A stretch of DNA of 10,215 nt from Nitrososphaerales archaeon TH526. Its GTDB lineage: Archaea; Thermoproteota; Nitrososphaeria; Nitrososphaerales; Nitrososphaeraceae. Each line of letters opens with the position of its first letter. Position 1 is the first letter of the stretch. Below are positions 1-10,215 of this stretch, piece by piece. The stretch spans positions 1 through 10,215 of the forward strand of contig JAATVR010000109.1 of assembly GCA_014523665.1 (NCBI GenBank), written 5' to 3'. Position numbers and translations under genes: made by a program. The notes beneath the pieces were generated by a model. It searched no databases. It was given only the letters and a program-made list of their open reading frames with translations, and had not been told where the DNA came from.

Positions 1-2
1 TA

Positions 3-80
3 GATGGTGTAACAAACTATTCAGCTATAGGAATATTAATTGTTATTTCAACTGAGATCTTGTTCAAGATTGGCACCTAG
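3..80 (+). CDS. possible 3' end of an upstream membrane-protein gene (partial)
   Basis: The first bases are open on the plus strand for 25 codons, then stop at TAG (78-80). The encoded tail is hydrophobic (it includes AIGILIVISTEILFKIG) and would suit the last transmembrane helix of a protein that starts before the window. It is too short to assign to a family. It ends 30 bp before the end of purM, which reads the other way, so the two genes would be convergent. A chance open frame is a real alternative. Confidence 0.3.
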   Translation, partial: DGVTNYSAIGILIVISTEILFKIGT

Positions 81-110
81 TAACAGAAGGAGGTAGAATG
101 TTTCTCAATT

Positions 111-1172
111 TCAAAGTCTTGTATGTCTGTTATGAACTCCACATGAAACCTCTCCGGTACCGGGCTTTTCTATAGTACCGACTTTAAGGGTTTTCATCCT
201 ATACTTGTCGAACGTCGAGGCTATAGCTTCTGCAGAAGCTTGAGGTGCGACGATGCACAAACCGATTCCCATATTAAACGTCCTATACATTTCAGCTAAT
301 CCAATCTTCCCTTTAGCCTGTATCAATTTGAAAATTTCCGGAGGATCAGGCAAACTACTTAAACGATAGTTAACCCTATTGTTGATTCTACGAAGTTTCG
401 TAAAGGAACCGCCGGTAATATGGGCTATGCCGTGGACTTCGACTCCAGAACCGAGCAAATCGATCATCGGCCTCACGTAAATTCGCGTTGGCGTGAGCAG
501 CTCATCACCCAATGATTTTTCTAAATTTCCTACGTTTTCCTGAGGATCGTATTTTGACAAGGCTCTCCTAGCTAGGGTGAACCCGTTGGAATGAAGGCCA
601 CTGCTTTCTACTCCAAATATGATATCTCCTTTCATAATCCGATTTCCTAAAATGAGTTCTGATCTTTTTTTGACAAACCCTAATGCAGTTCCGGAGAGTT
701 CGATAGTATTCTGGTTGTAACCATTTGAGAGCAATCCTGGTACTACCGCCGTTTCACCTCCAATTATAGCAACCCCAGCTTCTTCTGCACCTCTTACGAG
801 GCTCTCAGCTATTGCGCTGAGTGCAAAGGGATCTGGTTTTGTCGTAGCTATATAGTCAACGAAGGCGAAAGGGATACTACCCACGCAGATTAGGTCATTT
901 ACGTTCATCGCTACACAATCTATACCAACTGTGCTGAAATCGTTCATCGCTTGGGCAATTAATAATTTCGTGCCTACACCGTCGCAATGAAGAGCCAATA
1001 TGCACGAGCCAATATCGACCAAACCAGCATAGTGACCAAAACCTGACAAGACTCGTCCCTTATTTGTATTCTTGTGAGTTCGTTTTATGAGGCGGCCAAT
1101 CAGATGATGTGCAAGATCAACCTGCTTGATATTTACTCCAGAATCTGCATATGTTAATCCTTTACGACGCAT
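111..1172 (-). CDS. purM: phosphoribosylformylglycinamidine cyclo-ligase (AIR synthase)
   Basis: PurM closes the imidazole ring in purine synthesis: formylglycinamidine ribotide + ATP gives aminoimidazole ribotide + ADP + Pi (EC 6.3.3.1), in the cytoplasm. The 353-residue protein is of normal length and keeps the family landmarks: N-terminal KGLTYADSGV, the signature DGVGTK (residues 64-69), VAMNVNDLI (87-95), GGETAVVPG (138-146), GLHSNGF (192-198), HITGGSF (251-257) and MYRTFNMGIG (295-304). Both the N-terminal ATP-binding half and the C-terminal AIRS half are complete, with no frameshift. The ATG at 1172 is preceded by a TATA-like TTAATAA at the spacing expected for a leaderless or near-leaderless mRNA, and there is no Shine-Dalgarno sequence. 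No other purine gene is next to it. The family call is secure; the exact start is slightly less so. Confidence 0.96.
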   Translation of the reverse strand: MRRKGLTYADSGVNIKQVDLAHHLIGRLIKRTHKNTNKGRVLSGFGHYAGLVDIGSCILALHCDGVGTKLLIAQAMNDFSTVGIDCVAMNVNDLICVGSIPFAFVDYIATTKPDPFALSAIAESLVRGAEEAGVAIIGGETAVVPGLLSNGYNQNTIELSGTALGFVKKRSELILGNRIMKGDIIFGVESSGLHSNGFTLARRALSKYDPQENVGNLEKSLGDELLTPTRIYVRPMIDLLGSGVEVHGIAHITGGSFTKLRRINNRVNYRLSSLPDPPEIFKLIQAKGKIGLAEMYRTFNMGIGLCIVAPQASAEAIASTFDKYRMKTLKVGTIEKPGTGEVSCGVHNRHTRL

Positions 1173-1196
1173 TCAAGAGTCTATAATTAGGAACTC

Positions 1197-1203
1197 TTAT
1201 TAA
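1197..1203 (-). promoter_or_regulatory. TATA-like box for purM
   Basis: TTAATAA on the minus strand lies 25-31 bp before the purM ATG, the archaeal TATA-to-start distance. The match is AT-rich but not strong. Confidence 0.4.
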
Positions 1204-1257
1204 GTTTGAGATGCGTCTAGATTCTCGTGAGTTTTAACAAGTATGATTAGCTCTTCA

Positions 1258-1950
1258 TTATCCCTTTGGGATGGTTACATTTTGGAATGGATACAATCTA
1301 GTAACTCCAATGACAAAAGTGCTAGTGTTAGGTAGAACGGTTCTTTCACCACCAGTGTTAAATAATACTATATCTGTAATCGCTGATGAATTTCTATTGC
1401 TTGTGGAGTTTTGCTGGATCTCAAATTTGTAGAGGCACATGTATCCTGGCCTAGAAAGATCTTTTACCATGCTCAAGTTGGCAGGATGTAATTGTGGGAT
1501 TTGGCCTATCATCACTCTTAGATGGGTACTGTTATCAGAATCACAGGGAAGTTTAGCGGATATGGATCCTTCAGCTATTGCGAAAGGATAGGTGTCGTAA
1601 AGGTGAATAAAATCCTTTGGTGGTATTATTTGATGTGATAGTATTATGTTCTCTCCTTGAGAGTATGAGCTTGCCTCATTATTATCTACGCTAGTGTCAG
1701 AAGTATTCGTATTCCTTACCTCATCAAGAACTGAATCCATCAGATTGCCTGGGGATCCTATTGACTCTAGCAATTTCTCTGGATCACTTGCAATATTTGG
1801 AGGGCTGAGATTAGTTCCATCGCCTAATTGGGCTAACACATTGTAAGTTAAGTCGATATGAGTATCTATTAAGGGAACAAGAGAGAGGATTAGCGTATTA
1901 AGTACAAGGAGTGCAATAATACATCTAAAGCATGATTTTAGAATATACAT
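1258..1950 (-). CDS. secreted or membrane-anchored protein of unknown function
   Basis: I do not recognise a family. The 230-residue protein starts with a short basic stretch (MYILKSCFR) and then a hydrophobic segment (residues about 10-30, CIIALLVLNTLILSLVPLI), which reads as a signal peptide or an N-terminal membrane anchor. The rest is polar, rich in Asn, Ser and Thr, with about eight N-X-S/T sequons. It would therefore lie outside the membrane and could be N-glycosylated, as archaeal surface proteins often are. Two cysteines in the mature part (PCDSD and YMCLY) could form a disulfide. The second half alternates short hydrophobic and polar runs (LRVMIGQI, DIVLFNTGG, TFVIGVTRLYPF), suggesting beta strands. 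It follows purM's 5' end by 85 bp on the same strand, but purM seems to have its own promoter. Coding status is well supported; function is open. Confidence 0.75.
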   Translation of the reverse strand: MYILKSCFRCIIALLVLNTLILSLVPLIDTHIDLTYNVLAQLGDGTNLSPPNIASDPEKLLESIGSPGNLMDSVLDEVRNTNTSDTSVDNNEASSYSQGENIILSHQIIPPKDFIHLYDTYPFAIAEGSISAKLPCDSDNSTHLRVMIGQIPQLHPANLSMVKDLSRPGYMCLYKFEIQQNSTSNRNSSAITDIVLFNTGGERTVLPNTSTFVIGVTRLYPFQNVTIPKG

Positions 1951-2501
1951 GTCATAAAGGCGTGAAACTTTCTACAAAAGACGCGATGTCATTTTTTTTT
2001 GATTATTGCATGATCGGATTTTACACGTGTGAGGTAATGTGTTCTGACCCATCAAAGAAAACCTAGTCCTCGGTATTGTTTCGATATCTTTAGATGAAAA
2101 AGGATATCTAGAGGTGCAAGAAATCGGAGGAGATTCGAATCAAGTTCCAGTGCATCATTCCGGGCTTTTTTCCGTTGGTCTTGATGTAAGATCTATTACA
2201 CTCCCCCATTAAAGTAAATCAAAAATTCATATCCGTGTTCAAGAGAATCCTGACGCATCTAATGAGGGGTTTGAAACAATCAATATTACTTAAATTCAAT
2301 ATGGGTTGATCTTGATCGGATAATTTGATCAAAGATATATAGGTATGAGTAGGTAAGCTCCTCAATTTGAATAATTATCGAGAGTGTAGGATATGTGGAT
2401 GTAGCGAGCATAGATGGGTAGGGTGTATACTACATTGGATGAGACACACTAAGGGAAGAGATGGAATTTGTGCTCAAGGGACTAATGCGAAGTGAGTATG
2501 A
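1951..2501. other. 550-bp spacer without an intact gene
   Basis: This AT-rich stretch separates the secreted-protein gene from the HD-hydrolase gene. It holds a T9 run (1992-2000), a plus-strand frame that looks like a gene remnant (2048-2290, listed separately), three copies of TTGATC (2306-2311, 2312-2317, 2325-2330) with the palindrome TTTGATCAAA (2324-2333), and a TATA-like GATATATAGG (2334-2343). The rest, 2344-2501, shows no frame longer than a few codons with protein-like content and no tRNA-like fold. Confidence 0.6.
2048..2290 (+). pseudogene. probable decayed coding frame, function unknown
   Basis: One plus-strand frame runs for 81 codons between TGA (2045-2047) and TAA (2291-2293), broken once by an in-frame TAA (2210-2212). 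Its translation is unusually protein-like for a spacer: before the stop it includes LVLGIVSISLDEKGYLEVQ and GLFSVGLDVRSITLP; after the stop it continues in the same frame with KIHIRVQENPDASNEGFETI. The alternating hydrophobic and polar pattern with many Gly, Asp and Glu would suit a beta-rich, perhaps extracellular, domain. No start codon with a ribosome site is present. I read it as a gene remnant with a nonsense mutation and lost ends. A chance frame cannot be excluded. Confidence 0.4.
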
Positions 2502-3101
2502 TTACTTGATCTCGTATAATGCTATTGACAGTTTTACTGCAAACCTTTCATCAGTAACTTGAGCTATTGGAATCACATATTTCTCGGTTTCTTCTTTGTA
2601 CCTATACGCCTTTTCACGCTGGCTAACAGTTCTCAAAAACCTAACGTTGTCCAGCCTGTCTGCTAGCATCACATATCTAGTAATCTTGGAACTAGACGCA
2701 ATTTTCTCAAAATAGTGTGGTATATATTCAATTTTTCTATCTTCCGGGCTATTGCGTGATAGCGTGACAATTATCTCGTAGATGTTATCACCAAAGTCTT
2801 TTAATAACCTTGTCGAGTCGTATGATGGATCTCTTGTCTTTTCGAAGACATCATGCAGAAGGGCAGCACACAAAGTATTGATATCTCTGCAACAAATTTC
2901 TTCACTTAATATAAGCGACACTCTTAGGCAATGGTTAATGTATGGATCATTTCTATTGTTGTTCCTCGACAGACCGGCGTGAAGATTGAATGCTACACTG
3001 AAAGCTCGCGTCAACTTGTACAAGTCATCAGGAGAATTTTCAAACGGCTTCATTAGTTTAGACAAGCCTAATTTCGTAAATTCATTCATGCAATTATCCA
3101 T
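2502..3101 (-). CDS. small HD-domain hydrolase, SpoT/MESH1-like
   Basis: A 199-residue stand-alone HD phosphohydrolase resembling the hydrolase half of RelA/SpoT enzymes and the small alarmone hydrolase MESH1, which remove the 3'-pyrophosphate from (p)ppGpp or act on related nucleotides with a Mn2+ ion. Visible landmarks are HAG (41-43), PYINH with metal-ligand His57, LLHDVFEKT with His83 and Asp84, and MLADRLDNVR with Asp148 and Asn152. These are the expected four metal ligands in the right order. No synthetase, TGS or ACT domain follows. The usual HDxxED ends here as HDVFEK: the Glu is kept (Glu87) but the next acid is Lys88, so activity or substrate may differ. Two starts are possible (residue 1 or Met5). 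The gene stands alone. The fold is secure; the substrate is inferred. Confidence 0.82.
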   Translation of the reverse strand: MDNCMNEFTKLGLSKLMKPFENSPDDLYKLTRAFSVAFNLHAGLSRNNNRNDPYINHCLRVSLILSEEICCRDINTLCAALLHDVFEKTRDPSYDSTRLLKDFGDNIYEIIVTLSRNSPEDRKIEYIPHYFEKIASSSKITRYVMLADRLDNVRFLRTVSQREKAYRYKEETEKYVIPIAQVTDERFAVKLSIALYEIK

Positions 3102-3204
3102 AATTATATGATCTACTCAAATGTCAACCCATATGATATTATCATTGTTGCGGGACAACCCACTAGAGGTAGTGCTTCTACTAATACTATGCGACAACTA
3201 ACAT

Positions 3205-3238
3205 AAAAATTGGTGTATCAAAATGTGTTTCATGATAC
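3205..3238 (-). terminator. hairpin plus T-run after the winged-helix gene
   Basis: Just past the TAA at 3251, the minus strand has GTATCA (3238-3233) paired with TGATAC (3220-3215), with extra inner pairing between AAA and TTT, followed by ATTTTTA (3211-3205). Hairpin plus T-run fits a transcription end for the gene 3251-4003. Archaea mainly use the T-run, so the stem may be incidental. Confidence 0.42.
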
Positions 3239-3250
3239 TAAACCAGTAAA

Positions 3251-4003
3251 TTATTCTGCTCCAAGTCTAGCTAGTTCTTCAAACGCTTCATCTAATTCTT
3301 TCAGTACATTACTGCGAAATCGAAAAAATTTATCGTCTTCCAACAGCAAACTCAGCATTCTATCATCTTCATGGTTCAGTCGGTCCACATGTTCAAGATC
3401 TCTATTCTTGAATATTCTCAAGTAGCGGAAATATAATCGTGTTAACCTGATCCCTAAATCAAATGCGAATGTTTTGAGATCGAATTCAAGTATTCCCGAA
3501 TACTTCTCTCTATCATGAGGGATCTTTGAAGATCTCATGGTCTCGATAGTACGTTTTGAGGTAACGCAGCATTTGTGCAAATAAACTGAAATTATGGTTC
3601 TGACTCGCGGACTCCAATTTTTCACGGTAGTTTCTTCCAAATATTGAAATAATAGTAGTTGGAGAATTACATTTTCGCAGTATTTCGAGAGTAATATGCC
3701 AGAAAAAACCTGATTCTCGCTCAGAATGTAAAATAACCCACAAGTGGTTAGTACGTAGTTTCGGCTGCCCCCTCTAAACCTGTTTTTATGGATCACCTCT
3801 ATCAAATTACGGTCTAGAAGAGCACTAAATTGCTTTTCAACCTCCGCACTAAATTGTTGCTGCCTTTTGAACCGGATAACCGAATGTATTCCTTCATTCT
3901 TATCATAGCGATCCATGAGCCTTAGCAATGAAGTTTTTTCCAGACTACTCAGCCCGGCCAGAGTACAATTGATCAATTGAGATATGTACTCAGCATAACT
4001 CAT
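3251..4003 (-). CDS. unknown protein with a probable winged-helix DNA-binding region
   Basis: I do not recognise a named family. Read from the ATG at 4003 it has 250 residues and no signal peptide or membrane segment. Residues about 50-95 look like a winged helix: a helix FSAEVEKQFSALLDRNLIEV, then a basic loop (IHKNRFRGGS) and a hairpin RNYVLTTCGLFYIL. This layout is common in archaeal MarR/PadR-like regulators. The rest is helical, with an aromatic and basic segment (RLTRLYFRYLRIFKNRD, 188-202) and an acidic C-terminal helix (ELDEAFEEL). The frame stays open upstream to a TTG at 4027, but a strong TATA box at 4031-4040 would leave that TTG untranscribed, so ATG 4003 is chosen. The zinc-finger gene 66 bp upstream on the same strand is another likely DNA binder. 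A regulatory role is inference. Confidence 0.68.
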   Translation of the reverse strand: MSYAEYISQLINCTLAGLSSLEKTSLLRLMDRYDKNEGIHSVIRFKRQQQFSAEVEKQFSALLDRNLIEVIHKNRFRGGSRNYVLTTCGLFYILSENQVFSGILLSKYCENVILQLLLFQYLEETTVKNWSPRVRTIISVYLHKCCVTSKRTIETMRSSKIPHDREKYSGILEFDLKTFAFDLGIRLTRLYFRYLRIFKNRDLEHVDRLNHEDDRMLSLLLEDDKFFRFRSNVLKELDEAFEELARLGAE

Positions 4004-4030
4004 GTTGTCGGATCGTATACAACCCAAGTT

Positions 4031-4040
4031 GTTATATATA
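4031..4040 (-). promoter_or_regulatory. TATA box for the winged-helix gene
   Basis: TATATATAAC on the minus strand, centred about 33 bp before ATG 4003. This predicts a short leader of a few bases and excludes the upstream TTG 4027 as start. It lies between the zinc-finger stop (4070) and this gene, so the two are probably transcribed separately or the second has its own extra promoter. Confidence 0.6.
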
Positions 4041-4069
4041 GCGATCCTATACTCCCTTTTGCAAAAAAT

Positions 4070-4282
4070 CTAATATGCATGAAATTGAGATTTGTGTGCT
4101 TTGAGCTTTCTGAAGGTCGAAAATGTACCATCACATTTGTCGCATCTCCATTGATTTGCTCTTGCATCTTTATATTGAATATGGTTATCTGATTCGGTAT
4201 TATACATGCCTATCTGCACATCGTAATTTATTGGATTATAATTGATCCTATACTTCAGCTTAGCCAGATTTACCCTCAACAT
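4070..4282 (-). CDS. small single C2H2 zinc-finger protein
   Basis: A 70-residue basic protein ending in one classical C2H2 finger: Cys47-x2-Cys50-x12-His63-x4-His68, with the usual hydrophobic core (Phe in GTFSTF, Leu in KLKAH). Such fingers bind one Zn2+ and usually contact DNA, RNA or a partner protein. The first 45 residues (MLRVNLAKLKYRINYNP...) are basic with no recognised domain. Met26 is an alternative start. One-finger proteins of this size are frequent in Nitrososphaeria and are generally unstudied. The gene sits directly upstream of the winged-helix gene on the same strand. A TATA-like TTAAAT lies about 21-26 bp before the ATG. The finger is certain by pattern; the role is inferred. 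Confidence 0.8.
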   Translation of the reverse strand: MLRVNLAKLKYRINYNPINYDVQIGMYNTESDNHIQYKDARANQWRCDKCDGTFSTFRKLKAHKSQFHAY

Positions 4283-4354
4283 TAAATGCGTAAAAATACA
4301 AGATTTAAGGATGGTAGTTAACTTAATGGTTTCATTTGCAAAATGAAGTTTAGT

Positions 4355-4515
4355 ATGACAGACGATCTTACGAGACTTAATAGACTCGAGAAAAGAATAC
4401 CATTCATTTGAATCGTGATTTTGGATTTTACGTTAGTATTCCTGACAAGCTAACCCGGGAAGATCCGAAGAATCTATGTAGAGCCATACCAAGTCGAGAA
4501 TTCGCTATATTGTAG
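4355..4515 (+). pseudogene. possible frameshifted gene fragment
   Basis: An ATG at 4355 opens 18 codons (MTDDLTRLNRLEKRIPFI) to TGA 4409. In another frame, open from 4384 to TAG 4513, the translation continues as DFGFYVSIPDKLTREDPKN and then LCRAIPSREFAIL. A single frameshift near the A-run at 4390-4394 would join the two into one polypeptide of about 52 residues. The composition is protein-like, but the piece is short and unassigned, and chance frames in AT-rich DNA are a fair alternative. Confidence 0.25.
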
Positions 4516-4644
4516 GTAGTATCTAACCCGTCTAGATTTATTGTTAAGTTGCAAACCGATAGTATATCTTAGTAATTTTGGCAAGAGAAGCACAAACAGT
4601 ACTTGTAATCTCTATTATTATGAATTCAAAAAACAACCTGCTTT

Positions 4645-5161
4645 ATGATTGGAAAGGGCACAATTACCATCTGGTTCTCTCTAGATTTTTATACTCACGT
4701 CTTTATCGACTGTATTCTCCCTACCTATCAATTGGCCATCAGAGAAGCTAATATTTAATCTGCATTTCTCATCACCTTACTACGTGATCAAATTCTCAAT
4801 GATAGTGTTCTTGCAATTTCTCGAAATCCAGATATAACTGTGACTTTGAAATATCTGCCATATGGAAGATGGAACCTCTTCGACGCAGAATACTGTTCCT
4901 TTCCCGACACTTACTATACTTTACTTGCCAATGGAAGCCGAGACTATTGTGGCAGAGATTGGTCAGAAATACAATAACATGACCGCGGAAGATTGCACTG
5001 GATTTTTTGCAGGGGGATCAGAAAGGCGATTCAAGAAGGTAACCATTTGGAGTCAAGGAATTGATAGCCTCTGGTTTAACGCAATCGTAGCTAGAGTCAA
5101 GGAGTTATCTGATCTCCCCAAGATACCTATCGTTTCAGGAGGTATTATGTATTGTATTTAG
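4645..5161 (+). pseudogene. probable decayed gene (in-frame stop plus frameshift), function unknown
   Basis: From ATG 4645 one frame encodes 37 codons (includes VFIDCILPTYQLAIREANI), stops at TAA 4756-4758, and continues in the same frame for 72 codons (LAISRNPDITVTLKYLP, GRWNLFDAEYCSFPDTYY) to TAA 4975. A neighbouring frame, open 4862-5161, then carries on with protein-like sequence (FFAGGSERRFKKVTIWSQ, DSLWFNAIVARVKELSDLP) to TAG 5159. A single-base shift around 4950-4975 would link them into one product of about 170 residues. Trp, Tyr and Cys content and long hydrophobic/polar alternation argue for former coding. The alternative is a real small gene at 4862-5161 (99 residues) alone, but it has no Shine-Dalgarno sequence and no clear TATA box at leaderless distance. 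I recognise no family. Confidence 0.4.
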
Positions 5162-5181
5162 CCGAATCTTTATTTGGTTAG

Positions 5182-5201
5182 AAAGGTCCAGGACCTTTTT
5201 T
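5182..5201 (+). terminator. perfect 8-bp palindrome followed by T6
   Basis: AAAGGTCC-A-GGACCTTT (5182-5198) is a perfect inverted repeat with a one-base centre, and its 3' arm runs into TTTTTT (5196-5201). It begins 20 bp after the last stop of the decayed frame and lies about 30 bp upstream of the aspartate kinase TATA box. It could be a terminator for upstream transcripts, or an operator, since a symmetric GGTCC-A-GGACC is also what a dimeric regulator would bind. Confidence 0.42.
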
Positions 5202-5224
5202 GATCTATGAAATGCATGTACTGA

Positions 5225-5232
5225 TATATATT
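5225..5232 (+). promoter_or_regulatory. TATA box for aspartate kinase
   Basis: TATATATT lies about 44 bp before ATG 5272, predicting a leader of roughly 15-20 nt. This box would also leave the upstream in-frame TTG 5200 and ATG 5212 outside the transcript. Confidence 0.42.
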
Positions 5233-5271
5233 AAAGCCGACCAAATAAGGATAGCAAATATATGGTTTGAT

Positions 5272-6720
5272 ATGGTGCAAAATTTACGAATAGCTGATTT
5301 GGTCGGAGTTATTGTAGCGAAATTCGGAGGGAGCGCCCTTGGTGTGCATGGATCTTTACTTCCCTCAGTTATAGAGCGGATAAGGCAACTTATGGAAGAG
5401 GCAAAAATAGTTGCTGTTTTTTCTGCGCCCATCATTAAGTACGATGAGAAGAATGTTTCGATGACTGATGTAGCATTAAGCAAAGGCAAGAGTTTTGCCT
5501 CTACGCAACCAACTGATTTACAAGTACTAAGAAACGTGTACGACGTTTTATCATCGAATTATCTTGACTCTGTCTGCAAGAAAGAATTCACGGATCTCTT
5601 GAACTCCTTTTTTCATGAGGTGACTGTATCTCTTAAACAAGCTGCTGAAAATAGGCGTTTTGTGGATGTTGTTAGATCAAGGACATTGGCATACAGCGGC
5701 GAAATTCCTATGTCTTACTTGATGGATTATGTCTTAAGAAGTAGTGGCTTTAAATCCGGACACGTTAGCATCACACATTGGCCAATTATAACGGATGACA
5801 ATTTTGAAGGTGCAAACTTCAGCTTGGAAGATTCTAGAAGAAGCATATCTTCTTTGCTAGATCTGATTGAAAATAACGAAGTTGTGACCATGGGAGGGTT
5901 CATAGGAAAGACAACCGATGGACTAGAGACTACCTATGAACGTGGCGGTTCTGATAGGACTGCTGCAGATATTGCCATCCTTCTTAACGACAAATACGAC
6001 GTCAGAATAGACTTCGAGAAAGACGGCGCGGTGCAAAGCGCCGATCCTAAGGTAGTCAAGAACGAACTGCATTACGTTACTCATTTATCTTATAACGAAG
6101 CTAGGTTAGCAGGGATGTTTGGTATGAAGATTCTCGATCCAGTGGCAATAAAGGAGATCGATGACAACGGGCTAGATATTCCTATAACGGTAACCGATAT
6201 GTCATCTCCTTCACGATTCACGATCATCAAGAGGAAATTGCCAAATGACGGGGACGAGAATCTCATCAAGATCGTTACTGGTAAAAAAAACTGTGCAATT
6301 GTAAGAATGGATTCAGTCTCTGCTTCACATTTATTAGCAATGCTTGAAAAAGTAAGAGAATACCATGAATTTGTGAAACTGTCTCCTTACCGAGTCGATG
6401 ACCTTGAAATCTCCAGAATACTTTTCCTGGATGCAGAATTCATAAGAAGAAATGAACGATACTTTAGAGCTTATAGTTCAAAGGTGGACATAATATATCA
6501 AAGGGGTGTAGTTACGATGATAGGAGACAATATGTGGAAGAGTCCTCGAATTGCATCTTTAGCAAGTAGCACTGTGGGTGAGCATGGTATTAACATTCTC
6601 AACCTAGATGCGCAAGAAGAGACCTCTAGAATACTAATAATTGTAGAAGATTCTGGGAACAGCGTCAATAGCGCAATCAGCGCCATACATTCACAAAGAC
6701 CCAAATTTCATGGAAAGTGA
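5272..6720 (+). CDS. aspartate kinase with C-terminal ACT region
   Basis: Aspartate kinase phosphorylates L-aspartate with ATP (EC 2.7.2.4), the first step to lysine, threonine, methionine and isoleucine. From ATG 5272 the protein has 482 residues. The amino-acid-kinase domain shows KFGGSA (17-22) near the start, SGE (142-144), GGFIGKTTDG (208-217), RGGSD (224-228), the nucleotide-loop region KDGAVQSADP (250-259) and FGMKILDP (283-290). Residues about 330-482 form the regulatory ACT part, with a clear VGEHGINILNL (435-445) segment, so end-product feedback is likely. The frame is open further up to TTG 5200, but KFGGSA normally lies within about 20 residues of the start and the TATA box at 5225 rules the longer form out. 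Met1 is therefore chosen. TYERGGSD replaces the usual LGRGGSD. I left the symbol empty because lysC, ask and thrA-type names cannot be separated here. Confidence 0.93.
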   Translation: MVQNLRIADLVGVIVAKFGGSALGVHGSLLPSVIERIRQLMEEAKIVAVFSAPIIKYDEKNVSMTDVALSKGKSFASTQPTDLQVLRNVYDVLSSNYLDSVCKKEFTDLLNSFFHEVTVSLKQAAENRRFVDVVRSRTLAYSGEIPMSYLMDYVLRSSGFKSGHVSITHWPIITDDNFEGANFSLEDSRRSISSLLDLIENNEVVTMGGFIGKTTDGLETTYERGGSDRTAADIAILLNDKYDVRIDFEKDGAVQSADPKVVKNELHYVTHLSYNEARLAGMFGMKILDPVAIKEIDDNGLDIPITVTDMSSPSRFTIIKRKLPNDGDENLIKIVTGKKNCAIVRMDSVSASHLLAMLEKVREYHEFVKLSPYRVDDLEISRILFLDAEFIRRNERYFRAYSSKVDIIYQRGVVTMIGDNMWKSPRIASLASSTVGEHGINILNLDAQEETSRILIIVEDSGNSVNSAISAIHSQRPKFHGK

Positions 6721-7112
6721 TGAAAAATAGACAAAATTATCTGAATATCGCAAATATGCATTCCGGGAACCAGAAGCCATACAGATCAAGTTACGATATT
6801 ATCCTTATAAAAGATATTTAGGGATTGTCCAATAAGTTGTTGTTTTCGGAAACAATGACGATCGTCTGGCATTGATGGTGGATGGTTATTTTGGTGGACT
6901 AGGTTATACTTGCATAGTGGAAATAATTGTACTTCTATTACACATTTCATCGGATGAACTGCAAAACATCCATCGATGTAACTATCGGGAAGCCTTGTCT
7001 GTCATGATGATAGTCCAGCGTAACTTAAGGGCATCCCCTCCGCAAGATCTCAATTAATCGGCAGGCATGCAGCTTTATAACGGTTGAAACAAAAATTGGA
7101 GGCAAGAACAGA
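6721..7112. other. 390-bp spacer without a convincing gene
   Basis: A 33-codon frame (6720-6821) starts on TGATG, overlapping the aspartate kinase stop by one base; it has only a weak purine stretch before it and could be chance. A good TATA box, CTTATAAAAG (6803-6812), is followed about 30 bp later by a hairpin TTGTTT-TCGG-AAACAA (6840-6855). A 60-codon frame from ATG 6875 to 7057 has no ribosome site and unremarkable composition. The promoter-hairpin pair may mark a small RNA, but nothing more can be supported. Confidence 0.5.
7073..7080 (+). promoter_or_regulatory. TATA box for the CPBP-family gene
   Basis: CTTTATAA lies 33-40 bp before ATG 7113, predicting transcription start a few bases upstream of the ATG. 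A GGAGG (7098-7102) is also present 10 nt before the ATG. Whether this Shine-Dalgarno sequence is inside the mRNA depends on the exact start site. Confidence 0.5.
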
Positions 7113-7724
7113 ATGCTAGGCTATATCACAAAAGACTTGAATCCAATGCGATGGCTATCCAAATTTCAGCGAACATCGATTCCATATTTGTTGTTAATGT
7201 TCGGCTTTTACCATTCTTTAGGTCTTCTTGTTGCCCTTATTGGTACACTTTTGATACAAACGACAATTCCCGATTATGTTGAACCCAATATTCCTCGATA
7301 TTTTGATTCTGTAGTATTGGCTGGACCTATCGAAGAGTCGTTATTTTTTGGTATACCCTTGTACGGGTTAGCGAATGGAAGTGCTCCTCTAATTGGAGGA
7401 TTGGTTTGGGTTTTTCTCCATCTCATTAACACCGAAGATATGTCCGTTTTGAGCCTCGCATATGTCAATTGGTTATTTGTAATCCCCTCATTTTTTTTTA
7501 GTTTTCGAGTCTGGATTTCTGGTAAGGGTTGGTTTGCAGTGGTATCTCATTCCGTCTGGAATTGCCTTTTTTATCTTGCCGGTTGCTATGCTGGCGAATA
7601 TAAATGCATTCCATACGAAAATCCGAATACATTACTGAGTGGAGCTTTTCTCGCTGCATTGCTTGTCCTAGTAACCTATTGGTTATATCAGAGGAGGAAT
7701 TACCTGCTTGAAAAGAAAATATAG
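7113..7724 (+). CDS. CPBP-family intramembrane protease-like protein
   Basis: A 203-residue multi-pass membrane protein. The CPBP (CAAX protease and bacteriocin-processing, Rce1-type) family uses two Glu and two His/Asn sites inside the membrane to cleave or bind proteins. Here motif 1 is PIEESLFF (Glu74, Glu75), motif 2 is WVFLHLI (His103) and motif 3 is VVSHSVWN (His146, Asn150), in the right order and spacing. The EExxxR arginine is replaced by Phe79. Hydrophobic segments lie at about 24-50, 92-106, 112-130, 140-157 and 175-192. The ATG is preceded by GGAGG at a 10-nt spacing and by a TATA box. The C-terminal end overlaps a possible small ORF by 17 bp. Family membership is likely; the substrate is unknown, and without the arginine it may be a non-catalytic member. 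Confidence 0.78.
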   Translation: MLGYITKDLNPMRWLSKFQRTSIPYLLLMFGFYHSLGLLVALIGTLLIQTTIPDYVEPNIPRYFDSVVLAGPIEESLFFGIPLYGLANGSAPLIGGLVWVFLHLINTEDMSVLSLAYVNWLFVIPSFFFSFRVWISGKGWFAVVSHSVWNCLFYLAGCYAGEYKCIPYENPNTLLSGAFLAALLVLVTYWLYQRRNYLLEKKI

Positions 7725-7845
7725 AACGACATTTTCAGAGCAATTTAGTATCATAAATCTTCAAAATTTGCTTTACACAGGAAATCCTGAACTGGTAATT
7801 GTGGCTAAAGATTCAATGTGTCTGAGCGTTACAGTCAAATATTAG
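7708..7845 (+). CDS. possible 45-residue protein overlapping the CPBP gene end
   Basis: A TTG at 7708 opens 45 codons to TAG 7843-7845, in a different frame from the CPBP gene and overlapping its last 17 bp. GAGGAGG (7691-7697) lies 10 nt before the TTG, the same spacing as the GGAGG before the CPBP gene, so translational coupling is plausible. The protein starts basic (KRKYRTTF) and continues with protein-like sequence (NLLYTGNPELVIVAKDSM). There is no signal peptide and no known family. It ends 29 bp before the tRNA. A frameshifted tail of the CPBP gene or a chance frame are alternatives. Confidence 0.38.
   Translation: MKRKYRTTFSEQFSIINLQNLLYTGNPELVIVAKDSMCLSVTVKY
7837..7843 (+). promoter_or_regulatory. 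TATA-like box for tRNA-Gln
   Basis: AAATATT lies 32-38 bp before the mature 5' end of the tRNA, the distance expected for an archaeal tRNA promoter with a short 5' leader. The match is weak and overlaps the end of the possible small ORF. Confidence 0.35.
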
Positions 7846-7884
7846 TCCTGGTTTATTGATCCACACAGCTCGGAAGCCCGGTCG

Positions 7885-7908
7885 AGCACGTCAGAAACGT
7901 GTGCCGAA
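7885..7908 (+). other. tRNA-Gln intron 1 (24 nt, between positions 10 and 11)
   Basis: CGGT (7879-7882) pairs with GCCG (7903-7906) as a 4-bp central helix. The bulges are CGA (7883-7885) and AAT (7907-7909), and the intron forms a 6-bp hairpin, GCACGT (7886-7891) with ACGTGT (7897-7902), loop CAGAA. Cutting after the second base of each bulge gives conserved G10. Outer-helix pairing is poor, so this is a relaxed motif; ends could move by a base. Confidence 0.72.
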
Positions 7909-7920
7909 TCTAGTGGCCAA

Positions 7921-7937
7921 ACTTAGTTGAGGGCTAG
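7921..7937 (+). other. tRNA-Gln intron 2 (17 nt, D-loop, between positions 21 and 22)
   Basis: GGCC (7915-7918) pairs with GGCT (7932-7935), with one G-U pair, as the central helix. The bulges are AAA (7919-7921) and AGG (7936-7938), and a short CTT/GAG hairpin closes inside. Cutting after the second base of each bulge leaves GGAT to complete a 4-bp D stem with GTCT. Confidence 0.68.
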
Positions 7938-7953
7938 GGATTTCAGGCTCTGG

Positions 7954-7969
7954 ATCTACAAGAAAAGAA
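7954..7969 (+). other. tRNA-Gln intron 3 (16 nt, canonical 37/38)
   Basis: A full bulge-helix-bulge is visible. The outer helix is the anticodon stem. CTCT (7948-7951) faces AAAG (7964-7967) with three pairs and one C-A mismatch. The bulges are GGA (7952-7954) and AAA (7968-7970), and an inner TCT/AGA hairpin has loop ACA. The cuts fall exactly at 37/38, the standard archaeal site. Confidence 0.78.
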
Positions 7970-8012
7970 ACCTGAGGACAGCAGTTCGAATCTGCTCCGG
8001 GCTACTCTTCAT

Positions 8013-9614
8013 TTACTGTTTTCTGGGTCCTGCTTTAATGACTTCCACCGGCATACTGCCAAATTTCTCGAAGTTTTTGACGAAGAGAAAAGCGAGTCTT
8101 TTAGCCGATTCTAGGTACTTTTGTTTGTCAGACCATGTGTTGATAGGATCAAGGATATAATCTGGAACACCAGGGCATGAAACTGGAATCTCCACATTGA
8201 ATATTTCGTGTCGTGTATACGAAACTTTTTCTAAATCGCCATTGACTGCAGCTTTCACCATGGACCTAGTGTGTTGAAGGTTCATCCTGCGTCCAACCCC
8301 ATAAGGTCCTCCTACCCATCCTGTGTTTATCAAATAGACCTTTGAATTATGTTCGCCAATTCTTTTACCAAGCATGTCTGCGTATTCTCTTGGTTTCAAC
8401 ATCATGAAAGGGGCGCCAAAACAATGAGAAAAAGTCTCTTGTGGTTCAGTGATGCCCCTCTCTGTGCCAGCTAACTTACTAGTATAACCGGACATGAAGT
8501 GATACATTGCGTGTTCTTTTGACAATCTTCCAATCGGCGGGAGGACCCCAAACGCATCTGCTGCAAGGAATATGATGACATCTGGATGATTCCCTATACT
8601 TGGTAAAACAGCATTTGGAATAAATTCAATGGGGTAGGCGACCCTCGTGTTTTCTGTTAACGACTCGTCATCAAAATCGGGTTCACGATTTTGGTCAAGG
8701 ATAACGTTCTCCATGACCGAACCAAATCTTATTGCATTCCAAATTTGTGGTTCCATAGATCTCTGTAAGTTTATACATTTTGCGTAGCATCCACCTTCAA
8801 AGTTGAAGATGCCATTTTTTGACCATCCGTGTTCATCGTCTCCAATGAGACGTCTCTCTGGATCAGCCGAAAGTGTCGTTTTTCCTGTGCCTGACAAGCC
8901 AAAGAAAAGAGCGGTCCTTCCATCTCTACCTATATTCGCAGAGCAATGCATAGGAAAAATATCTTTGAGAGGAAGCAGATAATTCATTACTGAAAACATT
9001 GATTTTTTTATTTCTCCTGCGTAGGACGTTGATCCAATTAGCACAAGGCGCTTCGTGAGATTGAGAATGATGAAGGTTTCACTTTTCGTTCCGTCCACTT
9101 CTGGGCAAGCTTGGAAATCAATTATAGAAAGTAATGTAAAAGATGGATTATGGCTTAGAAGTTCTGAAGGGGTTGGACGTATGAAAATCTGCATCGCAAA
9201 GAGATTGTGCCATGCATTATCTGTTATTGTCCTAATAGGGAGCCTGCTCTCTTTCTCTGCTCCAACGTATCCATCGAAGACAAAAGCTTCCTTTCCTTCA
9301 AGGGATCTTTTCATTCTATTGAAAATTTGATCAAACTTGTCAGGAGACATTGGATGATTTATTTTTCCCCAATCAACTGAATCATGTGTCAACCCATCAT
9401 CAACAATATATCGGTCATCAGGTGATCGGCCAGTAAACTTACCTGTTCTGACAGAGAGAGCCCCGGTTGTAGAGAGTTCCCCTTCGTGCCTATGAATGGC
9501 AGCCTCAATTAGTGATGGAGGAGGTAGGTTTCTGTGCAGCCTAGAGAATTTGAAACCTGCATCTTGCATCTGAATAACACATCTAAGATCTGATGCTGTT
9601 AAGCTGTCATTCAT
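8013..9614 (-). CDS. pckA: ATP-dependent phosphoenolpyruvate carboxykinase
   Basis: PckA converts oxaloacetate + ATP to phosphoenolpyruvate + CO2 + ADP (EC 4.1.1.49), the entry to gluconeogenesis, in the cytoplasm. The 533-residue length matches the ATP-type family. Landmarks: TGRSPDDR (61-68), YAGEIKKSMF (198-207) with the metal-binding Lys, PMHCSAN (221-227) with metal-binding His223, the P-loop GLSGTGKTT (239-247), IGDDEHGW (257-264), NTRVAYPI with Arg324, LAADAFGVLPP (350-360), SGYTSKLAGTE (375-385) and TGWVGGPYGVG (431-441). All key residues are present and there is no break. A TATA box, AAATAAATAT, lies 26-35 bp before ATG 9614. The gene is divergent from the J-domain gene and convergent with tRNA-Gln, only 8 bp apart. 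In an autotroph it would feed sugar synthesis from C4 acids. Confidence 0.97.
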   Translation of the reverse strand: MNDSLTASDLRCVIQMQDAGFKFSRLHRNLPPPSLIEAAIHRHEGELSTTGALSVRTGKFTGRSPDDRYIVDDGLTHDSVDWGKINHPMSPDKFDQIFNRMKRSLEGKEAFVFDGYVGAEKESRLPIRTITDNAWHNLFAMQIFIRPTPSELLSHNPSFTLLSIIDFQACPEVDGTKSETFIILNLTKRLVLIGSTSYAGEIKKSMFSVMNYLLPLKDIFPMHCSANIGRDGRTALFFGLSGTGKTTLSADPERRLIGDDEHGWSKNGIFNFEGGCYAKCINLQRSMEPQIWNAIRFGSVMENVILDQNREPDFDDESLTENTRVAYPIEFIPNAVLPSIGNHPDVIIFLAADAFGVLPPIGRLSKEHAMYHFMSGYTSKLAGTERGITEPQETFSHCFGAPFMMLKPREYADMLGKRIGEHNSKVYLINTGWVGGPYGVGRRMNLQHTRSMVKAAVNGDLEKVSYTRHEIFNVEIPVSCPGVPDYILDPINTWSDKQKYLESAKRLAFLFVKNFEKFGSMPVEVIKAGPRKQ

Positions 9615-9639
9615 CGATTCGTTTTATGCGAGTTTTTGC

Positions 9640-9649
9640 ATATTTATTT
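9640..9649 (-). promoter_or_regulatory. TATA box for pckA
   Basis: AAATAAATAT on the minus strand, centred about 30 bp before ATG 9614, predicts an almost leaderless mRNA. No Shine-Dalgarno sequence is seen before the ATG, in agreement. Confidence 0.5.
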
Positions 9650-9763
9650 GATTTCCTCGGATTGACAGGTTAGAATCCGTCAAATACAAAAGAAGAGTGG
9701 AAACGGCACCGTTGAGCTGAAGGTTCTTGGGAGGAGAGTGAGGAGCTGGTCTACACAGAATAA

Positions 9764-9771
9764 TTATTTAT
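9764..9771 (+). promoter_or_regulatory. TATA box for the J-domain gene
   Basis: TTATTTAT is centred 26 bp before GTG 9794, exactly the spacing for a leaderless transcript starting at the GTG. This is part of the evidence for that start. Confidence 0.5.
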
Positions 9772-9793
9772 GGGTCTGCCCGATTAATTAATT

Positions 9794-10215
9794 GTGTCCG
9801 ATTACTATGACGTACTGAACCTGCATCAATCGGCATCCCACGAAGATATTAAACGATCCTTTAGGCAGCTGGCGCTAAAACATCACCCGGACAGGAACAG
9901 AAACTCGGAAGCTTCCAGAAAAAAGTTTATGGAGGTTGTGGAAGCGTACGAAATACTATCGGATGACCAATCAAGGAAAGAGTATGATCGGACTTACAAC
10001 TATGAGGAGTTCCGCGTGAATCGAGAATGGACACCCCCTGCTGATTGGCAGCAGGTCTATAGCTATGAACATCTGAAGAGGGAAAACGATCGATCCCATT
10101 TGGCGGGAGGTATGTGGGATATTAGCGACAGAGCTAGCGGGAGCTTGTGGAAGGCTACATTACTTTTGTTTATGGGCCTATTGGGGTTGGTTGCATTCAT
10201 ATTATGGACTAGATA
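9794..10215 (+). CDS. membrane-anchored J-domain (DnaJ-like) protein, 3' end beyond window
   Basis: Reading from GTG 9794 gives 140 codons that run off the window. Residues 2-66 are a J domain: YYDVLNLHQSAS, helix II basic (KRSFRQLALKH), the HPD tripeptide (31-33), then FMEVVEAYEILSDDQSRKEYD. J domains stimulate the ATPase of Hsp70/DnaK through HPD. A polar linker rich in Trp, Tyr and Glu follows, then a hydrophobic helix at about 119-138 (LWKATLLLFMGLLGLVAFIL) near the window end. There is no Gly/Phe region or zinc-binding centre so far, so it is not canonical DnaJ but a type III, membrane-tethered J protein that could recruit DnaK to the membrane. The start is GTG, since TAA at 9785 closes the frame upstream and a TATA box sits at leaderless distance. 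The C-terminus is not visible. Confidence 0.88.
   Translation, partial: MSDYYDVLNLHQSASHEDIKRSFRQLALKHHPDRNRNSEASRKKFMEVVEAYEILSDDQSRKEYDRTYNYEEFRVNREWTPPADWQQVYSYEHLKRENDRSHLAGGMWDISDRASGSLWKATLLLFMGLLGLVAFILWTR

Follow-up and report, generated by a model that had tools for sequence, protein, structure and literature searches.

A tRNA-Gln(CUG) gene with three introns

The window, by which we mean the whole 10,215-nt stretch of DNA that was analyzed, carries a tRNA-Gln(CUG) gene at 7875-8004 on the + strand that is interrupted by three introns (Table 1). An earlier note, made by inspection of the letters, had proposed this gene, and parsing bore out its intron borders (24, 17 and 16 nt) and its 73-nt product. 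The BHB-like motifs are also as that note described them, with central helices of 4/4, 4/4 and 3/4 pairs for introns 1, 2 and 3, respectively. The spliced tRNA can form 7 acceptor, 4 D, 5 anticodon and 5 T pairs. In the lowest-energy fold of the 73-mer, the acceptor and T stems are present and the D and anticodon stems are absent, which counts against the assignment. Neither ARAGORN nor Rfam at the gathering cut-off detected the gene in the window, so the expectation that it is easily missed by annotation held for these, the two tools run; a lax tRNA model scored it at 18.8 bits (E 0.7).

Table 1. Features of the tRNA-Gln(CUG) locus and its surroundings (positions of the window)
Feature	Position	Strand	Description
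A+T-rich stretch, possible TATA element	7837-7844	+	AAATATTA; read from the sequence, putative
Alternative A+T stretch	7852-7857	+	TTTATT; read from the sequence
Leader stand-in strand	7867-7873	+	AGCUCGG; complement, with one G.U, of the 3′ acceptor strand (7997-8003)
Exon 1	7875-7884	+	tRNA nt 1-10; nt 5-8 (7879-7882, CGGU) double as a strand of the intron-1 BHB helix
Intron 1	7885-7908	+	Site 10/11, 24 nt; inner hairpin 7886-7891/7897-7902; GCCG 7903-7906 pairs with 7879-7882
Exon 2	7909-7920	+	tRNA nt 11-21
Intron 2	7921-7937	+	Site 21/22, 17 nt; GGCU 7932-7935 pairs with GGCC 7915-7918
Exon 3	7938-7953	+	tRNA nt 22-37; anticodon CUG at 7950-7952
Intron 3	7954-7969	+	Canonical 37/38 site, 16 nt; AAAG 7964-7967 against CUCU 7948-7951, 3/4 pairs
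Exon 4	7970-8004	+	tRNA nt 38-73; CCGGGCU 7997-8003 is the 3′ acceptor strand
ATP-type PEP carboxykinase gene	8013-9614	Opposite to tRNA gene	PF01293; its end lies 8 bases from the tRNA gene

Elsewhere in the window, a 258-aa reading frame on the - strand (3251-4027) had no Pfam match at E 0.001. A reading-frame start at 9793-10215, cut by the end of the window, resembles by eye a DnaJ-type J domain protein.

The host and its splicing endonuclease

The host is archaeal, as had been supposed from the letters. Its draft genome (G000, family f1) comprises 4.9 Mb in 833 contigs and is 96.6% complete with 5.3% contamination. The interrupted tRNA-Gln(CUG) pattern matched this genome once, and the intron-free pattern had 0 matches. 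Reading 45 host tRNA-model matches by eye (150 of 261 candidates scored) likewise yielded no second tRNA-Gln(CUG). The intact second copy that the earlier note proposed to look for was thus not found in the draft host genome, and we rejected the idea that the locus is a pseudogene or a duplicate of an intact gene because no other CUG gene was found there. The host tRNA-Gln(UUG), read by eye, contains intron 1 only. These two glutamine genes are the only host tRNAs read by eye that have an intron at 10/11.

Two PF01974 proteins are encoded in the host genome, each with N- and C-terminal endonuclease domains. One has its best match in 3p1z_B (E 4.1e-43), which we take to be a crenarchaeal catalytic chain. 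The other carries a proline at the alignment position of a histidine, presumably the catalytic His. Two such proteins, one with proline in place of histidine, fit the two-subunit endonuclease type that the available text of one paper reports for Thaumarchaeota (PMC4090602).

The three introns are conserved

When the 130-nt gene was used as a query against 61 genomes (the host and 60 relatives), 59 matched with E up to 1, and 36 of the 37 members of family f1 matched at E 3.1e-22 or better. All three introns occupy the same sites in 39 parsed genes, including that of the window; 38 of these belong to 11 genera of f1 and one to f14. Distinct CUG genes with intron 1 numbered 47, and 43 of them could be parsed fully, the remaining 4 of these 43 being f20 genes without intron 2. 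Intron removal left 73 nt with all four stems fully paired in every fully parsed CUG gene (43/43). The central helix of intron 2 has 4/4 pairs in 39/39 genes, and that of intron 3 has 3/4 pairs in 39/43 and 4/4 pairs in 4/43. Searches of 300 genomes of the class found the 21/22 intron pattern in 141, reaching other families, and the 10/11 pattern in 46; reversed-pattern controls for each gave 0 matches in 300 genomes. Because orthologues with the same three introns occur in 11 genera of f1 and the reversed controls had no matches in 300 genomes, the resemblance is more than chance, and we rule chance out.

The gene had also been called unusual, and this does not stand. A three-intron gene common to 11 genera of its family is no oddity, and the 21/22 pattern is found in nearly half of the class genomes searched. 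Noncanonical introns in Thaumarchaeota were moreover already published: the accessible part of the tRNAscan-SE 2.0 paper reports 107 of them and a thaumarchaeal intron model (PMC8450103).

The intron content of the CUG gene is not uniform. In genus g12, intron 1 is absent from 7 of 9 parsed genes. In the four CUG genes that were not fully parsed, the D-arm part differs, and three of them (L120, L123 and L222) seem by eye to have a D-arm intron at 24/25. The same placement at 24/25 rather than 21/22 was seen by eye in CUG genes of f2, f3 and f10 (those three along with L129, L130 and L263), which suggests a separate gain or movement of this intron. A further tRNA-Gln gene, L194 (G281), has an odd insertion near nt 12/13, outside the three sites.

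The intron-1 splice helix and the acceptor stem are mutually exclusive

Intron 1 interrupts the D stem after its first nucleotide. Its central helix is formed by tRNA nt 5-8 and the four nucleotides preceding the last two of the intron. Because nt 5-7 belong to the acceptor stem, this helix and the acceptor stem cannot form together. The helix has 4/4 pairs in all 80 intron-1 genes (65 CGGU/GCCG, 10 CGGU/ACCG, 4 CGGU/GCUG and 1 CCGU/GCGG, the last in L121), a count that is not free of selection because our parser required part of the intron-end motif. Searching by hand, we found no outer BHB helix for intron 1; the motif is a relaxed form of BHB that lacks this helix. Folding of precursors cut back to nt 1 gave the splice helix a mean predicted probability of 0.005 in 47 CUG genes and 0.09 in 32 UUG genes. 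The probability fell below 0.05 in 71 of the 80 genes, and 9 of the 80 reached 0.05 even so.

A strand complementary to the 3′ acceptor strand accompanies intron 1

The earlier note recognized the gene and its introns but overlooked the leader element at 7867-7873, which we regard as the most interesting part of the locus. This element could stand in for the 5′ acceptor strand. The corresponding strand is GUAGCUCG in most other f1 genera, GUAGCCCG or close to it in f20, and GCCCGG or GUCCGG in most UUG genes. L121 has AGCCCCG both in the leader and in its own acceptor, and in this gene, changes in acceptor and leader strand go together with a change in the intron helix (CCGU/GCGG).

A strict test for such strands, which asked for 6 or more contiguous pairs, no more than one of them G.U, within 16 nt of nt 1, was applied to 140 distinct genes of 109 genomes (187 parsed; identical ones counted once). 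These had been collected by pattern or BLAST searches. Unparsed ones were dropped, including L006, L113 (end cut off) and the odd L194, and the 5′ strand of L013 and L246 was assigned by a rule before counting. The strand was present in 79 of 80 intron-1 genes, which spread over nine families of the class, compared with 3 of 60 intron-free genes; shuffled leaders passed in 5% and 4%, respectively. When the distance was widened to 20 nt and the number of G.U pairs was left unlimited, the counts were 79/80 and 9/60, with shuffle expectations of 12% and 15%.

The same contrast is seen within genomes. Ten genomes (G015, G027, G032, G037, G039, G063, G078, G137, G213 and G312) have one intron-1 and one intron-free tRNA-Gln gene among those parsed, and the strict test found the strand in 10/10 of the former and 0/10 of the latter, although in G039 the intron-free gene does bear a copy further upstream. 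Among g12 CUG genes, the strand occurs in 2/2 with intron 1 and 0/7 without.

Outside the class, a complementary strand lies within 24 nt in 11/11 intron-pattern genes and 2/30 intron-free UUG genes, or within 16 nt in 9/11 and 1/30. In each of the 11, a tRNA whose acceptor stem is paired was recognized; six families are represented, with near-identical genes among them. The 30 controls are loci from other families, taken out of 89 genomes with a match. The looser pattern used across the phylum matched 13 of 250 genomes, and its reversed control matched 5 of 250. Because the sequences are related, all these counts overstate the number of independent cases. Within these limits, the 10/11 intron and a complementary leader strand are associated.

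One way to account for the copy is as a second 5′ splice site, in which its CGG would pair with the intron end to yield a tRNA with a different nt 8. Some UUG copies end in GUCCGGC or GCCCGGA directly before nt 1, as this would have it. However, most CUG copies in f1 read CUCG, which can make only a single pair with RCCG, and the spacing between the copy and nt 1 is not fixed, ranging from 0 to 9. We therefore rejected an alternative 5′ splice site in the leader for the CUCG-type CUG copies, which lack the pairing, and we rate it overall as the most improbable of the readings discussed here.

The leader strand appears to be kept for pairing

The link between copy and intron has exceptions in both directions. 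L023 has intron 1 and no copy, and three intron-free genes (L198, L247 and L263) pass the strict test. Three f4 CUG genes without intron 1 (L118, L119 and L198) carry a TAGCCCGG copy about 20 nt upstream, further out than usual in L118 and L119, together with a possible leader hairpin; this copy is perhaps a remnant of intron loss. In G480, an intron-rich and perhaps Pyrobaculum-like genome of the phylum, three tRNA-Ala-like genes have by eye an upstream copy of the acceptor strand. One of them, L356 (the same gene as L331), has a 10/11 intron and supports the link, and the other two, L340 and L348, have none and oppose it.

The copy might instead be a functionless scar of intron gain by partial tandem duplication. 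It directly resembles the 5′ acceptor strand and adjoins it, and its presence without an intron in some f4 genes and a few others is what a scar would lead one to expect. Yet a scar would hardly be retained in 79/80 genes across nine families, and none of the seven g12 CUG genes without intron 1 passes the strict test. The differences between copy and real strand also mostly preserve pairing: at positions 2-6, 45 of 48 are C to U, which keeps a G.U pair, and 3 lose pairing, compared with 59 of 61 that lose pairing at positions 1 and 7, in counts that include many related cases and that use the register giving the best pairing. The joint change in L121 points the same way. L331, a non-glutamine tRNA, has GGACCGG in its leader and the acceptor GGGCCGG/CCGGUCC, so that its copy, although not identical to the real 5′ strand, is the better partner of the 3′ strand. 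From the C-to-U bias and L331, we argue that the element is kept for pairing and is more than a mere duplication, and we consider a scar unlikely.

The leader strand may be transcribed

TATA elements lie about 26 nt from the transcription start. If the A+T-rich stretch at 7837-7844 is such an element, the start would fall at about 7867. Across genes, the upstream A+T peak is at -40 to -36 in intron-1 genes compared with -30 to -26 in intron-free genes. This outward shift of about 10 nt is what a transcript extended by roughly the length of one copy would give, and it suggests that the stand-in strand is transcribed.

A location at the transcription start, as the A+T peak would place it, is also what one would expect if the copy were a promoter or start-site element that acts in the DNA rather than in the RNA. 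However, its sequence tracks the acceptor of its own tRNA (L121, L331), and its presence tracks that of the intron. We consider a promoter element very improbable.

Predicted folding of the precursor

We modeled precursors with and without a leader. For transcripts begun at the copy, the mean probability of pairing between the leader and the 3′ strand was 0.79 in 46 CUG genes and 0.75 in 32 UUG genes, and the mean splice-helix probability was 0.28 and 0.61. When the same genes were trimmed to nt 1, the splice helix dropped to 0.002 and 0.04, and the untrimmed value was higher in 78/78 genes. The window gene gave 0.41 starting at the copy and 0.005 when trimmed. This comparison favors the stand-in role because the transcript start was chosen at the copy, and even then only 7 of 46 CUG genes exceed 0.5.

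With a 25-nt leader, the mean splice-helix probability was 0.18 (CUG) and 0.54 (UUG), compared with 0.09 and 0.22 for shuffled leaders. The native leader brought the helix to at least 0.05 in 59 of 80 genes and left it below 0.05 in 21. It added more than 0.05 over no leader in 33/47 CUG and 23/32 UUG genes, and one UUG gene loses. Native leaders lay above the median shuffle in 42/47 CUG and 27/32 UUG genes but above 95% of shuffles in only 14/47 and 16/32, and in a separate folding run, they fell below the shuffled value by more than 0.05 in 11/47 and 2/32. For the window, 11 of 200 shuffled leaders reached the native splice-helix value. L020 folds poorly into the stand-in arrangement.

The lowest-energy fold of window positions 7867-8006 combines pairing of the leader to the 3′ acceptor strand with the helix and hairpin of intron 1 and with the helices of introns 2 and 3. 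A slightly different 3′ end gives another lowest-energy fold, and the two pairings of the 3′ acceptor strand are about equal in probability (0.50 and 0.49). The full window precursor is no more stable than its shuffles (z -1.06).

The high predicted pairing of the leader with the 3′ strand, even where the CUG splice helix is weak, would also suit a device for timing RNase P, in which the copy would mask the true cleavage site until splicing has finished, instead of opening the splice helix. Such a device leaves unexplained the link of the copy to intron 1, whose helix shares nucleotides with the acceptor stem. Only 2/41 CUG genes without intron 1 pass the strict test, though many have other introns. 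We judge this reading improbable, although it is the least improbable of the alternatives.

A model for splicing of intron 1

We consider it probable that the stand-in leader strand holds the 3′ acceptor strand and thereby enables splicing of intron 1 in the three-intron tRNA-Gln(CUG) precursor. All three introns would be cut by the two-subunit splicing endonuclease. The intron-1 splice helix, made from acceptor nt 5-8 and the 3′ end of the intron, would compete with the acceptor stem. The leader would supply another version of the 5′ acceptor strand, slightly different in sequence, that occupies the 3′ acceptor strand by pairing and so leaves the real 5′ strand free to enter the splice helix. 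Once intron 1 is cut and the exons are joined, the real 5′ strand would displace the stand-in, and RNase P could then remove the leader. If this is correct, removal of intron 1 should precede 5′ trimming, contrary to Methanopyrus, where the available text has the tRNA ends trimmed before intron removal (PMC3695527).

We also lean, with less assurance, toward a broader form of this proposal. A surrogate acceptor strand in the leader, which swaps partners with the tRNA's own 5′ strand, may be a widespread cis-acting element in tRNA precursors of Thermoproteota that makes 10/11 introns spliceable and enforces splicing before 5′ maturation. If true, the model would account for an intron whose position puts its splice signal in conflict with the acceptor stem and would give the tRNA 5′ leader a structural role. 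It would also open the order of tRNA processing in archaea to direct test, with intron 1 predicted to be spliced before RNase P acts. The leader strand is, in addition, a signature that gene finders could use for such tRNAs.

Relation to known tRNA introns

The comparisons that follow refer to the accessible portions of the cited papers. The window gene resembles the multi-intron tRNAs of other archaea, such as those of Pyrobaculum, in its short introns and BHB-like helices and in the number and placement of the introns, of which a gene can have as many as three, one at 37/38 and the rest at other sites (PMC4390854, PMC8450103). It differs from them in that the intron-1 helix uses the 5′ acceptor strand and goes with a complementary leader strand. 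The split tRNAs of Nanoarchaeum, with their complementary leader and trailer (PMC4090602), are alike in that sequence outside the mature tRNA pairs into the splice substrate. Unlike them, the window gene would give one transcript, in which the leader pairs with an exon strand and not with the trailer of another half. D-arm introns are also present in Sulfolobus tokodaii and Methanopyrus (PMC4307357, PMC3695527), and EndA cleaved the Sulfolobus ones in vitro at their predicted motifs (PMC4307357).

Multi-intron archaeal tRNAs and noncanonical thaumarchaeal introns were thus known already. In the literature searched, which covered few subscription papers, we found no account of a leader strand taking the place of an acceptor strand, and within that scope, it is the leader strand with its proposed stand-in role that is new. 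The available text of a paper on Caldiarchaeum lists a multi-intron 'tRNA-Glu[CUG]' (PMC3293823). CUG is a glutamine anticodon, and this gene may belong to the same family as the window gene.
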